From Microbacterium oxydans (GTDB lineage: Bacteria; Actinomycetota; Actinomycetes; Actinomycetales; Microbacteriaceae), in contig NZ_BJOG01000008.1 of assembly GCF_006540085.1 (NCBI RefSeq), positions 248,001 through 312,000 of the forward strand: 64,000 bases of DNA. Direction: 5' to 3'. This document shows positions 1-64,000 of the stretch, piece after piece. The notes under the pieces were generated by a model. The model searched no databases, had not been told where the DNA came from, and worked only from the letters and a program-made list of their open reading frames with translations. Each line of letters begins with the position of its first letter. The stretch's first letter is position 1. The position numbers were made by a program, and so were the translations under genes.

Positions 1-464
1 TCGGTGTCCTGCGCGAGGACCATCGCGACGTAGGCGCGCTGGCGCTGCCCACCGGAGAGCTCGTCGAGATACCTGCCCTCCAGCGCGCCGAGGTCGAGGA
101 AGTCGATGGCTCGACTGATGATCTCCTCATCCGCGCGGTTCAGCCGACCCTTCGAATGCGGGAAGCGCCCGAAGCCGACCAGTTGACGCACGGTGAGGCG
201 CGTGACGAAGTGGTTCTCCTGGCGCAGGATCGACACGACCTTCGCCAGGTCCTTCGACTTCGTGGAGGCCACATCGAGTCCGGCGATCTCGATGGCTCCG
301 GCGTCCATCCCGCTGAGACGCCCGATCATCGTGAGCAGAGTCGACTTGCCTGCACCGTTCGGACCGATGAGAGCGGTGATGCCGCCGGCGGGGATCTCGA
401 GGTCGACGGGGCCGATCGCGACCTCGCTGCTGTAGTCCCGGCGGACGCCGTCGAGTGCGATCAC
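1..464 (-). CDS. Ferric-siderophore ABC transporter ATP-binding protein (partial, C-terminus cut by window edge)
   Basis: This is the ATPase that powers import of an iron-siderophore through the two permeases encoded just upstream. It starts at a GTG whose last bases overlap the stop of the upstream permease (GTGA), a translational-coupling arrangement. Visible motifs are a Walker A box GPNGAGKS near residue 35-42 and the signature LSGGQRQR near residue 136; the Walker B and H-loop regions lie beyond the window. The FecE/FepC-like spacing and the neighbouring FecCD permeases and siderophore-binding lipoprotein support the role. The substrate cannot be read from sequence. Confidence 0.93.
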   Translation of the reverse strand, partial: MIALDGVRRDYSSEVAIGPVDLEIPAGGITALIGPNGAGKSTLLTMIGRLSGMDAGAIEIAGLDVASTKSKDLAKVVSILRQENHFVTRLTVRQLVGFGRFPHSKGRLNRADEEIISRAIDFLDLGALEGRYLDELSGGQRQRAYVAMVLAQDT

Positions 465-1516
465 AGCCTGCCCTTTCTGAGGATGACGATGAGGAACACG
501 ATGCCGCCCACGAGCTCGATCAGGATCGACACCATGCCCTGCGCGTAGAAGATGTTCTTCATCACGAAATACGCCCCGGCCAGGATGGTGAAGGCCGTGA
601 GGACGGCGACCGGGAAGATCAACCGGTGATCATGGGTATCGGCGAACTGGTACGCGAGCGTCGCGACCAGGAAGCCGAGGAAGGTCATCGGCCCCACCAA
701 CGCGGTCGAGGTCGCCATGAGCACGGCGACGAGGAACAGCACGATGAACAGCTCGCGCCGATGATCGACGCCGAGTGAGCGCGCGGCATCCGGACCGAGT
801 GCCATCAGGTTGAGCCGGCGCGAGCGCAGCCACAGCAGCCCCGAGGCCGCGACCACCAGCGGGATCGCCAGCGGCAGGTACGAGGGATCGGCGTTGGACA
901 CGTTGCCGAACAGACGCGCGGCGAGCACGTCGAACTCGCTGGGGGTGAGCAGACGCTGCATGAAGGTGGCGATCGCGCCGAGACCGCCTCCGATCACGAT
1001 GCCGACGAGGAGCATGATCTGCAGGTTGCCGTAACGACCCGAGAGCAGCCAGCCGTAGAGCGCCACCGCGAGGCCGACCATGATCGCCACCTGGATCGCG
1101 AACTGCCCCACGCCCTGGATGGCAACGATGCCCGCCACGCCGAACAGATACACGGTCGAGGTCTGCACCACCCGGTACAGCGACTCGAAGCCCATGATCG
1201 ACGGCGTGATGATGCGGTTGTTCGTCACGGTCTGGAAGCTCACCGTGGCGACGGCCTGAGCGACGGCGACGAGCGCCATCACGGTCACGTCGGTCGCTCG
1301 GTGCTGAGCGATGCGCCAGAAGCCCGCGGAGCCGACGGGCATGGGATTCGCCCACGCGAGCAGACCGAAACCGGAACCTGCGGCGAGGACGATGAGGATG
1401 CCGAGCACGAGGAAGTACCGACGCCGCGCCTGCGGGGTCGTGAAGGAGCCCGCCGAACGGAGCCCTCCGGCAGTCGCCGCGTCGCTCATCGCGGCGCGCA
1501 TCACGCCGCTAGCCAC
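461..1516 (-). CDS. FecCD-family iron-siderophore ABC permease, second subunit
   Basis: A 351-residue hydrophobic protein with about ten predicted membrane segments, the normal size and pattern of a FecD/FepG permease. It would form a heterodimeric channel with the permease encoded upstream. The ATG used here overlaps the upstream stop by 8 bases; later in-frame ATGs at 1501 and 1489 are equally possible, since the first residues are polar and not conserved. It is followed by the ATPase with a 4-base overlap, so the genes form one operon. Confidence 0.92.
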   Translation of the reverse strand: MASGVMRAAMSDAATAGGLRSAGSFTTPQARRRYFLVLGILIVLAAGSGFGLLAWANPMPVGSAGFWRIAQHRATDVTVMALVAVAQAVATVSFQTVTNNRIITPSIMGFESLYRVVQTSTVYLFGVAGIVAIQGVGQFAIQVAIMVGLAVALYGWLLSGRYGNLQIMLLVGIVIGGGLGAIATFMQRLLTPSEFDVLAARLFGNVSNADPSYLPLAIPLVVAASGLLWLRSRRLNLMALGPDAARSLGVDHRRELFIVLFLVAVLMATSTALVGPMTFLGFLVATLAYQFADTHDHRLIFPVAVLTAFTILAGAYFVMKNIFYAQGMVSILIELVGGIVFLIVILRKGRL

Positions 1517-2495
1517 GTCGACGCTGCCTGAGCAGGAGGAGCACGAAGACCACGGCGCCGACGACCCCGAGGATCAGCGAGACCGGGACCTCGAAGGGCA
1601 TGATGATCGTGCGCCCGATGATGTCGCAGACCGTGACGATCCCGATCCCCAGCAGACACACCCAGGGCAGGTTGCTGCGCAGATCGTCGCCGCGCACCAT
1701 CGAGACGATGTTCGGCACGATCAATCCGAGGAAGGGGAGATTTCCCACGACGACGGTGACCACGCCGGTGGTGACAGCGATCAGGACGGTGCCGAGCAGG
1801 ATGATCCGGTTGTAGTTCACCCCGACGTTGGTCGCGATCTCTTCGCCGAGTCCGGCGATGGTGAGTCGATCGGCGACGATGAAGACGATCACGCCGATGA
1901 TGGCCACGATCCAGAGCATCTCGTACTGGCCGCGCATCACCGAGGTGAAGCTGCCGGCGAACCAGACGCCGATGATCTGCAGCGAGTTCGTGGCCAGAGC
2001 GAGGTAGGTCGAGAGAGCACCCACCACGGCACCGAGCATGATGCCGACGATCGGGACGATCAGGGATGATCTGAGCGCCACCCGCCGCAGGAACGCGAAG
2101 AACACCATGGTGCCCACGAAGGCTGCCAGTACCGCACCGGCCATCCGCAGCGGGAGGGACGGCTGCGGCACGAGGATCATGACGGCGAGGAGGCCGAGCC
2201 CTGCCCACTCCGTGGTACCCGTCGTGGTCGGCTCGACGAAGCGGTTCTGGGTGAGCAGCTGCATCACCAGTCCCGCCATGGCCATCGAGGCGCCGGCCAG
2301 GACGAGGGCGACCGTGCGCGGGATACGTGTGATCTGGAACATCTGCGCGCCGTCGTCCGCGCCGGCGATGTCGTACACACCCGTGAAGAGCGAGATCACG
2401 AGCAGGGCGGCGACGACGAGCACGCCGATGAGCAGCTTCACGTCGAAGAGCCGCCCGGCGTTGCGGGGCGGCGAAGCGATGTCTGTGGAGACCAT
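1509..2495 (-). CDS. FecCD-family iron-siderophore ABC permease, first subunit
   Basis: A 328-residue FecCD-type permease with a short basic cytoplasmic start followed by alternating hydrophobic helices. It contains a GNLPFLGLIVPN-like segment typical of the family region that contacts the ATPase. It lies 48 bases behind the lipoprotein gene and overlaps the next permease, consistent with one transcript. Together with the partner permease it forms the membrane pore for the ferric-siderophore complex. The ligand is not identifiable. Confidence 0.92.
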   Translation of the reverse strand: MVSTDIASPPRNAGRLFDVKLLIGVLVVAALLVISLFTGVYDIAGADDGAQMFQITRIPRTVALVLAGASMAMAGLVMQLLTQNRFVEPTTTGTTEWAGLGLLAVMILVPQPSLPLRMAGAVLAAFVGTMVFFAFLRRVALRSSLIVPIVGIMLGAVVGALSTYLALATNSLQIIGVWFAGSFTSVMRGQYEMLWIVAIIGVIVFIVADRLTIAGLGEEIATNVGVNYNRIILLGTVLIAVTTGVVTVVVGNLPFLGLIVPNIVSMVRGDDLRSNLPWVCLLGIGIVTVCDIIGRTIIMPFEVPVSLILGVVGAVVFVLLLLRQRRRG

Positions 2496-2543
2496 GGTGG
2501 TGCGGCGGCGGCATCCGGATCACCCGGATGCCGCCGCGTCAGC

Positions 2544-3539
2544 TCAGTTCTTCGCGCTCTTCTCGAGGGCGTCGGCGAGGTCGTTCAAGAACGTGGTGTA
2601 GGTCTGGATGCCCTCGTTCAGGTAGGTGTCTGTCGGCATGTAGACGAGCTGCTTCTCCTTCACGGCGGTGACCGAGGCGAGGGCTTCGGAGCTCTCGAGG
2701 ATCTCGGCCGCCTGCACGTAGTCGGGGGTCTCAGCGGCGAACACCGCATCGCGGTCGAGCACGAGGATCCAGTCCGGGTTCGAGGAGGCGATGGCTTCGA
2801 CGGAGATCTCGTCGCCCTGGTGGTCGTCACTCGCATCGTCCACCTCGAGAGCGGGCGTGAGTCCGAGGATGTCGTAGATCGGTCCCAGCGATCGGCCGAC
2901 GGTCGGCGCGAGGTAGCCGATCTGGCCTCCCGACGTGTTGACGGCCATCACGGTGTCGGCGTCGTCGTATGCGGCCTTCGCGCGCTCGACGGCGGCATCG
3001 AAGTCGTCCACGAGCTTCTTCGCCTCGTCCTGCTTGCCGAAGATCTCGCCGAGCACCGTGACCTGGCGCTTGAGCTCCTCGTCGAAGGGCTCGCCGTCAC
3101 GCGGCTCGAGGTCGACGATGGTGGCGTCGGGGACGAGGTCCGCGATCGCCGCGTTGTGCTGCGTGAAACGCTGGCCGCTGATGATCAGGTCGGGCTCGAC
3201 GGCGACGACGGCTTCGAGGTTCGGCTCGCTGTGCAGGCCGATGTCGACGATCCCGTCGTCCTTCACATACGACACGGTCTCCGGCATGAGTGCCACGGCC
3301 CCGGCGGAGAGCTCGACGCCCCAGTCGGAGAGCGTCTGGAAGGTGCGGTTGTCGAGGGCGACCACCGATGCGGGTGGGGTGGCGATCTCCTTCGTGCCCG
3401 TGTTGTCCTCGATCGTGACGGTGGCTGCTGCCGGTTCGGTCTTCTCCGTTTCCTCCGAGCCTCCGGAGGTGCACCCGGCGAGGGCGAGGAGGCCGACGAG
3501 AGCGGCACTCGTAGCGGTGAGGGTTCTGGGCACGGACAT
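2544..3539 (-). CDS. Iron-siderophore ABC transporter substrate-binding lipoprotein
   Basis: A 331-residue periplasmic-binding-protein-like lipoprotein. The chosen ATG at 3539 follows an AGGAG ribosome-binding site and starts directly with a signal peptide ending in the lipobox LAGC, followed by an acidic linker. A longer reading from 3575 would add 12 polar residues ahead of the signal and is unlikely. The body has the two-lobed helical-backbone pattern of FhuD/FepB proteins (PF01497), with segments such as PDLIISGQR and NPDWILVLDRD. It is the first gene of the uptake operon and would be derepressed at low iron through the iron box upstream. Confidence 0.92.
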   Translation of the reverse strand: MSVPRTLTATSAALVGLLALAGCTSGGSEETEKTEPAAATVTIEDNTGTKEIATPPASVVALDNRTFQTLSDWGVELSAGAVALMPETVSYVKDDGIVDIGLHSEPNLEAVVAVEPDLIISGQRFTQHNAAIADLVPDATIVDLEPRDGEPFDEELKRQVTVLGEIFGKQDEAKKLVDDFDAAVERAKAAYDDADTVMAVNTSGGQIGYLAPTVGRSLGPIYDILGLTPALEVDDASDDHQGDEISVEAIASSNPDWILVLDRDAVFAAETPDYVQAAEILESSEALASVTAVKEKQLVYMPTDTYLNEGIQTYTTFLNDLADALEKSAKN

Positions 3540-3620
3540 GGAGAGACTCCTGTTCTGCGGGATCGGTGCGCACACGATGGGCGCCGGGGCGACGCACGGG
3601 GATCACCCGCGCCGTCTCAT

Positions 3621-3639
3621 TTAGGTTAGCCTTACTTTA
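3621..3639. promoter_or_regulatory. DtxR/IdeR-type iron box
   Basis: The 19-mer TTAGGTTAGCCTTACTTTA matches the DtxR/IdeR consensus TTAGGTTAGSCTAACCTAA at 16 of 19 positions by my alignment. It lies between the divergent lipoprotein and siderophore-interacting genes and its last base is the first base of the plus-strand start codon. A TAGCCT -10 element for the plus strand is embedded in it, so bound repressor would block RNA polymerase directly. Confidence 0.85.
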
Positions 3640-4406
3640 TGAGCGATACGAAATCCGGTTTCTCGATCGAGCGTCGCGGCCTCGAGCTGCGCTTCCGCAA
3701 CGTCACACTGAGCGCGCGTGAATGGCTGGCGCCGGACTTCGTGCGGGTGCGACTGACCGGCTCGGATCTCGCCGGCTTCGATTCGCCCGGTTCCGACGAC
3801 CACATGCGCCTGTTCTTCCCCGCGGGCCCGACGGATTCCGTCGAGGAGCTGCGCGCCTCCCCGAGCCGCGAGTACACGCCGCTCGCCTGGGGCGACGACT
3901 GGCTCGACGTCGAGTTCGCGGTGCACGGCGACCAGGGAGTCGCCGCCCCCTGGGCGGCGAACGCGCCCCTCGGATCCACGATCGGCGTCGGCGGCCCCCG
4001 CGGGGCGGCCGTGCTGGTCGGCGAGCCCGGATCGTGGCTGCTGGTCGGCGACGAGACGGCGATCCCCGCGATCCGACGGTTCGCCGCGCTCATCCCCGAC
4101 GGCACTCCTGCACGCATCGTGATCGAGACGGTGAACCCCGGCCGAGAGGTCGAGGTCGAGGCCCCGGTCGAGGTCGAGTGGCTGCACCGGGGAGAGAAGC
4201 CCTCCGGCTCCGCCCTCATCGCCTTCCTCGAGGGGCTGACGGCCGATGACACGGTCGGCCTCGACCCGTTCGTCTTCGTCGCCGCCGAGCAGTCGATCGT
4301 CAAGCCGGGCAGGGCACTGCTCGAACGGTGGGGCGTCGACAGTGCGAAAGCAGTCGTGAAGGGGTACTGGAAGCGCGGCGAGGCGGAGTACCACGCTCCG
4401 CACTAG
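3639..4406 (+). CDS. Siderophore-interacting protein (FAD-dependent ferric-siderophore reductase)
   Basis: A 255-residue cytoplasmic flavoprotein of the ViuB/SIP family that reduces ferric siderophores to release iron. The FAD_binding_9 domain spans roughly residues 18-130 and carries the flavin-binding SREYTPL motif; the SIP domain (NAD(P)H side) fills residues 135-250. Length fits the family. The start codon lies 6 nt behind a TAGCCT -10 box and has no ribosome-binding site, so the mRNA is probably leaderless. It is divergent from the uptake operon and shares its iron box. Confidence 0.93.
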   Translation: MSDTKSGFSIERRGLELRFRNVTLSAREWLAPDFVRVRLTGSDLAGFDSPGSDDHMRLFFPAGPTDSVEELRASPSREYTPLAWGDDWLDVEFAVHGDQGVAAPWAANAPLGSTIGVGGPRGAAVLVGEPGSWLLVGDETAIPAIRRFAALIPDGTPARIVIETVNPGREVEVEAPVEVEWLHRGEKPSGSALIAFLEGLTADDTVGLDPFVFVAAEQSIVKPGRALLERWGVDSAKAVVKGYWKRGEAEYHAPH

Positions 4407-4439
4407 TGCGACGTCGGCCGTTGCTGGGAGACTCGGCAC

Positions 4440-4844
4440 ATGGCACTTCTGGATCACCTCGGCATCACCGTGACCGACCTCGAACGCGGCAGGGCGCAGT
4501 TCCATCCCGTGCTTTCCGCCCTCGGGTATGTCAGCGGCGGAGCGAACGATCATTCGATCTCGTGGAACAACGGCGACGAGACCGAGATCATCCTCTACAC
4601 CTGGGATGACGACACCACTCCGCACCGGCACGGCCGCGTGGGCTGGCAGCACATCGCGTTCGCGGTGCCCTCGCGCGACGACGTCGAACGCCTGCACGCG
4701 ATCGCGGTGGATTCCGGCTGGACGGCCGTGCGCGAGCCCAAGGAGTACCCCCGCTACTCGGAGCGCTACTTCGCCTCCTTCGTCGAAGACCTCGACGGCA
4801 TCCGGATCGAGTTCATGTACAACCCTCCTCGCGAGGCGAGTTGA
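4440..4844 (+). CDS. VOC superfamily (glyoxalase/bleomycin-resistance-like) protein
   Basis: A 134-residue single-repeat vicinal-oxygen-chelate protein. It opens with LDHLGITVTDLERG, has a WQHIAFAVPSRDDVERLH second half, and ends with a DLDGIRIEF strand that normally carries a metal ligand. Histidines at the first and second strands (DHLG, QHIAF) and the glutamate in RIEF fit the usual metal triad. The substrate is unknown; related proteins act in glyoxal detoxification, dioxygenation or antibiotic binding. It is 33 bases behind the siderophore reductase, possibly on the same transcript. Confidence 0.85.
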   Translation: MALLDHLGITVTDLERGRAQFHPVLSALGYVSGGANDHSISWNNGDETEIILYTWDDDTTPHRHGRVGWQHIAFAVPSRDDVERLHAIAVDSGWTAVREPKEYPRYSERYFASFVEDLDGIRIEFMYNPPREAS

Positions 4845-4870
4845 CTCCCGGGCGTGTCGCGCCCTAGGGT
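4841..4870 (+). promoter_or_regulatory. Promoter for the rtcB leader ORF
   Basis: TTGACT at 4841-4846 and TAGGGT at 4865-4870 are separated by 18 bases. The -35 overlaps the stop codon of the VOC gene. Transcription would begin near 4877, leaving about 40 nt before the small ORF at 4919. Confidence 0.55.
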
Positions 4871-4918
4871 GGCAAAGCTGTGCCGATCGGTGCAGCACAC
4901 CAGCCGAGGAGTCGACGG

Positions 4919-5017
4919 ATGACCGCGCAGCGGAACCTCCCCATCGCCGCGGTCTTGCAGCTTCAGCACAAGCGCAATGACCGCTACGAGTCGTACCCTC
5001 CGGCACGCGTCGTGTGA
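4919..5017 (+). CDS. Small ORF (32 aa) upstream of rtcB, candidate leader peptide or microprotein
   Basis: A 33-codon ORF with a good ribosome-binding site (GAGGAG, 8 bases before the ATG). The peptide is basic and polar in the middle (QLQHKRNDRYESYPPARVV at its end), has no membrane segment and no family I recognise. A strong hairpin follows 17 bases after its stop and rtcB begins 102 bases after the stop. It could regulate rtcB by attenuation, or be an independent microprotein. Coding status rests on the ribosome-binding site, promoter and position only. Confidence 0.5.
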   Translation: MTAQRNLPIAAVLQLQHKRNDRYESYPPARVV

Positions 5018-5033
5018 CAGCATCCGCTCTCGC

Positions 5034-5069
5034 AACGCCCCGTACCGTCAGGTCCGGGGCGTTCTTCCG
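5034..5069 (+). terminator. Hairpin terminator or attenuator between the small ORF and rtcB
   Basis: A perfect 9-bp stem (AACGCCCCG / CGGGGCGTT, 5034-5042 and 5055-5063) with an inner ACC/GGT pairing is followed by CTTCCGTT. It sits inside the presumed rtcB leader, so it may end the small-ORF transcript or act conditionally. Confidence 0.65.
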
Positions 5070-5119
5070 TTGGAGACTCCCCTGACCTGTGGCTGAACAC
5101 CACCACAAGGAAAGGAATC

Positions 5120-6289
5120 ATGGAGAGGCTCTCCGCACGGCTGCTGTCGTGGGCGTCACTGATCGACGAGAAGACACTCGCTCAGGCGCGCACCACGGCC
5201 CGCATGCCGTTCATCCACCCGCACCTGGCGCTGATGCCGGATGCGCACCTCGGCAAGGGGGCGACGGTCGGCTCGGTCATCCCGACGCTCGGCGCGATCA
5301 TCCCCGCCGCCGTCGGCGTCGACATCGGCTGCGGCATGATCGCCGTCCGCACGCAGTTCACGAGGAGCGACCTCGACGGCCGCGAACTCGCCGAGCTCCG
5401 GGAGCAGATCGAGCGTGCCATCCCGCTGTCGGCCGGCCGGTACAACCGCAAGGTCGTGGCCACAGCCGAGCCTCGCATCGCCGAGCTCGAGCAGCTGGCA
5501 GAGAAGAGCGGTTTCGACCCCGCACAGTACGCCGGGAACTGGCGCCTGCAGCTGGGCACATTGGGATCCGGGAACCACTTCATCGAGGTGTCGGTGGATG
5601 AGCTCGACCGGGTGTGGCTGTTCCTGCACTCGGGGTCGCGAGGCGTCGGCAACAAGATCGCCGGCCACCACATCGGTGTCGCGCAGCGGCTCGCGAAGCA
5701 GTGGTGGATCGACCTCCCCGACCCCGACCTGGCCTATCTCGTCGAAGGCACACCGGAGTTCACCCGATACATCCGGGAGCTGCGGTGGGCACAGCACTTC
5801 GCCCTGCTGAACCGGGAGGAGATGATGGATCGGGTCATCCGCCAGGTGTCGGAGTTCCTCGGCACTCCGGTCGAGGAGCAGGAGCGGATCAACTGCCACC
5901 ACAACTTCACAGAGTCGGAGAAGCACTACGGAAAGCAGGTATGGGTGTCCCGGAAGGGCGCCATCCAGGCGGACGCCGGTCGTCAGGGTCTGATCCCCGG
6001 ATCGATGGGCACCGCCTCGTACGTGGTGGAAGGGCTCGGTGACCCGCAGTCGCTGAGCTCCTCGCCGCACGGCGCCGGCCGGGAGTACTCGCGGTCCGCG
6101 GCGCGACGGACTTTCACTCACGAGCAGCTACGTGTGGCGATGGCCGGCATCGAGTTCCGTGACACCGACGCGTTCATCGACGAGATCCCCCAGGCGTACA
6201 AGCCGATCGACCGGGTGATGGCGGATGCCGCGAGCCTCGTGTCGATCCGGCACACGCTGCGGCAGGTCGTCAACGTGAAGGGCGATTGA
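5120..6289 (+). CDS. rtcB: RtcB family RNA-splicing/repair ligase
   Basis: A 389-residue GTP- and manganese-dependent ligase that joins 2',3'-cyclic phosphate or 3'-phosphate ends to 5'-OH RNA ends; bacterial homologues act in RNA repair. Metal-binding motifs are visible: GVDIGCGM (Asp68, Cys71), GSGNHFIEV, HSGSRGVGN and HNFTE. The guanylylated histidine is in SPHGAGR at residue 317. The C-terminal block RKGAIQADAGRQGLIPGSMG is typical. Length is close to E. coli RtcB. The ATG has an AAGGAAAGGA ribosome-binding site. No archease, RtcA or Ro60 gene is adjacent. Confidence 0.96.
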   Translation: MERLSARLLSWASLIDEKTLAQARTTARMPFIHPHLALMPDAHLGKGATVGSVIPTLGAIIPAAVGVDIGCGMIAVRTQFTRSDLDGRELAELREQIERAIPLSAGRYNRKVVATAEPRIAELEQLAEKSGFDPAQYAGNWRLQLGTLGSGNHFIEVSVDELDRVWLFLHSGSRGVGNKIAGHHIGVAQRLAKQWWIDLPDPDLAYLVEGTPEFTRYIRELRWAQHFALLNREEMMDRVIRQVSEFLGTPVEEQERINCHHNFTESEKHYGKQVWVSRKGAIQADAGRQGLIPGSMGTASYVVEGLGDPQSLSSSPHGAGREYSRSAARRTFTHEQLRVAMAGIEFRDTDAFIDEIPQAYKPIDRVMADAASLVSIRHTLRQVVNVKGD

Positions 6290-6292
6290 CCG

Positions 6293-6326
6293 GGACTGGG
6301 CGGGGCCTCCCCCGCCCAGTCCTTCC
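6293..6326 (+). terminator. Rho-independent terminator of rtcB
   Basis: A perfect 13-bp stem (GGACTGGGCGGGG / CCCCGCCCAGTCC) with a 4-nt loop begins 3 bases after the rtcB stop and is followed by TTCC. The T-run is weak, as usual in high-GC actinobacteria. Confidence 0.8.
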
Positions 6327-6439
6327 TGCACCGACGCGACGGAGAGCGTGTCATCCACGGATCGTGGGCAACCGATATCTTCGGCTCCTGCGCTCTGGCA
6401 GGCTTGCCGGATCGATGCGACGATGAGGGAGTGGGAGTC

Positions 6440-6730
6440 ATGAACGACGCGCAGATCTGGACGATGATCGGGTCGTTCACCGTGCTGATGTTCAGCACGC
6501 TCACCGTCGTCTCGACATTGTTCGTCCGCATCCTCCGCAGCGAGATCGGGGGCCTGCGTACGGAGATGAACGGCCAGATCGGTGGGCTGCGCACCGAGAT
6601 GAACGGCCAGATCGATGGGCTGCGCACCGAGATGAACACCCGCTTCGATTCCGTGAACACCCGCATCGACGGTCTCGACCGCGACGTGCAGGCGCTCGTC
6701 AAACGCACGTTCGGCCTCGACCGCGAGTGA
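6440..6730 (+). CDS. Single-pass membrane protein with 11-residue coiled-coil repeats
   Basis: A 96-residue protein. Residues about 5-30 form one membrane helix, followed by a coiled coil made of three near-identical 11-residue repeats of the type GGLRTEMNGQI, then a degenerate continuation. The start ATG at 6440 has a GGGAG ribosome-binding site. Hendecad repeats suggest a right-handed or straight coiled coil. Function is unknown; similar short proteins occur widely as uncharacterised membrane proteins. Its stop overlaps the next gene's GTG, so the two are co-translated. Confidence 0.75.
   Translation: MNDAQIWTMIGSFTVLMFSTLTVVSTLFVRILRSEIGGLRTEMNGQIGGLRTEMNGQIDGLRTEMNTRFDSVNTRIDGLDRDVQALVKRTFGLDRE
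6551..6649 (+). repeat. 33-bp in-frame tandem repeat (3 copies)
   Basis: Units at 6551-6583, 6584-6616 and 6617-6649 each encode an 11-residue coiled-coil step. The first two are almost identical in DNA, which points to recent slippage or unequal exchange rather than old divergence. Confidence 0.85.
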
Positions 6731-7557
6731 CGATGACGCCTCGACACAGCATCGGGGTGCACCCGGCCGACCGCCACGATGCCTTCCCGGAGAACCCGTG
6801 CGGCACGGCTGTCCTGCTCCTCGCCGGATCCAGCGGGCGTGTGGAGGTCGAGCGGGCGGAGATGCTGGCACGGCACGGCGCCCGTGTGAGGGCCATCCGC
6901 TGGTTCGGCGGCATCAGCCAGCGCCCTGCCCCGCACGAAGTGCCGATCGAGACCTTTGTCGAAGAGGTGGAGTTGCTGCGTCGTGACGCCGATCGCGTGG
7001 CGATCTTCGGAACATCGTTCGGAGCGGAGGCGGCGCTGGTGACCGCGTCCCTGCACCCGATCGATGCGACGGTCGCCGTCGCCCCGTCCTCTGTCGTCTG
7101 GGCTGGCAACTCAGAGGGGACCTGGTCGTCGCACTGGACCCGTCGGGGTACCCCGATGCCGTTCGTCCCGTTCGATCCGTCGTGGACGCCGTCGACCGAC
7201 CCGCCCGAGTATCGTGCTCTGTACGAGTCGAGCGTCGATCGTGACCCTTCGGCCGCCGCAGCCGCCGCGATCCGGGCGGAGGACATCGACGGTGTCGTCG
7301 TGCTCGTCGCCGGCGGCGACGACCGCGTCTGGCCCAGCACCCGATTCGCCCGCGAGCTCGTCGAACGCCGCACGGCGAAGGGTCTGGACACGACGGTGAT
7401 CACTCACCCGGACGCGGGGCACCGACTGCTGCTCCCCGGCGAATCGGCCGTGACCGCAGGAGTGACGATGGCGCGGGGAGGCTCTCCCGCCGCCGACGCG
7501 GAGCTCGGCGCACTCGCATGGCCGCGGATCGTGAACGCGCTCCACCTGCGGGCCTGA
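6727..7557 (+). CDS. Acyl-CoA thioester hydrolase/BAAT C-terminal-like alpha/beta hydrolase
   Basis: A 276-residue alpha/beta hydrolase. The nucleophile elbow is GTSFGAEA (Ser), the acid is in GGDDRVWPS and the histidine in DAGHRLLLPGE, the pattern of the BAAT_C domain (PF08840). These domains cleave acyl-CoA or other esters and thioesters; the substrate is unknown. Start is GTG at 6727, overlapping the previous stop by 4 bases; ATG 6733 is the alternative. It converges on the MFS gene with only 3 bases between stops. Confidence 0.82.
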   Translation: MTMTPRHSIGVHPADRHDAFPENPCGTAVLLLAGSSGRVEVERAEMLARHGARVRAIRWFGGISQRPAPHEVPIETFVEEVELLRRDADRVAIFGTSFGAEAALVTASLHPIDATVAVAPSSVVWAGNSEGTWSSHWTRRGTPMPFVPFDPSWTPSTDPPEYRALYESSVDRDPSAAAAAAIRAEDIDGVVVLVAGGDDRVWPSTRFARELVERRTAKGLDTTVITHPDAGHRLLLPGESAVTAGVTMARGGSPAADAELGALAWPRIVNALHLRA

Positions 7558-7560
7558 CGC

Positions 7561-9021
7561 TCAGAGCGCCGGCGCGACCTCGACCTCCGGGGCACGATCG
7601 GTGAATGCGGTCTTCGGGACGAACACGAGGATCACGGCGGCGACGAGCGCCGTCACCCCGCAGACGATCCACACCGTGAAGTACCCGGCGAGCGAACCGG
7701 CGGTGGCATCCGTCGCGCCGGCGGTGCTCGCGACGCCGTGCAGGAGCGCGATGCCGAAGACGCACGACGCGATCGCTCCGCCCACGGTCTTCACCGAATT
7801 CGTCAGGCCCGTCGCGACGCCGGTCTGCGTGGCCGGAGCCGCGGAGGCCGCCGCCGCGGGGAGCGCCGCGACCAGTGCCCCGGACCCGAGCCCCACGACC
7901 ACCATGTTCGTGATGACCTGCGCATAGGAGCCGTGGAACGGCAGGAAGAGGAGGAAGCCGATGCCGACCAGCATCGACGCTCCCATCAGCGTCACCCGCG
8001 GTGTGGCACGCCGCGCCACCGTCGGGAACAGCAGCGCCCCCGTGATCATGGCGATGAGGTAGACGCCGATGATCAACGAGGTGGCGAAGCCGGTCGTGCC
8101 CAGACCGTAGCCGTACACCGATGGGTCGGTGCGCGCGAACGTCGACAGCGGGGCCTGCGCGCCGAGCACGCTGACGCCGAAGAGCCCGGCCGTGAGGAAC
8201 ACCGGTCCGAGCGCGGGCGAGCGGAACATGCGCACGTCGATCAGCGGGTCTGCGCAGCGCAGCTCCCAGAGCACGAACGGGACCACGAGCAGCACGCCGA
8301 GGATCACCACCGCCCAGGACCACGGGTTGGTCAGACCGCCCTCCAGGCGGAGCAGGCTGAGCCCGCCGGTGAAGCAGACGAGGGCGAGAGAGATGAGCAC
8401 GAGGCCGACCGTGTCGAAGACACCGCCGGTGGGCTCCGGCGATTCCTTGACCCCGAAGAGGATCACGAAGAAGCACACCACGATGAGCACGGCCGGGACC
8501 AGCAGCACGACGGTGAGGGGAAGCACGTCGATGAGCGCACCGCCGACCAGGGCGCCGATGATCGCGCCGCCCTCGAGAGCGGCGACGAGCAGCCCCGCAG
8601 CCTTGGCGGTGATCGACGACCGACCCTCCATGCGGCGCGAACGCGACCAGATCAGGGCGATCTCGAGTGGAAGCCAGACGACGTAGAAGCCCATCAGCGC
8701 CCACGCGGCGAGGAACACCGGGAACGAATCGGTGAAGGGCAGCACCAGCGCCGCGGCCGCCGTGACCGCGGTGGAGATGAGCAGCATGCGCTTGTGCCCG
8801 ACCATGTCGCCCAGCTTGGCGAAGGCCGGGACGACGAGTGCCGACAGCATCAGCTGCGTGCCCTCGAGCCAGTTCACGTCGGCGTCGTGGATGCCCAGAT
8901 GGCGGGCGATGTCCGTGAGCATCGGGGTGTAGTACCCCTGCAGCACACCGCTCGTGAACTCCACGAAGGCAAGAAAGCCGACCACGACGGCGAGGGTGCC
9001 CAGGGTGCGGGTGCGCGTCAT
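7561..9021 (-). CDS. MFS transporter, DHA2-like drug exporter
   Basis: A 486-residue polytopic protein with about 14 hydrophobic segments, the size and topology of DHA2 drug:proton antiporters. The loop KLGDMVGHKRM between helices 2 and 3 is the MFS motif A (GxLaDrxGrkr). The ATG is preceded by AGGAG. It probably exports a small hydrophobic compound. No regulator is adjacent, and the gene stands alone between converging and co-directional neighbours. Confidence 0.9.
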   Translation of the reverse strand: MTRTRTLGTLAVVVGFLAFVEFTSGVLQGYYTPMLTDIARHLGIHDADVNWLEGTQLMLSALVVPAFAKLGDMVGHKRMLLISTAVTAAAALVLPFTDSFPVFLAAWALMGFYVVWLPLEIALIWSRSRRMEGRSSITAKAAGLLVAALEGGAIIGALVGGALIDVLPLTVVLLVPAVLIVVCFFVILFGVKESPEPTGGVFDTVGLVLISLALVCFTGGLSLLRLEGGLTNPWSWAVVILGVLLVVPFVLWELRCADPLIDVRMFRSPALGPVFLTAGLFGVSVLGAQAPLSTFARTDPSVYGYGLGTTGFATSLIIGVYLIAMITGALLFPTVARRATPRVTLMGASMLVGIGFLLFLPFHGSYAQVITNMVVVGLGSGALVAALPAAAASAAPATQTGVATGLTNSVKTVGGAIASCVFGIALLHGVASTAGATDATAGSLAGYFTVWIVCGVTALVAAVILVFVPKTAFTDRAPEVEVAPAL

Positions 9022-9076
9022 CGCGTCTCCTGCTTCTGCTTCGGGTCCCCCGGCAGGCTCCGAGGGGAGGGTGAGA

Positions 9077-10423
9077 TCACCCTAGCCGTTCGAGCAGCGC
9101 CCTGTGGAACCGCTCTCCCCGTTCCAGCGCGGCGATCTCCACGCTCTCGTCGACGCCGTGGATCGACGCGCGCTGCGCATTCGACATGTCCAGCGGCGCG
9201 AACCGATAGACCGCGGGTGAGAAGCGATGGAAGTGTCGCGAGTCGGTGGCCGCCATCATCACATACGGGACGGCAGGCACGCCGGGGAACGCGACCTCGA
9301 GCGCGTCGGCCAGCAGAGCGAATTGAGCGTTATCGGTCGATGATTCCGGCGACGGTTCGCTCGCTTCGACGACCTCGACCGCGACGAGCGGATCGCGGAC
9401 CCGCCGGCGCACCCGGAACGCCGTCTGCTGCGTGGTCTCCCCGAGCGCGATGCGCAGGTTGACGGTGGCCGAAGCCTGCGACGGCAGCACGTTCGCCGCG
9501 GTTCCTCCGGACTGCATCGTCGGCGCGACGGTCGTGCGCACGAGAGCGGCCGGTTCACCACCCAGCGCGGCGAAGATCTGCGCGGTCAGCAGCGGCGCAG
9601 AGCCGAGGAACCGCAGCAGGTGGCGAGCCGTGCCCGGCGTCTGCGCGGCCAACTGCGACAGCATCCGGAGGATCGCCTTCGAGGCACGGGGGCGGAAGGT
9701 CGTCGGGCCGAGTCGGTCGACAGCCCTGGCGATGCGGCGGACCGCCGTGAGGGCCGGCGGGGCCGAGGCGTGGCCGCCTTCGCCCCGTGCAGAGAGCCGC
9801 AGGGTCATCACACCCTTCTCGCCGACACCGATCATCGCGGCCCGTCCGGGAACGAACGGCAAGGGCGCATCGACGACGGCACCGCCCTCGTCGACGACGA
9901 GCCAGGGGACGATTCCCCGGTCGCGCAGCACCCGCGCGATCTCCTCGGCGGCGCGTCCGTACGTCTCCTCATTGCCGCCGAAGGAGAGGTACACGTCGCG
10001 GGGCGGGACGAACTCGTCGGCGAGCAGATTCTCGACCGCCTCCAGGATCACGATCAGCGGCCCCTTGTCGTCGAGAGCACCTCGACCGTAGACCGATCCG
10101 CCGGCGATCACGCCCGCGAAGGGCGGGTGCGTCCAGGCGTCGCTCTCGTCGACGGGGACGACGTCGTAGTGCGCCATCAGCACGACCGGCCCCTCGTCCG
10201 CCGCAGCACTCCCGCTCCCCTTCCAGTGGAACAGCAGGCCGAATTCGGTGTGCCGTTCCAGACGCAGCCTCTCGTGCGTCAACGGGTAGAGCTCGGCGAT
10301 CAGCGCGACGAACTCCTCGAACGGAGCCGAGCCGCGTTCATCGAGTTCGGCCGACACCGTCGGGATCCGGATCATCTGCGAAAGCCTCTCGGCGATGCCG
10401 GGGCGCACGGTCGATGTGGTCAC
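9077..10423 (-). CDS. M20 family metallopeptidase (carboxypeptidase/deacylase)
   Basis: A 448-residue M20/M28-clan enzyme. Metal-site motifs are present: MAHYDVVPV (first His and nearby Asp), GRGALDDKGP (bridging Asp), SFGGNEETYG (catalytic Glu-Glu) and DSRHFHRF (last His). Residues roughly 190-300 are the dimerisation lid. It resembles the yscS/CPS1 branch with a long N-terminal part. The GTG at 10423 is chosen because the longer in-frame reading is low-complexity antisense sequence. It likely hydrolyses a peptide or N-acyl amino acid. Confidence 0.9.
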   Translation of the reverse strand: MTTSTVRPGIAERLSQMIRIPTVSAELDERGSAPFEEFVALIAELYPLTHERLRLERHTEFGLLFHWKGSGSAAADEGPVVLMAHYDVVPVDESDAWTHPPFAGVIAGGSVYGRGALDDKGPLIVILEAVENLLADEFVPPRDVYLSFGGNEETYGRAAEEIARVLRDRGIVPWLVVDEGGAVVDAPLPFVPGRAAMIGVGEKGVMTLRLSARGEGGHASAPPALTAVRRIARAVDRLGPTTFRPRASKAILRMLSQLAAQTPGTARHLLRFLGSAPLLTAQIFAALGGEPAALVRTTVAPTMQSGGTAANVLPSQASATVNLRIALGETTQQTAFRVRRRVRDPLVAVEVVEASEPSPESSTDNAQFALLADALEVAFPGVPAVPYVMMAATDSRHFHRFSPAVYRFAPLDMSNAQRASIHGVDESVEIAALERGERFHRALLERLG

Positions 10424-10535
10424 AGCGCCATCGTACCCAGCGGCGGATCCGCTCATCGGAAGCCTTCCGACTGCGTTCGCGCTCGTCCGGCTCGGCGAAA
10501 AAGACGAGGATGGACCGAGACGAAGGAGAACGCAC

Positions 10536-11276
10536 ATGAGGATCGCCGTCGCAGGAGGAACCGGGACCGTCGGTCGACACACGGTCGAGGCGCTGCGATC
10601 GGCCGGCCACGACGCCGTCGTCCTCAGCCGATCCCGAGGAGTGGACCTCGTGACCGGGCAGGGCGTGGGTGAGGCACTCGCCGGCGCGGATGCGGTGATC
10701 GATGTCGTGAGCGTCGAGACCCTCAAGGCGAGCACGGCGATCGAGTTCTTCACCGCGGCGGCCGGGAACCTGTCCGCTGCGGCTGCCGACGCGGGTGTCG
10801 GACATCTCGTGCTGCTGTCGATCGTCGGGATCGACCGCATCCCGTACGACTACTACGCCGGCAAGATCGCCCAGGAGAAGATCGTCGAGGGATCCCGCGT
10901 GCCGTCGACGATCCTGCGAGCGACGCAGTTCCACGAGTTCGCCGGGCAGATGTTCGAGCGGGCGAAGCTCGGACCACTCCACCTCGCCCCGAACGCCCGC
11001 ACCCAGCCTGTGGCAGCCCGTGAGGTGGGCGCACGTCTCGCGGCACTGGCAGGGGCGGAACCGCAGGGCCGGGTACGCGACCTCGCCGGACCCCGCGAGG
11101 AGCAGCTGTCCGACATGGTCCGCGCTTTCGCTCGACGTCGCGGATACCGCGGCTGGGTGCCCACCGTGAACGTGCCGGGGCCGCAGATGGCGGGGATGAG
11201 GGCGGGCCATGCGCTCCCCGGCCCCGACGCCGACCTCGGGCACCAGGGCTTCGCCGAGTGGCTCGCCGCGCAATAG
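10536..11276 (+). CDS. NAD(P)-binding atypical SDR, NmrA-like
   Basis: A 246-residue Rossmann protein. The nucleotide loop is GGTGTVGRHT at residues 8-17. There is no clear YxxxK pair, the Tyr being in PYDYYAGKIAQE, as in atypical SDRs. These sense redox state or reduce small electrophiles. The ATG has a GAAGGAG ribosome-binding site. It is divergent from the M20 gene. Confidence 0.85.
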   Translation: MRIAVAGGTGTVGRHTVEALRSAGHDAVVLSRSRGVDLVTGQGVGEALAGADAVIDVVSVETLKASTAIEFFTAAAGNLSAAAADAGVGHLVLLSIVGIDRIPYDYYAGKIAQEKIVEGSRVPSTILRATQFHEFAGQMFERAKLGPLHLAPNARTQPVAAREVGARLAALAGAEPQGRVRDLAGPREEQLSDMVRAFARRRGYRGWVPTVNVPGPQMAGMRAGHALPGPDADLGHQGFAEWLAAQ

Positions 11277-11361
11277 CGTCCTGGAGCCGGTCGGGGAACA
11301 CGACGAACCGGGCGGAGGTTGCACCTGTGGTGATGACGCGAGAGCGTCCGAGGAGGTGCGG

Positions 11362-11628
11362 ATGGAACTGACCCTGGTGTCGTCGTCGTTCTGCGGCGCG
11401 TGTGCACGGACCAGGACCGTGCTGGCCGAGGCGGCACGCTTCCTTCCCGACGCGACCATCACGGAGATCGACGTCGCGCGAGACCCGGATACCGCCGAGA
11501 GACTCGACATCGAGGTCACACCGACGGTGATCATCCGCGACGCCAGTGGCCTCGAAGTGTTCCGCGCCGCCGGCGTCCCGACCGTGCCGCAGGTACTCAC
11601 CGCCGCGGTCAGAGCGCTCCCGGCCTGA
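11362..11628 (+). CDS. Small thioredoxin-fold protein with CGAC motif
   Basis: An 88-residue minimal thioredoxin/glutaredoxin-like protein. The redox motif CGAC (Cys11, Cys14) follows the first strand and the cis-proline region is VTPTVII. It lacks the extra N-terminal helix of full thioredoxins, so it resembles small TlpA or glutaredoxin-like proteins. The ATG at 11362 has a GAGGAGGT ribosome-binding site. It is cytoplasmic; the partner is unknown. Confidence 0.8.
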   Translation: MELTLVSSSFCGACARTRTVLAEAARFLPDATITEIDVARDPDTAERLDIEVTPTVIIRDASGLEVFRAAGVPTVPQVLTAAVRALPA

Positions 11629-11713
11629 ACCTCTTGCGGGCACGACGACCGCGGCGCAGACTGAGCCTCAGCGGCACCGGCCGTGTCGTCCGTGTCAGCC
11701 TCCTGGAGTTCTC

Positions 11714-12127
11714 ATGCCCGCTCTCAACCCGTACCTGTCCTTCCGCACCGAGGCCCGCGCGGCGATGGAGTTCTATCAACGCGTCCTCGGGGGCGACCTC
11801 GTGGTGAACACGTTCGGGGAGTTCCCCGACATGGTGCAGGATCCGAGCCAGCGGGACCTCATCATGCATGCGCAGCTGGACACTCCGGACGGTCTGGTGC
11901 TGATGGCCTCGGACACCCCCGACGGCATGCCCTACGAGAAGCCGCAGGGATTCTGGGTCTCGCTGAGCGGGAACTCGCAGGAGACCACCCGCACCGTGTG
12001 GGACGGGCTCTCGGACGGGGCGACGATCACCATGCCGCTCGACGTGCCCCCGTGGGGTGGACTGTTCGGGATGCTCGTGGACCGGTTCGGCATCCCGTGG
12101 ATGCTGCACGGCGACCCGCAGGAGTGA
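11714..12127 (+). CDS. VOC family protein, PhnB/3-demethylubiquinone methyltransferase-like
   Basis: A 137-residue VOC protein of the PhnB-like group. It begins LNPYLSFRTEARAAMEFYQ, the typical PhnB opening, and ends with FGMLVDRFGIPWMLH. The fold is two betaalphabetabetabeta modules. These proteins are often named for a demethylubiquinone methyltransferase but have no proven methyltransferase activity. The ATG follows a GGAG site. It converges on the PucR gene. Confidence 0.85.
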   Translation: MPALNPYLSFRTEARAAMEFYQRVLGGDLVVNTFGEFPDMVQDPSQRDLIMHAQLDTPDGLVLMASDTPDGMPYEKPQGFWVSLSGNSQETTRTVWDGLSDGATITMPLDVPPWGGLFGMLVDRFGIPWMLHGDPQE

Positions 12128-12139
12128 AGACTCCCCGGC

Positions 12140-13654
12140 TCAACGCGGCTGCACCGCGCGACATGCGAGGTGCAGGGCGAGGCGCGCCTCCGGGTCGGTC
12201 AGGTCGATGCCGAGAAGCTCCTGCACGCGTCTGATCCGCATGGTCACGGTGTTGCGGTGCAGGCCCAGCGCAGTCGCGGTCGCGGCGATGCCCGATTCGT
12301 GGTCGAGGTAGGCCGAGAGCGTGACGAGCAGTTCGCCGCCTCCCTCCCGCAGCGGAGCCAACAGCGATTCCGCCGCGGGAACGAACGTGTCGTTGCCGGT
12401 CCACGCGAGAAGGAGCTGCTCCAGTCCGAGACTGTCCACCCGTACGAACCATCCCGTCGCCGACCGCGATGCCGCGATGCGCGCCGCGTCGCCCGCCTCG
12501 TCGAGCGTCGTTGCGAGGCCTTCCGAACCGCCCTGGAGCGAGCCGACCCCGGTGGCGACGGCGAAATCGCGCAGCACCCCGAGATGCAGGTCCCGCAGAG
12601 CGGCGACGGCCCGCTCCACCTGATCCGGATCCGGCGACTCGGCGAAGGTCAGCCACCCGCTCAGTCCACGACCGGCCGTCGTCGCATGCGCCTCGCCGTC
12701 GATGGCGCTGAGGCCGGCGCTGACCGTACGCAGCAGCGAGAAGGAGTCGAGGCGGCCCCGTGCCACCATCCGGAAGCCGAGGTGATGTCCGCTGGTGCGC
12801 CACCCGCGCTCGAGCATCCGTCGTTCGACGTCGGCATCCGCCGCACCGTGCAGGTCGACGAAGTCCCGCAGCAGTCCGGACGACACCGCGACGTCGTTCA
12901 CGGCCGCCACCTCGTCGATCAGGATGCGTGCGGCGACGGCGGGCATCGCGACCTCGGCCGCGACGGACAGCGACTGCACCTGCGCCTCACCGAGCCCCCG
13001 GCCGAACAGCACGAGCCGCAGACCGCTGCGCCCCGGGCTGTCCACGCGCACCGATGCGGCCGCAGCATCCCCGATGCTCGTCCGATCCAGCCAGGATTCG
13101 AAGCCGATCGCGGCGTGCAGCCGCTCGTCCAGGTGAGCACCCGCCTCCTGGAGCACGCCGGACGAGTCGATCAGCGCAGCTCCGACGCCGAGGTTCGCGG
13201 CGATGTGGCCGAGCAGGTCGGCCAGGTCATCGGCGGCGTACTCGAAGGACTGGGCGACCTTGCGCACCTGACTGAGCGTCAACGCATCCCGCGCCTCGAT
13301 CAGCATCCAGCAGGCCCTCGCGAGCTGGATCGGTCGCTCGACATCGAGCAGGCAGAGGCCGATCCGGTCTGCGAGGCGGAACGCGCCCGCGTCGAACGAG
13401 GCGGCTCCGGGGAGGGCGAGCCCCGAGTACCCGCGATCACGCAGGCGGCGCAGCAGTGCATCCTGCTGCCAGGTCGATGTCGGCGCTGCCGCCGTGATGA
13501 TCGCGAGTCGGCCGGTGCCGGCTTCGACCAGCTCTGCCTCACTCGCCCCCACCGCGACGGCATCCCACAGTGCATCCACGGGTCCGGCGACACGCCTGAG
13601 GGCGCCGTTCTCGGAGTGGGCGAGCAGCGCGCTCAGCTGCAGTCTCTCGTTCAC
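12140..13654 (-). CDS. PucR-family transcriptional regulator of the hydantoin-type operon
   Basis: A 504-residue regulator. The C-terminal PucR HTH (HTH_30) is seen in ATALGLHRNTVTMRIRRVQE, and a central GGDEF-like CdaR domain precedes it. The N-terminal part has the PucR signal-domain pattern with repeated small-residue strands. PucR proteins usually control purine or allantoin catabolism. The GTG start overlaps the stop of the upstream DUF917 gene by four bases, so it is translated with the operon. It likely recognises the pathway substrate and acts on the paired operators near 19905-19948. Confidence 0.88.
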   Translation of the reverse strand: MNERLQLSALLAHSENGALRRVAGPVDALWDAVAVGASEAELVEAGTGRLAIITAAAPTSTWQQDALLRRLRDRGYSGLALPGAASFDAGAFRLADRIGLCLLDVERPIQLARACWMLIEARDALTLSQVRKVAQSFEYAADDLADLLGHIAANLGVGAALIDSSGVLQEAGAHLDERLHAAIGFESWLDRTSIGDAAAASVRVDSPGRSGLRLVLFGRGLGEAQVQSLSVAAEVAMPAVAARILIDEVAAVNDVAVSSGLLRDFVDLHGAADADVERRMLERGWRTSGHHLGFRMVARGRLDSFSLLRTVSAGLSAIDGEAHATTAGRGLSGWLTFAESPDPDQVERAVAALRDLHLGVLRDFAVATGVGSLQGGSEGLATTLDEAGDAARIAASRSATGWFVRVDSLGLEQLLLAWTGNDTFVPAAESLLAPLREGGGELLVTLSAYLDHESGIAATATALGLHRNTVTMRIRRVQELLGIDLTDPEARLALHLACRAVQPR

Positions 13655-14679
13655 GCGGCGTCCACACCCTCGAGGCCGTACGCCGAGGGCAGCACCTTCG
13701 CGCGTCGGTCCGCTCTGGCGTTCCACCAGGGAGGCGCCGGGATCGCGAGCACCGCCACCGTGCGCGCGAGCCGGAGCTCGGTCACCTCGAGGATCTCGCG
13801 CGATATCGCGTCGACGACCACGATGATCTCCGGCGCCGACGCCACGAGACGGCCATCCGTGAGCACCGCGAGGGTCTCGGAGCGGCTGACCACGCGATGG
13901 ACTGCGCCGGTGAGACCGCTGATCTCCACCGCGTTCACGTGTGGATCGTGCGCCCAGGGCGATACCGAGATGATGCGACCCTCGGCGAGCAGTTCCGCCC
14001 CGAGGACGTCCGCGAGCAGAGGGAGGGGTGCTGCCGAGGCTGCGAGGTAGGCCCGGCCCAGCTCGAGCGCGTAGGCGAGGTGTCCACCGATCGCGTGCTC
14101 CGTCAGATCGCCGACCGTGAACCCGCCGAGCACGGCACATCCGACCCCGCCCGCCTGGACGATCGCCGACCGCACCACCCTCTCGGCGTCGATCGCGCGG
14201 TGCGCCTCGACGAGCGCGACGCCGTCGGACCCCGTGTCGCACGCGAACACGAGACCGGGCACCTGATCCACGAACAACGACATCTGGTCGAGGCCGGGCA
14301 CTGCGCGACCGGTGCAGTCCGCGTCGACGATCACGTGTGAACCTGCGAGCGTCAGCGGAGCGAGGCCGTTCATGCCCCCGCCCTCGAGAGAGCAGACGGC
14401 CGGCACCGGATGGCCGATCCAGCGTTCGACCGCGCCCAGCAGCCGGGCGAACGGGTTCGCCCCGGGGAGCCGCTCACCGAGCAGCATCGTGGAGCCGACG
14501 AAGGCGACACCCAGGCATGGCGTTGCCGGGTCCAGCGCCGCGACCGGTGAGACCTCGATCGGCCAGCCCTCGGCTCCGGCGAGCATCAGCTCGAGCATGG
14601 TCGTCGAGCCACCGCCGCCGGAGCCGAGGAGCGCATAGCCGCGGGCGAGCGCCGTGAGGTCGTCGCGCTGCAGCATCAT
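13651..14679 (-). CDS. DUF917/S-Me-THD family protein, divergent third copy
   Basis: A 342-residue DUF917 protein (PF06032, which I recall being renamed S-methyl thiohydantoin desulfurase). Its glycine loop is GSGGGGSTTM instead of the GTGGGGDPYIG of its neighbours, and the conserved DADGMGRAFPEL block reads DADCTGRAVPGL. The ATG at 14679 lies 7 nt behind TAGGCT and overlaps no upstream gene, so an internal leaderless promoter is possible. It may be a specialised or inactive subunit. Family membership is clear; the reaction is inference. Confidence 0.82.
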   Translation of the reverse strand: MMLQRDDLTALARGYALLGSGGGGSTTMLELMLAGAEGWPIEVSPVAALDPATPCLGVAFVGSTMLLGERLPGANPFARLLGAVERWIGHPVPAVCSLEGGGMNGLAPLTLAGSHVIVDADCTGRAVPGLDQMSLFVDQVPGLVFACDTGSDGVALVEAHRAIDAERVVRSAIVQAGGVGCAVLGGFTVGDLTEHAIGGHLAYALELGRAYLAASAAPLPLLADVLGAELLAEGRIISVSPWAHDPHVNAVEISGLTGAVHRVVSRSETLAVLTDGRLVASAPEIIVVVDAISREILEVTELRLARTVAVLAIPAPPWWNARADRRAKVLPSAYGLEGVDAA

Positions 14680-14689
14680 GCGCTCCAGC

Positions 14690-15808
14690 CTAGGGAGAAA
14701 CGCCCTCACCCGCGGCCAGCGCTTCGATCGGAGCGAACTCCGCTGCGAGGCCGAACGCCGAAGGTCCGAAGGCGGCGAGGGCATCGGGCGTGCGCATCAT
14801 CTCCGGAGTGGAGATACCCAGTACCCGGACGCGCTGACCGTACCGGAGCCCTTCCGTCGTGATGGGCTCGGCCGTCTCGTGATCGACCACGCAGATCAGG
14901 TCGGGGACGATCGCGACGAGCGTCTCGCCGCGGTGCGCGATGAGGTTCTCGTTCTGGAACGAGATCTCGAACGTGTCGCCCTCGTCCGCGCCCAGCGGTG
15001 CGATGACGGCTCGCCCCTTCGCAAATCCCTCGGTCGTGCGGCGTTCGACGTCGACGACCTTGCCGACGCAGAGTTCGCGCAGGTGCGGGTACAGGGTGGT
15101 CGAGAGCGTGCGGGCGATCGCCTCGAACGGCGAGCGATGCTCCTCGCGCGCGAGGCGGATCGCGCGACCGAGCGCGAGCGCCATCGAGATCGTGCGTGGC
15201 ACGGCCGTCCTCCGCACGTCGGCTCCGGTCATCGCATACTCGGCGATGTGCCCGACGCCGCCGAGACGGATGGTGATCCCGCGGGCGAGCCACTCCATCT
15301 GCCGGTCGTCGTCGCCCGTGTCGATCACGACCTTCTCGCCCCGTTCGCCGGCGAGGGCGAGAGGCGATCCGTGCACGCCGTACACGGCGAAGGTCTCCAT
15401 CGACAGCTCGGGAAACGCCCGTCCCATGCCGTCGGCGTCGACCACGGGAAGCCCGGTCTCCGCGGCGACGATGAGCGGGATCATGGAGTTGATGCCACCG
15501 CATTCGATCGGCATCGTCGCATCGGCCTTGCGCCCCAGGTGCTCTTCGAGCGTGCGCAGAGCCAGCGTGGGCTCCGTGCCCGCGGGGATCTTCTCGATCA
15601 TCACGGTCGGCGCCCCCATCTGCGCGGTCGGGATCACGAACAGATCGTCGGGGAGCTCATCCGGGTCGAGGATCGTGATGCTGCCCTCGCCGAGAACGCG
15701 CTCGACGAGCATCTTGCCGATGTACGGATCGCCTCCCCCGCCGGTACCGAGCAGCGTCGCGCCCCTGGCGAGGTCGGGCAGGTCGGCGGCCGTGAGCTGC
15801 CAGCTCAT
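14690..15808 (-). CDS. DUF917/S-Me-THD family protein, second copy
   Basis: A 372-residue protein with the canonical family blocks: LGTGGGGDPYIGKML near residue 21-35, MIEKIPAGTEP, IECGGINSMIP and VDADGMGRAFPELSM. The start ATG overlaps the upstream stop (ATGA). The family is typically found beside hydantoinase/oxoprolinase genes, as here. Likely function is processing of a hydantoin or thiohydantoin-like ring compound in the cytoplasm. Confidence 0.9.
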   Translation of the reverse strand: MSWQLTAADLPDLARGATLLGTGGGGDPYIGKMLVERVLGEGSITILDPDELPDDLFVIPTAQMGAPTVMIEKIPAGTEPTLALRTLEEHLGRKADATMPIECGGINSMIPLIVAAETGLPVVDADGMGRAFPELSMETFAVYGVHGSPLALAGERGEKVVIDTGDDDRQMEWLARGITIRLGGVGHIAEYAMTGADVRRTAVPRTISMALALGRAIRLAREEHRSPFEAIARTLSTTLYPHLRELCVGKVVDVERRTTEGFAKGRAVIAPLGADEGDTFEISFQNENLIAHRGETLVAIVPDLICVVDHETAEPITTEGLRYGQRVRVLGISTPEMMRTPDALAAFGPSAFGLAAEFAPIEALAAGEGVSP

Positions 15809-16905
15809 ACGGCGGCTCCCGCCGCAGCGGTTCCGACGGAGACGCTGCCGTCGAAGCGGTGCGCATCCATGTCGTACCCGAAGTACCCGGGGCCGACCAT
15901 CGCGAGCGCCGCCTGCGAATGCCAGCGCTCGTCGGCCGGAGCCGCGATCACCCGCACCCGCTGTCCGTAGCGCAGCGCCTCGGTCGTGATCGGCTCACCC
16001 GACTCGCCGTCGAGCACCATGATCAGGTCGGGCGTGGTCGCGAGGACGACGCCGTCGGCTTCCGCCACCAGATGCTCGTTCTGGAACTGCAGGGTCAGCG
16101 TCGCCCCGCCGTCGCCGTCGATGCGCGCGCGTCCCCGGGCGAAGCCGGTCGTGGTGGCCCGGTGCACGTCGACCACCTTGCCGTCGAACAGCTCACGCCC
16201 GCCGAGCAGATCGACGACGCCATCGACCGGGTCCGTCTTCGCGTCCCGCGCCGCCGTGATGCGCTCGCCGATCTCGATGCATCGGGAGAGCGAGCCCGCC
16301 ACCAGCGACTCACGTGCGGCGGAACCCGACATCGAGAACCCGGAGATCATGACCGAGCAGCCCATCTCCACGCAGGCCACGCGGGCGATGCGCTCCGTCC
16401 AGGAGTTGTCGACCGTCTGCAGCACGCCGGTGTTGCCCTTCTCGTCGCTGAACGCGAGAGGGGAGGCGGTCACCCCGTAGAGGGTCGGGAGCACCATCTG
16501 CAGCTCGGGGAAGGCACGTCCCATCCCGTCGGCGTCGACGAGCGGCAGACCGAGTGCTGCGGCGGCCGCGATCGGGATGGTCGAGTTGACTCCGCCGACC
16601 TCGGCGCACGCGATGTGGGTGATCGGACGGCCGAGATGGATGCTGAGCGCCTTGACCGGCTCGACGACCTCGGCGAGACTCGGCAGCTTCTCCACCATGA
16701 CGGTCGGTGCGCCCATCATCGCGACGAACAGCACGAGAGCGTCGTCCGGCACCTCGTCGAGGCCCACGACCGTGACCTCACCGGCGGCCAGCGCCTGACG
16801 GGCGAGGAGTGCTCCGATGTAGGGGTCTCCTCCCCCACCCGTGCCGAGGACGGCAGCACCGCGGGCGAGTCCGTCGATGTGCGCAGACGTGATGGTCCAG
16901 CTCAT
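15805..16905 (-). CDS. DUF917/S-Me-THD family protein, first copy
   Basis: A 366-residue paralogue of the next gene, with LGTGGGGDPYIGALL, MVEKLPSLAEV, EVGGVNSTIPIA and VDADGMGRAFPELQM blocks conserved. It begins one base after the hydantoinase stop, indicating tight co-expression. Copies one and two are the most alike; the third has drifted. The pair may form a heteromeric complex with the hydantoinase-like subunit. Confidence 0.9.
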   Translation of the reverse strand: MSWTITSAHIDGLARGAAVLGTGGGGDPYIGALLARQALAAGEVTVVGLDEVPDDALVLFVAMMGAPTVMVEKLPSLAEVVEPVKALSIHLGRPITHIACAEVGGVNSTIPIAAAAALGLPLVDADGMGRAFPELQMVLPTLYGVTASPLAFSDEKGNTGVLQTVDNSWTERIARVACVEMGCSVMISGFSMSGSAARESLVAGSLSRCIEIGERITAARDAKTDPVDGVVDLLGGRELFDGKVVDVHRATTTGFARGRARIDGDGGATLTLQFQNEHLVAEADGVVLATTPDLIMVLDGESGEPITTEALRYGQRVRVIAAPADERWHSQAALAMVGPGYFGYDMDAHRFDGSVSVGTAAAGAAV

Positions 16906-16906
16906 G

Positions 16907-18454
16907 TCACGCCCCCATGTCGAGGTCGCCGACGGCCTTCACGCGGATGCGCGTGGCGTTGCCGGGGAGGTACGGGATCGGAACCTCGTCGAAGTCGATG
17001 ATCGATACCGTCGAGGGTTTCGCACCCGCCGCGATCGCCTTGTCGACAGCTTCCGCGCGGACTTCGGCGATCGTCTCATCGCGACGACCGGGCTCGATCG
17101 CATAGACCTTGTCGATCTCGCCGCCGACCTGGGCGATCGATGCGCCGATGGCGTTCGCGACCGCGTAGTTCTCCGGCCGGTGCACGGTGCCGAACAGGGG
17201 CAGCTCGTCGGGGAGCAGGATGGATCCGCCGCCGACGGCCACCACGGCGATGGGCTCCGGCGAGGTGCGCATGCGGTCGACTGCTTCGGAAACGCGCTCG
17301 GCGATGCGGGCGAGCACTCGCTGCACGAACACGGGGTCGAGGTGTGCGACCCTGCTCGCATCGCCCACCTGGGCGCGACCCGCGGCCACCGCGATGTCCG
17401 TGGCGGTGAGCGTGGAACCGCCGAAGACCAGGGCCTCGGTGGTCAGCCGATACCCCACCGATGCCGGTCCGACCTCCGCGGTCTCCTCATCGACGATGCT
17501 GCCGCCGCCGATGCCGAGGGAGAGCACGTCCGGCATCCGGAAGTTGGTGCGGATGCCGGCGACCTTCACCTCGTTCGCCGTCTCCCGGGGGAAGCCGTTG
17601 ATCAGCAGTCCGATGTCGGCGGTCGTGCCGCCGACATCGATCACGGCACAGTCGTCGAGACCGCTGGTGGCCGCTGCTCCGCGCATCGAGTTCGTCGGTC
17701 CGGAGGCGAAGGTGGCGACCGGGTAGCGGCGCACGTACTCCTCGTCCATGAGCGTGCCGTCGTTCTGGCTGAGGAAGATCGGCGCCTCGATGCCCTGGGC
17801 ACGCACCGCCGAGGTGAGCCCGTCGACGATCTCGGAGGCGAGCTCACGGAGCGCGGCGTTGATGATCGTCGCGTTCTCGCGCTCCAGCAGGCCGATCCGT
17901 CCGATCTCGTGCGACAACGAGATGGCGGCATCATCCCCCAGCACCGACGCGACGATCTCGGCGGCCTGCACTTCGAGGTCGTGGTTGACCGGGCTGAAGA
18001 CCGAGGAGATGGCGACCGAGCGGATGCCGTGCGCCTTCATGTCCTCGGCGTGCGCGCGGATCTCCTCGGGGTCGAGGGGCGAGATCGGCCTGCCGTCGAA
18101 CTCGTAGCCACCGTGCGCGAGGTAGCTGCGGGCCTGGGTCGCCTCGACCAGCACCTCCGGCCAGTCGACCAGCGGCGGCAGTGCGCGCGTCGCCGGAAGT
18201 CCGAGGCGCAGGGCGGCGACGGGCGCGAGACGGCTGGCCTGCACCAGGGCGTTGATGAAGTGCGTCGTGCCGATCATCACGGCGTCGATGTCCGCACCGG
18301 CGAAGGCGTGTCCGACCCGCAAATCCTCGATCGCCTGGATGATGCCGCTCGTCACATCGGGTGTGGTCGAGTGCTTCACCCCCGCCAGGGTGCGGGTGCC
18401 GTCCATGAGGACGGCATCGGTGTTGGTGCCGCCGACGTCGATGCCGATGTGCAT
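16907..18454 (-). CDS. Hydantoinase/oxoprolinase family protein (HyuA-like)
   Basis: A 515-residue protein with an actin-like ATPase fold. It opens with IGIDVGGTNTDAVL (phosphate-1 loop), has CAVIDVGGTTADIGLL at about residue 270 (phosphate-2 loop) and VAVGGGSILLPDELP further on. These features mark the N-methylhydantoinase A/5-oxoprolinase N-terminal family (PF05378, PF01968). It would use ATP to open or activate a five-membered cyclic amide. No HyuB partner is adjacent; three DUF917 genes take that place. Confidence 0.9.
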   Translation of the reverse strand: MHIGIDVGGTNTDAVLMDGTRTLAGVKHSTTPDVTSGIIQAIEDLRVGHAFAGADIDAVMIGTTHFINALVQASRLAPVAALRLGLPATRALPPLVDWPEVLVEATQARSYLAHGGYEFDGRPISPLDPEEIRAHAEDMKAHGIRSVAISSVFSPVNHDLEVQAAEIVASVLGDDAAISLSHEIGRIGLLERENATIINAALRELASEIVDGLTSAVRAQGIEAPIFLSQNDGTLMDEEYVRRYPVATFASGPTNSMRGAAATSGLDDCAVIDVGGTTADIGLLINGFPRETANEVKVAGIRTNFRMPDVLSLGIGGGSIVDEETAEVGPASVGYRLTTEALVFGGSTLTATDIAVAAGRAQVGDASRVAHLDPVFVQRVLARIAERVSEAVDRMRTSPEPIAVVAVGGGSILLPDELPLFGTVHRPENYAVANAIGASIAQVGGEIDKVYAIEPGRRDETIAEVRAEAVDKAIAAGAKPSTVSIIDFDEVPIPYLPGNATRIRVKAVGDLDMGA

Positions 18455-18496
18455 GATTCTCGCTTTCCGGTGAGGGGATGTCTGTCTCGGGGCCGG

Positions 18497-19837
18497 TCAG
18501 GCCGCTGCTGCCGCTTCTTCGATCGGGGCTGCCTGTCGCGTCGTGGCGACTCCGACCCCGCGCACCCAGCCGAGCTTGCCCGCCACGATGTACAGCACCA
18601 TGGAGAGGAAGAGACTGAGCAGGGACGGGATGCCCCACGTGACGAAGTATCCGACGAGTGCCGAGACGAGCCAGACGACGATGGTCGCGGGCACGATGCG
18701 CGGTGCCGTCGCCGGCAATGTGCCGGCTTCTCGGGTGGCGTCGAGCTCGGGGCGCCAGCGACGCACGATGTAGTACTCGGCGACCATGATCCCGGCGATC
18801 GGCGGGAATGCGACGCTGAGCACGATCAGGAACTCGGTGAACTGGCCGAGGATGCCGACTGCGGCGAGCACGGACCCGACGATGCCCAGCACGATGGTCG
18901 TCGTGACGCGGTGCAGGTTCTTGCCGAACGCGGTCGAGATGAAGTTCACGAGCCCCAGCGTGGAGGAGTACAGGTTCCAGTCGTTGATCTTCAGGGTGCC
19001 GGTGAGCACGATGAACAGACCGATGAAGCCGACCGACGAGGTCACGATCGCGACGATGTCGCCGCTGGCGGCCGCGTGGGCGAGCAGCACGCCGGCGAGG
19101 CCGATCACGAACTCACCGAGCGAGACGCCGACCACGGTCTGCTTGATGACGTCGGCACGGGAGCGGTTGAAGCGGGTCATGTCACCGGTGATGATCGCAC
19201 CGACGATGAGACCGCCGGCGACGATGCCGGTCCCGGCCCAGACGCTCATGGTCGGACCAGGGGCAGGACCGGTGAGCAGTTCGCCGATGTCGTGGCGGGT
19301 GAGCTCGGAGATGACTGACCAGCCGACCAGGATGAGGAACAGCGGCACGGTGATGTTCGCGAGCCACTGCATCCCCACGAAGCCGAAGGCCACGATCGCG
19401 GTGACGGCGAGACCGAAGATGAGGCTCCAGGCCCACACCGGCAGGGCGCCGGGCATGAGCGCGTCGAGAGACTGGGCGGAGATGGCCGACTGGATGCCGA
19501 ACCAGCCGATCAGGCTGATGCCGATCGCGAGGCCGACCAGCGAGGCTCCGATCTCGCCGAAGCCGGTCCAGCGGGCGAGGAGTGCGGTGTTCAGGCCTTC
19601 GCGCTGGCCGATGAAGCCGACCACGCACATGATCACCTCGAGGATGAGCGAGCCGAACAGGAAGGCGAGGACGGCCTCGCCGAAGGTCATGCTGTAGCCG
19701 AGGGTCGCGCCGAGGAGGAACTGCGAGAGGGCCGAGACCTGTCCGAATCGCTGCACGGCGATTCCGAACCAGGGTTTGCGGGCCTCCGGAGTCACTCGGG
19801 AGAGCGCGAAGTCGTCTGCGTGCGCCGTGCGTGCCAT
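18497..19837 (-). CDS. NCS1-family cytosine/purine/hydantoin permease
   Basis: A 446-residue transporter with about 12 membrane helices. The NCS1 pattern is visible in RFGQVSALSQFLLGATLGYS (helix 1) and ITGDMTRFNRS (helix 6 region). The ATG at 19837 is preceded by GAAGGA; the longer reading from 19948 would run through the operator region. As first gene of the operon it would import the cyclic nitrogen compound degraded by the following enzymes. It is closest in look to CodB-like permeases. Confidence 0.9.
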   Translation of the reverse strand: MARTAHADDFALSRVTPEARKPWFGIAVQRFGQVSALSQFLLGATLGYSMTFGEAVLAFLFGSLILEVIMCVVGFIGQREGLNTALLARWTGFGEIGASLVGLAIGISLIGWFGIQSAISAQSLDALMPGALPVWAWSLIFGLAVTAIVAFGFVGMQWLANITVPLFLILVGWSVISELTRHDIGELLTGPAPGPTMSVWAGTGIVAGGLIVGAIITGDMTRFNRSRADVIKQTVVGVSLGEFVIGLAGVLLAHAAASGDIVAIVTSSVGFIGLFIVLTGTLKINDWNLYSSTLGLVNFISTAFGKNLHRVTTTIVLGIVGSVLAAVGILGQFTEFLIVLSVAFPPIAGIMVAEYYIVRRWRPELDATREAGTLPATAPRIVPATIVVWLVSALVGYFVTWGIPSLLSLFLSMVLYIVAGKLGWVRGVGVATTRQAAPIEEAAAAA

Positions 19838-19904
19838 GAGGATCCTTCGGGAGGAGGAGGACGGGTTGTGCGCCACAGTAGCGACGCTTCCCACGGCCCC
19901 GACA

Positions 19905-19948
19905 TGTGCATATCGCACGAGAATCACGCGAGGATGTGCAGGTCGCAC
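19905..19948. promoter_or_regulatory. Paired GTGC-N5-GCAC operators upstream of the NCS1/hydantoinase operon
   Basis: Two 14-mers, TGTGCATATCGCAC (19905-19918) and TGTGCAGGTCGCAC (19935-19948), are direct repeats of an imperfect palindrome, spaced exactly 30 bases (about three helical turns). They lie 68-111 bases before the permease start. A regulator dimer bound at both sites would face the same side of the DNA; the operon's PucR protein is the natural candidate. Confidence 0.6.
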
Positions 19949-19994
19949 ACCTTAGGTTCCTCTCCCTCGCCTGTCTCTTGTCCAAGAACGACGC

Positions 19995-20072
19995 CGAGAC
20001 CCACGCTCAACGCCGAGACCCACTCCTGCCGACGCGGGCAGGAGTGGGTCTCGGCGCCAGGCGTGGGTCTCG
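19995..20072 (-). terminator. Very long nested hairpin at the 3' end of thrC
   Basis: An inner 20-bp perfect stem (20011-20030 with 20037-20056, 6-nt loop) is enclosed, after a 4/4 internal loop, by a 12-bp perfect stem (19995-20006 with 20061-20072). The motif CGAGACCCAC occurs twice on one arm and its complement twice on the other. It starts 23 bases after the thrC stop and also separates thrC from the divergent operon's promoter region. Confidence 0.8.
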
Positions 20073-20095
20073 AGGACGGCCTGGGGCGCGTGGAG

Positions 20096-21499
20096 TCAGT
20101 GCAGCGCGTTGGTCTCGATGAAGGCGCGCAGGGCCTGCTCGTCGTCGCCCATCTCGGTCACGTGCTGAGGCGCATCGAGCATCTCCTGCAGCTCCGGCGC
20201 GTAGCCGAGCTCGACACCGATGGCCTCGTGGATCGTCTCTGCGAACTTCTCGGGCTTCGCGGTCTCGAGCACGAGCATCGGCACGCCGGGCTCGACATAC
20301 TCGCGGGCGACCTTGACACCGTCGGCCGTGTGCGGGTCGATGACCTCGCCGGTCGCCTCGTACACCGAGCGGATGGTCGCCAGTCGATCCGCGTGCGTCG
20401 ACGTGCCGCTGACGATGCCGAACTCTTCGAGGAAGCGCTCCTTGTCGGCGGAGAAGTCGAAGTGGCCCTGCGCCTCCAGATCGTCCCAAGCGCCGACGAC
20501 GCGAGCGGGGTCGCGGCCGACGAGCTCGAAGATGAAGCGCTCCAGGTTGGACGCCTTCGAGATGTCCATCGAGGGACTCGACGTGGCGAGGGTCTGGGCG
20601 GCGCTGCGCGGTCGGTAGACGCCCGTGCGGAAGAACTCGTCCAGCACGTTGTTCTCGTTCGCGGCGAGCACGAGACGACGGATCGGGAGTCCCATCTGCT
20701 TCGCGAAGAAACCGGACAGGATGTTGCCGAAGTTCCCGGAGGGCACCGTGAACGACAGCTCTGTCCAGCCTCCGGCATCCGTCGCCCGCAGCCAGGCCCA
20801 GAAGTAGTAGACGGTCTGCGCCGTGATGCGTGCCAGGTTGATGGAGTTCACCGCGCCGAGGTGCTGGGCGCGCTTGAAGTCGAGGTCGCCCGCGAGCTTC
20901 TTCACCAGGTTCTGGCAGTCGTCGAAGACGCCCTCGACCGCGATGTTGTGCACATTCGCGTCATCGAGCGAGAACATCTGCGCCCGCTGGAACGCGCTCA
21001 TGCGGCCCTGCGGCGACAGCATGAACACGGCGACGCGCTCCTTGCCGCGTAGCGCGTGCTCCGCCGCCGAGCCGGTGTCTCCCGAGGTGGCGCCGAGGAT
21101 GTTGAGCACCGCGTCGTTGCGCTCCAGCGTGTACTCGAGCACCTGGCCGAGGAACTGCATGGCCATGTCCTTGAACGCGAGCGTCGGTCCTTCGGAGAGC
21201 CCGACGAGCGTCAGGTCGTCGTCGATCGCGCGCAGCGGCACCACACCGTCGGGGAAGTCGGCGTACGCGGCATCCGTCATCCTGGCCAGGTCTGCACGGG
21301 GGATGTCGGTGGCGAACAGCCCGAGCACCTCGGTCGCGAGTTGCGGATACGTCAGCGCACGCCAGCGCTCGAGCGTCTCGCCATCGACGGTCGGCATGAC
21401 CTCGGGCACCGCCAGTCCGCCGTCGGGCGCGAGGCCCTCCAGAAGCGTCTCGCTGAACGACTGCGGCTGCATGCCGCCGCGGGTGGAGATGAACTGCAC
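20096..21499 (-). CDS. thrC: Threonine synthase
   Basis: A 467-residue PLP enzyme converting O-phosphohomoserine to threonine. The PLP lysine is in TLAFKDMAMQF near residue 110, and the phosphate loop pattern SGDTGSAA follows near residue 148. The N-terminal STRGG opening and length match the long ThrC class of E. coli and yeast. The start is GTG at 21499 with GAGGAG eight bases before. It is not next to hom or thrB here. Confidence 0.95.
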   Translation of the reverse strand: MQFISTRGGMQPQSFSETLLEGLAPDGGLAVPEVMPTVDGETLERWRALTYPQLATEVLGLFATDIPRADLARMTDAAYADFPDGVVPLRAIDDDLTLVGLSEGPTLAFKDMAMQFLGQVLEYTLERNDAVLNILGATSGDTGSAAEHALRGKERVAVFMLSPQGRMSAFQRAQMFSLDDANVHNIAVEGVFDDCQNLVKKLAGDLDFKRAQHLGAVNSINLARITAQTVYYFWAWLRATDAGGWTELSFTVPSGNFGNILSGFFAKQMGLPIRRLVLAANENNVLDEFFRTGVYRPRSAAQTLATSSPSMDISKASNLERFIFELVGRDPARVVGAWDDLEAQGHFDFSADKERFLEEFGIVSGTSTHADRLATIRSVYEATGEVIDPHTADGVKVAREYVEPGVPMLVLETAKPEKFAETIHEAIGVELGYAPELQEMLDAPQHVTEMGDDEQALRAFIETNALH

Positions 21500-21587
21500 G
21501 TTGGCTCCTCGGCTCGGGACTCGGCCCGTCCATTCTCGCAGGGTGTTCCCCGTCGAGTTGACGCGATGACGGAGGCGGGCGCTGCAC

Positions 21588-22094
21588 TCAGAACAGCGAG
21601 GTGGGCAGTGCCCCTTCGTGCTCCAGCAGCCAACGCTTGGTCTCGAGCCCGCGACCGACGTCGCCGCCCGAATAGCCGCCGAGTCCGTCGCCGGCGACGA
21701 CCCGGTGGCAGGGGACGATCAAGGGCACGGGGTTGGCTCCCATGATCGAGCCGATCCCCCTGGCGGGCACCGCGGTTCCGCTGCGTGCGGCCAAGCCGCC
21801 GTACGTGATCGTCTCACCCTGCGCGACGGTCTCGTGCAGGGCAAGGAGCACAGCTCTGGTCGCCGCGGTCTGCACACCGAGGTCGACCGGCACGTCGAAG
21901 CACCGCAGCCGGCCGTCGAAATAGGCGCGCAGTTGCGCGAGAGCTTCCGTGAGCAGCGGATCGGCGCCCGGCTCGGACACCACCACACTCCCGTCGGGCG
22001 GAGTCGACCGCCACGTGACGCGGGTGATCGCCCCACCGTCGCTGACGACTCCGACGACGCCGACCGGAGTCGCGAGCGTTCCGAAAGCCGACAT
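21588..22094 (-). CDS. ogt: Methylated-DNA--protein-cysteine methyltransferase
   Basis: A 168-residue suicide alkyltransferase that removes O6-alkyl groups from guanine. The active-site motif PCHRVV carries the acceptor cysteine, followed by the GGYSGG turn and a helix-turn-helix segment upstream (GSIMGANPVPLIVPCHRV). The length fits Ogt without an Ada domain. The ATG sits 6 nt behind TACTCT, pointing to a leaderless mRNA. Confidence 0.94.
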   Translation of the reverse strand: MSAFGTLATPVGVVGVVSDGGAITRVTWRSTPPDGSVVVSEPGADPLLTEALAQLRAYFDGRLRCFDVPVDLGVQTAATRAVLLALHETVAQGETITYGGLAARSGTAVPARGIGSIMGANPVPLIVPCHRVVAGDGLGGYSGGDVGRGLETKRWLLEHEGALPTSLF

Positions 22095-22263
22095 GCGTCG
22101 AGAGTACCGCCCGTTCCGGACACGCAGACCGGCCGAACGATCACGGCGCGGAGGAGCGATCTCGCGGGGAGAGGGTATGGCGCCCCGCCGCTTCCGGCGC
22201 GACCCTGGATGGTGGCATCCCCTTACCGGGCACGATCACCATCTCGCTGACAAGGAGCACCCC

Positions 22264-23076
22264 ATGAACACCACCACGGCCGCGCTCGACCTCGCCGACG
22301 TCCGTCTGCACTACGAGCTCCGCGGCGAGGGACCGCTGCTCGTCCTGATCGGCGCGCCGATGGATGCCGACGCCTTCGCTCCCTTCGCCGACGAGCTCGC
22401 CACCGATCACACCGTCCTCACCACCGACCCGCGCGGAGTCAAACGGAGTGTCCTGCACGACCGCTCGCAGGGCTCCAGCCCCGGGCAGCGCGCCGATGAT
22501 CTCGCGGCGCTCATCGAGCACGTCGATCGCGGACCAGCGACCGTCTTCGGCTCCAGCGGCGGCGGCGTGACCAGCCTGGCGGTCCTGCAGGCGCACGGCG
22601 ACCTCGTATCCGTCGTCATCGCCCACGAACCCCCACTCCTGGAACTGCTGCCCGACCGCGTCGAACAGCGCCGCCTCACCGACGAACTCCGGTCGGCGGC
22701 GCTCTCCGGCGACCGCGTCGGCGCCTGGAGGCTCTTCTTCGCGCAGGCGAACATCCCGATGCCCGAGGAGGCGCTCGTCCAGTGGTTCGGCGGCGAGGTC
22801 GATCCGCAGCACCACGCCGACGAACAGTTCTGGTTCCGTCACGAGCTTCCGGCCAGCGTGCGCTGGGAACCCGACCTGGCGGCACTGCGAGCGCGCACGG
22901 CCGACCTCGTGCTCGGAATCGGCCGGGAGTCGGTCGGCCAGCTGTGCGAACGCACGACGACTGCCCTCGGGGAACGGCTCGGAGTCGAGCCGACCCGGTT
23001 CCCCGGCGACCACACCGGATTCGTCGATCACCCCGGGGAGTTCGCCGCGCGTCTTCGTGAGGTGCTCGACCGCTGA
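22264..23076 (+). CDS. Alpha/beta hydrolase
   Basis: A 270-residue alpha/beta-hydrolase fold protein. The nucleophile elbow is FGSSGGGVTS, the oxyanion strand LLVLIGAP, and the C-terminal histidine is in FPGDHTGFVDHP. The usual catalytic Asp position is less clear. The ATG has an AAGGAG site. It resembles actinobacterial hydrolases often found as stand-alone genes; substrate unknown. Confidence 0.85.
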   Translation: MNTTTAALDLADVRLHYELRGEGPLLVLIGAPMDADAFAPFADELATDHTVLTTDPRGVKRSVLHDRSQGSSPGQRADDLAALIEHVDRGPATVFGSSGGGVTSLAVLQAHGDLVSVVIAHEPPLLELLPDRVEQRRLTDELRSAALSGDRVGAWRLFFAQANIPMPEEALVQWFGGEVDPQHHADEQFWFRHELPASVRWEPDLAALRARTADLVLGIGRESVGQLCERTTTALGERLGVEPTRFPGDHTGFVDHPGEFAARLREVLDR

Positions 23077-23133
23077 GGAACGCCCGCCGATCGAGGCCAT
23101 CGAGCGCACGACCAGCTCGACGGCCTCGACACG

Positions 23134-23898
23134 TCAACCGCGGCAGAGCTGATGCCAAAGCGCTGCCCAGTGCTCCGGGCGCAGCTCACGGGGAAGGCGA
23201 CACTCCCTCGCCCCGGCTGCCGCCACTGCCCGCCGGGCCTTGCCCACAGGGATGCGTGCGGCGGCGGCCACGACCGCGGCGAGGCTCCCCCCTCGGCCCG
23301 TGAACATCGCGCGGACGAACGCCTCGTACCGCTGCCGATCCGATACCGCGACGAGAGGCGACCCCCGACGGGTGATGGCGAGCAGACCGCCGTCGACACT
23401 CGGCTGCGGTGTGAAACCCCACGCGGGGACGCGCCCTTCCAGGGCGAACTCGAACCACGGCGCGGACTGCGCCGTCATCATGGTCGCGCCGCCCACACCG
23501 GCGCGCTTGCGCGCCACCTCCCATTGCGTGAGCAGCACCGCCTCGTTCCAGCGGTCGCCCGAGAGCAGGCGCCGCAGGATGGGCGTCGTCACGTGGAAGG
23601 GGATGTTGCCGACCACGGTGTCCGCATCGAGCGGGTGCCGTGTGGCGTCGGCGATCTCGATGCGCACACCGGGCAATGCCCTGCGCAATCGGTGCACGCG
23701 GTGCTCGTCGACGTCGATCGCGGTGAGCGGTCTGCCCAGATCCGCGAGCACGCGAGTGAGCGCTCCGTCGCCGCAGCCGAGTTCGAGGATCGAGCCCGAG
23801 GTACGACCGACGAGGGCGGCGATGCGGGTCAGGGTCGGGCGGTGGGTGAGGAAGTTCTGGCCGAGTTCGTGACGGCCGCCATGGATTGAACGAGGCAT
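23134..23898 (-). CDS. erm: Erm-family 23S rRNA adenine N6-methyltransferase
   Basis: A 254-residue methylase of the RsmA/Erm family. It begins with the typical HELGQNFL segment. The SAM loop LELGCGDG spans residues 38-45, the acidic ribose contact is in AIDVDEHR, and the catalytic motif NIPF is at 98-101, the actinobacterial Erm form. It would methylate A2058 and give macrolide-lincosamide-streptogramin B resistance. KsgA is less likely because of the NIPF motif and the upstream leader. The ATG at 23898 has GGAG 7 bases ahead; that site can be hidden in a hairpin. Confidence 0.88.
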   Translation of the reverse strand: MPRSIHGGRHELGQNFLTHRPTLTRIAALVGRTSGSILELGCGDGALTRVLADLGRPLTAIDVDEHRVHRLRRALPGVRIEIADATRHPLDADTVVGNIPFHVTTPILRRLLSGDRWNEAVLLTQWEVARKRAGVGGATMMTAQSAPWFEFALEGRVPAWGFTPQPSVDGGLLAITRRGSPLVAVSDRQRYEAFVRAMFTGRGGSLAAVVAAAARIPVGKARRAVAAAGARECRLPRELRPEHWAALWHQLCRG

Positions 23899-24041
23899 GA
23901 GTGCGCTCCAGAAGAAGAATCGGAGCACCTCGGAGGAGGGAGACGACGCGAAGAAGCGTCAGTGAGGACTGCCCGTCCCGAGGTGCGATGACATCTCGGT
24001 GGACGGCGCGCAGATGCGTGCGGAGAGCGAGCGCGCCGTCA
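23899..24041 (-). promoter_or_regulatory. Candidate macrolide-responsive attenuator of erm
   Basis: Reading the minus strand, a 10-bp perfect stem (GACGGCGCGC / GCGCGCCGTC, 24031-24040 with 24002-24011) covers the leader stop codon. A later 9-bp pairing GCACCTCGG / CCGAGGTGC follows. A third pairing, GTGCTCC with GGAGC(G)CAC, would hide the erm ribosome-binding site. Ribosome stalling on the leader could switch between these pairings. Confidence 0.55.
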
Positions 24042-24077
24042 GGCGCGGCGGTCGCGGAACACGAGAGTGCGCCCCAT
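24039..24077 (-). CDS. Erm leader peptide (12 aa)
   Basis: A 13-codon ORF encoding MGRTLVFRDRRA. The FRDRR stretch contains an Arg-x-Arg (+x+) motif, the kind known to stall ribosomes in the presence of macrolides in other erm leaders. It starts 140 nt before the erm start codon and its stop is embedded in the first attenuator stem. No ribosome-binding site is seen; a CAATAT -10-like element lies 14 nt upstream, so a short or absent 5' leader is possible. Confidence 0.6.
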   Translation of the reverse strand: MGRTLVFRDRRA

Positions 24078-24124
24078 CACGGGCGCTGCGCATATTGTTC
24101 CCATGCCTGCCAGCATATCCGCCC

Positions 24125-24727
24125 TCAGATCCAGCCGCGCTCCTCGGCCATCAGCACGGCCTGCTGACGGGTTCCGACCGAGAGCTTCCCGAGGATGACG
24201 GAGATATGGTTGCGCACCGTCCCCGGGGCGAGTGAGAGCGCCCGTGCGATCTGGCCGGTCGTCTCCCCACGCCGACCGGCACGCAGCACGTCGAGCTCGC
24301 GGTCGGTGAGCGGAGAGCGCTCGTCGCTGAGCGCGTCGGCCGCGATCTCCGGATCGACGTAGCGGGCGCCAGCCGCGACGCGCCGGATCACCGCGGCCAC
24401 CTCGTCGGCGCCACGGGACTTGGGGAGGAATCCGGAGACGCCCGACGCCAGGGCACGTCGCAGCACTCCCGGGCGTGCATGTCGAGTCACCACCACGCAC
24501 CGCGTCGCGATCGCCCTGTTCAGCTTCTCGGCCACCTGCACGCCGTCGAGCCCCGGCATCTCCAGGTCGAGCAGGCAGACGTCCGGCTGAAGTCGCAGAG
24601 CCTCGACGACCGCCTGCTCGCCGTCCTCGCACTCGGCGATGACCTCGATATCGTCTTCCAACCGGAGGAGGGCTGCGAGCGCGGATCGGATCATCGCCTC
24701 GTCATCGGCGAGCAGCACCCGGATCAT
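24125..24727 (-). CDS. NarL/LuxR-family response regulator
   Basis: A 200-residue regulator. The receiver domain covers residues 1-120, with phospho-acceptor Asp54 in CLLDLEMPG, the acidic pair at 8-9 and Lys in FLPKS near residue 103. The LuxR HTH occupies 137-195 (LTDRELDVL, IARALSLAPGTVRNH). It overlaps the kinase stop by four bases (ATGA). Its gene ends only 47 bases before the erm leader ORF on the same strand. Confidence 0.93.
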   Translation of the reverse strand: MIRVLLADDEAMIRSALAALLRLEDDIEVIAECEDGEQAVVEALRLQPDVCLLDLEMPGLDGVQVAEKLNRAIATRCVVVTRHARPGVLRRALASGVSGFLPKSRGADEVAAVIRRVAAGARYVDPEIAADALSDERSPLTDRELDVLRAGRRGETTGQIARALSLAPGTVRNHISVILGKLSVGTRQQAVLMAEERGWI

Positions 24728-25923
24728 CGACCCTCCTCCGATCCCATCGGCACAGTGACGACGACGACGAATTCGGTGGCCTCACGCCGCACATCGAGAG
24801 TTCCGCGCGCTTCCTCGATCCGCCGCCGCACACCGTCGAGGCCCGATCCGTCGTGCTCGATATCGGCGTCGACCGCGACATCATTCGCGATCTCATAGCG
24901 CCAGTCGTCGCCGACGCGACCCAGCAGGAGGCGTGCATACCGTCCGCCGCCGTGTCGGAGAACGTTCGTCGTCGTCTCCCTGATGACCGGACCGAGGGCG
25001 GATGCCGGTGCGGCGTTCGCATCCGCATCGATCGTGGCTCCCACATCGAGGCCGGCCGCCGTCAGGAGATCACGGGCGTTGGCGAGTTCGTCTCCCAGCG
25101 GCACGGAGCGGAAGCGCGTCGCGAGGTCTCTGGTCCCCTGTCGCGCCTCGTCGACGCTGATCCGCGCCGCACGGAGTTGCTCCATCCCCGCATCGGCGTC
25201 ACTCGGCAGCAGACGCTCGGCGAGCTCCAGCTGCAGCGCGATGACCTGGAGGTGATGCCCCTGCAGGTCGTGCACGTCGGTCGCCACCCGGAGGCGTTCC
25301 TGCGTGGCGGCGAGCCGAGCCTCGGAGGCCCTGGCGCGATCGAGCGTGATCAAGACATCCCACCACCACAGCGAGGTGACCGTCATCACGGGGAGGAAGA
25401 CGGTGTAGGCGGCGGTGAAGAGGAAGGGCACCTCGGGAGCGACGTCGAGGTGCGAGTCGACCACTGCGAGGGCGGCCAGGACGACCGTCGCAGCGATGAC
25501 GACCTTGTATCGGACACCCGGCTGCCAGTTCAGCAGCACGATCGACTGCACGATGGGCATGAGGGCGAGCTGCCAGCTCCCGATCAAGCCGCCGGCAGCC
25601 GCACCATAGGCGACCGCGATGAGGAGCGGTGCGCCGAGGCGCATCCAACGCACACCCGGCTCCGCGTCCAGACGATGCCGATAGTCGAGGAGCAGCGAGA
25701 CTGTGGAGCCGACCCAGAGGATTCCACCGCCTCCGACGATCACACCGCCGATACCCCGGAGGTCGACCGCGAGCGTGGTGACCGTCCACGCAGCGACAAG
25801 CGCGAGTTCGAACATGATGACTGCGGACGCCGTGTACCACCAGGTCGCGGTCACACCCCGCGACAACTGCCTCGCTCCCGGACTCGGCCCGACGGGGGCA
25901 GGGGGCTCGATACGACTGCTCAC
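24724..25923 (-). CDS. Sensor histidine kinase, HisKA_3 type
   Basis: A 399-residue kinase with about five or six membrane helices in residues 25-165, no large extracellular domain, then a coiled coil and the HisKA_3 dimerisation motif DLQGHHLQVIALQLEL with the phospho-histidine. The ATP-binding domain shows GGGRYARLLL and the G-box GSGLDGVRRRIEE. The GTG at 25923 is preferred because TATCGT lies 7 nt upstream (leaderless); GTG 25932 is the alternative. It phosphorylates the following regulator. Membrane-embedded sensors of this class often detect envelope stress. Confidence 0.9.
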   Translation of the reverse strand: MSSRIEPPAPVGPSPGARQLSRGVTATWWYTASAVIMFELALVAAWTVTTLAVDLRGIGGVIVGGGGILWVGSTVSLLLDYRHRLDAEPGVRWMRLGAPLLIAVAYGAAAGGLIGSWQLALMPIVQSIVLLNWQPGVRYKVVIAATVVLAALAVVDSHLDVAPEVPFLFTAAYTVFLPVMTVTSLWWWDVLITLDRARASEARLAATQERLRVATDVHDLQGHHLQVIALQLELAERLLPSDADAGMEQLRAARISVDEARQGTRDLATRFRSVPLGDELANARDLLTAAGLDVGATIDADANAAPASALGPVIRETTTNVLRHGGGRYARLLLGRVGDDWRYEIANDVAVDADIEHDGSGLDGVRRRIEEARGTLDVRREATEFVVVVTVPMGSEEGR

Positions 25924-25940
25924 GCTCCCCACGATAGGGC

Positions 25941-25956
25941 CGTGACAGTTGTCACG
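25941..25956. promoter_or_regulatory. Palindromic operator CGTGACA-GT-TGTCACG
   Basis: The two 7-base arms are perfectly complementary with a 2-base centre. The site lies just upstream of the kinase -10 box (25931-25936) and about 125 bases upstream of the divergent exporter gene, so it is a good candidate for the response regulator's own binding site. Confidence 0.5.
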
Positions 25957-26079
25957 GACGCGTCGTGCGATCTGCCCGGGAAGCGATGACGGGCCGACAC
26001 TGCCGCCGAAGGGAGCATTCGGCTGGACTGGAGTCATCGCATCGGAGACTCCGATCGCACCGACAACCGGGAGTATCCC

Positions 26080-26628
26080 ATGAACCTCATCGAGACCTTC
26101 CAGAACCTGGTGGCCCAGGTCCCCGAACTCGTGCAGCCGCTCATCGTCGCCCTCGCCGGCGCGATCCCCTTCATCGAGGGTGAAGGGGCGGTGAGCATCG
26201 GCATCATCGGCGGCATCTCTCCGGTGATCGCCGCGATCGCCGCGATCGTGGGCAACTTCCTCTGCGTCCTGGTGGTAGTGATCGTCAGCTCCGGAGCCCG
26301 ACAGGCCGTCGTGAACCGTTCGCGAGCCAAGACCGCGGCGCTCGCCGGTGCCGGCGGCGGCACGATCGACGAGCCGGCCGCGGATGCGGCCGACACTGGT
26401 CGCGGCACCGCGCGTCGCGAGAAGTTCCAACGTGCGTTCGAGCGCTACGGCGTTCCCGGGGTGAGCCTGCTCGGACCGCTCCTGCTGCCGACGCAGTTCA
26501 CCGCGACCATGCTTGCGGCTTCCGGCATCGGCAGGGCGCGCATCCTCTTCTGGCAGGCTCTGGCCATCATCGGCTGGACCACCGTCGTCGCCGTCATCGT
26601 CGGAAGCGCGGTGTACGCGATCCGCTGA
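26080..26628 (+). CDS. Small multidrug export protein family membrane protein
   Basis: A 182-residue membrane protein of the Sm_multidrug_ex family (PF06695). It has three or four hydrophobic helices, with the family motif AGAIPFIEGEGAVSIG near residue 28 and GPLLLPTQFTATMLAASG near residue 133. A polar, Ala-rich loop of about 40 residues separates the halves. Function in drug export is by family name only. It is divergent from the kinase operon and may be co-regulated with it. Confidence 0.82.
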   Translation: MNLIETFQNLVAQVPELVQPLIVALAGAIPFIEGEGAVSIGIIGGISPVIAAIAAIVGNFLCVLVVVIVSSGARQAVVNRSRAKTAALAGAGGGTIDEPAADAADTGRGTARREKFQRAFERYGVPGVSLLGPLLLPTQFTATMLAASGIGRARILFWQALAIIGWTTVVAVIVGSAVYAIR

Positions 26629-26646
26629 TCTTCGTAAGGAGACTGG

Positions 26647-26683
26647 ATTCAGAATATCTTGAATTCAGTCTTTTCTGTATAGT
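26647..26683 (+). promoter_or_regulatory. Promoter/operator of the CmtR-like repressor and CDF operon
   Basis: An AT-rich island in GC-rich DNA. ATTCAGAATATCTTGAAT (26647-26664) is an imperfect dyad of the ArsR/SmtB type, and ATTCAG recurs at 26663-26668. The -10 TATAGT (26678-26683) ends 6 nt before the GTG start, so transcript and ORF begin together. Repressor on the dyad would occlude the -35 region. Confidence 0.7.
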
Positions 26684-26689
26684 TGAGCT

Positions 26690-27025
26690 GTGACCACCGC
26701 TCTCGCCTCCCTCACCCACACGGCAGCAGTCGCCCGTCTGGGGCACGCCCTCTCGGACGCCACCCGGGCCGGTGTGCTGCTGGCACTGCGAGAAGCGCCC
26801 CGATACCCCGCCGACCTGGCCGATGCGCTCGGCGTCTCACGCCAGGCCATGTCGAACCACCTCGCCTGCCTCCGCGGATGCGGGCTCGTCGAGAGCGTTC
26901 CGGACGGACGCCGAAGCAGCTACCGACTCGCGGATCGCCACCTCGCTCCAGCCCTCGACATGCTCATGCGGGTCACGCTCATCGTCGAGCCGGACTGCTG
27001 CTCGGGTGAAGGCTGCACCTGCTGA
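26690..27025 (+). CDS. ArsR/SmtB-family metal-sensing repressor (CmtR-like)
   Basis: A 111-residue winged-helix repressor. The recognition helix lies in LADALGVSRQAMSNHLACLR, and Cys residues occur at the end of that helix (HLACLRGCG) and in a C-terminal tail CCSGEGCTC, the type of thiolate cluster used to bind Cd, Pb or Zn in CmtR-like sensors. It starts with GTG on a leaderless transcript. It is translationally coupled (TGATG) to the CDF transporter it presumably controls. Confidence 0.9.
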   Translation: MTTALASLTHTAAVARLGHALSDATRAGVLLALREAPRYPADLADALGVSRQAMSNHLACLRGCGLVESVPDGRRSSYRLADRHLAPALDMLMRVTLIVEPDCCSGEGCTC

Positions 27026-27726
27026 TGACCCCCACGGCAGCCGCGACGCGCCGCGAGACCCTCCACCGCCGCATCCGCCTGATCGTCGGAATCACCATCG
27101 GCTACAACCTGATCGAGGCGGTCATCGCGATCGCCGCCGGATCCGTCGCCTCGTCAGCCGCGCTCGTCGGCTTCGGACTGGACTCCACGATCGAGGTGCT
27201 CTCCGCGGCCGCGGTCGCCTGGCAGTTCACCCGCCGCGATCCGGAACGCTGGGAGAAGCCGACTCTGCGCGTGATCGCCATCGCCTTCTTCGCACTGGCG
27301 ATCTATGTGACGGCGACGTCCGCGACTGCGCTGGTCACGGCCGAGCGCCCCGAGCACAGCACGATCGGCATCGCTCTGACCGCGATCAGCGTCGCGGTCA
27401 TGCCGTTCCTCTCCCTCGCCGAACGCCGGGCGGGGCGAGAACTGGGTTCGGCCACGGCGGTCGCAGACTCGAAGCAGACCCTCATCTGCACCTACCTCTC
27501 CGCCGCGGTGCTGGTCGGGCTGGTCGCGAACTCGCTGCTCGGCTGGTGGTGGGCCGATGCGGTCGCCGGTCTCGTCATCGCCGCCTTCGCGGTGCGCGAG
27601 GGCCTCGAGGCATGGCGGGGCGACGCCTGCGCGACGTCGGTCGGGATGCTGCTCGAGGACGACGCCCACGACCACGACCACAACCACAACCACGACCACG
27701 ACCACGACAACGACGACGCACGCTGA
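27025..27726 (+). CDS. CDF-like cation efflux transporter with His-rich tail
   Basis: A 233-residue protein with about six membrane helices. The helix-2 metal site appears as GFGLDSTIEVLS and helix 5 as WWWADAVAGLVIAAF, the pattern of short cation-diffusion-facilitator-like proteins without a large cytoplasmic domain. The C-terminus is a repeat of His-Asp/Asn pairs (HDHDHNHNHDHDHD), a probable metal-binding tail. It likely exports Zn, Cd or a similar ion under the control of the upstream repressor. Confidence 0.88.
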   Translation: MTPTAAATRRETLHRRIRLIVGITIGYNLIEAVIAIAAGSVASSAALVGFGLDSTIEVLSAAAVAWQFTRRDPERWEKPTLRVIAIAFFALAIYVTATSATALVTAERPEHSTIGIALTAISVAVMPFLSLAERRAGRELGSATAVADSKQTLICTYLSAAVLVGLVANSLLGWWWADAVAGLVIAAFAVREGLEAWRGDACATSVGMLLEDDAHDHDHNHNHDHDHDNDDAR

Positions 27727-27760
27727 AGCCGCCCCCAGGGGCGGCACCTAGGCTGAGGGG

Positions 27761-28669
27761 ATGGAAACCGCTCCCCCGACGTCGGCTCGGGATCTGCTAG
27801 GTCGGACGGTTCTCGTCACGGGCGCGAACGCGGGCATCGGCTACTGGTGCGCGGAGCAGCTCGCCGCACGTGGCGCACGCGTCGTCCTCGGCTGTCGCTC
27901 CCCCGAACGCGCGCGCACGGCGGTCTCCTCGATCAGAAGCCGGGTGCCGGACGCCGACCTGCGCGTGCTGGCACTCGACCTCGGCTCGCTCGGAAGCGTG
28001 TCAGACGCAGCCTCCGGAGTGGATGAACGCCTCGACGCGATCATCTGCAACGCCGGCGTGAAGGCGGCGGATCGGGCGGCGCGCACGAGCGACGGCCACG
28101 ACCTCATGGTCGGCACGAACTTCCTCGGTCACTTCGCCCTGGTCGCACAGCTCGAGGCGGGGCTCGCTCCGGATGCCCGTGTGGTCGCGGTCGGCTCGAT
28201 CGCCCACCGTTTCGCACGCCTCGACCCGGCGACGCTCGACGACCCGTGGACCGGTTCCTCACTGCAGCAGTACGGGCGGTCGAAGGCGTCTCTGATTGCT
28301 TTCGCGTTCGAGCTGGCACGGCGCTGGGGCGGCTCATCCCGCTCGGCGGTCTGCGCGCACCCGGGCTATGCGGTCGACCCGCTCACCCCTCAGCGCCCCG
28401 GCCTGGCGGCGGTGCCCGGAATCGTCCGCGCGCTGGCGGCACCGACCAAGATGCTCGTGCAGGGCAAGGATGGCGGGGCGCTGCCGATCGTCCATGCTGC
28501 GACATCGGCGGAAGTCCTCAACGGCGAGTACTGGGGTCCCGGCGGTGTGCTCGAGTTCCGCGGAAGCCCCGCGCGGGTGGCGGCGTCGGAGAAGGTGCGC
28601 TCATCCGAAGTGGGCGCGGCGCTGTGGGCGGCGGCCGAGCGCCTCACCGGGGTGCCCTTCCCGACGTGA
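27761..28669 (+). CDS. Short-chain dehydrogenase/reductase, retinol dehydrogenase-like
   Basis: A 302-residue SDR. The cofactor loop is TGANAGIG at residues 18-25, followed by GCRSPERA, which favours NADPH. The NAG motif (ICNAGVK) and the catalytic YGRSK with an upstream Ser (AVGSIAHR) are present. The C-terminal part ends EYWGPGGVLEFRG, typical of the WWOX/retinol-dehydrogenase-like group. TAGGCT lies 6 nt before the ATG, so the message is probably leaderless. Substrate unknown. Confidence 0.9.
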   Translation: METAPPTSARDLLGRTVLVTGANAGIGYWCAEQLAARGARVVLGCRSPERARTAVSSIRSRVPDADLRVLALDLGSLGSVSDAASGVDERLDAIICNAGVKAADRAARTSDGHDLMVGTNFLGHFALVAQLEAGLAPDARVVAVGSIAHRFARLDPATLDDPWTGSSLQQYGRSKASLIAFAFELARRWGGSSRSAVCAHPGYAVDPLTPQRPGLAAVPGIVRALAAPTKMLVQGKDGGALPIVHAATSAEVLNGEYWGPGGVLEFRGSPARVAASEKVRSSEVGAALWAAAERLTGVPFPT

Positions 28670-28707
28670 CGGCGCCGGGTGTCCGACCCCCGCGACAGGA
28701 TGAGGCC

Positions 28708-29613
28708 ATGATCACGCTGCTCTCCGCGCCGTCCAACCTCGGCCTCCGCCCGCCACAGCCCGGCGCGGTTCCGGGTGCGGCGAAGGCCCCGGAAGCGCTG
28801 CGCGAGGCCGGGCTGTTCAGCCGATTCGCCGCGGTCGGCGCCACCGACTCGGGCGTCGTCCTCCCCGGACGCTATGTCGACGACGCCGCGACGAGGCCCC
28901 CCGGCCACGTGCGGAACGAGGTCGCGATGGTCGATCACGCGCGACGCCTCGCCGCCCGCATCGGTCAGGCGTTCGACAGGGATGAGGCGCCGCTGGTGAT
29001 CGGCGGCGACTGCTCGATCCTCCTGGGTGCAGGCATCGCCTGCGCCCATCGCGGCGGGATCGGACTCGTGCACATCGACGGCCACACCGACTTCCGCCAC
29101 CCCGGCAACGACCCCGACAGCGCGAGCGTGGCCGGGGAAGACCTCGCCGCGGCGGTGGGACTGCACTGGCCGGCCATCGCCGACATCGACGGCAGCGGCC
29201 CTTACTTCCCTGCCGCCCGCACCGCGCACATCGGCCACCGCGACGACGACGAGCAGCAGCAGGAGGCACGCGCCGTCCTGGGGAGGGTTGCTCCGGCAGC
29301 GGAGGTCCTATCCCGCGGAGCACAGCGGGTCGGCGCGGAGTGTGCCGCAGTGGCAGGGCCGGCCTACTGGCTGCAGCTCGACGTGGATGTGCTCGACCCC
29401 TCCGTCATGCCCGCGGTCGACAGTCCCGACCCGGGAGGGATCGGCGCGGCGGAGCTCACCGCACTGCTGCGGGAGCTCGCGCCGCGCGCCGTCGGCGCCT
29501 CCGTGACGGTTTTCGACCCCGACCTCGACCCCGACGGGCGCTACGCCCGCCTGCTGGTCGATGTCCTCTCGGAGGGACTCCACGAGCTGGGAACCCTGAC
29601 ACCGCGCACCTGA
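28708..29613 (+). CDS. Arginase/agmatinase-family ureohydrolase
   Basis: A 301-residue ureohydrolase-fold enzyme with two manganese-site motifs intact: HIDGHTDF and LDVDVLDPS. The first motif, normally GGDHS, reads GGDCS (Cys102), so one metal ligand is a cysteine. This is found in some family members of uncertain substrate and argues against assuming arginase activity. Likely reaction is hydrolysis of a guanidino or formimino group. The ATG at 28708 follows GAGG. Confidence 0.85.
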   Translation: MITLLSAPSNLGLRPPQPGAVPGAAKAPEALREAGLFSRFAAVGATDSGVVLPGRYVDDAATRPPGHVRNEVAMVDHARRLAARIGQAFDRDEAPLVIGGDCSILLGAGIACAHRGGIGLVHIDGHTDFRHPGNDPDSASVAGEDLAAAVGLHWPAIADIDGSGPYFPAARTAHIGHRDDDEQQQEARAVLGRVAPAAEVLSRGAQRVGAECAAVAGPAYWLQLDVDVLDPSVMPAVDSPDPGGIGAAELTALLRELAPRAVGASVTVFDPDLDPDGRYARLLVDVLSEGLHELGTLTPRT

Positions 29614-29629
29614 CGACGGAGGCGCGGGA

Positions 29630-30910
29630 TCAGGCGTCCGACTCCGCGATGGGATCGGTCATGACCCGCACACGCGCGATGCGTCGGCGGTCCATCTCGG
29701 CGACCTGGATCGTCGCACCGGGAACCTCCACGGTGTCTCCGACCACGGCGAGGCGTCCCAGCTGCTCGGTCACGAAGCCGGCGATGGTGTCGGACGATCC
29801 GCGCGGCATCGCCAACCCGGTCGCCTCTTCGAAGTCCTGCAGGTTGAGTCGCCCGTCGATGCCGTCGTCCGCCGAGATGAACACCTCCGCGTCGTACTCG
29901 TCGAAGATCTCGCCGACCACCTCCTCGACGAGGTCTTCGAGGGTGACGAGACCGTCCGTCCCGCCGTACTCGTCGACGACCACCGCGATGTGATGCCCCT
30001 CGGCCCTCATGCGGGTCAAGGTCGGCAGCACGCGCGCGGTCGAGGGGATGTAGGGGATGTCGCGCATGAGCGCGCTCAGCGGACGGGTCGGATCGTCGGC
30101 GGCAGCCTCGAACAGGTCGCGCACGTGCACGAACCCGGTGATGTCGTCGATCGAGGTCTCCGACACGGGGTAGCGCGAGAACGGCAGGTCGCGCACCTGC
30201 GCGATCACCTCTCCGACCCGCGCGGCCTCGTCGAGGGCGACGACCTCGGGGCGCGGCCGCATGACCTCGCTGACCTGGCGTCCGCGCAGGGACAGCACGT
30301 CGTCGAGGATACGTCGTTCGTCATCCGGGAGCCCCTGGTGGCTGGCCACGATGTCGCGCACCTCCTCGTCGGTCATCTCGTCGCTGGTCTTGTGCGGATC
30401 CCCTCCGAGCAGCCGGACGAGGGCGTTGGTCGAGACCGAGAGCAGCCAGATCACCGGACGCATGATCGTCGCGAACCCGTTGAGGGCTGGCGCGACCGCG
30501 TAGGCGAACTGCGCGTTGCGCTGGATCGCGAGACGCTTCGGCACGAGCTCGCCGAGCACCAGCGACAGGTACGCGATCACGAGGGTGAGCACGAGCGTCG
30601 CGACGGTCAGCGAGAGGGCGGGCGTCAGCCCCCACGACTCGAGAACCGGTGCCAGGGACGGCGCGATCGACGTCGCACCGTATGCCGCCGAGGCGAAGCC
30701 CGCGACGGTCACACCGATCTGCACCGCGGACAGGAAGGTGTTGGGATTGCGAGCGAGGGAGGCGACCTTCGCTCCACGACGACCGCGCTGCCCGATGGCG
30801 TTGATCTGACTCTCACGCAGCGTGACCAGCGCCATCTCCGTCGCAGCGAAGACACCGCCGATCAGCACGAACGCGAGGACGAGGGCGATGTTCCAGAGCA
30901 GGTCGCCCAT
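29630..30910 (-). CDS. CNNM/CorC-type hemolysin-family membrane protein
   Basis: A 426-residue protein with the DUF21 membrane domain (about residues 1-190, four helices), a CBS pair (about 210-335; VMRPRPEVVALDE, PYIPSTARVLPTL) and a C-terminal CorC_HlyC domain (about 345-420). CNNM-like proteins are implicated in Mg or Co efflux. The hemolysin name is historical. It is 94 bases downstream of the TerC gene on the same strand, separated by a terminator. Confidence 0.93.
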   Translation of the reverse strand: MGDLLWNIALVLAFVLIGGVFAATEMALVTLRESQINAIGQRGRRGAKVASLARNPNTFLSAVQIGVTVAGFASAAYGATSIAPSLAPVLESWGLTPALSLTVATLVLTLVIAYLSLVLGELVPKRLAIQRNAQFAYAVAPALNGFATIMRPVIWLLSVSTNALVRLLGGDPHKTSDEMTDEEVRDIVASHQGLPDDERRILDDVLSLRGRQVSEVMRPRPEVVALDEAARVGEVIAQVRDLPFSRYPVSETSIDDITGFVHVRDLFEAAADDPTRPLSALMRDIPYIPSTARVLPTLTRMRAEGHHIAVVVDEYGGTDGLVTLEDLVEEVVGEIFDEYDAEVFISADDGIDGRLNLQDFEEATGLAMPRGSSDTIAGFVTEQLGRLAVVGDTVEVPGATIQVAEMDRRRIARVRVMTDPIAESDA

Positions 30911-30938
30911 CAGCGGGCCGCCTCGTCTGTGGTGGGGT

Positions 30939-30964
30939 GAGCGCCCGGGACGAACCGGGCGCTC
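30939..30964 (-). terminator. Terminator behind the TerC gene
   Basis: A perfect 10-bp stem GAGCGCCCGG / CCGGGCGCTC with a 6-nt loop lies 40 bases after the TerC stop and before the CorC-like gene. There is no clear T-run. Confidence 0.6.
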
Positions 30965-31004
30965 GTACTGTCAGAGTCCGAAGAGTCAGAACAGCGCTGC
31001 GCGC

Positions 31005-32045
31005 TCAAGAATGCTCCTTGTTGTCGGTGGTGTTGTTGGTGTGGGTGGTGGATTCGGTGGACGAGACCTCGTGGCCCGAGGCCGGGACGCGACGGGTCTT
31101 GATCAGGCTGGCCACGGTGGCCACGGCGATCGTCGCGCCGATGAAGAGCAGCGAGAACCAGATCGGGATCTCGGGGGCCCACTCGACGCCCTGGCCGCCG
31201 TTGATGAACGGAAGCTCGTTGACGTGCAGCGCGTGCAGGACCAGCTTGACGCCGATGAACGCGAGGATGACGGCGAGGCCCTGAGCAAGGTAGACGAGCC
31301 GCTCGAGCAGCCCGCCGATCAGGAAGTACAGCTGACGCAGACCCATGAGCGCGAAGGCGTTCGCCGTGAAGACGATGTACGCCTGGTCGGTGAGGCCGTA
31401 GATCGCGGGGATCGAGTCGACCGCGAACACGAGGTCGATGAAACCGATCGCGATGATCGTCAGCAGCATCGGAGTGACGAAGCGCTTGCCGTTCTTCACG
31501 ACGGTGAGGCGGTCGCCGTTGTAGTCCTCGCTCACCGGCAGGTGACGACGCACGAAGGTCATGAACCGCCCGTTGGCCGGGTTGCTCTCGTGGTCGCTGA
31601 ACGCCTGACGGTAGGCGAGCACGAGCAGCAGAGCGCCGAACAGGTAGAAGATCCAGGAGTAGTTCTCGATGAGCGTCGCGCCGATGGCGATGAAGATTCC
31701 GCGCAGGATCAGCGCGATCACGATGCCGATCATCAGCACCTTCTGCTGGTACTTCTTCGGCACGGCGAAGCCGGTCATCACGATGAGGAAGACGAAGAGG
31801 TTGTCGATCGACAGCGCCTTCTCCGTGAGGTAGCCGGCGAAGTACTCGCCGCCATACGTCCAGCCGGAGACGACGCCGATACCGACACCGAACAGCAGCG
31901 CGAGGCTGATGTAGAAGATCGACCAGCGGGCCGATTCACCGATCGTCGGCTCGTGCGGCGTGCGCACGTGCGCGAAGAACTCGTAGACGAAGAACGCGAT
32001 CGTGACGGCGATCGTGATGATCCAGATCAGGGGGGTGACGTCCAA
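31005..32045 (-). CDS. TerC-family integral membrane protein (probable Mn exporter)
   Basis: A 346-residue protein with about nine membrane helices. The family signature is seen in EKALSIDNLFVFLIV and in DLVFAVDSIPAIYGLT, both with the conserved acidic residues that line the ion path. Several TerC homologues efflux manganese, which agrees with the manganese riboswitch in its leader. The start is TTG at 32045 with GGAG seven bases before. The C-terminal tail is hydrophilic. Confidence 0.93.
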   Translation of the reverse strand: MDVTPLIWIITIAVTIAFFVYEFFAHVRTPHEPTIGESARWSIFYISLALLFGVGIGVVSGWTYGGEYFAGYLTEKALSIDNLFVFLIVMTGFAVPKKYQQKVLMIGIVIALILRGIFIAIGATLIENYSWIFYLFGALLLVLAYRQAFSDHESNPANGRFMTFVRRHLPVSEDYNGDRLTVVKNGKRFVTPMLLTIIAIGFIDLVFAVDSIPAIYGLTDQAYIVFTANAFALMGLRQLYFLIGGLLERLVYLAQGLAVILAFIGVKLVLHALHVNELPFINGGQGVEWAPEIPIWFSLLFIGATIAVATVASLIKTRRVPASGHEVSSTESTTHTNNTTDNKEHS

Positions 32046-32107
32046 ATTCGGGCTCCAGACTCGGGGTACGACAGTACCGCCAAAGTCTTCTCCATTCCAT
32101 GGAACAT

Positions 32108-32182
32108 GGAACCGGTGGCCCGGGATGCGACATGCATCCGTAATGACGACCCCACCGTGTCGGAGTACTCCCCTTGGGTTCC
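32108..32182 (-). promoter_or_regulatory. yybP-ykoY (manganese) riboswitch upstream of TerC
   Basis: On the minus strand, P1 GGAACC/GGTTCC (32182-32177 with 32113-32108) encloses AAGGGGAGTA (32175-32166) and GTCGTCA (about 32151-32145), the two hallmark loops of the yybP-ykoY aptamer. A GGATGC/GCATCC hairpin lies between GTCGTCA and CCACCGG. A TAATCT -10 box sits at 32191-32186. High Mn would be expected to turn TerC on. Confidence 0.85.
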
Positions 32183-32279
32183 CCCAGATTAGGAGAACAC
32201 CCTTTGCGCTTCCTGTGGATCTGCCGGGAACGTCCCGCTCCGGGCGAGGAAGGAGCGTCGGCGATCGATGCGGGAGCTG

Positions 32280-32969
32280 CTAGTCCCCGATCTCGGGCCG
32301 GGTGAGCTCCTGCTCCTCGGCGCGATCGATGATCGCGGGGAGCACTTCATCGAAGAACGTCACGAGCACGGCCCGGGTCTCCACGGCATCGCGCTCGAGG
32401 ATCGCGCTGCGCAGGGAGTCGACGAATCCACCGACACCCTCCCAGTCGAAGGCATCCCTCGCGTGCTGACCGAACCGGCGGATCTGCGGCCCGAGGCGTT
32501 CGATGATGACCGCCCGCGAGGCGTTGCCCTCGATGCGCGCGAAGCCCGTCGCCGTGCCTCGCAGCGCGACACCGAAGCCGGCGACGTCGCGCGACTTGAT
32601 CGCGGCAGACATCTCATCCGCGAGCTCGGCGAGGTACGCGAGATCGTCATCCTGGATGAGCGGCATCACGTGGCGCACCGATCCGATCCAGATGTCTCCG
32701 AAGAGGTCGACCGCGTTGCGGACCTGATTGAGGTCGATCGGCGCGACCCGGGTGTAGCGGTTGCGCTGCATCTCGACGAGGCCGTGGTCTGCCAGTCGGT
32801 CGAGAGCGTGCCGGATCGGAGTCTTCGAGGTTCCGAGGCGCTCGGCGAGCTCATAGTCACGCAGCCGCTCTCCCGGGCGCAGCTCACCGCTGATGATCGC
32901 GTCCTGCAGCCGGTTGTAGGCCTCATCGCTCATCGACCTGCGCTCGAGGGGTCCGCCTGAGAGTGCCAC
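32280..32969 (-). CDS. GntR-family transcriptional regulator (FCD-like)
   Basis: A 229-residue regulator. The winged helix covers residues 12-80 (LRDYELAERLGTSKTPIRHAL is the recognition region), followed by an all-helical effector domain with scattered His/Asp residues that may hold a metal. The start is GTG 32969, eight bases behind GGAGGA; the longer TTG reading has no such site. It is divergent from the ACR3-like carrier and is its likely regulator. Confidence 0.88.
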   Translation of the reverse strand: MALSGGPLERRSMSDEAYNRLQDAIISGELRPGERLRDYELAERLGTSKTPIRHALDRLADHGLVEMQRNRYTRVAPIDLNQVRNAVDLFGDIWIGSVRHVMPLIQDDDLAYLAELADEMSAAIKSRDVAGFGVALRGTATGFARIEGNASRAVIIERLGPQIRRFGQHARDAFDWEGVGGFVDSLRSAILERDAVETRAVLVTFFDEVLPAIIDRAEEQELTRPEIGD

Positions 32970-32997
32970 TGCCTTGTCCTCCGCTCGAGCACGCAAA

Positions 32998-33025
32998 TGT
33001 AGTAGAGCCTGAAGTTCTACCTACA
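32998..33025. promoter_or_regulatory. Inverted repeat between GntR and carrier genes
   Basis: TGTAGTAGA (32998-33006) and TCTACCTACA (33016-33025) are complementary apart from one extra base, forming a dyad 29 bases upstream of the GntR start and 58 bases upstream of the carrier. It is the probable GntR operator. Confidence 0.5.
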
Positions 33026-33083
33026 CTGCAATGTATCGCATCCCGCGTAATCGCCGTGAAAAAACAGGGTCTTGGAGGTGGTG

Positions 33084-34046
33084 ATGCGCGAGCTGACGGC
33101 ATGGGGCGAGCGGCACCAGGTGATGTTGTACCTGACGTCCATCGTCGTCGGCGCCGCGATCGGTCTATGGGCACCTGCAAGTGCTCCGTGGTGGGAGTCT
33201 GCGATGACCCCTGCCCTGGGGCTGCTGCTCTACGCGACGTTCCTGAGCGTGCCTTTCTCTCGCGTCGGGCGGGCCTTCACCGACTGGCGCTTCCTCGTCA
33301 CGCTGCTGATCGTGAACTTCGCCGTCGTGCCGCTCGTGGTGTTCGGCCTGACCAGGTTCGTCGCCACCGACGAAGCCGTGCTCCTCGGTGTACTGCTCGT
33401 GCTGCTCACTCCCTGCGTGGACTACGTGATCGTGTTCACCGGCCTCGCCGGTGGCGACCGCGCCCGGCTGCTGGCGGCGACTCCACTGCTCATGCTGGTG
33501 CAGATCCTCCTGCTCCCCGTCTATGTCTCCCTCATCATGGGGCCGGGCGTTCTGCGTTCGTTCGATGCCCGCCCTTTCGTCGACGCGTTCCTCCTCCTGA
33601 TCGTGCTGCCTCTCGGGCTGGCCGCGCTGACGCAGCTGACGGCGAGGAGACACGCGTTCGCTCGGGCCGTCGAGCAGGGATCGGCAGGGGGAATGGTGCC
33701 GCTCATGATGCTGACCCTGTCCACCGTCGTCGCCTCGCAGGTGGCGGACCTCGGCGATGCATGGGCAGGCGTGCTCGTGACGGTTCCGCTCTTTCTGGGA
33801 TTCGCCGTGATCGTCGGGCCGCTCGGAGCCCTGGCGGCACGCGTCGCACGACTCGATGCGCCGGGGCGGCGTGCCGTGGTGTTCAGCGCCGTCACCCGCA
33901 ACTCGCTCGTGGTGCTGCCGTTGGCACTGGCTCTTCCGAATGCTTTCGCGATCGCCCCGCTCATCGTCGTGACGCAGACGATGGTGGAACTGATCGTCAT
34001 GGTCGTGATGGTGGCGCTCGTCCCACGCCTGGTCCGGGGCGACTGA
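33084..34046 (+). CDS. ACR3/SBF-family transporter (arsenite- or anion-type carrier)
   Basis: A 320-residue protein with about ten membrane helices of the bile acid/sodium symporter superfamily. The helix-4 region LTPCVDYVIVFTGLAGGD has the conserved Cys found in ACR3 arsenite exporters, and VVFSAVTRNSLVVLPLALAL matches the helix-9 crossover. The ATG has GGAGG six bases ahead. Control by GntR rather than ArsR, and no arsC nearby, leave the substrate open. Confidence 0.8.
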   Translation: MRELTAWGERHQVMLYLTSIVVGAAIGLWAPASAPWWESAMTPALGLLLYATFLSVPFSRVGRAFTDWRFLVTLLIVNFAVVPLVVFGLTRFVATDEAVLLGVLLVLLTPCVDYVIVFTGLAGGDRARLLAATPLLMLVQILLLPVYVSLIMGPGVLRSFDARPFVDAFLLLIVLPLGLAALTQLTARRHAFARAVEQGSAGGMVPLMMLTLSTVVASQVADLGDAWAGVLVTVPLFLGFAVIVGPLGALAARVARLDAPGRRAVVFSAVTRNSLVVLPLALALPNAFAIAPLIVVTQTMVELIVMVVMVALVPRLVRGD

Positions 34047-34061
34047 CCGCTCTCCACCCAC

Positions 34062-34413
34062 AGCCGATATCCCGCCCGTATCGCGTCGCTCGACGTCATC
34101 CGCGGCGTGGCCATCATCGGCACCCTCACGAGCAACATCTGGCTGTTCCGCGCGTTCTGCGGCGAACGGGTCATCGACATCTGGTGGGATGACCTGCTGT
34201 CGGCCGCCTCGAACGGCAAGTCCCTCGGGCTCCTGCTCCTCGACGGAGTGCTGAACTACATCTTCGTGGTGCAGTTCGACGTGCTCCGGGCCTATGCGAT
34301 CCTCGGTTTCGTGGTGGCATTCGTGCTGCTGGACCGCTCGAGTACATCTGGGACGTCAGCTTCCGATTCCTCACCCGCAGGCGGTCGATCTCACGAAGGC
34401 TGTCAGTCACTGA
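34062..34413 (+). pseudogene. Decayed DUF418/YeiB-like membrane protein gene
   Basis: The frame starting near 34062 reads RIASLDVIRGVAIIGTLTSN, the typical DUF418 N-terminus, but has no start codon or ribosome-binding site. After SNGKSLGLL the reading jumps directly to LLDGVLNYIFVVQFDVL, which in family members lies some 30 residues later, so an internal in-frame deletion is likely. Beyond 34335 the family-like tail (LEYIWDVSFRFLTRRRS) continues in another frame. The remnant is therefore at least doubly broken. Confidence 0.75.
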
Positions 34414-34516
34414 GACACGACATCCCGAATTCCCGGGTGAGCGGTGCCGAAGTCAATGAGCTTCGGGCCGCTGTGGATACACAACGTTTGCGACGTGCTT
34501 CGTCGACGGGTCGCGC

Positions 34517-35521
34517 TCATGTGGCTCGTCCGGCACGGGCTAGGAGGTGGGCCCGGGCTGTCACCTCGACAGCACTGTCGGCATCACGCGCAAGGAGGCT
34601 GAGGGCTGAGTCGGCTTTCTCTCCTGGGATGGTGGCGAGCAGTCCAGCGAGACGTCGGCGTCCGTCGCTTCCCGCCAACTCGATCGCGGCGATTACCTGG
34701 TCGACGAGGAGAAGCGTCACCCGTTCGTCGACTGCAAGCGCCTCGATCGCATCTGCTGCCTCAACGTCCAGGTCGCCCGTCGCGACCATCTCCACCAATG
34801 CGGGGATCGCCCGTTCATCGCCGTCTGCACCAGCAACGACGTTGGCCCGCACACGCACGACCCCATCCGTGTTCTGAGTCTGACCGGCAACCACCTCCCG
34901 TGCGAGAGGCGTCCCTATCTTCAACAACGCTTCCAGTGCACGTCGGGATCGCTGCCGATCAGTCGATGAGAGCGCTTCGGTGAGCGCAGGAACCGCGGCG
35001 TCATTCATCCGGGCCACCGACCACACGAGAGCGCCCGCAACGTTTGGATCGTCCTCGCGCAGCGCAAGCTCTACCAGGACTGCAGAGTTGCGTTCGTCCC
35101 CCGTGACCAGAGAGAGTGCCAATCGCTGCCGGTCGGACGCGCTGCCAGCATCGAACCTGCGGATGAGCTCAATGACGCGCAGCACGTCCGACCACTGCTG
35201 AGGCTCACTCGCCCGCACTTGGTCAAGTCGAGAGAGAAGTTCCGTCGCCGCATCTCTCTGTCTGCGCACACGCTCAGTGATGCGTTCGATGAGTTGGCCA
35301 GCCGCAAAGTCGGGGGCTTCGAGGGTCGCGGCGACCTCAGACAGACTGAGGCCGAGTGATCGTAGCCCTTCGACGTAGAAGAGCTTTTCCACGTCCGCAT
35401 CCGTGTATTGGCGGTAGTCCCCGCCCGTGCGTTCGGTCGGGACGACGAGCCCGATGCGGTCATAGTGACGCAACATCCGAGCGCTGACGCCAGTCCGCCG
35501 CGCGACCTCACCAATGAGCAC
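34517..35521 (-). CDS. MerR-family regulator fused to HEAT repeats
   Basis: A 334-residue protein. Residues 1-70 are a MerR winged helix (IGEVARRTGVSARMLRHYDR) and about 75-120 a dimer helix. The rest consists of HEAT/PBS-lyase-like helical repeats (for example PALTEALSSTDRQRSRRALE) in place of a usual ligand domain. The GTG start overlaps the stop of the HEAT gene upstream by one base. The two are co-translated and both bear HEAT repeats, so they may interact. It presumably controls its own promoter at 36216-36246. Confidence 0.87.
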   Translation of the reverse strand: MLIGEVARRTGVSARMLRHYDRIGLVVPTERTGGDYRQYTDADVEKLFYVEGLRSLGLSLSEVAATLEAPDFAAGQLIERITERVRRQRDAATELLSRLDQVRASEPQQWSDVLRVIELIRRFDAGSASDRQRLALSLVTGDERNSAVLVELALREDDPNVAGALVWSVARMNDAAVPALTEALSSTDRQRSRRALEALLKIGTPLAREVVAGQTQNTDGVVRVRANVVAGADGDERAIPALVEMVATGDLDVEAADAIEALAVDERVTLLLVDQVIAAIELAGSDGRRRLAGLLATIPGEKADSALSLLARDADSAVEVTARAHLLARAGRAT

Positions 35522-36195
35522 TAGTCGACCTCACCCATTGGCGCAGCACGGAGAGCGACGACCCGTCGCGCCTCCTCGACGGCTGCCTCGAAGCTGTCGT
35601 CAGGGTTGGCCATGACGTGCGCGGTGGCAAGAGCGTGAGCCCGAACAGCCGGATCACCGGATTCCGCCGCCGTTCCCACTACTGAGGAGGCAGCGTCTCC
35701 GAGCATGGCGATTGCGCGACTGAGACTCCTCTGCAACTCGCGATCACCACGACCGAAGTTTCTTCCCAGCTCGCGGGCCAGCTCGCCGCGCTCTCGCTCG
35801 GGAGCGAGTCCCGCCGCGGTGTGCCACGCGGCCTTGGCCACCTCGTCGTCAACATCACGCAATAGGGCGACAGTGATTGCTGGCCAGGCTCGTGAGTCAC
35901 CGATCTTGGACAGACTGTGCAGCGCCTGGCTACGCGCCTGGGGTGTCGACGACTTAAGTTCACGCAAGAGAAGATCTACGGCGTCGCCGCGGTCGTGTCG
36001 CGTAATCGCCCAGGTGAGCATGTCGCGCACGTAGAAATCGGGCTCTACCGCGCACCGCTCGATGAGGATAGGCAGATAGGCCCCATCGGCCTGAATGCCC
36101 GCGGTGAGAGCTGCCTGTAGGCGACTAGACGGTTCCTCCGTGCGCAGGGCTTCGCTCAGTCGTGTGGCGCGGATTGTTGTGGTGTCTTCGGTCAT
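35521..36195 (-). CDS. HEAT-repeat protein, partner of the MerR-HEAT regulator
   Basis: A 224-residue protein made almost entirely of HEAT-like helical pairs (YVRDMLTWAITRHD, QARSQALHSLSKIG, EVAKAAWHTAAGLA). No catalytic motif is visible. HEAT repeats of this kind bind proteins or DNA. The ATG at 36195 lies 8 bases behind GGAGG; GTG 36204 is the alternative. It is the first gene under the MerR-type promoter and is likely a sensing or adaptor subunit. Confidence 0.8.
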   Translation of the reverse strand: MTEDTTTIRATRLSEALRTEEPSSRLQAALTAGIQADGAYLPILIERCAVEPDFYVRDMLTWAITRHDRGDAVDLLLRELKSSTPQARSQALHSLSKIGDSRAWPAITVALLRDVDDEVAKAAWHTAAGLAPERERGELARELGRNFGRGDRELQRSLSRAIAMLGDAASSVVGTAAESGDPAVRAHALATAHVMANPDDSFEAAVEEARRVVALRAAPMGEVD

Positions 36196-36215
36196 CGGGA
36201 CCACCTCCGTCTCAC

Positions 36216-36246
36216 AACTAACACCCTGTCACGATGACAAGGTCAA
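36216..36246 (-). promoter_or_regulatory. MerR-type promoter with 19-bp spacer and dyad operator
   Basis: On the minus strand, TTGACC (36246-36241) and TTAGTT (36221-36216) are separated by 19 bases, the overlong spacing typical of MerR-controlled promoters. Inside the spacer is the dyad ACCTTGTCA-N3-TGACAGGGT (36243-36223), with arms matching at 8 of 9 positions. The layout fits autoregulation by the MerR-HEAT protein. Confidence 0.75.
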
Positions 36247-36251
36247 GCTCC

Positions 36252-36277
36252 TTGTGATTTGTGATTTGTGATTTGTG
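36252..36277. repeat. 7-bp tandem repeat TTGTGAT x3 plus partial copy
   Basis: Three perfect TTGTGAT units (36252-36272) followed by TTGTG lie just upstream of the -35 of the MerR-type promoter. They are AT-rich in GC-rich surroundings and could be a slippage tract or a binding array. Confidence 0.8.
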
Positions 36278-36336
36278 CACAACCCCGTCAGGACCACACC
36301 TCCCGCAACGGCTTTCGGTCGACACTGATGGACGTG

Positions 36337-36720
36337 CTACGAGGCTGTCGCATCTTTCATTCGCCGCAGAGCGACCCCCTGGCTCACCGCGAAAGCCGCC
36401 ACGTCGACTGCGATGGCGAATGCGGCGAGGCTGAGCACGGCCGTGCCAGAGAGCAGGCCAGTCGCCGCCAACCCCAGGCTGGCGACAACATTGGCGATCA
36501 TCACCAATTGGGCGCTCGTCCGGACTGATCCACGGCGCGATGCGTACCAAACGTAAGCGCCCCAGGTGACGGTGGCCGCGCCCAGGACGACAAGGACCGG
36601 GGCGGGCAAGGCCAACCCTTGCGCGGTGAGTGGGGCGGTGACTGCCACGACGAGGCCGAGCGCAATGCAATAGATCGCGTCGAAACGGAGGCTGAGCTGG
36701 GCGAGGCGGTCACCGGTCAT
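36337..36720 (-). CDS. Small four-helix membrane protein of unknown function
   Basis: A 127-residue protein with about four hydrophobic helices (residues 14-32, 40-58, 68-88, 93-112) and a basic C-terminus. I recognise no family. It opens MTGDRLAQLSLRFDAIYCIA, resembling uncharacterised actinobacterial membrane proteins. It lies between the HEAT/MerR pair and the CHAT gene on the same strand. A short GGTTGGCAACC palindrome is present 12 bases upstream of the start. Confidence 0.65.
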   Translation of the reverse strand: MTGDRLAQLSLRFDAIYCIALGLVVAVTAPLTAQGLALPAPVLVVLGAATVTWGAYVWYASRRGSVRTSAQLVMIANVVASLGLAATGLLSGTAVLSLAAFAIAVDVAAFAVSQGVALRRMKDATAS

Positions 36721-37145
36721 GACTCCATTGTGGTTGGCAACCGTGCCAGGATCGACGGCGTTTTCGACGACGGCGCGAAAGGGTGCTGGCGGACCACTGA
36801 GTTCTCAAAGGAGAAAGACAAAGTGGCAGAGGCGTCGGAGCGCTTGGGCGCTCTCCGCACGGCCGAACGAGACCGACCCCGCAGTGGACACACCCGCACG
36901 AGGAATGCTGGAAAACGAGAGGGGACAGTCTGGTCGCGCCTACGAGTGGGAGGTAGAGGGTCCCCGATGCGTCTGCTCAGCGGAGTCACGGGTGTGATCT
37001 ACCCAGCGGTGTCACCCGAGTGTCCGATCTCACGGGAGTTGACAGTTCGTGAGAGGAAAGAATCGCGGATTCTCACGCGTGGCGGATCTCAAGACGGCGC
37101 TGATTTGTCTCACCAGAGTTGTCAGCAACTGCACGGCAGTCCCTC
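36721..37145. other. 425-bp gap with no supported gene
   Basis: No reading frame here has a ribosome-binding site and family-like content. It holds related words (TCACGGGTGTGATC, GGTGTCACCCGAGTG) and an imperfect inverted pair (37038-37054 with 37108-37129) just behind the CHAT stop that may be its terminator. The texture suggests mobile-element debris, but I cannot name one. Confidence 0.4.
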
Positions 37146-39437
37146 TCAGTCCTCGACGTGGTTCCGAAATGCCGTCATCTGTCGGCTCGCCGCGATCGTC
37201 CTCTCGACCGCGTCGGGGACGCCGAGTGGAAGCAGCATCACGCGCTCATGCAGCTCGAAAGCGGCGACGTCCGCGGTGACGGCGGCCACATCCCGCTGCT
37301 GCGTCAAGCCGCAGCGCCACGTTTCGCCCAGAACGCGATCGAGGTGCCACTCCAAGGCGTCCAGTTCGGCGACGTTCGCGAAGTCGTTGCTAGCGAGTCG
37401 CCGTGCATGCCACAGCGCAAGGTAGGGATTCCGCTCCTGCGCGAAGACAAAGTGGAACACTGCGGTGAAGACCGCCGCGAACTGATCGCCTACCTTCCAG
37501 GCGGGTGCGAGCACCCAGCGGACACCTCGAACCAGCAGCGCTTCAGCGACCGATGCCGACCGCACGCGCAACGGTGCGTGAGCTTTCCCCGCACCCGCGT
37601 CGCATCCACTCAGCACCGCCAGCGCTGTGCCTTGCCAGACTCCCTCGCCACCCAGGATGTCGTACGCGGTGACGGGTCCGCCTAGTTCAGCGGAGAGGTG
37701 GAGCGCGTTGTCGAACACCTCGCCGTTCCCACGCGCATGTCCGCAGAAATGGAAGACGTCGGCGCCCACTCCCGTCACGTGTTCGCGCGCGGACAGGACC
37801 TGGTTCTTCGGGTACCACTTCGAGACGAACGTCGCCTCGAACTCAGCCCAGGGCAGCGAGCCCGAGGGATGAGCGTCCGCGCGATCGACCACGATCCGCG
37901 CAGTCGCGGCGTTCGCGTAGCCGTCGCGGCAATGGGTGAGCCGGTCGTCGCCTAACGCCGCGTCCGTCGCGGCGTTGAGCGCCAGCGAGACCGACCTGAC
38001 GGCGCCCACACCCAGCCGCAACAACACCTCCAGCAAGGGGCTCGACGTGAGTCCCCTGCCGAGCGAGACATATACACGCGTCTTTCCCTTCAACGCGGCA
38101 AGGCGCTCCGCGATGTCAGCGGACAGCGAGGCGATCAGTCGCTGTAAGGCGAGCGCTCCATCGCGACACCGCACAGCGCCAACGGCGCGATCGCGCGCAT
38201 GCCGTTCGAGGAGGCCGAGTGTCTGGGTTGAGAGCGGCACCGTGTACGCGGACTCCATCAGGGCTATGCGAGCGCGGCACTGGAGCCGCCCATCAGGCGT
38301 GAGATCGAACAGGGCGAAGGCCTCGTCCTCACCAAGCAGCCGGGCGGGGTCGAACACCGGCATCCGGCGCAGCCGCATCGCATCGGGCAATGAGGCGAAC
38401 GGGTGGCGATCAAGAGACGCCGCAGACCGCGCCGCCAACTGGCAGCACCGCACGAAAGCCTCAACCTCGGCTTGCGCAACTTCGCCCCATTCCTCCTCGT
38501 CGTACGCGATCGCTCGGTGCGGCGCAGAAAGTGACCACAGGTCTCCATGCCTGAGGTAATCGACACGGAAGAAGTCGCCATCGGCGAAGTCGGAGCCGGG
38601 AAGCTCCCCATACTCAGGCGCGGACTGCCGTGCAAGGACGTCAGCAATGAGCGTCAGTACGCGCGATAAGCCGCCTTCTGGGAACGAGTATTCCGTCCAG
38701 GTCGACTCCTCACACATAGGGTCAAAGCCCGTCGTGCCCCATAACTCGACTCGGGCGGCTCCGACGAGCAGTGTCGACACGGTCGACCGGGCATTGGCAA
38801 GCGTCACGGGGATGCCAAAGATCGCGCTCTCCTCGCCGGGGGTCAGGAATCCGATTTCCAATCGCGATCCGGGCTCGACGCGCAGGATCCCCGCCGCGAT
38901 GTCATCTGCAGAGAAGGAACCGCCGAAGAGGGCATAGTCTCGGTGATCCGCTGCGATCAGCATCTGCGGCACGAAGCCGGCGCTGACGACGTCTCCTGCC
39001 TCACCACGTCGCGCCATCCCGACGACGGCGTCGACGTTGCTGGCAGCCTTCACGCCCCTCGGCAGCTCGTTCAGTCTTTCGGCGACAACGGCAAGCACGT
39101 CCGCCGAGGGCTCACGCGCCCGATCCAGCCACGGGACGACGCGGGCGCGCCACTCCGGGACCTCTGCCAGCGCGGCGTCCGCTCCGCCGAGGATCTGCTT
39201 GGCATCGGCCGGGAAATGTGCAACATCGACAAGGTCGGGCGGCCGCTGTCCCCGCATCCGCCCTGCGAGGTCGACGGGGTCATCATCGAGTCCCGCCGCC
39301 GAGCGGACCGCTGCGGCAACCTGTTCATCGAGCGCGAACAGATGACAGATGCTGGCGACGGTCTCCGCGTGCACCTCTTTGAGCGTCGAGACACCATACA
39401 TTCGCCGAAGGCGCGATTCCGACTTTGGGATTCCCAT
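37146..39437 (-). CDS. CHAT-domain protease with unrecognised N-terminal half
   Basis: A protein of about 763 residues. The C-terminal third is a caspase-like CHAT domain: DVFHFCGHARG supplies His567 and AVLSGCDAGAG supplies Cys612, counted from the ATG at 39437. The motif variants (HFCGHA, LSGCDAG) are within the family range. The N-terminal 400 residues show no TPR or other repeat I recognise. CHAT proteases are found in bacterial defence and death systems, usually with a sensor or substrate gene adjacent. The start is uncertain (GTG 39455 also possible; weak ribosome-binding site). Confidence 0.85.
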   Translation of the reverse strand: MGIPKSESRLRRMYGVSTLKEVHAETVASICHLFALDEQVAAAVRSAAGLDDDPVDLAGRMRGQRPPDLVDVAHFPADAKQILGGADAALAEVPEWRARVVPWLDRAREPSADVLAVVAERLNELPRGVKAASNVDAVVGMARRGEAGDVVSAGFVPQMLIAADHRDYALFGGSFSADDIAAGILRVEPGSRLEIGFLTPGEESAIFGIPVTLANARSTVSTLLVGAARVELWGTTGFDPMCEESTWTEYSFPEGGLSRVLTLIADVLARQSAPEYGELPGSDFADGDFFRVDYLRHGDLWSLSAPHRAIAYDEEEWGEVAQAEVEAFVRCCQLAARSAASLDRHPFASLPDAMRLRRMPVFDPARLLGEDEAFALFDLTPDGRLQCRARIALMESAYTVPLSTQTLGLLERHARDRAVGAVRCRDGALALQRLIASLSADIAERLAALKGKTRVYVSLGRGLTSSPLLEVLLRLGVGAVRSVSLALNAATDAALGDDRLTHCRDGYANAATARIVVDRADAHPSGSLPWAEFEATFVSKWYPKNQVLSAREHVTGVGADVFHFCGHARGNGEVFDNALHLSAELGGPVTAYDILGGEGVWQGTALAVLSGCDAGAGKAHAPLRVRSASVAEALLVRGVRWVLAPAWKVGDQFAAVFTAVFHFVFAQERNPYLALWHARRLASNDFANVAELDALEWHLDRVLGETWRCGLTQQRDVAAVTADVAAFELHERVMLLPLGVPDAVERTIAASRQMTAFRNHVED

Positions 39438-39598
39438 CCCCCGATACTGGGCCACCGCGCACAGTGACGGCGATGCATGCGCGCCCCGCGGCACCCATGG
39501 GGACCCCCGTGCGACGCTCCACAGGTAGATGAGATTTCTACAGATCCGGTGAGACAGGACAAACCCGAGGCCTCGCGGAACTTTCCGTGATCAAACCG

Positions 39599-39627
39599 TT
39601 GCATTCGTTACCTCGCCGTTATACAGT
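39599..39627 (+). promoter_or_regulatory. Promoter of an intergenic short transcript
   Basis: TTGCAT (39599-39604) and TACAGT (39622-39627) are spaced by 17 bases. Transcription would begin near 39634, in the gap between the divergent CHAT and MarR genes. Confidence 0.55.
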
Positions 39628-39633
39628 GATCGC

Positions 39634-39735
39634 ACGGTGAATGTTTGCTGTGGCATCCACCGCATGTGATTGCAGGACACTCTTGGTGCAAGGGACAAGG
39701 GCCGGTCGGGAGCCTCTCCGACCGGCCCTTTACTG
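39634..39735 (+). ncRNA. Putative ~100-nt small RNA or short leader transcript
   Basis: A promoter (39599-39627) and a strong terminator (39697-39735) bracket about 100 nt. Inside is a possible 10-codon peptide from GTG 39637 (VNVCCGIHRM) with two adjacent Cys codons, reminiscent of amino-acid-sensing leaders. No known RNA family is recognised. It could instead be a remnant attenuator of a lost operon. Confidence 0.45.
39697..39735 (+). terminator. Strong intrinsic terminator upstream of MarR
   Basis: A perfect 13-bp stem AAGGGCCGGTCGG / CCGACCGGCCCTT with an 8-nt loop, ending in TTTACTG. It would function on both strands. It stops 20 bases before the MarR start. Confidence 0.85.
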
Positions 39736-39754
39736 TTCGCACTATTCTGTGAGG

Positions 39755-40183
39755 ATGACCGATCGCAAGCTCGCCCTGGAGGCCTGGGAGAGCCTGTTCC
39801 GCGCGCAGCACGAGCTGTTCACCGAGATGATGGGCGACTTCGAGCACAGCGATATCGCGCAGGCCGAGTACGACGTGCTGCTCACCGTCACCCGCTCCCC
39901 CGACCTCACAGCGCGGCTGCGGGACATCACGGCGAATATGCTCATCAGCCAACCCAGCGTCTCGCGACTGGTCGACCGCATGGTCGCGCGCGGTCTCGTG
40001 GCGAAGTGCCCCGACCCCGACGACGGTCGCGGCGCACTGATCCGCGCAACCGACGAGGGGGCACGGGCCTTCCGCTCGCTCGCCACTGTGCACGGACGCT
40101 CGATCGCCGAGCGCATGTCCCGCCTCGACGACGACGAGCTCCGCGCCCTGCGCGACCTCGCGGAGAAGCTCCGCAAGGGCTGA
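39755..40183 (+). CDS. MarR-family transcriptional regulator
   Basis: A 142-residue winged-helix repressor. The recognition helix is in MLISQPSVSRLVDRMVARG and the wing in CPDPDDGRGALIRATDEG, the standard MarR layout. The ATG at 39755 has TATTCT ending 6 nt before it (leaderless); a longer frame from 39641 would run through the terminator and is rejected. Ligand and targets are unknown; the downstream SPFH gene is 170 bases away. Confidence 0.9.
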   Translation: MTDRKLALEAWESLFRAQHELFTEMMGDFEHSDIAQAEYDVLLTVTRSPDLTARLRDITANMLISQPSVSRLVDRMVARGLVAKCPDPDDGRGALIRATDEGARAFRSLATVHGRSIAERMSRLDDDELRALRDLAEKLRKG

Positions 40184-40352
40184 CGTCCGACTCTCCTCCA
40201 CAGCTTCTCTGGGGAGGATGAGTTCCCCATGGGGCACGGGAGATGACGTCCGCCGCGGCGACGCCGGGCGCTTTTCTGGCAGGGTGGGGGCGAAGGCGCG
40301 CATTACGGCGCGTCCGAGACCGCCCCCTCGGGGGGAACCAGGGAGGTCATCC

Positions 40353-41945
40353 ATGGAGATCGCCGGAATCGTCGGCATCCTCGTCATCGTCGGAATCGCC
40401 GTCGTCGTCGCCGTCGTCCTACTGCTCGTCCTGCTGCTGTTCGCGCGCAGCTGGATCAAGGTCGCTCGCGCCGACGAGGCACTCGTCATCTCGGGACGCA
40501 AGCAGAAGGTGCAGACGGCAGTGCTCTCGGCCGACGGCTCGAGCAGGTCCGAGATGTCGGAGTCGCCGGTCACCGTGATCGTGAACGGCAAGTCGCTCGT
40601 GAACCCGATCACGCAGCGTCACGAGATCATCTCGCTGCGTTCACGTCAGGTCTCCCTGAACGCCGAAGCGCAGTCGCTCGACAGCGTGACCCTGAACGTC
40701 GACGGTGTCGCGATCGTGAAGATCGGATCCGACCCGATCCTGGTCCGCCGCGCAGCCGAGCGATTCGCCTCGCAGGACAAGGCCATCGAGCAGTTCACCA
40801 CCGAGCAGCTCGAAGGTGCGCTCCGCGGCATCGTCGCCACCCTGTCGGTCGTCGAGTTGATGCGCGAGCGCAAGAAGTTCTCGGACCAGATCGCGGCAGA
40901 CGTCTCGCAGGAGCTCGCCGAGCAGGGGCTGATCCTCGACTCGTTCCAGATCAAGGGCATCACCGACAAAGTCGGCTACATCCAGTCGCTCGGCGCCCCC
41001 GAGATCCAGGCGAAGCGCCAGTCCGCCGAGATCTCGCAGACCAACGCCGACCGCGCGATCAACCAGAAGAACATCGCCAACCAGGAAGCGAACCTGATCG
41101 AGCAGACCGCGCTCGACACCAACACCGCCAACGCGGACTCCGGCATCGGCCGGGCGCGCGCCGAAGCCGAGCAGGCCGAGGCACTCGCCCGCGCGCAGGC
41201 CGAGCAGGCGGTGCTGCAGCAGCAGGCCGAGAACAAGCAGGCACAGCTCGACGCCGACGTGAAGCGCGTCGCCGACGCCCAGCGCTACGAGGCGGAGACC
41301 CGCGCCCAGGCCGAGCTCTACACACGCGAGCGCTCGGCCGAAGCCGCCGCGATCGAGCAGGTCAAGCAGGCCGAGGCCCGCACGCGCATCGCCGAACAGC
41401 AGGCCCAGGCCGACAAGGCCCGTGCCGAGGGTGAAGCAGCAGCGGCGATCGCGAAGGCCAGCGGTGAGGCGAACGCCCTCCGAGCCCAGGCCGAGGCCGA
41501 AGCAGAAGCCCGCCGCCTCCGCGCCAGCGCCGAGGCCGACGCGATCCGTGCCGAGGGTGACGCCCGTGCGGCAGCCCTGGAGGCGGAGGCCAAGGCCATC
41601 GCCTCGAACCAGGACGCATTCCTCTCGCAGCGCGTCCTCGAGGTGCTGCCGTCGATCATGGCCGAGTTCTCGAAGGGCTATGCGGCGATCGGCAACGTGT
41701 CGATCATCGGCAGCTCCGGCGAAGACGGCGCATCCACCGTCGTGGGCGCCGACAGCGCCAAGGCACTCGCCTCGGTGTTCGACAGCGTCCACTCGGCTAC
41801 GGGACTCGACCTGGCCGGCATCATCCAGGGTCAGGCCGTGGGCCGCGGCTTCGGCGCAGGAGTCGCAGAGGCTTCGGCGGCCGCGCCCACGCCGCGCGTC
41901 GCGACGCCGACCACGCCACCGCCGCCCGCGCCGCCCGCGGAGTAG
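40353..41945 (+). CDS. Flotillin-like SPFH-domain membrane protein
   Basis: A 530-residue protein. Residues 5-30 form one membrane helix, followed by an SPFH/band-7 domain (about 35-200) and a long Ala/Glu/Gln-rich coiled coil (about 215-430) with repeated AEAEA words. The tail (430-530) is Gly/Ser-rich and ends in a proline tract. This is the architecture of bacterial flotillins (FloT/YuaG), which organise membrane microdomains. The ATG at 40353 has a GGGAGG site. Confidence 0.92.
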   Translation: MEIAGIVGILVIVGIAVVVAVVLLLVLLLFARSWIKVARADEALVISGRKQKVQTAVLSADGSSRSEMSESPVTVIVNGKSLVNPITQRHEIISLRSRQVSLNAEAQSLDSVTLNVDGVAIVKIGSDPILVRRAAERFASQDKAIEQFTTEQLEGALRGIVATLSVVELMRERKKFSDQIAADVSQELAEQGLILDSFQIKGITDKVGYIQSLGAPEIQAKRQSAEISQTNADRAINQKNIANQEANLIEQTALDTNTANADSGIGRARAEAEQAEALARAQAEQAVLQQQAENKQAQLDADVKRVADAQRYEAETRAQAELYTRERSAEAAAIEQVKQAEARTRIAEQQAQADKARAEGEAAAAIAKASGEANALRAQAEAEAEARRLRASAEADAIRAEGDARAAALEAEAKAIASNQDAFLSQRVLEVLPSIMAEFSKGYAAIGNVSIIGSSGEDGASTVVGADSAKALASVFDSVHSATGLDLAGIIQGQAVGRGFGAGVAEASAAAPTPRVATPTTPPPPAPPAE

Positions 41946-42021
41946 TCGGCGCATGACGGCAGATGCCGCGATCGATTCGGTCGCGGCATCCGCCGTTTCT
42001 CCGACCGGGCAGACTGGACGG

Positions 42022-44577
42022 ATGACGCGCGCCGCCTTCGACATCGCCACGATCGGCGCCGGCCTGTCGTTCGCCGGCGCCGTCGAGGAGCTCTCCGCCG
42101 CCCTCGACACGAGTTCATCCGTGGTGGTGACCGCACCGCCGGGCACGGGCAAGACCACCCTGGTGCCTCCGCTTCTCGCCTCGCGAACCCCCGGGCGGGT
42201 GATCGTCACCCAACCGCGCCGGGTGGCCGCACGCGCGGCCGCTCGCCGACTCGCGCAGCTCGACGGCTCGCCTCTCGGCGGGCGCGTGGGATTCACCGTC
42301 CGCGGCGAGCGCTCCGCGGGAGCCGACACGAAAGTCGAGTTCGTCACGGCGGGGGTCCTCCTGCGACGGATGCTCGACGACCCGGGACTCGACGGTGTGG
42401 GCGCGGTCATCATCGACGAGGTGCACGAGCGCGCCATCGAGACCGACCTCCTCGTCGGTCTGCTCTCCGAGGTGCGCGAGCTGCGGGACGACCTGATGGT
42501 CGTGGCGATGTCGGCCACCCTCGACGCCGCCCGGATCGGCGCCGTCATCGGCACCGACGAGTCCCCTGCGCCGGTCGTCGACCACGACGTCCCGGCCTTC
42601 CCCCTCACCGAGCGATGGGCTCCGAGTCCCGTGCCCCGCCTCGACGAACGGGGAGTCACCCGGGGGTTCCTCGACCACGTCGCGAGCATCACCGCATCCG
42701 CAGCCGCCGAACTGGTCCGCGAAGACCCGGAAGCCGATGTGCTGGTCTTCGCCCCCGGCGCTGGTGAGGTGTCGGAGATCGCGCGACGCCTCCGCTCCCT
42801 CAGCGACGCCTTCGACGTGCGCGAGTTGCACGGGCGGATCGCCCCGGCGGAACAGGACGCCGTGATCCGCGGCCGCGCGCCGCGAGAGGTCCCCCGCATC
42901 ATCGTCACCACCTCCCTGGCCGAGTCATCTCTCACCGTGCCGGGTGTACGGCTGGTCGTGGACACCTGCCTGTCGCGGCAGCCCCAGCGTGACGCGGCCC
43001 GTGGCATGACGGGTCTGGTCACCACCGCCGCCTCACGCTCCTCGTGCGTGCAGCGTGCCGGACGCGCCACCCGGCAGGGCCCCGGCGCCGTGATCCGCTG
43101 CGTCGACGAGCGCACTTACGCCGCGGCTCCCGCTCGTCCGTCGCCGGAGATCGCCACGGCCGACCTCGCCGACGCCGCCCTCCTCCTCGCCTGCTGGGGC
43201 GCACCGGATGGCGCGGGTCTGCGCATGATCGAACCGCTGCGAGCCGACAGCCTCGCCGACGCCGTGGCCGTGCTCCGCGGACTCGGCGCGATCGACGACG
43301 ACGGTCGCGCCACGGCAGACGGCCGAGTGCTGGCACGTATCCCGACCGACCCGCGACTGGCCAGGGCGCTGCGGGACGGCAGTCCCGTGGTGGGGAACCG
43401 ACTCGCCGCTGAGGTGGTCGCGCTTCTGAGCGGAGACCAGCGCGTCCCCGACGCCGACGTCGCCCACGCTCTCATCGCACTGCGCGGAAGTCGGACCCCC
43501 GACGCTCGCCGTTGGCACGAGGACGCGCGTCGCCTGGAGCGGATGGTCGATCCGACGCCGGACACGCGTTCGGGCCTCGAGGGGGTGGGTCTCGTGATCG
43601 CGCTGGCCTTCCCTGACCGTGTCGCCCACCGCGTCGAGCGCTCGGAGTCGGGCGCGACCTTCCTGCTGGCTTCGGGCACCCGGGCCGGGGTCACCGGTCC
43701 GCTCGCCGCCGTGGAGTGGCTGGCCGTGGCCGACGTCACCCGGGCCTCATCGCGGGCGGCGGCGGGCTCCGGTGCGGTCATCCGATCGGCGGCGGTGCTG
43801 ACGGAGGGGCAGATGGAGAGCGCGGCCAGCCACCTGATGACAGACCGCATCGAGGCCGCGTTCGTCGGAGGTCGCGTGCAGGCCCGCCGTGAGCGCCGGA
43901 TCGGGGCGATCGTTCGCTCATCGGTGCCGGTGCGGGCGGCGGCGTCGGAAGGCCGGGATGCAGTGGAGCGGGCGCTCCGACGCGACGGACTCGGCATGTT
44001 CACCTGGTCCGAGAGTGCGGATGCCCTGCGCCGCCGACTCGCGCTGCTGCGACGCGAGCTCGGCGAACCCTGGCCCGACGTGTCGGACTCGGGGCTGCTC
44101 GAATCGCTCGACACGTGGCTGGCGACGGAGCTCGATGCCCTCGCGTCCGGCGCCCCCGCCAGCCGGCTGGATCTCACGTCCGCCCTTCGCCGTCTGCTGC
44201 CCTGGCCGGAAGCCGCGCACCTGGATACGCTCGCCCCGGAACGGCTCGCCGTGCCCAGCGGGTCCCGGGTGCGCATCACCTACCCGGAGCCCGACGGCGA
44301 CGCGACCGCACGCCCCGTCGTGGCAGTGAAGCTGCAGGAGTGCTTCGGCTGGGCGGAGACGCCGCGGCTGGTGGACGGACGCGTTCTCGTGCTCTTCCAC
44401 CTGCTGTCCCCGGCGGGGCGGCCGCTCGCCGTCACAGACGACCTCGCCTCCTTCTGGTCCGGTCCCTACGCCCAGGTGCGCGCCGAGATGCGCGGCCGCT
44501 ACCCCCGGCACCCGTGGCCCGAGGACCCATGGGCCGCGGCGCCGACCAAGCACACCAAGAACCGCGCCGCTCGCTGA
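42022..44577 (+). CDS. hrpB: ATP-dependent helicase HrpB
   Basis: An 851-residue DEAH-box helicase. Walker A APPGTGKTTLV is at residues 38-48, the DEVH box at 132-135, SAT in MSATLDAAR, and motif VI QRAGRATRQG near residue 340. The HA2 and HrpB C-terminal domains fill the rest, ending in YPRHPWPEDPW, a typical HrpB terminus. Length matches E. coli HrpB. The ATG at 42022 is preferred because CAGACT lies 6 nt upstream; ATG 41953 is also in frame. The biological role of HrpB is poorly defined. Confidence 0.95.
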   Translation: MTRAAFDIATIGAGLSFAGAVEELSAALDTSSSVVVTAPPGTGKTTLVPPLLASRTPGRVIVTQPRRVAARAAARRLAQLDGSPLGGRVGFTVRGERSAGADTKVEFVTAGVLLRRMLDDPGLDGVGAVIIDEVHERAIETDLLVGLLSEVRELRDDLMVVAMSATLDAARIGAVIGTDESPAPVVDHDVPAFPLTERWAPSPVPRLDERGVTRGFLDHVASITASAAAELVREDPEADVLVFAPGAGEVSEIARRLRSLSDAFDVRELHGRIAPAEQDAVIRGRAPREVPRIIVTTSLAESSLTVPGVRLVVDTCLSRQPQRDAARGMTGLVTTAASRSSCVQRAGRATRQGPGAVIRCVDERTYAAAPARPSPEIATADLADAALLLACWGAPDGAGLRMIEPLRADSLADAVAVLRGLGAIDDDGRATADGRVLARIPTDPRLARALRDGSPVVGNRLAAEVVALLSGDQRVPDADVAHALIALRGSRTPDARRWHEDARRLERMVDPTPDTRSGLEGVGLVIALAFPDRVAHRVERSESGATFLLASGTRAGVTGPLAAVEWLAVADVTRASSRAAAGSGAVIRSAAVLTEGQMESAASHLMTDRIEAAFVGGRVQARRERRIGAIVRSSVPVRAAASEGRDAVERALRRDGLGMFTWSESADALRRRLALLRRELGEPWPDVSDSGLLESLDTWLATELDALASGAPASRLDLTSALRRLLPWPEAAHLDTLAPERLAVPSGSRVRITYPEPDGDATARPVVAVKLQECFGWAETPRLVDGRVLVLFHLLSPAGRPLAVTDDLASFWSGPYAQVRAEMRGRYPRHPWPEDPWAAAPTKHTKNRAAR

Positions 44578-44597
44578 CCCGCACCACCGAGCCGGTC

Positions 44598-45332
44598 TCA
44601 GCCAGTTCGCCGCCGCAGTGTGAGGGCGGCAAGCGCCAGGGCGCCGACGGCGAACGCCACGACGATGAGCAGCGGACCGAACACGTCCGCGCCCTCGTCC
44701 CCCGCCGCGACCGCGTTGATCGTGTCGATCGCGTAGCTGAGCGGCAGCCAGTCGGAGATGGCGTGCAGCACATCGGGCATCTGGTCTCGGGGCATGAACA
44801 GACCGCCGAGGATGATCTGCGGGAACACCAGCAGCGGCATGAACTGCACGGCCTGGAACTCGGTCTGGGCGAACGCGCTCGCCAGCAGCCCCAGCGCCGT
44901 GCCCAGCAGAGCATCGACAACCGCGACGAGGCCGAGCTGCCACAGCGGCCCGTCGACGTCGAGGCCGCACACCGCGACCGCGAACGACACCGTGATCACC
45001 GCCTGCAGCAGGGCCATCAGCCCGAACGCGAGTGCGTAGCCGAGGATGAAGTCGGCCTTCTCGAGTGGCGTGGTCATCAGCCGTTCGAGCGTGCCGGAAC
45101 GGCGCTCGCGCAGGGTGGTGATCGATGTGATGAGGAACATCACGATGAACGGGAACAGCGCCAGGATCGCACCGCCGAACTGATCGAACACACCGTCCTG
45201 CTCGCTGAACAGCCAGGCGAAGAGACCGACGAGCAGGCTCGGGGCGATGAGCATCAGGCCGATCGACCGCGGGTCGTGCCGCAGCTGCGTGAGCACGCGC
45301 CCGGCGGTCGCGAACAGCCGACGTCCGTTCAT
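44598..45332 (-). CDS. ABC-2 type transporter permease
   Basis: A 244-residue permease with six membrane helices and the ABC-2 region RERRSGTLERLMTTPL that couples to the ATPase. It has the DrrB/YhhJ-like layout for a two-gene exporter. It overlaps the ATPase stop by four bases (ATGA), so both are made together. Likely exports a lipid-like compound or drug; TetR control suggests a toxic ligand. Confidence 0.92.
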   Translation of the reverse strand: MNGRRLFATAGRVLTQLRHDPRSIGLMLIAPSLLVGLFAWLFSEQDGVFDQFGGAILALFPFIVMFLITSITTLRERRSGTLERLMTTPLEKADFILGYALAFGLMALLQAVITVSFAVAVCGLDVDGPLWQLGLVAVVDALLGTALGLLASAFAQTEFQAVQFMPLLVFPQIILGGLFMPRDQMPDVLHAISDWLPLSYAIDTINAVAAGDEGADVFGPLLIVVAFAVGALALAALTLRRRTG

Positions 45333-46114
45333 CCCTCTACCTCCTCATTCCGCTCGTGCGCCTCTCGCCGCGCCCGCCTTGTGGTCGCGGTGCCGGCCGC
45401 CCTGTCGCTTTCGATCAGAGCGAGGAACGCGGCTTCGGCGTCGTGCGTGCCGGTGTCGGCAAGCAGCGACGACAGCGTCGTGTCGGCGATGATCCGCCCT
45501 TCCCGCATCAGGAGCAGCCGGTCGCAGCGCACAGCCTCGTCCATCACGTGGCTCGAGACGATGAGTGTGACGCCCCGGTCGGCAAGGCGTCGGAACAGGC
45601 TCCACAGCTCGGCACGCAGTACAGGGTCGAGGCCGACCGTCGGCTCATCCAGCACGATGAGCTCGGGGGCGCCGATCAACGCGACCGCGAGCGACACCCG
45701 CGTCGCCTGGCCGCCGCTCAGCGAATCGACGAGCTGCGCCGCCTGCGCGCCGAGACCGACCTCCTGGATGACCCGGTCGACGTCGCCCTTCGGCGCCTTC
45801 AGGAGCGAGGCGAAGTAGGTGAGATTCTGCCGCACGCTGAGATCGCCGTAGACCGAGGCACCCTGCGTGCCGTACGCGACACGATGCCGCAGCTGGCGGG
45901 AACCGCCCGGCTCACCGAGAACGGTCACGTCGCCCGACGCGATCCGCTGCACGCCGACGATCGACCGCATGAGCGTGGTCTTGCCGCACCCCGAGGGTCC
46001 CAACAGTCCCGTGATCTGGCCGCGGGGCACGGCGAGGTCGATGCCGTCGAACACACGAACGGCCCCGCGCCGCACACGCAGCTGCGTGATCTCGACGGCA
46101 GCATTATTCATCAT
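45329..46114 (-). CDS. ABC-2 exporter ATP-binding protein
   Basis: A 261-residue ATPase with Walker A GPSGCGKTT near residue 38, signature LSGGQATRVSLA, Walker B LIVLDEPTVGLDP and an H-loop in SSHVMDEA. The start ATG at 46114 is 7 nt behind a CATAAT -10 and has no ribosome-binding site, so the transcript is probably leaderless. It is controlled through the operator that covers its start codon. Confidence 0.93.
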   Translation of the reverse strand: MMNNAAVEITQLRVRRGAVRVFDGIDLAVPRGQITGLLGPSGCGKTTLMRSIVGVQRIASGDVTVLGEPGGSRQLRHRVAYGTQGASVYGDLSVRQNLTYFASLLKAPKGDVDRVIQEVGLGAQAAQLVDSLSGGQATRVSLAVALIGAPELIVLDEPTVGLDPVLRAELWSLFRRLADRGVTLIVSSHVMDEAVRCDRLLLMREGRIIADTTLSSLLADTGTHDAEAAFLALIESDRAAGTATTRRARREAHERNEEVEG

Positions 46115-46150
46115 GCGATGAATTATGCGCCTCCCGCTCGACGGCGTCAA
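46106..46150 (-). promoter_or_regulatory. Promoter and TetR operator of the ABC-2 exporter
   Basis: On the minus strand, TTGACG (46150-46145), a 17-base spacer and CATAAT (46127-46122) form a near-ideal promoter. The perfect inverted repeat ATTCATC-N4-GATGAAT (46106-46123) overlaps the -10, the start site and the first codons, so a bound TetR dimer would block transcription. The neighbouring TetR gene is the likely source. Confidence 0.75.
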
Positions 46151-46214
46151 CGGGTTCTCCAGAGGGCAGCAAGGTGCAGCGCCGTAGAAGGTGCAGAGCA
46201 GAAGGAAGTGGAGC

Positions 46215-46811
46215 TCAGTCGAAGAGGTAGCGCTGCACCGTGGGGCCCAGCCGTGCGACGAGGTCCTCCACCGGGGCGGCAGCGAGCGCCGGGAGCTTCA
46301 GCACATATCGGGCGATCAGCATCCCGGCGATCTGCGAGGCGACGAGCGATGCCCTGAGGTCGGCGTCGTCGACGTCGAGGCTCCGCGAGATGCGGGAGAG
46401 GAGCTCACGCGAGAGGAATCCTGCCAGCAGCGGTGTCGTCACCCGACTCCCGATCGCGGTGCGGAGGAGCATGACCCCGCGCCGGCGCACCTCGGGCTGC
46501 TCGAACGCCTCGAGGACGTATCGGATCAGACGTTCACCGACCTCGTCACGCGGACCCGCGAGGATCCCCGGCACATCGATGTCCGGACGCAGCGGGATGC
46601 CCACGGCTTCGGCGAAGAGGTCGGCTTTGGTGCCGAAGTAGTGGTGCACGAGGGCGGAGTCCACCCCGGCCCTCGCGGCGATGGAGCGGATCGTCGCTCC
46701 GTCGTAGCCCTTCTCCCCGAAGTCGTCCACGGCGGACGCGATGATGCGCGCCCGCGAGTCCGAGACGCCGCGGGGACGGCCACGCCGCCTGGGGGGCTTG
46801 TGCTCGGTCAT
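46215..46811 (-). CDS. TetR-family repressor of the ABC-2 exporter
   Basis: A 198-residue regulator. The HTH is at residues 22-65 (TIRSIAARAGVDSALVHHYFGTKADLF) and the ligand-binding helices follow with the TetR_C_17-like pattern LLRTAIGSR. The start lies 7 nt behind TAGGCT (leaderless). It precedes the exporter on the same strand by 100 bases and probably represses it through the dyad at 46106-46123. Confidence 0.92.
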   Translation of the reverse strand: MTEHKPPRRRGRPRGVSDSRARIIASAVDDFGEKGYDGATIRSIAARAGVDSALVHHYFGTKADLFAEAVGIPLRPDIDVPGILAGPRDEVGERLIRYVLEAFEQPEVRRRGVMLLRTAIGSRVTTPLLAGFLSRELLSRISRSLDVDDADLRASLVASQIAGMLIARYVLKLPALAAAPVEDLVARLGPTVQRYLFD

Positions 46812-46853
46812 GCCCGTCAGCCTATGATGCGCGGCGATGGCACGGCGCGCCGG

Positions 46854-47609
46854 TCAGTCGAGCAGATGACGCAGATAGCGCGTCGGATGCTCGAGGAACG
46901 AACGCCAGTGGTTCACGATCTCGAGGTCGTCCCACTCGGCCGGGCGCACACCCCACTCGCCGACCTCGAGGATCTTCGCTCCCGGCAGGGCCGCCAGCAC
47001 CGGCGAGTGGGTGGCGCACAGCACCTGCCCTCCCTCGTCGGCGATGCGTCGGAGCACGGCGATCAGGGCGAGGGTGGAGTTGAAGGACAACGCGGCCTCC
47101 GGCTCGTCGAGGCAGTAGAAGCCCGGCTCGTCGAAACGGCTCTCCAGCAGTGCGAGGAACGACTCGCCGTGGCTCATCTCGTGGAACGGCACATCGGGTG
47201 CGCTGGTCGACGGGTTCTCCTCGAGGTAGGTGTAGAAGGAGTGCATCGTCTCTGCACGGAGGAAGAACCCCCAACGGCTCGAGCCCACTCCCCGCTGCAG
47301 CCGCAACCACTCGGACAATGGCGATTCGGTCGCCCGCGTGGTGTGTCGAGCCTGCCGGGAACCTCCCTCGGGTGAGAGGCCGTACGCGATCGCGACGCCC
47401 TCGACCAGGGTGGACTTGCCGCTGCCGTTCTCGCCGACCAGGAAGGTCACCCCGGGGTCGAGGTCGATCCCCTCACGCAGCACCTGGGCGACCGCGGGGA
47501 TGTTCGTCGGCCACCCCGTGCCCGTCGTCTGCGCCTCATCGTTCGGACGGACCGCGACGACGGGCTGCTGCCGTCGTCGCCGAGAGGTCGGCTCCCAGAA
47601 CGCATCCAT
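46854..47609 (-). CDS. AAA-family ATPase (COG3910-like, SMC/RecF-type fold)
   Basis: A 251-residue ABC-type ATPase without transport domains. Walker A is FLVGENGSGKSTL near residue 56-66, the signature-like SHGESFLALL follows, and Walker B with H-loop are CLDEPEAALS and CATHSPVL. It matches the stand-alone predicted ATPase group COG3910. No nuclease is fused and no toxin or nuclease partner is adjacent, so a defence role cannot be claimed. Confidence 0.85.
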   Translation of the reverse strand: MDAFWEPTSRRRRQQPVVAVRPNDEAQTTGTGWPTNIPAVAQVLREGIDLDPGVTFLVGENGSGKSTLVEGVAIAYGLSPEGGSRQARHTTRATESPLSEWLRLQRGVGSSRWGFFLRAETMHSFYTYLEENPSTSAPDVPFHEMSHGESFLALLESRFDEPGFYCLDEPEAALSFNSTLALIAVLRRIADEGGQVLCATHSPVLAALPGAKILEVGEWGVRPAEWDDLEIVNHWRSFLEHPTRYLRHLLD

Positions 47610-47679
47610 CGTGATCCCTCCCCGTGTGACGTCTCGGAGAGGCTACCCGCATCCCCCGACAGGGACACGGGAAGGAGCC

Positions 47680-49176
47680 TCAGCACTCGATGACGTTGAC
47701 AGCGAGGCCACCCTCGCTCGTCTCCTTGTACTTGGTGGACATGTCGGCCCCCGTCTGACGCATCGTCTCGACGACGGCGTCCAGCGAGACGTAGTGGCTG
47801 CCGTCGCCGCGAAGGGCGAGCCGCGCAGCGGTGACGGCGGTCGAGGCGGCGATCGCGTTGCGCTCGATGCAGGGAATCTGCACGAGCCCGCCGATCGGGT
47901 CGCATGTGAGACCGAGGTGGTGCTCCATCGCGATCTCGGCCGCGTTCTCGATCTGCCGGTTCGTGCCGCCCATCACCGCGGTGAGGCCGCCGGCCGCCAT
48001 GGCACAGGCGCTGCCGACCTCGGCCTGGCACCCGCCCTCCGCGCCGGAGATCGACGCGTTGGCTTTGAACAGCGACCCGAGTGCCGTCGCGGTCAGCAGG
48101 AAGCGACGGATGCCGCGTCGACGGTTCGCCTCAGCGGTCTGCTCCTCGTCGAGCTCGCTCCCGTCGCTCACCGCACGCACGTCCGACTCGAAACCGAGCA
48201 GCGCACTGCCGACCAGCTCGCCGTACGGAGTGACCGCATTGCCCGCCCCGAGCCCCGAGTCGGCAAGGAAACGCCACCAGTACATCGCGACGGCTGGGAG
48301 GATGCCTGCGGCTCCATTGGTCGGCGCCGTGACGACGCGACCGCCCGCCGCGTTCTCCTCGTTCACGGCGAGCGCGAAGGCCCCGAGCCATTCCCCGGGA
48401 AGCTCGCGATGCCCGTCGGCTTCCACCTCCTCGAGCTGGCCGCGGATCACACCGGCGCGCCGCTTGACCTTGAGAATTCCGGGGAGCGTGCCGTCGGCGT
48501 GGAGGCCGGCATCGACACACCCCGACATCGCATCCCAGATCGCATCGAGCCCGGCAGCGACCTCCTCTTCCGAGCGCAGCGATGTCTCGTTCAGTCGCGC
48601 CACCTCGGCGATCGACAGTCCGTTCTCGTCGCAGAGGGCGAGCAGCGACGCCGCATCCGCGTAGGAATACGGGAATCCGGCGGTCGCGAGCTTCGCTTCC
48701 TCGCCGTCGCGTCGGATGAAGCCTCCGCCGACCGAGTAGTAGGTCTCCTCGGCGAGCACCGCACCCGAGTCGTCCCAGGCGGTGATCGTCATGGCGTTCG
48801 GGTGCCCGGGAAGCCGGGTGCGCGGCGCGAACACGATGTCGTCCTTCGCGAAGGGGACGTCGTGGGTGCCGTCGATGCGGATCATGGCCTGCGCGGGCAG
48901 ATCGGTCCAGGCTGCACGGACGTCGGCAGGATCGCAGGTCTCCGGCGTGAGACCGCGCAGGCCCGCGACGACCGCATCCGGGGTGCCGTGCCCGATACCC
49001 GTCGCTCCGAGCGAACCGTAGAGGGTGCTGCCGATCCGGGCGACCTGGGGAAGGATGCCCGTCGCTGTGAGTCGCCGAGCGAAGTCGAGAGCCGCTCGCA
49101 TCGGTCCGACCGTATGGGAGCTCGATGGCCCCACTCCGATGGAGAAGAGGTCGAAGGCCGAGACGTACGCTGTCAC
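47680..49176 (-). CDS. sdaA: L-serine ammonia-lyase (iron-sulfur type)
   Basis: A 498-residue single-chain serine dehydratase that converts serine to pyruvate and ammonia with a 4Fe-4S cluster. The N-terminal beta domain begins FSIGVGPSSSHTVGPM; the catalytic alpha domain has cluster cysteines in GAEGGCQAEVGSAC and LTCDPIGGLVQIPC and a terminal Cys. Length fits the fused alpha/beta form. The GTG start is 6 nt behind TAGCCT, a probable leaderless promoter. Confidence 0.94.
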   Translation of the reverse strand: MTAYVSAFDLFSIGVGPSSSHTVGPMRAALDFARRLTATGILPQVARIGSTLYGSLGATGIGHGTPDAVVAGLRGLTPETCDPADVRAAWTDLPAQAMIRIDGTHDVPFAKDDIVFAPRTRLPGHPNAMTITAWDDSGAVLAEETYYSVGGGFIRRDGEEAKLATAGFPYSYADAASLLALCDENGLSIAEVARLNETSLRSEEEVAAGLDAIWDAMSGCVDAGLHADGTLPGILKVKRRAGVIRGQLEEVEADGHRELPGEWLGAFALAVNEENAAGGRVVTAPTNGAAGILPAVAMYWWRFLADSGLGAGNAVTPYGELVGSALLGFESDVRAVSDGSELDEEQTAEANRRRGIRRFLLTATALGSLFKANASISGAEGGCQAEVGSACAMAAGGLTAVMGGTNRQIENAAEIAMEHHLGLTCDPIGGLVQIPCIERNAIAASTAVTAARLALRGDGSHYVSLDAVVETMRQTGADMSTKYKETSEGGLAVNVIEC

Positions 49177-49302
49177 CCCTCCAGGCTACGCCGGATTCAC
49201 CACTTCGGTTCACCGCGGTTAACTCATCAGCGCGTCAAGCCCCTTCCCGTCCTGCGTGTGCGGAGCCATCCTGTTCAGACCACATCGTCGAAAGGGGTCA
49301 TC

Positions 49303-49599
49303 ATGACCGACACCACTCCCGACCCGGAGACCACGGACGAGGCCTCCCCCGAATCGCAGACCCCCACGCCCACGCCGTCGTCGGACACGAGCGAGGGCGA
49401 GGTCACGACACCCGCCGAGGCGGAATCGCCAGAAGACGCCGACCCGAGCGAGGTTCCGAGCACCGAGGAGCTCGAAGAGCCCAGCACCGAGAAGGCCCCG
49501 GGCGAAGAGCCCAAGGCTCCGAAGCGCGATGAGCCCGAGCCCGATCACGAGGCGGTCGGCATCGGCGTGATCGACACGGAAGAGCCGCAGGCCGACTGA
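49303..49599 (+). CDS. Acidic, intrinsically disordered small protein
   Basis: A 98-residue protein rich in Glu, Asp, Pro, Ser and Thr, with no predicted fold except a short hydrophobic end (HEAVGIGVIDTEE). The ATG at 49303 follows AAAGGGG. I recognise no family; similar short acidic proteins occur in Microbacteriaceae. The long frame running from 47338 is antisense to the serine dehydratase and only this last part looks genuine. Confidence 0.6.
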   Translation: MTDTTPDPETTDEASPESQTPTPTPSSDTSEGEVTTPAEAESPEDADPSEVPSTEELEEPSTEKAPGEEPKAPKRDEPEPDHEAVGIGVIDTEEPQAD

Positions 49600-49625
49600 G
49601 CTCCCGAAGAATCCGGAGCACCACA

Positions 49626-49663
49626 GAGGCCCCGTCCTGCTGTCATCGGCAGGACGGGGCCTC
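49626..49663 (+). terminator. Strong intrinsic terminator between convergent genes
   Basis: A perfect 15-bp stem GAGGCCCCGTCCTGC / GCAGGACGGGGCCTC with an 8-nt loop. It lies between the acidic-protein gene and the convergent flavoprotein gene and likely serves both strands. Confidence 0.85.
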
Positions 49664-49682
49664 GGTCGTGAACGCGTCCCCG

Positions 49683-51413
49683 CTACTCGACGAGCTTGCC
49701 CTCGGTGTCGACCTCCCGCATGAGCTCGGCGATCTCAGGCGAGATCTCAGGGATCGCCTCTCGGGTCACACCGTCCTTCGGCGACCACACCAGGTTCACC
49801 TGCAGTGTCGGGTCGGTGTCGGGGAAGTCGCTGCGGTTATGGCATCCACGGGTCTCCCGACGTTCCAGCGCCGCCTCGAGGGTGGCGCGTGCAGCGAGCG
49901 CCGACGCCTTGAGATCGAACGCGTGCGCGAGGTCCTGGAAACCCGCGATGTCGGGGTGGATGCCGATGTCCTCCATGCGCCCTTCGATCATGTCGAGGTC
50001 GGCGAGTCCCGCGCGCAGCCCCTCCTCCGAGCGCACGACTCCGGCGTACTCGGTCATCAGGTTGCGGATCGCGCGCTGCAGCGCGCGGACGTTCTCACGT
50101 CCCTCCGCGGCGAGCAGGTCGTCGATCTCCGCACGCGCCTCGGCGACGGCCGTCGCCGACCGACGCTGCGCATCCAGCCCGGCCGCATGCTCCATGGCCG
50201 CCTGCCCCACGATCCGCCCGTAGACGAGCAGCTCGATGAGCGAGTTGCCCCCGAGTCGGTTGGCGCCGTGCAGTCCGCTGGAGGCCTCGCCGATCGCGTA
50301 GAGGCCGTCGACATCGGTCTGGTGGTCTTCCGGCCGCACCCACACACCGCCCATCGAATAGTGCGCGGTCGGTGCGATCTCGATCGGGTCGGTGGTGATG
50401 TCGAGCATCTGCAGCTCCATCATCGTCTGATAGACGCGTGGCAGGCGGGTCATGATCGTCTCGCGCGGCAGGTGCGACACGTCGAGCCAGACGCCACCGT
50501 TCTCGGTGCCGCGACCTTCCTGGATCTCGGTGTACGCCGCGAGCGCGACGCGGTCCCGCGTCGACAGCTCCATCCGCTCGGGGTCGTATTTCGCCATGAA
50601 CCGCTCACCGAGCGCGTTGCGCAGGATGCCGCCCTCGCCGCGAGCCGCCTCGGAGATCAGGGTTCCCGCCGCGCTCTCCGGCTCGATGATGCCGGACGGG
50701 TGGAACTGGACGAGCTCGGGGTCGCGCAGGCGAGCTCCCGCGTCGACCGCCAGGCGGAAGGAGTCGCCCGTGTTCTCGTCACGGCGGGAAGAGGTGCGGC
50801 GCCAGATGCGGTTGTGTCCGCCCGCGGCGAGGATCACGGCATCCGCGTGGATGAGGTAGCGGGTGCCGTCGGCCTGGTCGAAGCCGTAGGCCCCGAACAC
50901 GACGTTGTCGCGCACCAGGAGGCGGGTGATGTAGACGTGGTCGAGGATCGGCACGTCGAGCTGCTCGGCCTTGCGCACGAGGGTGCGCTGGATCTCGAGC
51001 CCCGTGTAGTCGCCGGCGAATGCCGTACGGCGGAAGGTGTGAGCGCCGAAGAACCGCTGTGAGATGCGGCCGTCGTCTTCACGCGCGAAGTCCATGCCCC
51101 AGCGCTCGAGGTCGCGGATGCCCCGCTCGGCGCCCTGAGTGACGATCTCGACCGTGTGCGGGTTGGCGAGGAGGTAGCTCTCCTTGATGGTGTCGGCCGC
51201 GTGCTGCTGCCAGCTGTCCTCCGCGTCCATCGTGCCGAGCGCGGCGTTGATGCCGCCGGCGGCGAGGGAGGTGTGCGCGTCCTGCCGCGGCCGTTTGCCC
51301 ACGGCGAGCACGTCGACGCCGTGTTCGGCGATCTCGATCGCTGCCCGGAGACCCGAGCCTCCGGTGCCGATGACGAGGACGGTGGTGGATATCTGACGTT
51401 CGCGCGTAGCCAT
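49683..51413 (-). CDS. Fumarate reductase/succinate dehydrogenase-type FAD protein (L-aspartate oxidase-like)
   Basis: A 576-residue flavoprotein. The FAD-binding Rossmann loop VIGTGGSGLRAAIE is near residue 14, HTSLAAGGINAAL carries the covalent-flavin-type His region, and RGEGGILRNALGERFM and HYSMGGVWV are the catalytic blocks. The C-terminal fumarate reductase domain has RETRGCHNRSDFP. No iron-sulfur or membrane subunit is adjacent, so it is an orphan, closer to aspartate oxidase or a soluble reductase. TACCGT 7 nt before ATG 51413 supports this start. Confidence 0.85.
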   Translation of the reverse strand: MATRERQISTTVLVIGTGGSGLRAAIEIAEHGVDVLAVGKRPRQDAHTSLAAGGINAALGTMDAEDSWQQHAADTIKESYLLANPHTVEIVTQGAERGIRDLERWGMDFAREDDGRISQRFFGAHTFRRTAFAGDYTGLEIQRTLVRKAEQLDVPILDHVYITRLLVRDNVVFGAYGFDQADGTRYLIHADAVILAAGGHNRIWRRTSSRRDENTGDSFRLAVDAGARLRDPELVQFHPSGIIEPESAAGTLISEAARGEGGILRNALGERFMAKYDPERMELSTRDRVALAAYTEIQEGRGTENGGVWLDVSHLPRETIMTRLPRVYQTMMELQMLDITTDPIEIAPTAHYSMGGVWVRPEDHQTDVDGLYAIGEASSGLHGANRLGGNSLIELLVYGRIVGQAAMEHAAGLDAQRRSATAVAEARAEIDDLLAAEGRENVRALQRAIRNLMTEYAGVVRSEEGLRAGLADLDMIEGRMEDIGIHPDIAGFQDLAHAFDLKASALAARATLEAALERRETRGCHNRSDFPDTDPTLQVNLVWSPKDGVTREAIPEISPEIAELMREVDTEGKLVE

Positions 51414-51425
51414 GCGGTCCACGGT

Positions 51426-51447
51426 AGTTAGGGGATCCTAATAACTC
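51426..51447. promoter_or_regulatory. Dyad in the flavoprotein/LysR divergent promoter
   Basis: AGTTAGG at 51426-51432 and CCTAA-TAACT (51437-51447) form an inverted repeat, with TTAGG-GGAT-CCTAA at its core. It sits upstream of both divergent start sites and is the probable LysR binding site. Confidence 0.5.
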
Positions 51448-51490
51448 CAATGCATAGTTCGACTTGAAACGATGCGGGTAGGCTATGGCC

Positions 51491-52423
51491 ATGAACCTCG
51501 AGCAGCTCCGCGGGTTCGTCGAGGTCGCGCGTCTCGGACACTTCACCCGCGCCTCCGAGCACCTGCACCTGGCACAGCCGTCTTTGAGCCGGCAGATCTC
51601 GACGCTGGAGCGCGAACTCGGCGCCGAGTTGTTCCATCGTGCGCGCGGCCACATCGCCCTCACGGCCGCCGGCGAGACGCTGCTGCCGCGTGCGCAGCGC
51701 ATGCTGGCGGAGGCCGACGCCATCCGCGACGAGATGGGCGAACTCGCCGGGCTCCGACGGGGACGCGTGCGCCTCGGCGCCCCTCCCACCCTTTGCATCA
51801 GCCTCGTCGCCGAGGCGATCCGCTCCTTCCATGCCGCGCACCCGGGCGTCGACCTGCATCTCACCGAAAGCGGATCTCGCCGCCTCGTCGAGGAGCTCGC
51901 CGTCGGCGCCGTCGACATCGCACTCATCACGGAATCCGACGGCCCTCCACCCTCGGGGTTCAGCCTCACGCGGATGCCGCTGCTCACCGAGGAACTCGTC
52001 GTCGTCTCGGCCGCGACCGAGCCGCCCGTATCGAGCTCGGCATCCATGACGCTGCTCCACCTCGCGTCCCTCCCCCTGATCGCACTCGACGAGACCTACG
52101 AGCTTCGAGCCACGACCGATGCGGCCTTCCGCGCCGAGGGCCTCAGGCCCACCCATGTGCTCGAAGGCGCCGAGATGGACGCGGTGCTGCGTTTCGTCGA
52201 GCGCGGTGTCGGCGTCGCGGTCGTGCCGGCGATGGTGCTCCTCGATCGCCCCGCCCTGCGGTCGGTCCGGTTGACGCACCCCATGATGACCCGCACGGTG
52301 AGCCTCGCCCACCGTGCGGATGTGACGCCGGCCGTCGCCGTCGCCGCGATCCGCGACGTGATCGTCGCGACCGCCGCCGAGGTGGCCGACCGCGACCCGG
52401 CGATCACGAGCCTGCTCACCTGA
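51491..52423 (+). CDS. LysR-family transcriptional regulator
   Basis: A 310-residue LysR protein. The winged helix is at residues 1-60 (HFTRASEHLHLAQPSLSRQI) and the effector domain fills 88-290. TAGGCT ends 6 nt before ATG 51491, favouring it over the upstream ATG at 51485. It is divergent from the flavoprotein gene and most likely regulates it in response to a dicarboxylate-like ligand. Confidence 0.92.
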   Translation: MNLEQLRGFVEVARLGHFTRASEHLHLAQPSLSRQISTLERELGAELFHRARGHIALTAAGETLLPRAQRMLAEADAIRDEMGELAGLRRGRVRLGAPPTLCISLVAEAIRSFHAAHPGVDLHLTESGSRRLVEELAVGAVDIALITESDGPPPSGFSLTRMPLLTEELVVVSAATEPPVSSSASMTLLHLASLPLIALDETYELRATTDAAFRAEGLRPTHVLEGAEMDAVLRFVERGVGVAVVPAMVLLDRPALRSVRLTHPMMTRTVSLAHRADVTPAVAVAAIRDVIVATAAEVADRDPAITSLLT

Positions 52424-52532
52424 CGACGAAGGGATCATCCGCAAGGATGAGCCCGCTCGCTCCCGAGGATGACGCCCCGCAGAGATCTCCCGACGTAGCG
52501 TTGTGGCTCCACCCACTCGATGGAGGAGTGCC

Positions 52533-53882
52533 ATGCCCTGGCTGGACATCGCCGCGACCGCCGGAGTCCTGGCGACTCTCGTCATCGGCATCGCCGCACG
52601 GCGCCGCCCGCCGACCGCGACCTGGATCGTCGCAGTCGCTACCGCGCTCACGCTCATCGTCGCCTTCCTGGTCGAAGGAGCACGCTGGCAGCTGTTCCTG
52701 CTCGCCGGCCTGGCGGCCCTCGTCGCCGGCACGGTGATCTGGGCGCGATCGGGACGCCTCCGCGGTCTCGCGTCCGCGACGGGCGTGGTGCTCGCCATCG
52801 GTCTGGTCGGCACCGGCGTCGCGGCATGGGGCCTGCCGCCCGTCTACGTGCCTGCACCGACCGGGCCTCACGCCGTCGGTATCACCACGACGGTCTGGAC
52901 GGATGCGACACGCGACGCCCGCGGAGGCGACGGCGACGGCGACGGAGACGGCGAGCGACGCTCGATCCCGGCGACGATCTGGTACCCCGCCGAGGCGTCG
53001 GAGGACTCCGTGGCTTTCCTGCCGCAGCGGGAACGTGTCGACACCCTCACGCGAGCCCTCGCCGACCAGTACGGGATGCCGTCCCTCGTCTTCGACGGAC
53101 TCGCGGCGGCGCGCGCGAACGCCGGCGGGGATGCGGATCCCGAGGCCGGGAGCTTCCCGGTCGTGATCGCCTCTCCCGGCAGCCAGAGCACGCGCTGGTT
53201 CGCGACGTCGTGGGCGGAGGAGGTCGCCAGTCACGGAGTCATCGTGATCGCCCTGGACCACCCGTACGACTCGGCAGCAGCCGAACTCGCCGACGGCACG
53301 ACCGCCTTCGGCGAACTCGTCTCCACCGGCGACGACGCGCGCGACCAGGCTGCCGCCGACCACGCGGCCGCGGTCCGCGCAGCCGACATCATCGCCGTCG
53401 TCGACGTACTCGTCGACGGAAGCTCCCCGATCGCTGCTCTCGGCGCCGTCGACCCGGAGCGGATCGTCACAGCCGGCCACTCTCTGGGAGGTGCCGCAGC
53501 CATCGAGGCGGCGCGGCTCGACGACAGGATCAGCGGGACGATCGACATCGACGGCATGCCCCGTTCTCCGCAGGGGACGACCCTCGGCCGACCGGCTGTG
53601 TTCCTGATCGCCGGCGATGCGGACCCGAATCCCGCGTACGACGCCACTGTCGAGACCCTCCTCTCCGACGGCACCGGCGCACGTCTCACGTTCGACGGTG
53701 TCGCCCACCTCGGGCTCGTCGATGCGGGGCTCCTCCTCGCTCCGATTCCCGGGGTGACGGGGACGCACGGCCCCGGCGGCCCGCGCCTCGTCGCGCAGGC
53801 GACGTTGGTCCTCATCGATGCCGTATCGGCAGACAAACCGCTCGACCTTCGCGCTCTCGCGGCCCTCGGCGACGTCGGATGA
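52533..53882 (+). CDS. Membrane-anchored alpha/beta hydrolase, PAF-acetylhydrolase-like
   Basis: A 449-residue protein with three or four N-terminal membrane helices (residues 4-110), a linker and an alpha/beta hydrolase domain. The nucleophile is in GHSLGGAAA, the acid near AGDADPNPAYD and the His in FDGVAHLGL. A GDGDGDGDG stretch lies at the domain boundary. The layout fits PF03403-like lipases acting outside the membrane. The ATG has a GGAGG site. Confidence 0.85.
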   Translation: MPWLDIAATAGVLATLVIGIAARRRPPTATWIVAVATALTLIVAFLVEGARWQLFLLAGLAALVAGTVIWARSGRLRGLASATGVVLAIGLVGTGVAAWGLPPVYVPAPTGPHAVGITTTVWTDATRDARGGDGDGDGDGERRSIPATIWYPAEASEDSVAFLPQRERVDTLTRALADQYGMPSLVFDGLAAARANAGGDADPEAGSFPVVIASPGSQSTRWFATSWAEEVASHGVIVIALDHPYDSAAAELADGTTAFGELVSTGDDARDQAAADHAAAVRAADIIAVVDVLVDGSSPIAALGAVDPERIVTAGHSLGGAAAIEAARLDDRISGTIDIDGMPRSPQGTTLGRPAVFLIAGDADPNPAYDATVETLLSDGTGARLTFDGVAHLGLVDAGLLLAPIPGVTGTHGPGGPRLVAQATLVLIDAVSADKPLDLRALAALGDVG

Positions 53883-53934
53883 CTTGAGAGGTCCGACTCG
53901 GCACATCGCCGGTGAGCGGACCGTCGGAGAATGC

Positions 53935-53968
53935 AGAAACGGCCTCCACCGGAGTGGAAGCCGTTTCT
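53935..53968. terminator. Bidirectional terminator between hydrolase gene and tRNA-Arg
   Basis: A 14-bp stem with one mismatch (GAAACGGCCTCCAC / GTGGAAGCCGTTTC, 53936-53949 with 53954-53967) and a 4-base loop, with T/A-rich flanks. It would stop the plus-strand hydrolase transcript and the minus-strand tRNA transcript. Confidence 0.8.
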
Positions 53969-53986
53969 CACTGTCTCAACACAGTG

Positions 53987-54059
53987 TGCGCCCGAAGGGA
54001 CTCGAACCCCTAACCTTCTGATCCGTAGTCAGATGCTCTATCCATTGAGCTACGGGCGC
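53987..54059 (-). tRNA. tRNA-Arg (anticodon ACG)
   Basis: A 73-nt cloverleaf on the minus strand. The acceptor stem GCGCCCG pairs with CGGGCGC, the D-arm is GCTCAATGGATAGAGC, the anticodon stem-loop CTGACTACGGATCAG gives ACG, and the T-arm reads GGGTTCGAGTCCC. CCA is not encoded. ACG is modified to ICG and reads CGU/CGC/CGA. Confidence 0.97.
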
Positions 54060-54123
54060 CCGGCCCGCTCAGCGGGCCGTAGAACAGCCTACAACAGTCC
54101 CGACGCGAAAGCGAAACGAGGCC

Positions 54124-54708
54124 TCAGTCGTCGGCCGATGCGGCCTTCTGCTGCTTCTTCCGTCTCTTGGCCTTGGCTCTCTGCTCCGAGGAGAGCGCCT
54201 GCAGGTCGACGAGCCGAAGGGCCTGCATCCGGGCCTCGCGCATGCGGTTGTAGTCGGGATCCTGGTCGGGGCGCATCCCCTCGACACGCAGTCGACGGTC
54301 GAGGTTGTGGCGCACGTCGGCCCAGGCCGCGCTCCTCGCCTCCTCGACGATGGCGGCGAGCTGCTCCCGGTCCTGCATGATCTCGCGCAGACGCACGGCG
54401 ACGCCGGTGGACTGCTTGGCCCGACGGCGGAGGTTGCGCACATCGCGATCGCGGTAGTCGTGCGTCCCCACCGGATCGGAATGGCGGCCCCTCGCCCGCT
54501 TGCGCAGGGCGGTGACGGTGGCCGCGGCTTCTTCCGACTCCTCTGCCATGGCACGGAGCGCCTCACGCGCGTCGTCGATGTACTTGTCCATGTCGAACAC
54601 GCCGTCCTCGGCGATGGTGCCGATGAGGATGTGGTTCTTGACGGCCAGGCGCGCGGCAGCGGTCGCGATCGCGACGCCTTCGGCGATGGCATCCGCTGTC
54701 CGTCCCAC
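54124..54708 (-). CDS. Conserved hypothetical, helical charged protein
   Basis: A 194-residue protein, mostly alpha-helical and rich in Arg, Ala, Glu and Asp, ending in a Lys/Arg-rich tail (AKRRKKQQKA). No membrane segment and no catalytic motif are visible. The GTG start at 54708 has a long GGAGAGGAGG site. It is the only gene between tRNA-Arg and the SDR. I do not recognise the family; the basic tail might bind nucleic acid. Confidence 0.65.
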   Translation of the reverse strand: MGRTADAIAEGVAIATAAARLAVKNHILIGTIAEDGVFDMDKYIDDAREALRAMAEESEEAAATVTALRKRARGRHSDPVGTHDYRDRDVRNLRRRAKQSTGVAVRLREIMQDREQLAAIVEEARSAAWADVRHNLDRRLRVEGMRPDQDPDYNRMREARMQALRLVDLQALSSEQRAKAKRRKKQQKAASADD

Positions 54709-54837
54709 CGGTACCTCCTCTCCTTGAGCGTACCGGTATCGATGCGGCCCGGTGTCGGCCAGAATGGTCGGAATCAGCATGCCCCACCCATCCGACATCC
54801 GCGGGTTCGCGCCCCGATCACGCCCTGCAGGAGACGC

Positions 54838-55677
54838 ATGAAACACCTCGACCTCACCGGGGGCACCACCGTGATCACCGGAGGCGCCAACGGGATGGGC
54901 GCGGAGATCGCACGCCGGCTCGCTGCCCGAGGAACATCTCTCGCGCTGGTCGACCACGACACCGCGGCTCTCGCGAGGATCGCCGAGGAGCTGCACGACG
55001 CACGCGTGACCACGCACGTCGTCGACCTCCGCGACGACGACGCCGTCTTCGCCGCCGTCAGGGACATCACCGCGTCGCACCCGCGGATCAATGCGCTGAT
55101 CACGTGCGCCGGCTCCTCCATGCTCGGCGACATCGACCAGCTGACGATGGAGGAGATGCGCTGGCTCACCGACGTAAACCTCTGGGGCACCGTGTCCGTC
55201 ACCAAAGCGCTCCTCCCCGCGCTCCGTGCCGCCCCTGCCGCCCACATCACCCATCTGGCGAGCGTCTACGCCCTCGCCGCCCCCGCCGGACGGATCCCCT
55301 ACGCGGTGAGCAAATTCGCCGTCCGCGCCTTCTCGGAAGCACTGCGGCACGAGCTGGAGGGCACCTCTGTGACCGTCGGCGCCGTGTACCCGGCAGGGGT
55401 GCGCACCGGGATCATCCTGCACGGCCGCTATGCCGCGGCGATCGACCCGAAGGTCGCCGCCCGCGCCGCCGCCGCCCAGGCGGAGATGTACCACACCGAG
55501 CCCGCAGACGCGGCGGCGCGGATCATCCGCGCGACCGAACGACGGGCTGCACGGACCATGGTCGGCCGCGAGGCGCGCCTGATCGATGTGCTCACCCGTA
55601 TCGCGCCGGCGTCGTACTGGCGTGTGATGCGGCGGCCGCTGCGCGAGGCGATCGACACCACGACGCCGATATCCTGA
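54838..55677 (+). CDS. Short-chain dehydrogenase/reductase
   Basis: A 279-residue classical SDR. The cofactor loop is TGGANGMG near residue 14, the middle motif is TCAGSSM, and the catalytic triad is Ser in HLASVYAL with YAVSK. The C-terminal region ends RVMRRPLREAID, like Microbacteriaceae SDRs of unknown substrate. The ATG has GGAG five bases ahead. Its stop codon lies inside a 14-bp tandem repeat. Confidence 0.9.
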   Translation: MKHLDLTGGTTVITGGANGMGAEIARRLAARGTSLALVDHDTAALARIAEELHDARVTTHVVDLRDDDAVFAAVRDITASHPRINALITCAGSSMLGDIDQLTMEEMRWLTDVNLWGTVSVTKALLPALRAAPAAHITHLASVYALAAPAGRIPYAVSKFAVRAFSEALRHELEGTSVTVGAVYPAGVRTGIILHGRYAAAIDPKVAARAAAAQAEMYHTEPADAAARIIRATERRAARTMVGREARLIDVLTRIAPASYWRVMRRPLREAIDTTTPIS

Positions 55678-55703
55678 CGCCGATATCCTGACGCGGATGT
55701 CCT
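55662..55703 (+). repeat. 14-bp tandem repeat (3 copies) spanning the SDR stop codon
   Basis: GACGCCGATATCCT is repeated at 55662-55675 and 55676-55689, then GACGCGGATGTCCT at 55690-55703. Because 14 is not a multiple of three, successive copies place TGA in all three frames (55675, 55689, 55703). Confidence 0.9.
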
Positions 55704-55708
55704 GACGA

Positions 55709-55730
55709 CGCTGAGGCGCACCGCCTCAGC
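55709..55730. terminator. Short hairpin between the convergent SDR and HELAH genes
   Basis: A perfect 9-bp stem GCTGAGGCG / CGCCTCAGC with a 3-nt loop. It overlaps the stop codon of the minus-strand HELAH gene. No T-run is present. Confidence 0.5.
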
Positions 55731-56586
55731 GGACGACGCCCACCCAGATGCCCGAGGCCCACGCCTGCTGATCGCCGTTGCAGCCGACCGATCCGGGATA
55801 TCCGCGCACCACGGCCATGCAGTTGGCGAGGAACTCCGGGTCGCCGCCGAACAGCGACCCGTAGGCACCGGACGACGTGAGCGAGCCCCATACACGGAAC
55901 TGATAGATGTGCGCGAGCTCGTGCGCCATCGCCCAGTTCAACCGGCCGGCCCCCCAGCTCGCGATGTCGGCGCGGTACTTGATGTACCCGTTGCTGTTCG
56001 CGCAGGCCGGGGCGTTTCCCCCCGCACAGGACGACGATTCGTAGAGCCCGACGCCTCCACCGCCGACGAGGTCGAGCGCCGCCCGCACCCGCGCGTAGCC
56101 GTCAGGGCCGCTCGACGACCACGCCGGCCCGCCGGGGCCCGAGCTCTGCGCCGCCTGCCACGAGGCGACCTCCGTGCCGACCTTCTCGGTGAGCGCGTGC
56201 ACGGTCGCCGTGGCCGCAGCGACCGTGTCGGGGTTCTCCTTCTCGGCGGCGACCGTCTGCTGTGCCGAAAGCGCGGCAGCACGGTGCGCGGCGGTGTCCA
56301 CCCGCCCCTCCGCACCCTTGAGGGCGACGGTGAGCGCCTGCACCTCCGCGAGGAAGGCGGGACGCTGGGCGAGGACGGCGGCGCGCTCCGCGGTGTCCTG
56401 CTCCGCGCGGTCGACCGCGCCATCGAGGTAGTCCGTGCGCTGTCCGGCATCGTGGTACTGCTCGGTGAGCGCGGTCAGCTCAGCGACGGCGGACGCCCTC
56501 TCCTGCTCGAGGCCCTGGGATCTGCCGATCATCCCCGAGACGAGGAGCACGGAGGCCGCGAGCGCGACGGCCACGGCGCGACGCAT
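55726..56586 (-). CDS. Membrane-anchored protein with coiled coil and HELAH metalloprotease-like domain
   Basis: A 286-residue protein. Residues 4-19 are a hydrophobic signal or anchor, about 25-145 a coiled coil, and the C-terminal domain has an HExxH motif HELAH at 222-226 (gluzincin/metzincin class). Four Cys residues (SSSCAGG, PACAN, NCMAV, VGCNG) could form two disulfides, fitting an extracytoplasmic location. The third metal ligand is not evident. The start overlaps the upstream stop (TGATG). Family not recognised beyond the zinc motif. Confidence 0.72.
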   Translation of the reverse strand: MRRAVAVALAASVLLVSGMIGRSQGLEQERASAVAELTALTEQYHDAGQRTDYLDGAVDRAEQDTAERAAVLAQRPAFLAEVQALTVALKGAEGRVDTAAHRAAALSAQQTVAAEKENPDTVAAATATVHALTEKVGTEVASWQAAQSSGPGGPAWSSSGPDGYARVRAALDLVGGGGVGLYESSSCAGGNAPACANSNGYIKYRADIASWGAGRLNWAMAHELAHIYQFRVWGSLTSSGAYGSLFGGDPEFLANCMAVVRGYPGSVGCNGDQQAWASGIWVGVVR

Positions 56587-56831
56587 CACGGGAGGAAGCC
56601 CGTCGTGTCCGCGATCTGCGCGTCCTGCTCCGCGAGCTGTGAGCGCAGCGCTGTCAGCTGCTCGGCGAGCTCCCGGTTGTCGCCCCGCGTCGTCTCCAGC
56701 GCACGTTCGATCCGGACGATCTCCGCTTTGACCGCGGCGATCGATTCCAGACGCTCCTGATCGGCGATGGCGACGACTGTGATCCCACCGACAAGCAAGA
56801 GGCATCCGACCGCGACAGCAAGACCTCGCAT
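56586..56831 (-). CDS. Short membrane-anchored coiled-coil protein
   Basis: An 81-residue protein with one N-terminal membrane helix (residues 3-22) and a continuous coiled coil (about 25-75) containing LAEQLTALRSQLAEQ. It is overlapped by one base with the HELAH gene, so the two are co-translated. Both proteins have the same order, anchor then coiled coil, suggesting hetero-oligomerisation. The function is unknown. Confidence 0.68.
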   Translation of the reverse strand: MRGLAVAVGCLLLVGGITVVAIADQERLESIAAVKAEIVRIERALETTRGDNRELAEQLTALRSQLAEQDAQIADTTGFLP

Positions 56832-56941
56832 CTCGCTCCCCAGGACAGCGCACCAGTTCCGGACCGACTCCGATCGCCCCAATATACAACCGGAGGTGCC
56901 TCCGCAGGACCTCACCTCGGGAGGCCGCGGACCCGCGAGGC

Positions 56942-57607
56942 TCAGACCGTCAGGTCGCTGCGCGCCGCAAGCCGCCGCTCCGCCGCGGACTGGCCGCTGG
57001 CGAGGTGCGCCGGCACGATCCGACGCAGCGCTTCCGTATCCCGCGCCGTCATCGCCTCGAGGATGATCCTGTGCTCGTCCGCCATGGCGAGCAGGTCGTC
57101 GTGCTGACCGAACAGCCAGCGCAGACGGGTGAGGAAGACGGCGATCAGCTCTCCGAGCATCTCGTTCGCGGCGAGTTCGACGGCGACCTCATGGAACTCC
57201 GCCGCCGCGATCCTCGCCGCCTCGGAATCCTCGGCACGTGCGGCCGCGAGCTCGCGCTCGTACGCGGCACGGATGCGGGCGATACCCGCCTCGTCGTGCC
57301 GCTCCGCCGCGAAGACGAAGATCAGCGTCTCTATGGCCTCGCGCACCTCTGCGAAGTCCTGGATGTCGCGGTGCGTGAACTCCCTCACGACAGCCCAGGT
57401 ACGAGGACGCGCGACCACGATCCCCTCGGCGACGAGTGTGCGGATGGCTTCGCGGACCGGAAGGCGGGACACGTTCAGCTCCGCGGCGATGTCCCGCTCG
57501 ACGAGTCGCGCACCCGGCTTCCGGTGTCCGAGGATGATGTCGTCACGAAGGATGCGGGTGACTCGCACCGACTCGAGTTCCCCGCCTGCTGCTATAGCCC
57601 CCGCCAT
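56942..57607 (-). CDS. GntR/FadR-family transcriptional regulator
   Basis: A 221-residue regulator. The winged helix is at residues 12-75 (LVERDIAAELNVSRLPVREAIRTL) and the FCD domain follows, with Asp/His residues (REAIETL, EFHEVAVELAAN, DEHRIILEAM) that usually hold a metal. The ATG at 57607 is inferred by homology to the HTH start; the longer reading has no support. A TTGGTATCCCAA site lies 38 bases upstream. Confidence 0.88.
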   Translation of the reverse strand: MAGAIAAGGELESVRVTRILRDDIILGHRKPGARLVERDIAAELNVSRLPVREAIRTLVAEGIVVARPRTWAVVREFTHRDIQDFAEVREAIETLIFVFAAERHDEAGIARIRAAYERELAAARAEDSEAARIAAAEFHEVAVELAANEMLGELIAVFLTRLRWLFGQHDDLLAMADEHRIILEAMTARDTEALRRIVPAHLASGQSAAERRLAARSDLTV

Positions 57608-57645
57608 CTGGGCATTCTCGCACCCCTGCCGGTGTTCCTCAACTT

Positions 57646-57657
57646 TTGGTATCCCAA
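57646..57657. promoter_or_regulatory. GntR/FadR-type operator TTGGTATCCCAA
   Basis: A near-perfect palindrome (one base short of TTGGTATACCAA) immediately upstream of the GntR gene, typical of FCD-type GntR sites and probably autoregulatory. Confidence 0.55.
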
Positions 57658-57721
57658 GGCTCCGCGCCGATGGACCCCGACGACCGGGCGAGAGGATGCG
57701 TCCCCCCGCCCGCATCGATGC

Positions 57722-58363
57722 TCAGGGCAGACGGTTCGCGCGTGCGAGGTTCTCCGTCAGCTCTTCCGCGTTCTGCCGGACCACATACGCCGGACGGTCA
57801 CGCTCGACCCGCCACGACTCGCTGAGCGGTCCCACGTTGACGGTGTCGAACCCTGCCTCGTCGTAGAAGCGGGTCACGAAGGCGACAGCCTCCGCATCAT
57901 CACCGGCAGTCGCCAACGCCCGCCGGTTCGGCGTGCCGGCAGGAGTGCCGTCCGACGTGATCTCAGAGGCGAAGATGTGGTTGAAGGCCTTCGCGATCTT
58001 GGAGTTCGGGAGCGCGCGCTGCACCAGCTCCGACGTCGTGGTCTCCCCCTTGTCGAGGGCTTCGATGTGCCCGTCCCGCTCGAAGTAGTAGTTGTTCGTG
58101 TCGAGCACGATCTTGCCGGCGAGCTGCTCTGCAGGCAGGTCGTCGATCGCACGGAGCGGCACCGTGACGACCGCGACGTCCGCAGCGGCGGCGGCGTCCT
58201 CCGCAGTGGCGGCGCGAGCGTTCGGGCCGAGCTCGGCGACGAGGTCGGCGAGAGTCTCCGGTCCCCGCGAGTTCGCGATCACCACGTCGTACCCGTTCGC
58301 GATCGCCACGCGTGCGACCTGGCTGCCGATGTGTCCTGCACCGATGATTCCGAGAGTTGTCAT
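57722..58363 (-). CDS. NADPH-dependent F420 reductase-like Rossmann protein
   Basis: A 213-residue protein of the NADP oxidoreductase, coenzyme F420-dependent group (PF03807). The N-terminal loop is IGAGHIGSQVARV, the second strand VIANSRGPETL favours NADP, and VLDTNNYYFERDG follows. It is common in actinobacteria as a stand-alone reductase; whether F420 is used here is not shown by the sequence. Confidence 0.85.
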   Translation of the reverse strand: MTTLGIIGAGHIGSQVARVAIANGYDVVIANSRGPETLADLVAELGPNARAATAEDAAAAADVAVVTVPLRAIDDLPAEQLAGKIVLDTNNYYFERDGHIEALDKGETTTSELVQRALPNSKIAKAFNHIFASEITSDGTPAGTPNRRALATAGDDAEAVAFVTRFYDEAGFDTVNVGPLSESWRVERDRPAYVVRQNAEELTENLARANRLP

Positions 58364-58419
58364 GTCGGGACCAACGCCGGGCGCTCGAGGCTATTCCCGT
58401 CGAGTCCTCCTACGACGGC

Positions 58420-59361
58420 TCAGACGTCACGGAGCAGGCTCTCCTCGGTGCGGCGGTAGCCCAGCTGCTCGTACAGGTCGATCGCTCCCGTGTTGAAGCC
58501 GAAGACGTGCAGACCGATCGAGTCCGCACCGAGCCGGCGCGCCTCCCGCTCGACGGCATGCATCAGTTCGCGCCCGTACCCTCTGCGCCGGTGCTCGACG
58601 GCCACCTCGATGTCCAGGACGAACACATGAGGACGACCTTCGCGCTGACGCACGCCGACCCACAGGATGCCGACCTCCGTCCCGTCGACGGAGGCGGTGA
58701 AGAGCTCCTGCCCCGCGGTGTCGAGTCCGTCGGGAAGCTCGGCGATCATCTGACGATGCGACTCGGCGAGCGCTTCCTCCGGGGTGTAGCGACCGGACTC
58801 GACGAGGTCGTTCGCGAACCCCTCCTCCGATGCGGCGGCGAACGTCGGGAAGCGGTCCGGGGTCATCGGCGACACGTCGACGTGGGAAGCGACGTCGCGC
58901 GCAGGGAGCGGCTCGAGCACCATCTGGATGGAGGCCACCTCGAAGCCCCGCCCGCTCGCGAACGCGCGACCGGTCGAGTCCTGGGGGAACAGCTGCATGC
59001 CGACCTGCGTGGCGCCCTCTTCTCGCGCGACCCGCAGGATCTCTGCGAGCAGATCGTCGCTGTGCGCGTCGGTGAACGGCTCGTCGACGACGAGGTCGAG
59101 GAGGAAGAGCTTGTCGTCCCGCAGAATCAGCAGGAGCGTCCCGACCTCCCCTTCCGCGTCCATGACCACGCGCATGACCCGCGCGGTCGCGGTCGCGGCG
59201 GAGCCCGGGAACACCTCGCCGAAGAGCTGATCGACGTGGGCGACCGCGTCGACGCCGGGGCGCCGGTCCGACGCCCTGTTGCCGTCGATGAGACGCTTCC
59301 GCGCGGCGGACCGCCATTCGTCGAAGCGTTCGGCGGGCAGGGGCATCAGCTGCACGGACAT
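58420..59361 (-). CDS. GNAT acetyltransferase, probable tandem domain
   Basis: A 313-residue protein. The C-terminal GNAT domain (about residues 160-310) has the acetyl-CoA loop VEHRRRGYGRELM and the closing NTGAIDLYEQLGY. The N-terminal half shows a weak GNAT-like pattern (LLILRDDKLFLLDLVVDEPF) without a clear loop, so it may be a degenerate second copy as in MshD-like enzymes. Substrate unknown. Confidence 0.85.
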   Translation of the reverse strand: MSVQLMPLPAERFDEWRSAARKRLIDGNRASDRRPGVDAVAHVDQLFGEVFPGSAATATARVMRVVMDAEGEVGTLLLILRDDKLFLLDLVVDEPFTDAHSDDLLAEILRVAREEGATQVGMQLFPQDSTGRAFASGRGFEVASIQMVLEPLPARDVASHVDVSPMTPDRFPTFAAASEEGFANDLVESGRYTPEEALAESHRQMIAELPDGLDTAGQELFTASVDGTEVGILWVGVRQREGRPHVFVLDIEVAVEHRRRGYGRELMHAVEREARRLGADSIGLHVFGFNTGAIDLYEQLGYRRTEESLLRDV

Positions 59362-59377
59362 GCGTCCATCCTGCACC

Positions 59378-59812
59378 TCAGCTGCGGGTGAGCGCGTCTT
59401 CCGCTGCGACCCAGGCGAGCATGGCGCACTTGACGCGTGCGACGTACTTCGACACCCCACCGAGAGCTGCGGCATCTCCGAGCAGCTCCTCATCGGGTTC
59501 GATCTTGCCGCGGGAGCGCATCGCCTCGCGGAATGCGGCGATGCGCACCTCGAGGTCTTCGACGCTGAGCCCCTCGGCGAGCTCTGCCAGCAGCGAGGCG
59601 GATGCCTGCGAGATCGCGCAGCCGTGTCCCTCCCAGGCGATAGCCTCGATGCCGCCGTCGGCTCCGCGGTGCACCTGGAGGGTGATCTCATCGCCGCAGG
59701 TCGGGTTCAGCTGGTGCGACTGCGCCGGGATCTCCTCCCGCAGCCCATACCCGTGCGGGGTGCGCGAGTGGTCGAGGATCAGCTCCTGATACAGGTTCTG
59801 CAGGTCGCTCAT
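59378..59812 (-). CDS. sufU: SUF system scaffold/sulfur-transfer protein SufU
   Basis: A 144-residue zinc-containing SufU. The three conserved Cys residues are visible: Cys39 in NPTCGDEI, Cys65 in GHGCAIS and Cys129 in RVKCAML. The Gram-positive insertion of about 18 residues separates it from IscU. It relays sulfur from SufS. The start overlaps the sufS stop by four bases. No sufBCD genes are in this window. Confidence 0.93.
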   Translation of the reverse strand: MSDLQNLYQELILDHSRTPHGYGLREEIPAQSHQLNPTCGDEITLQVHRGADGGIEAIAWEGHGCAISQASASLLAELAEGLSVEDLEVRIAAFREAMRSRGKIEPDEELLGDAAALGGVSKYVARVKCAMLAWVAAEDALTRS

Positions 59813-61116
59813 GCGCCCCTCCGGAAGAAGTCGATGGCTCCGGCGACGCCCTCGATCACGGCATCCACCTCGGCATCGGTCGTGTAGAGATAGGTGCTCG
59901 CCCTGGTGGACGAGGTCACGCCGAGCCGGCGGTGCAGCGGCTGTGCGCAGTGATGGCCGACGCGCACCGCGATGCCGAGATCGTCGAGGAACTGCCCCAC
60001 GTCGTGGGAGTGGATGCCCTGGACGTCGAAGCTCGCCAGTCCCACGCGGGGCAGGTCGATACCGGCGCCGAGCACGCGCACCCCGTCGATCGCGCTCAGA
60101 CCGTCGACGAGTCGTCGACCGAAGGCCGCCTCATGGGCGGCGATACGCGGCATCCCGACCTCGGTCAGGTAGCCGACCGCTGCGGCGAGCGCGATCGCCT
60201 GCGACACCCGCTGGGTGCCCGCCTCGAAACGCTGCGGCGGCGGAAGATACTCGGCTTCGGTCGTGGTGACCGTCGTGATCATCGAGCCGCCCGTCAGGAA
60301 GGGCGGCATCGCTGCCAGCACCTCGCGGCGACCGTAGAGGGCACCGATCCCGGTGGGTCCGAGCATCTTGTGTCCGGACAGCACGGCGAAGTCGACGTCG
60401 AGGGCGCGCACATCGAGGGGCAGATGCGGTGCCGACTGGCAGGCGTCGAGCAGCGTCAGCGCCCCGACCTCACGGGCGAGCGCGACCAGCTGCTCCACGG
60501 GATTGATGACTCCCAGAACGTTGGAGACGTGCGTGAAGGCGACGAGCTTGGTGCGTGCCGTGATCAGCTCGGCCGCGGCGTCGAGCCGCAGGGCACCGTC
60601 GTCGTCGAGGGGGATCACCTTGAGCGTGGCGCCGGTGCGGGCCGCGAGCTCCTGCCACGGGATGAGGTTCGCGTGGTGCTCCATCTCGGTGGTGACGATC
60701 TCGTCGCCCTCTCGGAGCCGCAGGCGCTCCGCAGCCGCACCGCCACGCCCGAGCGACGCGTTCGAGAGGGAGTACGCGACGAGGTTGATCGCCTCGGTGG
60801 CGTTGGAGGTCCAGACGATCTCGTCGTCGTCCGCGCCGACGAATCGGGCGACGGCCGTGCGGGCGTCCTCGAACAGCTCGGTCGCCTCGGCAGCGAGCGT
60901 GTGCGCACCGCGATGCACGGCCGAGTTCATCGAGGTGGCGAAGTCGCGCTCGGCGTCGAGCACAGCCACCGGTCGCTGTGACGTCGCCCCGGAGTCCAGA
61001 TACACCAGCGGGCGCCCGTGCACCTGTGCACCCAGGATCGGGAAGTCGCCGCGAATGCGCCGCACCTCGGCGTCGTTCAGGGGGGCGATCACGTCGAGAC
61101 CGGGAGAAGTGCTCAT
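59809..61116 (-). CDS. sufS: Cysteine desulfurase SufS
   Basis: A 435-residue class II cysteine desulfurase. The PLP lysine is Lys250 in SGHKMLGPTG, and the persulfide Cys is Cys390 in GHHCAQPLHRR. Additional PLP contacts are in THVSNVLG and DACQSAPH. It is coupled to sufU. The ATG at 61116 has GGAGG directly ahead. The enzyme supplies sulfur for Fe-S cluster assembly. Confidence 0.95.
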   Translation of the reverse strand: MSTSPGLDVIAPLNDAEVRRIRGDFPILGAQVHGRPLVYLDSGATSQRPVAVLDAERDFATSMNSAVHRGAHTLAAEATELFEDARTAVARFVGADDDEIVWTSNATEAINLVAYSLSNASLGRGGAAAERLRLREGDEIVTTEMEHHANLIPWQELAARTGATLKVIPLDDDGALRLDAAAELITARTKLVAFTHVSNVLGVINPVEQLVALAREVGALTLLDACQSAPHLPLDVRALDVDFAVLSGHKMLGPTGIGALYGRREVLAAMPPFLTGGSMITTVTTTEAEYLPPPQRFEAGTQRVSQAIALAAAVGYLTEVGMPRIAAHEAAFGRRLVDGLSAIDGVRVLGAGIDLPRVGLASFDVQGIHSHDVGQFLDDLGIAVRVGHHCAQPLHRRLGVTSSTRASTYLYTTDAEVDAVIEGVAGAIDFFRRGA

Positions 61117-61159
61117 CCCTCCATGTTCCCACCTGCGGACCGGGGGTGGGCGCGACGGG

Positions 61160-61540
61160 TCAGGGGCCGCCGAGAGTCTTCGCGTCGGCGGCCGCGTCGT
61201 AGCGGTCCTGCGCGTCACGTACGTCCTCGACATGCGACTCCGCCCAGACCTGCAGCGCCTGGAGCGGCGCATACAGCGTGCGCCCGAGCGGAGTGAGCAG
61301 ATAGCGGGAGTGGCCGTCGTCTCCGACGCCGCGCTCCAGCATGCCGTCGCGTTCCAGGGCGCGGAGCGTGTCGACGAGCACCTTCTTCGTGATTCCGTCC
61401 ATCCTGGTGTGCAATTCGCCGAAGCGCAGAGGCTGCTCGTGCAGGAGGACGACGATCATCGCGGTCCATTTGTTCGCGATGCGCGCGAGTGATGCGCGCG
61501 ACGGGCAGCTGGCCGAGAACACCGTCCACGTGTTCGACAT
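61160..61540 (-). CDS. HxlR-family transcriptional regulator
   Basis: A 126-residue winged-helix protein. The conserved Cys in SASCPSRASL, KWTAMIVVLL, the HTRMDGITKKVLVDTLRALERDG recognition region and the wing are standard for HxlR/YodB redox-type regulators. The ATG at 61540 has a GGAAGGGG site. It is divergent from the NTF2-like gene, its likely target. Confidence 0.9.
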   Translation of the reverse strand: MSNTWTVFSASCPSRASLARIANKWTAMIVVLLHEQPLRFGELHTRMDGITKKVLVDTLRALERDGMLERGVGDDGHSRYLLTPLGRTLYAPLQALQVWAESHVEDVRDAQDRYDAAADAKTLGGP

Positions 61541-61629
61541 CCGCTGCCCCTTCCGGTGACGTTGAAGTAACCGCGTCCCTGCCGAGACGCTGGATGCTCC
61601 ACAGTACCGACCCATCGAGAAGGAGCATC

Positions 61630-62037
61630 ATGTCGGCGATCGACGTCGTAGGACAGTACGGTGCGGCCATGGCCGCCGGAGACATGGAGGCGCTGGCGGC
61701 GACCTTCCATCCGGATGCCGTCTGGCACCAGCCCGGAGCGAACCAGCTGTCAGGAGATCACGTCGGCCCCGACGCGATCATCGCGCACCTGGGACGGTTC
61801 ATGCAGCTGAGCGGGGGCACGTTCGCCCTCGAGACGGAGTCGGCGACCGAGAGCGGTGCCCTGGTATCCGCCACCGTGCGATTCCGCGCGCAGCGCGTGG
61901 GGCACGATGACCACGATCAGCACGTTCTCGATCAGCACGGTGTCGACGTGTTCCGTGTCGCCGACGGCCGCATCGTCGAGGTCTGGCTGATGAGCGAGGA
62001 CCAGGAAGCGGAGGATCGCTTCTGGGGTACGGCCTGA
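61630..62037 (+). CDS. Nuclear transport factor 2-like (SnoaL) protein
   Basis: A 135-residue cone-shaped NTF2-fold protein. The opening helix VVGQYGAAMAAGDMEALAAT with FHPDAVWHQPG, and the closing strand FRVADGRIVEVWLM are typical. The fold hosts many small-molecule enzymes and sensors; no catalytic assignment is possible. The ATG has an AAGGAG site. It is divergent from HxlR. Confidence 0.88.
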   Translation: MSAIDVVGQYGAAMAAGDMEALAATFHPDAVWHQPGANQLSGDHVGPDAIIAHLGRFMQLSGGTFALETESATESGALVSATVRFRAQRVGHDDHDQHVLDQHGVDVFRVADGRIVEVWLMSEDQEAEDRFWGTA

Positions 62038-62113
62038 TCCGTCCCCCGATTCGAGCGACGCCGGGTGGTCGCGGACCTCGACCGCCCGGCGTCCGCGCCT
62101 CTAAGCTCGTCCC

Positions 62114-62761
62114 ATGATCGCCCAGGACACGCTGTTCACCTTCGTCGTCGCGGCGTTCATCATGGTCGTCATCCCCGGGCCGACCGTGCTCTTCACGATC
62201 GGCCGAGCCATGGCGCTCGGCCGGATGGGCGGATTCCTCAGCATCCTGGGCACGGCGGTCGGATCGATCGTGCTCGTCGTCGCGGTGGCTCTCGGCGTCG
62301 GCACCGTGATCGCGCAGTCGGTCGTGCTGTTCACGATCGTCAAGGTGCTCGGCGCCAGCTACCTGATCTTCCTGGGCATCCAGGCGATCCGCCACCGGAA
62401 GGACGCGGCGAGAGCCATGGCCACGGCGCCGGCGAAGCGCTCTGGCTGGCGGCTTCTCACCGAGGGCTTCGTCGTCGGCGTCACGAACCCGAAGTCCATC
62501 GCGTTCTTCCTCGCGATCCTCCCGCAGTTCGTCGATCTGCATGCCGGATCGGTGCCGGCGCAGCTGTTCCTGCTCGGGGTGGTCGTCGTGGTGATCGGCG
62601 TGAGCTGCGACGCCGTATGGGTGCTCCTGGCGAGCGCCGCCCGTGACTGGTTCGGCCGCTCGCCCCGACGCATCGAGGCGATGGGGGCGACCGGTGGCGG
62701 GCTGATGATCGCTCTCGGCGCTTTCCTGCTGGTGTGGAGCGAGAAACCCGCCACCGCGTGA
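62114..62761 (+). CDS. LysE-family amino-acid exporter
   Basis: A 215-residue protein with about six membrane helices. The signature IPGPTVLFTIGRAMALGRMG (family motif GPgp near the N-terminus) and GVTNPKSIAFFLAILPQF are typical of RhtB/LysE exporters. TAAGCT ends 6 nt before the ATG (leaderless). Substrate probably an amino acid or derivative. Confidence 0.92.
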   Translation: MIAQDTLFTFVVAAFIMVVIPGPTVLFTIGRAMALGRMGGFLSILGTAVGSIVLVVAVALGVGTVIAQSVVLFTIVKVLGASYLIFLGIQAIRHRKDAARAMATAPAKRSGWRLLTEGFVVGVTNPKSIAFFLAILPQFVDLHAGSVPAQLFLLGVVVVVIGVSCDAVWVLLASAARDWFGRSPRRIEAMGATGGGLMIALGAFLLVWSEKPATA

Positions 62762-62771
62762 ACGCTCGAAC

Positions 62772-63572
62772 TCACATCCTGGCGTAGCGGGCCCTGGCGA
62801 TGCAGACGACGCCGTAGACGGCGAACCCCGCGCCGACAGCACCCAGGACGAGTCCGCCGAGGGGCAGATCGAGCAGACTGTGCAGGGCGGCATCGAGCCC
62901 CGCGCCCTTCTCCGGGTCCTGCGTGACGGCGGCGACGACGAAGAGCACCCCGGTCACGGCGACGGCGGTGCCCTTGCCGAAGTAGCCGATCACTCCCAGG
63001 GTCACGATGCCCCTGCGGGCGACTCCCGATGGCAGGTCGAGCAGCTTCTCGAAGCCGCGGGTGAAGCCGCCGACGATGAACCCGACCCCGACCCCGACGA
63101 CCGAGAGCCCTACGACGACCAACAGGGCGACGCCGCCGGGCGCCGAGAGCAGCACCGCGCTCAGGGTCTTCGACGCCGTCTCGGAGTCGGCATTGCCACC
63201 CACGGCGTAGATCAGGGCCATGCCCCCGACGATGAGGTAGGCGGCGGCGATGCCGAACAGCTTGACGCGCTGACCCCACTTCTTCGTCTCGGCCGGATCG
63301 GCGGCGAGGAAGGCACTGGCGATCTGCCACACGGCGAGCGCGATCAGCCCGGCGGCCACGAGCACGAGCAGCAGCCCTCCGATCGGACTCTGGCGGATCT
63401 GCTCCATGGCCCCGTCCTGGTCGGCGTCACCGGAGGCGCCGGCCGCGATGGAGATCGCCACCGAGCCGATGATGACGTGGATAAGACCGAGGACGACGAA
63501 GCCGGCACGGGCGATCCGTCGGAACGTCGACGACCTCTTGGCGACGCGCGCCGCGTTCTTGACCGTGCTCAT
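62772..63572 (-). CDS. DUF1206 domain membrane protein
   Basis: A 266-residue protein with about six membrane helices, carrying three copies of the DUF1206 unit (RIARAGFVVLGLIHVIIG is the first, RRGIVTLGVIGYFGKG the third). The family has no established function. TACGCT ends 6 nt before the ATG, a probable leaderless promoter. It converges on the LysE gene. Confidence 0.9.
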   Translation of the reverse strand: MSTVKNAARVAKRSSTFRRIARAGFVVLGLIHVIIGSVAISIAAGASGDADQDGAMEQIRQSPIGGLLLVLVAAGLIALAVWQIASAFLAADPAETKKWGQRVKLFGIAAAYLIVGGMALIYAVGGNADSETASKTLSAVLLSAPGGVALLVVVGLSVVGVGVGFIVGGFTRGFEKLLDLPSGVARRGIVTLGVIGYFGKGTAVAVTGVLFVVAAVTQDPEKGAGLDAALHSLLDLPLGGLVLGAVGAGFAVYGVVCIARARYARM

Positions 63573-63626
63573 CGTTGAAGCGTATCCGTCGTGCGGAACC
63601 CCGCCGAGGGGCTTGATTTCGCCTCG

Positions 63627-63664
63627 CCTGTCGCTCCCGCCCTGTCGCTCCCGCCCTGTCGCTC
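63627..63664. repeat. 14-bp tandem repeat next to the GyrI-like stop
   Basis: CCTGTCGCTCCCGC is repeated twice and followed by CCTGTCGCTC. The third copy touches the stop codon of the GyrI-like gene. It lies between two minus-strand genes. Confidence 0.8.
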
Positions 63665-64000
63665 AGGCGTGCGGCATGATCGGCTGCCGGAGGATGGTGC
63701 GCAGCTTCGCCGGATCGGCACGGCGCAGGTCGCTCAGGTAGATCTCGTGATGGAGCCCCCGCATCTGGAACCCGTTGTCGGGGATGAAGTGGTGATGCAG
63801 CTCTTCGAGCACCGGTCCTTCGTCGTCGAACGGTCCGACGTGGAGTGTCTCTACGCAGCTGCCCTCGTCGAGGGTCTGCAGCCGCACGGAGTCGAGCGTA
63901 GGGATCGGCTCCCTCTTCTTCACAGCCTTCTGCGACACCGACTCGACGGCTGCCGCGAACATCGCGGGGGTGATGTGATCGCCGACCATGATCATCATCG
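63663..64000 (-). CDS. GyrI-like small-molecule-binding protein (5' end beyond window)
   Basis: About 112 C-terminal residues are visible. The pattern CVETLHVGPFDDEGPVLEEL, ending GLHHEIYLSDLRRADPAKL, is that of a SHV/GyrI-like ligand-binding domain (PF06445). The usual protein is about 200 residues, so the N-terminus lies outside the window; an internal ATG at 63998 is present but unlikely to be the start. Function is probably ligand binding or hydrolysis. Confidence 0.82.
   Translation of the reverse strand, partial: MMIMVGDHITPAMFAAAVESVSQKAVKKREPIPTLDSVRLQTLDEGSCVETLHVGPFDDEGPVLEELHHHFIPDNGFQMRGLHHEIYLSDLRRADPAKLRTILRQPIMPHA

Follow-up and report, generated by a model that had tools for sequence, protein, structure and literature searches.

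A short ORF with a near-terminal Arg-x-Arg motif and a predicted leaderless start as the probable regulatory leader of a chromosomal erm gene in Microbacterium oxydans

Overview

A 21-codon ORF was recognized upstream of a chromosomal erm gene in the window, the whole analyzed stretch of 64,000 nucleotides from Microbacterium oxydans. It is probably the regulatory leader of this gene: its transcript would be leaderless, macrolide-bound ribosomes would stall at its Arg-Asp-Arg (RDR) motif, and pairing between two downstream RNA arms, D and E, would free the erm ribosome-binding site. We infer all three of these steps: the transcription start at the ATG, the macrolide stall at RDR, and the opening of erm by the stall. 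Macrolide stalling at R-x-R that opens erm would best explain the leader. It is also somewhat likely that most Actinomycetes erm genes near this one share such a leaderless micro-ORF sensor, in which the first codon is the first transcribed one and 70S ribosomes signal bound macrolide through the near-terminal Arg-x-Arg. The design of the peptide would predate the RNA arms, be better conserved than they are, and move with erm between genera and on plasmids.

The erm Gene and Its Surroundings

The gene, the leader and the elements at its two ends are located as follows.

23134 to 23898, minus strand: erm, 23S rRNA (adenine-2058) methyltransferase of 254 aa (NF000499, PF00398)
24039 to 24104, minus strand: leader ORF of 21 codons, MGTICAAPVMGRTLVFRDRRA plus TGA; its ATG is the predicted first transcribed codon; kept in 79 of 81 orthologues
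24048 to 24056, minus strand: Arg-Asp-Arg (R17-D18-R19), the +x+ motif and predicted stall site; R-x-R is present in 79 of 79 genus leaders
24112 to 24117, minus strand: TATGCT, -10-type box (TANNNT) located 7 nt upstream of the leader start, without a recognizable -35

The earlier note on this DNA had called the ORF an erm leader, and the 21-codon ORF does precede an Erm methyltransferase gene. The product scores 215.4 bits against the NCBIfam Erm equivalog NF000499 (cut-off 212) and 86.3 bits against Pfam PF00398, and stays under the cut-offs of the named types Erm(46), Erm(55), and Erm(38). The top PF00398 match of the genome is a different gene on another contig, presumably that of the housekeeping 16S enzyme. 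Named relatives are from Microbacterium, including M. oxydans at 84-88% identity. The erm ATG is located at 23898 and its ribosome-binding site, GGAG, at 23909-23906.

A response regulator gene (24727-24125) and a histidine kinase gene (25917-24724) are present on the minus strand immediately upstream of the leader, and the former ends 8 nt upstream of the TANNNT box. An erm on a Kocuria plasmid (L193) is also flanked by response regulator and kinase genes, in the opposite orientation. The Rfam search of the window at the gathering score returned nothing besides one tRNA gene (53987-54059, minus strand).

Conservation of the Leader in Microbacterium

The same-genus survey covered 295 genomes, 81 of which carry an erm orthologue (E <= 1e-20), and the sequences upstream of all 81 were examined. 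A true leader was expected by the earlier note to be conserved in orthologues, and it is found in 79 of these 81, with a length of 19-22 codons and an end composed of R-x-R plus two residues. The two orthologues without it are an erm at a contig end with 85 nt of upstream sequence (L043) and an erm fragment (L085). Among selected same-genus leaders, 121-180 nt separate the leader stop from the start of the erm alignment.

A leader of only 12 residues had been described earlier. Its codons, for MGRTLVFRDRRA plus TGA, are present at 24077-24039 on the minus strand, but this start and this length are not upheld: the ATG at 24077 is internal codon 10 of the 21-codon ORF, whose conserved start is at 24104. 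The equivalent of the 24104 start is seen in 79 of 79 genus leaders, as ATG in 66 and GTG in 13. The ATG at 24077 was rejected as the leader start since codon 10 is not conserved, being Met in 33 and Thr in 19 of the 57 distinct 21-codon leaders.

A composite pattern was defined as TANNNT, 6-8 nt, ATG or GTG, and a short ORF with R-x-R near the stop. It is present in 79 of the 80 same-genus loci having at least 250 nt of upstream sequence. Among 160 shuffles that preserve dinucleotides, 2 show it, and none of the 80 reverse strands does. The same-genus leader pattern is not due to chance.

The leader is also specific in its position. Nine places in the window's genome fit the degenerate final-codon pattern R-D/E-R-x-A-stop, and only the erm leader among them has the TANNNT-plus-start arrangement. 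A profile built from 38 leaders gave 76 strong matches (E <= 1e-11) when 290 genomes of the genus were searched, never more than one in a genome and all directly upstream of an erm, as compared by eye with the orthologue coordinates. The next best match has an E-value of 1.5e-5; some match at E <= 0.01 is seen in 212 of the 290 genomes, and those beyond the strong ones are all weak (1.5e-5 or worse). Three erm genomes that were searched have no strong match, with a divergent RLRSA leader (G084), an erm fragment (G173), and a contig end (G214), respectively. Reuse of the leader upstream of other genes was not found with the 38-leader profile in the 290 genus genomes under strict filters, with which weak matches can be lost.

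Layout Predicting a Leaderless Transcript

The distance from the TANNNT box to the leader start is 6 nt in 24 and 7 nt in 55 of the genus leaders (79/79), and the base at -1 is C in 74 of 79. A Shine-Dalgarno-like 4-mer (GGAG, GAGG, or AGGA) is found at -16 to -5 of the leader in 0 of 79 loci; such a 4-mer precedes erm itself in 71 of 79. For mycobacteria, PMC4633059 reports that ATG or GTG at +1 is necessary and sufficient for leaderless initiation, with C preferred at -1. From the TANNNT spacing, the ATG or GTG, the C at -1, and the lack of a Shine-Dalgarno sequence, the message is predicted to begin at the leader start codon as a leaderless transcript, a layout that the earlier reading had also missed.

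No sigma-70 two-hexamer site was found in 23880-24180. No conserved -35 or AT-rich element was found at -45 to -18 of the 79 loci, where no column is above 0.45 bits. The reference list of PMC9031893 includes a title on the translation of the ermE message without the usual ribosome-binding site. The literature consulted does not describe a leaderless leader for an actinobacterial erm, though earlier reports may exist.

The first bases of the predicted message, 24104-24093 (ATGGGAAC), are conserved at the base level, and the GGA codon among them has A at the third base in 64 of 79 leaders. A hairpin within the leader ORF (24086-24069, GCGCCC..GGGGCGC) recurs across the genus in shifted registers, and its consensus fold includes two pairs with changes on both sides.

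The Arg-x-Arg Motif and Homologues outside the Genus

Extra-genus homologues were collected from 398 family genomes (39 matched) and 394 class genomes (68 matched), two overlapping sets, and from 10 plasmid loci. Examined were 107 extra-genus loci, 65 with at least 45% identity and 42 below this value. The comparison with other actinobacterial erm leaders, which the earlier note had suggested, revealed the composite pattern in 58 of the 65 (shuffles 1/260, reverse strands 0/65) and in 17 of the 42 (shuffles 0/168, reverse strands 1/42). It is absent from 7 of the closer and 25 of the more distant homologues. Four of these seven (L125, L138, L143, and L153) do contain an R-x-R ORF that does not fit the pattern, and no R-x-R ORF was found in the other three (L104, L134, and L203).

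In the named set, 34 loci are from outside Microbacterium and 25 of them have the pattern; of the 46 from within the genus, 45 do. These counts include near-copies, and many of the named same-genus genomes are also in the 81-orthologue set. Among the nine named non-Microbacterium loci without the pattern, L280 has an R-x-R ORF without a TANNNT box. Six of the 25 named extra-genus leaders (L239-L242, L244, and L245) are identical, MGNLICVFAATHTLAVRDRRA, and precede erm in Homoserinimonas, Kocuria, Propioniciclava, and three other named records. One identical leader across different genera suggests its recent transfer together with erm. Other example leaders are MGITSVAVIRIRRF of Erm(55), MGSPSIAVTRFRRF of Erm(36), and MLISGTAFLRLRTNR of Erm(X).

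The +x+ motif pointed out earlier is confirmed in that R-x-R is retained while x varies, both inside and outside the genus. The residue at x is D in 71, E in 5, and L in 3 of the 79 genus leaders. In 75 extra-genus leaders, it is I (19), L (18), D (14), P (12), M (3), G (3), H (2), E (1), F (1), S (1), or V (1), and the first Arg is encoded by CGC, CGG, CGT, AGG, or CGA. Purifying selection on the peptide was not found within the genus: pN/pS among the 57 distinct leaders is 1.19 in frame, and 0.80 and 1.00 in the other two frames. Conservation within the genus is therefore at the base level. The peptide-level evidence is the persistence of the frame and of R-x-R across the class.

Some of the distant erm homologues (below 45% identity) have longer leaders with the same start layout and endings like IRIRRSRALAR or RLRSARLDR (L156, L157, L160, L164, L167, L170, L178-L181, L184, and L191).

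RNA Arms and Their Pairing

The alignment of the 79 genus loci (alignment A1) includes conserved arms 1, 2, and 3, hairpin 4:D, and arms E and F. Their positions in the window are as follows.

24042 to 24047, minus strand: arm 1, CGCGCC, formed by the final two leader codons; possible partner of arm 2
24031 to 24040, minus strand: arm 2, GACGGCGCGC, which overlaps the leader stop and extends beyond it; partner of arm 1 or arm 3
24002 to 24011, minus strand: arm 3, GCGCGCCGTC, the conserved partner of arm 2; hairpin 2:3 is in the lowest-energy fold
23995 to 23999, minus strand: arm 4, CCGAG, pairing locally with the 3' half of arm D
23978 to 23986, minus strand: arm D, GCACCTCGG, which pairs over a long range with arm E; candidate anti-sequestering arm
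23922 to 23933, minus strand: arm E, CCGAGGTGCTCC, able to pair with either D or the erm ribosome-binding site
23901 to 23909, minus strand: arm F, GGAGCGCAC, containing the erm Shine-Dalgarno GGAG (23909-23906), of which GGA is invariant

The GC stem that the earlier note had placed at the end of the leader can form from the last codons and the post-stop bases (CGCGCC-TGAC-GGCGCG, 24047-24032); one transcript length has it in its lowest-energy structure, and another does not. Further pairings besides this stem are seen around the erm ribosome-binding site of the window. These had been proposed to hide the site, and the predicted folds do hide it more than shuffled sequence does, with a median in silico open probability of 0.006 versus 0.161 with shuffled upstream sequence (20 of the 79 loci, 100 shuffles). 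As a whole, the leader RNA of the window folds only somewhat better than its shuffles (z -1.69; 8/200 shuffles fold as well).

The D:E helix covaries. Across the loci, 92.5% of its cells are paired versus 83.3 +/- 1.45 in shuffles, and 0 of 2000 shuffles reach this value, though the shuffles do not account for the relatedness of the loci; an 8-bp version gives 94.0 versus 85.5 +/- 1.7 (again 0/2000), and slid D:E pairings are 40-51% paired. The E:F helix is 93.5% paired without covariation (573/2000 shuffles reach it), because it is too invariant. Support for 4:D is weak, with 72.5% of cells paired versus 65.5 +/- 3.25 in shuffles (46/2000). No covariation of helices 1:2 and 2:3 was found in the 79-locus alignment, in which arm 1 is nearly invariant.

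Proposed Mechanism and Alternative Explanations

A promoter with a -10 box only would start the message at the leader's own ATG, and ribosomes would begin at this 5' end without a Shine-Dalgarno sequence. A drug-bound ribosome would halt at Arg-Asp-Arg, near the leader end. With Asp18 in the P site, it would cover the message to about the leader stop, including arm 1; inverse toeprints reportedly extend to about 17 nt beyond the P site (PMC6238534). With arm 1 covered, hairpin 2:3 would be free to form. The stall would favor the pairing of arm D with arm E, and arm E would then uncover arm F, so that the methylase would be made from the freed erm ribosome-binding site.

In transcripts ending before arm F, the predicted D:E pairing averages 0.82 with the ribosome at R-x-R, 0.66 in the free RNA, and 0.75 with the ribosome at the stop. 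Between the free and the stalled state, it is predicted to rise by more than 0.1 at 27 of 79 loci and to fall at 5. For the window's own leader, the prediction is unchanged (0.97 free, 0.97 at the stall, and 0.96 at the stop). The predicted effect in partial transcripts is modest, in the expected direction. Equilibrium folding of the full leader did not reveal opening of the erm site upon the stall at RDR; the mean open value is 0.052, versus 0.057 without a ribosome (73 of 79 loci). As the site is closed in both states at equilibrium, the release is a step that we infer, and it is perhaps kinetic.

The switch might instead work by premature transcription termination and not by access to the erm ribosome-binding site. 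ABC-F resistance genes are described as controlled by termination following uORF stalling (PMC10201436), and the folding fails to show translational release. However, no intrinsic-terminator-like site was found in 23880-24180, where the intrinsic type only was looked for, and the conserved CTCC:GGAG pairing sits on the erm ribosome-binding site. Translational control is therefore favored over intrinsic termination, and termination is considered unlikely. Another explanation concerns the start of the message: the leader could be translated from a Shine-Dalgarno-led or longer transcript, for example by read-through from the two-component genes, with the TANNNT box being incidental. It would agree with the position of the response-regulator gene, which has the same orientation and whose end at 24125 leaves only 8 nt to the box, and with the failure to find a -35 near the leader. 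This is quite unlikely, given that TANNNT is kept at 6-7 nt in 79 of 79 leaders though the upstream sequence is otherwise unconserved, that C is at -1 in 74 of 79, that a Shine-Dalgarno-like 4-mer is absent in 79 of 79, and that the same layout is present in other genomes and plasmids with different upstream genes.

Two more explanations would take the role of sensor away from the peptide, and both are very unlikely. One assumes that a WhiB7-type activator at the promoter switches erm and that the ORF is of little importance. A WhiB7-controlled promoter has an AT-rich element adjoining a -35; no conserved element of either kind was found at -45 to -18 in the 79 loci, and R-x-R and its distance to the stop are retained. 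In its favor, erm(41) is reported in the WhiB7 regulon of Mycobacterium abscessus (PMC4974804), and the window's genome has two WhiB-family genes, typed to the family only. The other regards the conservation as that of RNA structure alone, with the peptide as a by-product. The pN/pS of about 1.2 in frame within the genus would fit it, but leaders of 19 to 22 codons remain in frame, and R-x-R persists outside the genus, where five different Arg codons are used and x can be any of eleven residues.

Comparison with Known Leaders

If ribosomes starting at the 5' end of the message trigger this erm and its relatives, inducible macrolide resistance in a large bacterial class would depend on them, whereas textbook erm leaders are assumed to start at a Shine-Dalgarno site. 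In a published survey, only some erm genes had uORFs, and no pattern was universal (PMC11264731). Searching for TANNNT, 6-8 nt, ATG or GTG, and R-x-R locates the leader in most close actinobacterial homologues, and could become a simple rule predicting which erm genes are inducible. The about 11 natural residues at x are variants for probing the tolerance of +x+ stalling.

Leaders of the +X+ type in front of erm and leaderless attenuating short ORFs are known already. +X+ motifs stall macrolide- and ketolide-bound ribosomes, and the RLR of ErmDL is described as critical for telithromycin stalling with a minor role for erythromycin (PMC8298421). The ErmDL-type leader (+X+, Arg-Leu-Arg) is likewise a short ORF with Arg-x-Arg before erm, and its erm is thought to be opened by refolding after the stall (PMC8298421). 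It differs from the leader described here, which mostly has Asp at x and carries its motif two codons from the stop; for this one, a leaderless transcript and the stall are predictions. The polycysteine short ORFs of Mycobacterium smegmatis (Canestrari et al.) are likewise leaderless and attenuate the next gene, but they sense cysteine supply and not a ribosome-bound drug (PMC9031893).

In Bacillota, the ErmC and ErmB leaders carry arrest motifs other than Arg-x-Arg. They have their own ribosome-binding site. In one ermC record that was examined, the expected leader was not found. According to a review, the ErmC and ErmB leader attenuators hide and expose the erm ribosome-binding site.

The Erm(X) leader on the Corynebacterium plasmid pTP10 (L199) has the same layout as the leader in the window, with TATAAT 7 nt before the ATG and R-x-R in the peptide MLISGTAFLRLRTNR, which we take to be the known Erm(X) leader. 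The pTP10 leader is shorter, has Leu at x, and ends five residues after the first Arg pair region.
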